A stretch of 7,388 bases of DNA from a bacterium (lineage in GTDB: Bacteria > AUK180): NCBI GenBank assembly GCA_030622125.1, contig JAUXGM010000106.1:1-7388 (forward strand), given 5' to 3'. Positions 1-7,388 of this stretch are shown here, piece by piece (the stretch's first letter is position 1; each line of letters starts with the position of its first letter). The notes beneath the pieces are model-generated. The model was not told the DNA's origin, ran no database searches, and saw only the letters and a list, made by a program, of their open reading frames with translations. A program made the position numbers and the translations under genes.

Positions 1-206
1 CCACACTTGGGGCATTTTTTTTGATTACATGGTTGTCCCTGATTATGCAGTTCTTTGTATCCACAACCGGGGCATACACAATTTCCACTTGGGCCAGCCG
101 CTAAAGGACCACCCATTCTACCACGACCACCGGCTCTGCCCATTCCTCTGCCGGCGCCACTTCTCGGTCCCGCACCGTTGGGACCCGTTCCGTCTCCTCT
201 AGGCAT
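1..206 (-). CDS. Small Gly/Arg-rich zinc-ribbon protein, DUF5320-like (3' end beyond window)
   Basis: The function is unknown. The visible part is 68 residues read leftward. It opens with MPRGDGTGPNGAGP, which resembles the start of DUF5320-type small proteins of anaerobes. A low-complexity Gly/Arg stretch follows (about residues 11-33), then a cysteine cluster with C43, C45, C48, C60, C65 and C68. The pairs C45-x2-C48 and C65-x2-C68 look like two knuckles of a zinc ribbon. The start is supported by AAAGGAGG six bases upstream. The gene begins 20 bases after the stop of the DUF134 gene on the same strand, so the two are probably cotranscribed from the promoter near 739-767. By established association, DUF134 and DUF5320-like genes in anaerobes often neighbour NifX/NifB-like and Mrp/NBP35 ATPase genes; none is visible here. 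The C-terminus is cut by the window edge. The reading frame is secure, the family name only moderately so. Confidence 0.7.
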   Translation of the reverse strand, partial: MPRGDGTGPNGAGPRSGAGRGMGRAGGRGRMGGPLAAGPSGNCVCPGCGYKELHNQGQPCNQKKCPKC

Positions 207-226
207 CTGATGCCTCCTTTCTGTTT

Positions 227-703
227 TTACCAATTGCCGCGACCGCCACGAAAACCGCCGCGCTTACCATAGCCGCTACCTCTTCCGCCCCGAAACCATT
301 TATTCAGGTAAACGACATTTTCTGAGCCACAATCGGTACAACGCTCAACCACATTTTGCGGCATATCAAAACGGGTGAATTCACCACAATCCTGACAGCG
401 GATCAGCTGAGTAGTAAAAGAATAATTACCGCCCTCTATCACCAGTTCTTTAACACCAACTATGGAATCCGCAACTTTCTTGCGGGCTTTTTCAATCAAG
501 CGGGTGAATGTTGGTCTGGAAACTCCCATAGCTTCGGCAGCCTGTTGATGTTCCAATCCGTCATAATCCGCCAGTCTGATTGCTTCGTATTCATCCAGCG
601 AAAGATAGATGCGATCTAAGAATCTCACCGGAACTCCCACAGGTTTCATTCCCTGGATTTTGGGCGGTTCCAGCACTTTTCGCTCTTTCTGTGGTCTCGG
701 CAT
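227..703 (-). CDS. DUF134-family HTH protein with zinc ribbon and RGG-rich C-terminal tail
   Basis: A predicted DNA-binding protein of 158 residues whose target is unknown. Residues 1-95 match the DUF134 pattern: an N-terminal MPRPQKERKV, then SLDEYEAIRLADYDGLE (35-51). A helix-turn-helix follows at about 50-78, with GVSRPTFTRLIEKARKKVAD resembling the region-4 fold of sigma factors. A zinc ribbon comes next (C103-x2-C106 and C122-x2-C125). The last 21 residues are an Arg/Gly-rich tail with three RGG triplets (138-140, 148-150, 152-154), which I do not know as typical of the family. An in-frame ATG lies two codons upstream at 709, but AAAGG abuts it directly; it sits six bases before the ATG at 703, so 703 is preferred. 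Its promoter carries a repeated 16-bp element (723-764) that the protein might bind itself, which is inference. Base composition is richer in GC than in the genes to the right. Confidence 0.88.
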   Translation of the reverse strand: MPRPQKERKVLEPPKIQGMKPVGVPVRFLDRIYLSLDEYEAIRLADYDGLEHQQAAEAMGVSRPTFTRLIEKARKKVADSIVGVKELVIEGGNYSFTTQLIRCQDCGEFTRFDMPQNVVERCTDCGSENVVYLNKWFRGGRGSGYGKRGGFRGGRGNW

Positions 704-722
704 ATACATCCTTTCTTAATGT

Positions 723-764
723 ACATAAGTTCATAACAAATATACTGCACATAAGTTCATAACA
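723..764. repeat. Two identical 16-bp direct repeats flanking the -10 box (candidate operator)
   Basis: ACATAAGTTCATAACA occurs at 723-738 and again, identical, at 749-764, a 26-base period. One copy fills the -35/-10 spacer of the leftward promoter and touches its -35 box. The other lies immediately downstream of the -10 box, over the expected start of transcription. Each copy contains CATAA twice, three bases apart, giving four CATAA units at 724, 732, 750 and 758. This position is typical of a repressor site. The DUF134 protein encoded just downstream is the obvious candidate ligand, but nothing in the sequence proves this. Confidence 0.6.
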
Positions 765-767
765 CAA
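739..767 (-). promoter_or_regulatory. Sigma-70-type promoter for the DUF134 operon
   Basis: Read leftward, the -35 box is TTGTGT (762-767), the spacer is 17 bases (745-761) and the -10 box is TATATT (739-744). Transcription would start near 731-733, giving a leader of roughly 30 bases before the start codon at 703. The spacing is ideal and both boxes are close to consensus. The repeat at 723-764 overlaps the promoter, so a regulated promoter is likely. Confidence 0.6.
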
Positions 768-836
768 GAACTTTTTTACTAATTAAAAATTTTTATGAAA
801 ATTAAAAGTGAATTCGCTTTGTATTTCAGAAATAAT

Positions 837-848
837 AGGATGCATCCT
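837..848. promoter_or_regulatory. 12-bp perfect palindrome midway between the divergent promoters
   Basis: AGGATGCATCCT reads the same on both strands. It lies about 70 bases from the -35 box of each of the two divergent promoters. A 16-bp near-palindrome (AAAGTGAATTCGCTTT, one mismatched pair) lies just to the left at 805-820. Either could bind a dimeric regulator. There is no further evidence of function, and chance is not excluded in a stretch this short. Confidence 0.25.
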
Positions 849-912
849 CTCTACGTTACTTTTAGAAGTTACAACAAACATATGAAAAAACATTATTGAA
901 TAAAAAAAATAC

Positions 913-941
913 TTGACATATATGTTTTTGTTTCATATTAT
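913..941 (+). promoter_or_regulatory. Near-consensus sigma-70-type promoter for rex
   Basis: The -35 box TTGACA (913-918) matches consensus exactly. The spacer is 17 bases (919-935) and the -10 box is TATTAT (936-941). Transcription should start near 948, about 32 bases before the rex start codon. The candidate Rex operator at 950-967 begins directly after this point, so binding there would block initiation or early elongation. Confidence 0.75.
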
Positions 942-949
942 TCACGAGA

Positions 950-967
950 TTGTGAACACAAGCACAA
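950..967. promoter_or_regulatory. Candidate Rex operator (autoregulatory)
   Basis: TTGTGAACACAAGCACAA fits the 18-bp Rex site plan TTGTGAA-N4-TTCACAA. The left half-site is perfect and the right half-site (AGCACAA) matches five of seven bases. The site lies between the expected transcription start and the rex ribosome binding region, where a repressor would block. The Rex consensus is established knowledge from several bacterial groups; occupancy here is inferred. An overlapping inverted repeat, TTCAC-N6-GTGAA (941-956), has the opposite half-site order and is less like a Rex site. Confidence 0.55.
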
Positions 968-979
968 AGAGAAAGCAAA

Positions 980-1612
980 ATGAGAATAAAATCAATACCA
1001 GATGAAACTATAAGCCGCCTTTTCCCCTATATGCGAGCTCTCATTTGTCTCATAAAAGAAAAAACCTGTATTGTATCATCCAAACGCCTAGCAGAAATAT
1101 GTAACATTAATGCTACAATAATTAGGAAAGATCTCTCCTTCTTTGGTGAATTCGGTAAAAGAGGCGTAGGCTATGATGTGCATAACCTTCTCGAAAAAAT
1201 CCGAAGTATTCTAAAAATGGAAGAAACAAAAAAAGTAGCATTAGTTGGTGCTGGAAATATTGGTAGAGCAATCATGTCATACAAGCATTTTCCATCTGAA
1301 GGATTTAAAATTGTTTTAGCTTTTGATAATGATATAAAGAAAATTGGTACAGAAACAAATGGAATAATTGTAAAGGATATAAAAAACGCTGCGAAATTAA
1401 TAAAATCTGAAAATATTAAAATATGCATACTTGCCACCCCTGTTTCTGATACAAGTAAAATAGTTAATATGTTAGCAAAAGTGGGAATAGATGCGTTTTT
1501 ATCTTTTTCACCATGTCGCCTCAATATGCCGGAAAATGTTAAGGTTACCTGTATGGATTTTAGTACTGAATTGGCCAAACTGGCTTTTTATTCAAATAAT
1601 GAAATAGAATGA
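980..1612 (+). CDS. rex: Redox-sensing transcriptional repressor Rex
   Basis: A cytoplasmic homodimeric repressor that binds DNA when NAD+ dominates and lets go when NADH rises. It typically controls fermentation, hydrogenase and respiratory genes. The 210 residues are full length for the family. Residues 1-75 form the winged-helix domain: IPDETISRLFPYMR (6-19), then the conserved RKDLSFFGEFGKRGVGY (49-65). Residues 85-190 form the Rossmann domain, with the dinucleotide loop GAGNIG (90-95), the partner tyrosine Y101 and FD at 115-116. The C-terminal helix (MDFSTELAKLAFY, 192-204) matches the segment that swaps between subunits in known structures. The ribosome binding site is weak (AGAGA, eight bases upstream). 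A strong promoter and a candidate Rex operator precede it. The antiporter operon starts 74 bases downstream on the same strand with no terminator seen, so rex may lead that transcript. Confidence 0.95.
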   Translation: MRIKSIPDETISRLFPYMRALICLIKEKTCIVSSKRLAEICNINATIIRKDLSFFGEFGKRGVGYDVHNLLEKIRSILKMEETKKVALVGAGNIGRAIMSYKHFPSEGFKIVLAFDNDIKKIGTETNGIIVKDIKNAAKLIKSENIKICILATPVSDTSKIVNMLAKVGIDAFLSFSPCRLNMPENVKVTCMDFSTELAKLAFYSNNEIE

Positions 1613-1636
1613 TAGTGTATTCTTTTTTGATATAAT
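1609..1636 (+). promoter_or_regulatory. Possible promoter for the antiporter operon
   Basis: A perfect -10 hexamer TATAAT (1631-1636) follows a poor -35 candidate, ATGATA (1609-1614, four of six matches), with a 16-base spacer. The -35 would overlap the rex stop codon. The stretch is AT-rich, so TATAAT could occur by chance. No Rex-like site and no rho-independent terminator was found between rex and mrpE, so read-through from the rex promoter is an equally good explanation for expression. Confidence 0.3.
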
Positions 1637-1686
1637 TTTACATTTAAGATTAAAGTATTTTTGAAAATATATAGGAGGAATTCAGA

Positions 1687-2208
1687 ATGGGTGATAATAA
1701 TCCCCACCCCATACTAAGAGTGAAAAATTGTCTTTATCTCTTCATTTTCCTGTTATCCATTTGGATTATTTTAACGAATACCTTTCAATACGAGGAATTA
1801 CTTACCGGGATTCTGATAAGTTTTGTACTTACTCTAATCTTAAATAAAAATTATCAAAAACTCGGCCTGCCTCCTATCGGGCTCAAACGACTCGTATATT
1901 TCATCATATATATATTGGTACTATTAAAAGAGATTATAAAAGCCAATTTTGATGTGGCCTATCGAGTGCTTCATCCTAAAATGCCGATAAAACCGGGTAT
2001 CGTCATCATAAAAACTGAACTTAAGCAGGACATTGCAAAAATCCTGCTTGCTAATTCTATTACTTTGACACCGGGAACATTTACCCTTGATATTAAGAAT
2101 GATGAACTGCTGATTCACTGGATTTATGTTCGATCGGAGGAAAAGGGCGAATCTACGAAAAAAATTGGCAAAAAATTTGAAAAATACTTAAAGGTGGTAT
2201 TCGCATGA
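1687..2208 (+). CDS. mrpE: Cation/proton antiporter subunit MrpE (MbhA-like)
   Basis: A small membrane subunit of Mrp-type Na+/H+ antiporter modules. In Mbh-type complexes it corresponds to the first gene, mbhA. The 173 residues match the usual length. Two hydrophobic segments are visible near 15-32 and 36-53, and another at about 68-84. The family hallmark LANSITLTPGTFTLDI lies at 121-136 and begins the cytoplasmic domain, which ends in a Lys-rich tail. The start is well set by AGGAGG eight bases upstream. The stop overlaps the mrpF start (ATGA), indicating translational coupling. As the first gene of the cluster it marks an E-F-G-first order, unlike the classical bacterial mrpA-first operons. 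Confidence 0.93.
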   Translation: MGDNNPHPILRVKNCLYLFIFLLSIWIILTNTFQYEELLTGILISFVLTLILNKNYQKLGLPPIGLKRLVYFIIYILVLLKEIIKANFDVAYRVLHPKMPIKPGIVIIKTELKQDIAKILLANSITLTPGTFTLDIKNDELLIHWIYVRSEEKGESTKKIGKKFEKYLKVVFA

Positions 2209-2465
2209 ATGAAACAATAATTATTGTATTTTTAGGCTTAATCGCCGGGGGCATTTTATTGAGTCTGATACGAATGTTAATAGGGCCGACTGCCTCAGAC
2301 CGGGCTGTGGCTGTAGATACGATTACGACGACGATTGTTGGCATGTTGGTAATTTTAGCGTTTGTATTTGATAGGTATATTTACCTCGATGTTGCTTTAG
2401 TATATTCACTTCTCGCCTTTGTAGGATTATGTGCTATTGCAAGATTTATGGAAAGAGGGTTTTAA
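2205..2465 (+). CDS. mrpF: Cation/proton antiporter subunit MrpF (MbhB-like)
   Basis: An 86-residue membrane protein with three predicted transmembrane helices (about 4-26, 37-55, 61-80), the normal size and layout for MrpF/MnhF. Family signatures are RMLIGPTASDRAVAVDTI (23-40) and LDVALVYSLLAFVG (61-74). It is a structural subunit of the sodium/proton-translocating membrane module. The start overlaps the mrpE stop by four bases, and AAGGTGG lies seven bases upstream. The next gene begins one base after its stop codon. Confidence 0.94.
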   Translation: MNETIIIVFLGLIAGGILLSLIRMLIGPTASDRAVAVDTITTTIVGMLVILAFVFDRYIYLDVALVYSLLAFVGLCAIARFMERGF

Positions 2466-2466
2466 T

Positions 2467-2796
2467 ATGGAATTAGTTGGGGTGATTATTACTGGAATAG
2501 GTGTATTATTTTTATTTCTTGGGAATTTTGGAATATTAAGATTACCTGATGTTTATAATCGAATACAGGCGGGGACAAAGTGTACTACTTTTGGGACATT
2601 TTTCACTGTTATTGGAATAGGAATAATCCAGCCTGAGTGGTTCTGGAAATGTTTACTTATTGCTGTTTTTGTTATGTTTACAAATCCTATTTCCAGCCAT
2701 GCTATTGCAAGAGCCTCAAAGAAAAGTGGTATTCCACTATGTGACAGAAGCGTAGTAGATCAGACAAGAGAATTTGAGGAAAAGGAGGAAGCATGA
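2467..2796 (+). CDS. mrpG: Cation/proton antiporter subunit MrpG (MbhC-like)
   Basis: A 109-residue membrane protein with three predicted helices, matching MrpG/MnhG. Signatures are the ILRLPDVYNRIQAGTK loop (23-38), TTFGT (40-44) and TNPISSHAIARAS (72-84). The charged C-terminal tail (about 85-109) is cytoplasmic by family analogy. An in-frame ATG exists 36 bases upstream inside mrpF, but the ATG at 2467 is preferred: it gives the standard N-terminus and has GAGGG at a suitable distance. The stop overlaps the next start by four bases (ATGA). Confidence 0.93.
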   Translation: MELVGVIITGIGVLFLFLGNFGILRLPDVYNRIQAGTKCTTFGTFFTVIGIGIIQPEWFWKCLLIAVFVMFTNPISSHAIARASKKSGIPLCDRSVVDQTREFEEKEEA

Positions 2797-3032
2797 TATT
2801 AATAGTTTCTTTTTTAGTCGTAGCTATGCTTGCAGCAGCGGTTTCTGCTTATTTTTTTAAAGATTTGCTAAGTGCGGTAATTGCTTCCTGTATGGTCAGT
2901 CTTCTTGCAGCAGTACTGTTTTTTTTCCTGCATGCCCCGGATGTTGCAATGGCTGAAGCCTCTATAGGCGCCGCTCTTGTTACCGCCGTTTTTGTTATAG
3001 CAATCAGACGAACAAAGAGGTATGAAGAATGA
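2793..3032 (+). CDS. mbhD: Stand-alone DUF4040 / MbhD-like subunit
   Basis: A 79-residue protein of almost purely transmembrane character (about 2-20, 26-46, 53-71). It matches the DUF4040/MbhD domain through HAPDVAMAEASIGAALVTAV (47-66), in which the Glu of AEA (E55) is the family's conserved acidic residue. In classical Mrp antiporters this domain is fused to the C-terminal part of the large MrpA subunit. Here it is a separate gene, as in archaeal-type Mbh/Mbx complexes. It is thought to take part in the ion path between antiporter subunits. AAGGAGG lies four bases before the start, and there are four-base overlaps with both neighbours. Confidence 0.9.
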   Translation: MILIVSFLVVAMLAAAVSAYFFKDLLSAVIASCMVSLLAAVLFFFLHAPDVAMAEASIGAALVTAVFVIAIRRTKRYEE

Positions 3033-3715
3033 GAAAAATTATCGGTATAATTTTACTAATAATAATTGCATGGGGTATTATTACTTCGCTTCAGGAAATG
3101 CCATTTGGCACATCAAGAGCAAAAGTTGCCGATCATTATATTAATAAAGGAAGAGAAGAGACAGGTGCGGCAAATATTGTTACTTCTGTAGTAGTTGGTT
3201 ATCGAAGCTTGGATACACTTGGTGAAGTAACCGTCCTATTTCTTGCCGCTATTGGATTAGGTGCTGTTCTGGCAACTATTAAAAGAAAAGAAGACAGAGA
3301 TACAGAAAAAGCTAGTTTAATCCTTTCTACAGGATGTAGATTTTTATTCCCGCCTATTCTATTATTTGGCGCTTATATATTTATTCATGGGCATTTAACT
3401 CCTGGTGGAGGGTTTCAGGGAGGTGCAATAATCGCTTCCGCATTCGTTCTCATGTATCTTGGCTGTCATGAGGAAAAGAAGATAAACGAAACAGGTAGTA
3501 TAATTTCTGAATCTCTTGGCGGGTTGGTATTTGTAGTTATTGGATTAATTGGTTTAACAATTGGCACACGTTATTTCCTAAATAATTTTCTGCCAAAAGG
3601 GGAATTTAACACATTGTTGAGTGCTGGTATCATTCCGATAATTTATATCGCTATCGGGTTTAAAGTTGGTGCTGAATTGAGTAAAATTATTGACCTGTTA
3701 ATGGAGGAGAGTTAA
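3029..3715 (+). CDS. mrpB: MbhE-MrpB fusion subunit
   Basis: A 228-residue membrane protein made of two modules that are separate genes in some relatives. Residues 1-85 resemble MbhE: an N-terminal helix (4-20), a soluble loop, then GAANIVTSVVVGYRSLDTLG (46-65) and a second helix. Residues 95-225 are MrpB/MnhB, with the hallmark HGHLTPGGGFQGG (120-132) and three further helices. In archaeal Mbh these are mbhE and mbhF; in classical Mrp the MbhE part belongs to MrpA. The fusion is therefore an intermediate arrangement, known by analogy in some bacterial clusters. The start overlaps the DUF4040 stop by four bases, with AAAGAGG eight bases upstream. The stop shares one base with the next start (TAATG). 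Confidence 0.9.
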   Translation: MRKIIGIILLIIIAWGIITSLQEMPFGTSRAKVADHYINKGREETGAANIVTSVVVGYRSLDTLGEVTVLFLAAIGLGAVLATIKRKEDRDTEKASLILSTGCRFLFPPILLFGAYIFIHGHLTPGGGFQGGAIIASAFVLMYLGCHEEKKINETGSIISESLGGLVFVVIGLIGLTIGTRYFLNNFLPKGEFNTLLSAGIIPIIYIAIGFKVGAELSKIIDLLMEES

Positions 3716-4074
3716 TGAGTTTTTTACACAATTATATTTATTACATTGGGGCGTTTGGGCTAATATTTATCGGTCTTTTTATTATGATAGCCAAGCGAAA
3801 TTATATAAAGGTAATAATAGGATTGAGTATTCTTGAGACAGGTGTTAATTTATTTCTTATTGCTGTTGGATATATTAGTAATGGAACTGCTCCGATATTT
3901 TCAAAAGCAGGTATAGAAGCTGAAAACATGGTAGATCCGGTTCCGCAAGCACTTGTGCTTACTGCTATTGTAATTGGACTGGCTGTTCTGGGTCTTGTTT
4001 TATCTTTGGCAATACGGTTGTATAAACACTATGGAACGCTCAATTTGCAAGAAATAAAAGAACAAAGATGGTAA
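3715..4074 (+). CDS. mrpC: Cation/proton antiporter subunit MrpC (NuoK/MbhG-like)
   Basis: A 119-residue NuoK-type membrane subunit with three helices (about 8-27, 31-54, 77-101). The signature IIGLSILETGVN (34-45) carries Glu41 in the second helix. The loop-helix signature DPVPQALVLTAIVIG (74-88) is the classic MrpC motif. NuoK-type subunits help link proton or sodium movement through the membrane arm. The C-terminal tail (102-119) is hydrophilic and a little longer than in NuoK. GGAGG lies seven bases before the start. This gene is followed by a 55-base gap, the widest within the antiporter cluster. Confidence 0.94.
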   Translation: MSFLHNYIYYIGAFGLIFIGLFIMIAKRNYIKVIIGLSILETGVNLFLIAVGYISNGTAPIFSKAGIEAENMVDPVPQALVLTAIVIGLAVLGLVLSLAIRLYKHYGTLNLQEIKEQRW

Positions 4075-4103
4075 GTGATAATTTATTTAGATAGGGATAA
4101 AAT
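4075..4103 (+). promoter_or_regulatory. Weak candidate internal promoter before mrpD
   Basis: Within the 55-base gap, GTGATA (4075-4080, four of six -35 matches) and TAAAAT (4098-4103, five of six -10 matches) are 17 bases apart. This could support extra expression of the two large subunits. AT-rich sequence gives such matches often, so confidence is low. Confidence 0.15.
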
Positions 4104-4129
4104 TACTATGGTAAATAGGATATTGTAAA

Positions 4130-5614
4130 ATGAATGAAATGATTAATTTAAATCCGGTTCTTTTAATAGTTGTGCCTTTAGGGCTTGCTTTTTTGACGCC
4201 TTTATTGGGACTTATTTCTAAAAAAATAGCTAAGTGGCTACCTGTTGTTGGGCTTCTTTTTAATTTAATTGTAGCATTGGCAATTTTGCCTCATGTATTG
4301 AAACAGCCGATTATTGTAAAAATAGCAGGATTCGCCCCCCCCTTTGGAATTAATCTCGTTGCGGGCCCGGTAGGTATGCTTCTTGCCACATTAATTGCCC
4401 TCACAGGATTATTGGTTGCTATATATGCATTGAAATATATAAATGAAGGGGCGGAGCAGAAATATCACATTTTATTTCTGTTATTACTAACCGGAGCTAC
4501 AGGTGTTGTACTTACAGGAGATATTTTCAATCTTTTTGTATTTTTTGAAATTCTTTGTATTTCATCTTACGCTCTTGTGGCATATCTTGGGAATCGTGCA
4601 GGAATTGAATCGGCAGTTAAGTATCTTATTCAGGGGTCAATTGGTTCCAGTCTTTTATTAATAGGTATTGGATTGCTTTATGGGCAATTCGGAACCTTGA
4701 ATATGGCGGATTTAGCAAAACAAATCGTATCATCTTCCGACCCATCGGTATTTGTACCTATGGTGTTAATGATAACAGGATTAGGAATAGAAGCAGCGAT
4801 ATTTCCTCTTAATGCCTGGCTTCCCGACGCTCACTCATCAGCTCCGTCATCTGTCAGTGCTATACTTTCGGGAATTGCAATTGAAGTTGGTTTATATGCA
4901 ATGGTAAGAGTCCTGTTTACAATATGCCATGTCTCAAACTTTTTTATGTTTTTTTTGTTTTTAGGAGTTTTGACTGTCTTAGTAGGGGAAATGAGCGCTT
5001 TTAGTCAGAAAAATATAAAAAGAATGCTTGCCTACTCCAGCATCGGACAAATAGGTCTGATACTTTTTGCCTTCTCAATTTCCACACATTTTGGAGTGAC
5101 AGGCGGACTATTTCAGATGATAAGTCACACATTAGGAAAAGCGTTATTGTTTCTGTCAGCGGGATATATGATTTATAGAACCGGTTCTATGGAAATTTCC
5201 TCCTTTGAAGGAATTGGTAAAAAAATGCCATTAACAGCTTTATTTTTTACAATAGGCACATTATCTATTATTGGATTACCTCCTTTTGTAGGTTTTTCAA
5301 GCAAGTTTTTGATTATCAAAGCAGCCCTTGCTAAAGGAGAACTTCTTTATACAATTTTAATGGGAATTGTATTATTAGGAACAGTAATCGAAGGCACATA
5401 TTTTTTCAGAGTTATACAAACGATTTACTTTAAAGGGAAAGATGTTGCGACCGAAAGAAATGATTCCCCAATTGTTTGCTTAATTTCAATGTCCATTTTT
5501 GCAGTCTTGATAATTGTCATTGGAGTTTATCCGCATCTTGTTATGAAAATATTAAATCCGGCTGCTTCAGAACTTTTTAATAGCATCCAATATATAAGGA
5601 GTGTGTTAGGATGA
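4130..5614 (+). CDS. mrpD: MrpD/MbhH-like proton-conducting antiporter subunit with Lys-to-Glu changes
   Basis: A 494-residue NuoL/M/N-family membrane protein with about 14 helices and full family length. It should form one ion-translocating channel of the complex. The conserved TM5 glutamate is present (E140 in FFEILC). The TM7 signature reads GLGIEAAIFPLNAWLPDAHS (217-236), with E221 where Mrp and complex I relatives usually have the key lysine. The TM8 position is also Glu (E252 in GIAIEVGLYAMVR). The SHTLGKALLFLSAG motif (332-345) and a TM12-region acidic residue (E421 in VIEGTYFF) are visible. The ribosome binding site is modest (AGGA, nine bases upstream). A run of eight C (4335-4342) encodes part of A69-P70-P71. 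The stop overlaps the next start by four bases (ATGA). Family assignment is secure; the ion carried is not known. Confidence 0.93.
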   Translation: MNEMINLNPVLLIVVPLGLAFLTPLLGLISKKIAKWLPVVGLLFNLIVALAILPHVLKQPIIVKIAGFAPPFGINLVAGPVGMLLATLIALTGLLVAIYALKYINEGAEQKYHILFLLLLTGATGVVLTGDIFNLFVFFEILCISSYALVAYLGNRAGIESAVKYLIQGSIGSSLLLIGIGLLYGQFGTLNMADLAKQIVSSSDPSVFVPMVLMITGLGIEAAIFPLNAWLPDAHSSAPSSVSAILSGIAIEVGLYAMVRVLFTICHVSNFFMFFLFLGVLTVLVGEMSAFSQKNIKRMLAYSSIGQIGLILFAFSISTHFGVTGGLFQMISHTLGKALLFLSAGYMIYRTGSMEISSFEGIGKKMPLTALFFTIGTLSIIGLPPFVGFSSKFLIIKAALAKGELLYTILMGIVLLGTVIEGTYFFRVIQTIYFKGKDVATERNDSPIVCLISMSIFAVLIIVIGVYPHLVMKILNPAASELFNSIQYIRSVLG

Positions 5615-7388
5615 GTTTAGAGCTATTATTAATAATTGCATTTGGTGGTGCATTTCTCACATATTTTTCAGGTAAAATTTCCCCTACACTCAGAGATACA
5701 TTTGCTGTCATTATTTCGTTAGCATTAGTCATTTTTATTTTCTGTTTATATGGATTGGAGATCAAGAAAACATTTTATTCCGGCTTTTTAGGACTCTCGC
5801 TGGTACTGAGAATAAATATGTTATCATGGCTTTTTGCTATTGTTATATCTTCTGTCGGAGCACTTAGTATTATTTTTTCCTTAAGTTATATAAAGCAGAA
5901 GGAAAAGACAGATTTTTATTATTGTATGTTGCTTTTAATCAATTCAACAATGCTCGGCATTGTACTTGCCGGTGATTTGGCTTCATTTTTTATTTTTTGG
6001 GAAATCATGAGTTGGACTACATTTCTTATGATTTGTTATAAACGGGGTACTGCGCTTGCTGCCGGCATGAAATATATTGTAATGTCTATTTTCGGTTCCA
6101 TGACAATGCTTGTCGGGCTATTATCAGTCTATACAACATTTGATACCTTGATTATTTCTGAACTCAATGTCAAATTTGCTTCTGCATCACCTGCGTATAG
6201 TCTATTTATAATGATTATGTTTTTTATAGCGTTTGGTGTTAAAAATGCAATAATTCCGTTTCATACATGGCTTCCCAATGCACACGCTGAAGCGCCCTCA
6301 CCTTTTAGCTCGATTCTTTCCGGCGTATTAATCAAGATGGGTACATTTGGCTTTATTCTTTTTATATATGTAATAATCGGTGTAAATAATGTATTAAATT
6401 TGGGTCACGGTGTTTTAAATCTCAGATATATACTCTCAATTCTGGCAGCAATAACAATTGTTGTTCCAACATTTATTGCTATAATGCAAGATGATGCTAA
6501 AAAACTTCTAGCATGGTCAACTATTGGACAGGCAGGATATATTTTTCTCGGAATTGCTTTCGGAACAAGCCTTAGTGTTACGAGCGGTTTGCTCCATTTT
6601 TTAAATCATGCTCTTTTTAAAGCATTGCTATTTTTGGTCGTGGGAGCAATAGAATACAGAACGAATGGAGTACGAGATTTGAATTCTCTCGGAGGATTAA
6701 TAAAAAAGATGCCGGTTACTTTTATTGCTGCATTGATTGGGATATCCGGGCTGATAGGAATTCCATTAACAAATGGTTTTGTTTCAAAATGGTTAATCTA
6801 TAAAACTCTTATCCTCGAAAAATCTCCATTTTTGGCTTTTGCAGCCCTGTTTGGAACATGGGGAACAATACTATATAGTTATAAGTTTTTGCATAATATT
6901 TTTCTTGGTCAACTTCCGGAAAATTTAAAAAATATAAAGAAGGCGCCTTTCAATATGCAGCTTCCATTTTTCATTTTTTCTTTTGCAATAATTCTTTTTG
7001 GTATATTGCCCGGAATTCCCTTAAAAGTGATAAATAATATAATCTGCTCTTTCGGATTAAGTTCTTTGAATGTATCAATCTGGGGAATCACCTCAGAGAC
7101 CGGCACATTAAACATGCTCAATATTTTTGCAGCAATTGCTATTATTGGTGCTGTTGTTTGGGTTATTTTCAAATCCGCCCGTAAATCGACAACAGTTGAC
7201 CAATATGATAATTATGCAGCGGGTGCAGCTATTCCTAAAGAAAAATACCACTATACAGTTGATTATTATGCACCTTTTTATAGGATGGCAACTCCTTTTC
7301 TTAAAGATATTTTTGATATGTTTTATCAAAAAATCGCAAAAGCGACTGAATATACCTGCGATAGTATAAGAAAAATTTACACCGGTTA
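5611..7388 (+). CDS. Second NuoL/HyfB-like antiporter subunit (3' end beyond window)
   Basis: An open frame of 592 residues with no stop before the window end, encoding a second NuoL/M/N-family subunit. It keeps the canonical residues that its upstream neighbour lacks: E131 in TM5 (FFIFWEIMSWT), K211 in TM7 (FGVKNAIIPFHTWLPNAHAE) and K242 in TM8 (GVLIKMGTFGF). The HFLNHALFKALLFLVVGAIE motif (329-348) is textbook. After the last core helix (about 504-520) a mostly polar tail of over 70 residues begins, including YHYTVDYYAPFYRM (546-559) and a probable amphipathic helix (about 560-590). HyfB/HycC and NuoL also extend here. AAGGAG lies nine bases before the start, which overlaps the mrpD-like stop. 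A second H-type subunit directly after the first recalls mbxH-mbxH' of archaeal Mbx/Mbs clusters, which would be followed by the redox subunits. That continuation is not visible. Confidence 0.92.
   Translation, partial: MSLELLLIIAFGGAFLTYFSGKISPTLRDTFAVIISLALVIFIFCLYGLEIKKTFYSGFLGLSLVLRINMLSWLFAIVISSVGALSIIFSLSYIKQKEKTDFYYCMLLLINSTMLGIVLAGDLASFFIFWEIMSWTTFLMICYKRGTALAAGMKYIVMSIFGSMTMLVGLLSVYTTFDTLIISELNVKFASASPAYSLFIMIMFFIAFGVKNAIIPFHTWLPNAHAEAPSPFSSILSGVLIKMGTFGFILFIYVIIGVNNVLNLGHGVLNLRYILSILAAITIVVPTFIAIMQDDAKKLLAWSTIGQAGYIFLGIAFGTSLSVTSGLLHFLNHALFKALLFLVVGAIEYRTNGVRDLNSLGGLIKKMPVTFIAALIGISGLIGIPLTNGFVSKWLIYKTLILEKSPFLAFAALFGTWGTILYSYKFLHNIFLGQLPENLKNIKKAPFNMQLPFFIFSFAIILFGILPGIPLKVINNIICSFGLSSLNVSIWGITSETGTLNMLNIFAAIAIIGAVVWVIFKSARKSTTVDQYDNYAAGAAIPKEKYHYTVDYYAPFYRMATPFLKDIFDMFYQKIAKATEYTCDSIRKIYTG

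Follow-up and report, generated by a model that had tools for sequence, protein, structure and literature searches.

What reaction drives the Mrp-like membrane arm encoded in this locus? The window, by which we mean the whole stretch of DNA analysed, is one entire contig of 7388 bp whose edge falls inside the last gene of the arm, and the initial annotation had left the arm with an unknown redox partner. We propose, with a probability of roughly 0.6, that the window covers the 5' portion of a rex–mbx operon, in which rex is accompanied by 13 mbx genes that encode a bacterial respiratory complex of the Mbx/MBS type, controlled by Rex, fed by ferredoxin and/or NADH, pumping H+/Na+ and reducing sulfane sulfur. 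Within the window itself are a complete Mrp-like arm for ion translocation, which includes two pumps of the antiporter type (the second cut by the contig edge), and a rex gene preceded by promoter-like and Rex-operator-like sequences. All genes that had been listed from 1687 onward were recovered with strong Pfam/NCBIfam support, and their order, E-F-G-MbhD-(MbhE+MrpB)-C-D-H', does depart from mrpABCDEFG, as had been claimed:

1687–2208, + strand: MbxA, MrpE-type subunit (PF01899, 1.3e-41)
2205–2465, + strand: MbxB, MrpF-type subunit (PF04066, 2.5e-18)
2467–2796, + strand: MbxC, MrpG-type subunit (PF03334, 1.6e-25)
2793–3032, + strand: MbxD, MbhD-type subunit (PF13244, 1.5e-18)
3029–3715, + strand: MbxE, an MbhE domain fused to an MrpB (MnhB) domain in a single ORF (PF20501, 2e-9, and PF04039, 1.9e-27)
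3715–4074, + strand: MbxG, MrpC-type subunit (PF00420)
4130–5614, + strand: MbxH, MrpD-type antiporter subunit (PF00361; best NCBIfam model PRK08377, 8.2e-143)
5611–7388, + strand: MbxH', second antiporter subunit, open at its 3' end (PF00361; best NCBIfam model PRK08668, 1.2e-150)

The frames overlap or almost touch, the sole exception being a 55-bp gap ahead of the MrpD-type gene. H' runs for 592 residues, compared with about 618 in relatives, leaving about 26 codons to the stop, which lies just past the contig end. PRK08377 and PRK08668 are annotated as NADH dehydrogenase subunits N and M, and the H and H' chains of MBS (PDB 6u8y) bear identical names; the two proteins of the window are the only ones in the whole genome with PF00361. 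An Mrp-type arm with two antiporter subunits, H (4130–5614) and H' (5611–7388), is the mark of Mbx/MBS complexes, and the membrane arm almost certainly belongs to this family. In a quick maximum-likelihood tree of H' with 39 rows, the window lies in a clade of 19 that has full SH-aLRT support and bears the names of about eight phyla. Moderately supported branches join it to rows named Zixiibacteriota, Cloacimonadota and Bacteroidales and not to the copies of its own family, a position that suggests acquisition of the operon by transfer. Several of the MAG names among these relatives may be wrong.

The solved structures point in the same direction. For all five window subunits compared (MrpG, MbhD, MrpC, MrpD and H'), the best PDB match is the Pyrococcus furiosus MBS, 6u8y, which outranks both the hydrogenase MBH (6cfw) and the Mrp antiporters. 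Window H matches 6u8y_H at 8.7e-107 versus 5.5e-80 for 6cfw_H, and H' matches 6u8y_X at 1.3e-76 versus 4.3e-62 for 6cfw_H; the corresponding values are 7e-37 versus 4.5e-24 for MbxG (6u8y_G, 6cfw_G), 9.2e-26 versus 4.3e-16 for MbxC (6u8y_C, 6cfw_C) and 1.1e-18 versus 5.4e-15 for MbxD (6u8y_D, 6cfw). The best solved match of J and L from a relative is MBS as well; among all the subunits compared, only N has a structural relative closer than MBS. Residues of the proton and Na+ paths have been assigned in MBS (PMC7684303), and we paired them with window positions through sequence alignments to the 6u8y chains. Window H keeps the equivalents of E138, E219, H330 and K393, and H' keeps all of its own (E128, K217, K248, H336 and K399). 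The glutamates E58 of MbsD and E37 of MbsG are retained in MbxD and MbxG, as is the Na+-path proline P83 of MbsC in MbxC, a position occupied by proline in 76 of 76 aligned sequences. The central lysine of the proton axis, K250 of MbsH, is glutamate in window H and in 13 other aligned sequences, all from loci of the window's clade and making up most of it, and is His, Thr, Ile or Val in some other Mbx operons. Even a residue of the proposed pump thus varies among Mbx operons.

What follows H'? The initial annotation had proposed reading the downstream DNA for NuoB/C/D/H/I-like genes. Because the contig ends at 7388, this check was run on relatives, and NuoH-B-C-D-I-like genes, in the order M-J-K-L-N, were found directly after H' in 58 related loci from public genomes. 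The full 13-gene order A-B-C-D-E-G-H-H'-M-J-K-L-N, which is the subunit set of P. furiosus MBS and the gene order of the Thermococcus loci examined, occurs in 47 loci; three of these are archaeal, with an unfused N. Both genomes of the window's family that have a window-type operon also carry the M-J-K-L-N genes: in one (G001, contig 64) the operon runs through L into N, and the other (G002) has M at the end of contig 49 and M-J-K-L-N on contig 185. A genome of the same class (G005) carries J-K-L-N, and the available stretch of the closest relative, a MAG named Zixiibacteriota whose H' is 72% identical, reaches as far as M. The window's own MAG is 96% complete; searches of it with PF00346, PF00146 and PF01058 returned no NuoD-, NuoH- or NuoB-type protein, and PRK13984 gave only partial NfnL-type matches in other proteins and no fused protein. 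Since this assembly lacks M-J-K-L-N, we infer the redox arm from the relatives, and it is very probable that the organism has this half of the operon. Judged by the relatives, the partner that had been called unknown can be identified in kind: J, K, L and M of the MBS type, and an N fused to an NfnL-type flavoprotein.

Some of the related loci have peculiarities of their own. At two (L010 on contig 53 of G050, L013 on contig 2 of G029), a single frame of 1046 and 1009 residues, respectively, takes the place of H and H' and is followed by M and J; in L013 the two antiporter stretches match inside one open frame of 1282 residues. These long frames are possibly natural fusions of the two pumps. 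In G002, two different mbx operons (contigs 162 and 185) both break near residue 325 of N-NfnL at contig ends, looking as if a shared repeat had halted assembly. Two Cloacimonadota (L039, L035) have group 4 hydrogenase-like genes within about 2–3 kb after the Mbx operon, and since the large subunit at L039 has all four NiFe cysteines so near to Mbx, automatic naming may mix up the two. G001 and G004 have a further Mrp-linked cluster (L114, at about 12–20 kb, and L116), whose NiFe large subunit of 561 residues bears four cysteines; in G001 this cluster is immediately upstream of the window-type mbx operon.

Is the complex a hydrogenase? The cysteine test that the initial annotation had suggested for the large subunit was again applied to relatives. 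In 14 L sequences of the window's clade none of the four NiFe ligands is left, the aligned positions being N, E, (V, T or I) and E, whereas the true group 4 hydrogenases in the same alignment (L039, L113, L114 and L116) keep all four (CCCC). Of the possibilities raised for an arm said to resemble those of archaeal respiratory complexes, the Mbh-type hydrogenase therefore falls for this clade, and the Mbx/Mbs-like option is borne out by gene order, H', the match to 6u8y and an L devoid of NiFe cysteines. The Thermococcus loci and a large Bacteroidota group keep two of the cysteines, as does P. furiosus MbsL (C85 and C385); the window's clade has lost both. Among the relatives, the small subunit J has a short motif, (C/G)TGCG, in all non-hydrogenases, three residues shorter than the PCNNCD of hydrogenases, and its three cluster cysteines, shared with MBS, are invariant in 79 of 79 sequences; C25 and C28 of 6u8y_J align directly with J of a relative. 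The J cluster held by these three cysteines is the polysulfide-reducing site of MBS, where C25 is not needed (PMC7684303), and the glycine that replaces the first of the two motif cysteines in the Bacteroidota group is consistent with this dispensability.

A further departure from P. furiosus MBS is subunit N. Complete bacterial N proteins of the relatives (~590–645 residues) consist of a NuoI-type domain followed by an Fe-S flavoprotein domain of the NfnL/GltD type, for which the best solved match is 4ylf_B, an NfnB-type subunit; in a Thermoplasmata locus (L050) the two halves are separate neighbouring genes. The NuoI-type half is a 2x[4Fe-4S] domain, and the C-terminal half has, like NfnL/NfnB and DsrL, the cysteines of two [4Fe-4S] clusters together with FAD and dinucleotide motifs. 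There are eight cluster-type cysteines per half, and every one of 55 full-length rows, some of which are one gene fetched twice, has all 16. A glutamate cluster ligand has been described in NfnL (PMC9503767), and its position in N is E in 39 rows and D in 14. Unlike NfnL/NfnB, the domain of the window's clade sits behind a NuoI-type domain in an Mbx operon, and no NfnS-type subunit occurs among the 13 conserved mbx genes; membership in the Nfn transhydrogenases was rejected because the relatives of the window's clade have neither NfnS nor the YRR motif. NfnB binds the phosphate of NADPH via YRR, and DsrL-1, in which YRR is replaced, was found in kinetic tests to use NAD(H) (PMC7596348). YRR is present in N of 32 operons (Bacteroidota, Acidobacteria and one other), and SLE stands in its place in 18 distinct operons, with duplicates removed by hand, including every full-length N of the window's clade. 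Given this replacement, comparable to that in DsrL-1, the motif predicts that N-NfnL of the window's type uses NAD(H), which we regard as likely.

A link to NAD(H) is also suggested by the region upstream of the mbx genes, which holds the following features:

3–233, − strand: DUF134 protein, encoded divergently from rex
227–709, − strand: uncharacterised small protein, glycine-rich and cysteine-containing, divergent from rex
913–941, + strand: sigma-70-type promoter-like sequence (TTGACA, 17-nt spacer, TATTAT; 11 of 12 matches), the best promoter-like match in 690–1760
950–967, + strand: Rex-operator-like palindrome TTGTGAACACAAGCACAA, 12 bases before the rex ATG, with one mismatch to TTGTGA-N6-TCACAA, which we take to be the Rex operator consensus
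980–1612, + strand: rex, NADH/NAD+-sensing transcriptional repressor (NCBIfam NF003995, 1.1e-68; NF003993 also above its cut-off)

The rex gene ends 74 bp ahead of mrpE and directly adjoins mrpE at four other loci (L049, L119, L120 and L121); it was not seen in 27 YRR-type loci, nearly all of which have at least 1 kb of upstream sequence. Position 1687, given earlier as the start of the system, thus holds for the first Mrp-type gene, and the operon probably starts earlier, at rex (980–1612). Promoter-like matches in 690–1760 number eight versus 6.1 expected, weaker ones being common by chance. A single mismatch to the Rex pattern was reached by 1 of 2000 mononucleotide shuffles of the 200 bp before rex; over the whole window, 0.43 Rex-type matches with up to two mismatches are expected by chance, so that these are not rare. 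A first, longer Rex pattern had given only a three-mismatch match, at chance level, and was dropped. One-mismatch sites recur in relatives, at almost the same distance as in the window in L049 and near the start of mrpE itself in L037, L038 and L114. In strict 250-bp upstream regions, with the expectation taken from dinucleotide shuffles, Rex-type sites with at most one mismatch were found in 4 of 15 regions of the window's clade versus 0.01 expected, although these loci are related and not fully independent, and in 1 of 51 regions of other clades. A literature search, with subscription papers outside its reach, found neither the N-NfnL fusion of Mbx nor Rex control of Mbx described, which is weak evidence.

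We propose the following model for the complex. Electrons would enter from reduced ferredoxin at the clusters of N and/or from NADH at its flavin domain, and pass to the [4Fe-4S] cluster that J binds with three cysteines, in the chamber formed by J, L and M, where a sulfane-sulfur substrate such as polysulfide would be reduced. Chamber loops and the charged axis would then power both the H+ pumps, H' and H, and an exchange of Na+ and H+ in the distal arm. High NADH would lift repression by Rex, so that the complex would be made when NADH must be disposed of. Sulfane sulfur as the acceptor is the weakest step, to which we give even or slightly better odds; to our knowledge, sulfane reduction is proven for P. 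furiosus MBS only. The transfer of electrons from NADH to polysulfide yields little energy and little driving force. Pumping on NADH alone would therefore be marginal, and a more plausible source of energy is ferredoxin, either by itself or together with NADH. It is conceivable, if rather doubtful, that the flavin of N-NfnL joins electrons from NADH and reduced ferredoxin (electron confurcation) and sends them via N to the J cluster, with sulfane reduction pumping ions, and that separate bacterial lineages then gave rise to NADH- and NADPH-linked versions, the former controlled by Rex. Against the proposed model count the presence of Rex-type sites in only part of the window's clade, the differences of this clade from MBS (two further cysteines lost from L, and E for K250 in H), and the Rnf and the single [FeFe] hydrogenase of the window's own genome, which could do the redox balancing.

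The same complex might instead act as a ferredoxin:NAD+ (or NADP+) oxidoreductase coupled to ion pumping, an analogue of Rnf with no role in sulfur metabolism. The fusion of N to a complete NfnL-type dinucleotide-binding flavoprotein and the proposed control by Rex, which fits NAD(H) chemistry, would suit such an enzyme, and Mbx was once proposed to be a ferredoxin:NADP+ oxidoreductase (cited in PMC6349859). With both substrates on N, however, electrons would bypass the J/L/M chamber, which is considered to power pumping in both MBS and complex I (PMC7684303), and the MBS cluster motif of J is kept in all non-hydrogenase sequences. Moreover, with Rnf already present there would be no need for another ferredoxin:NAD+ enzyme, a slight point in favour of sulfane reduction. 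We therefore consider this reading unlikely, if worth serious attention. Far less probable is a quinone-reducing complex I-like enzyme of the Nuo/Fpo type. L of the relatives passes the NCBIfam cut-off of NADH-quinone oxidoreductase subunit D (PRK06075) and lacks all four NiFe cysteines, as in complex I, but by alignment the quinone-site residues H38 and Y87 of Nqo4 are V and V in L, within GPQHLGMVGN and RINVVE, and J has CTGC in place of the vicinal CC of complex I (NuoB). Membership in complex I was rejected on these two sites; the operon also lacks NuoE/F/G, its arm is of the Mrp type and its best solved relative is MBS. Least probable of all is that the genes encode an Mrp antiporter of seven subunits standing alone, or the Mrp module of a hydrogenase of the Mbh type. 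All Mrp homologues are present and the window's assembly has no redox arm, but the order and H' follow the Mbx pattern, H' is cut by the contig edge, redox genes follow H' in relatives, including both same-family genomes, and the clade's L has no NiFe ligands.

How does the sulfane-reducing Mbx/MBS-type complex proposed here compare with described systems? It shares two antiporter pumps and the short J motif with P. furiosus MBS; beyond archaeal MBS, the bacterial clade has the NfnL fusion and SLE for YRR, and the window an upstream rex with a Rex-operator-like site. P. furiosus MBH and the group 4 NiFe hydrogenases have a similar Mrp-type membrane arm and a related J/K/L/M/N arm, but neither the single antiporter subunit nor the four NiFe cysteines of MBH are found in the window's clade. 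The nearest bacterial parallel may be the 13-subunit MBX of Thermotoga maritima, an MBS homologue whose mbxA is induced by sulfur, in an anaerobe that, like the window's organism, has Rnf and an FeFe hydrogenase (PMC9431562, available text). It was published as ferredoxin-fed, and the same text describes neither a dinucleotide-binding fusion nor Rex control; we liken the two by description only. A genome whose fused N scores above the PRK13984 cut-off (G056) may have a complex of the T. maritima type.

What does such a complex mean for the family? In the clade, which comprises MAGs named Cloacimonadota, Zixiibacteriota, Fermentibacterota, WOR-3, Bacteroidota and others, cysteine loss has proceeded beyond that of MBS, and the flavoprotein that handles dinucleotides is fused to N, whereas the NADH module of complex I is a different one. 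MBS, known biochemically from a single hyperthermophilic archaeon, is seen as an intermediate in evolution from hydrogenases to complex I. For poorly cultured anaerobes, whose Mrp-linked gene clusters are easily misread as hydrogenases, our analysis yields predictions: the use of NADH versus NADPH would be told from one motif, the operon would be controlled by Rex, and the complex would reduce sulfane sulfur.
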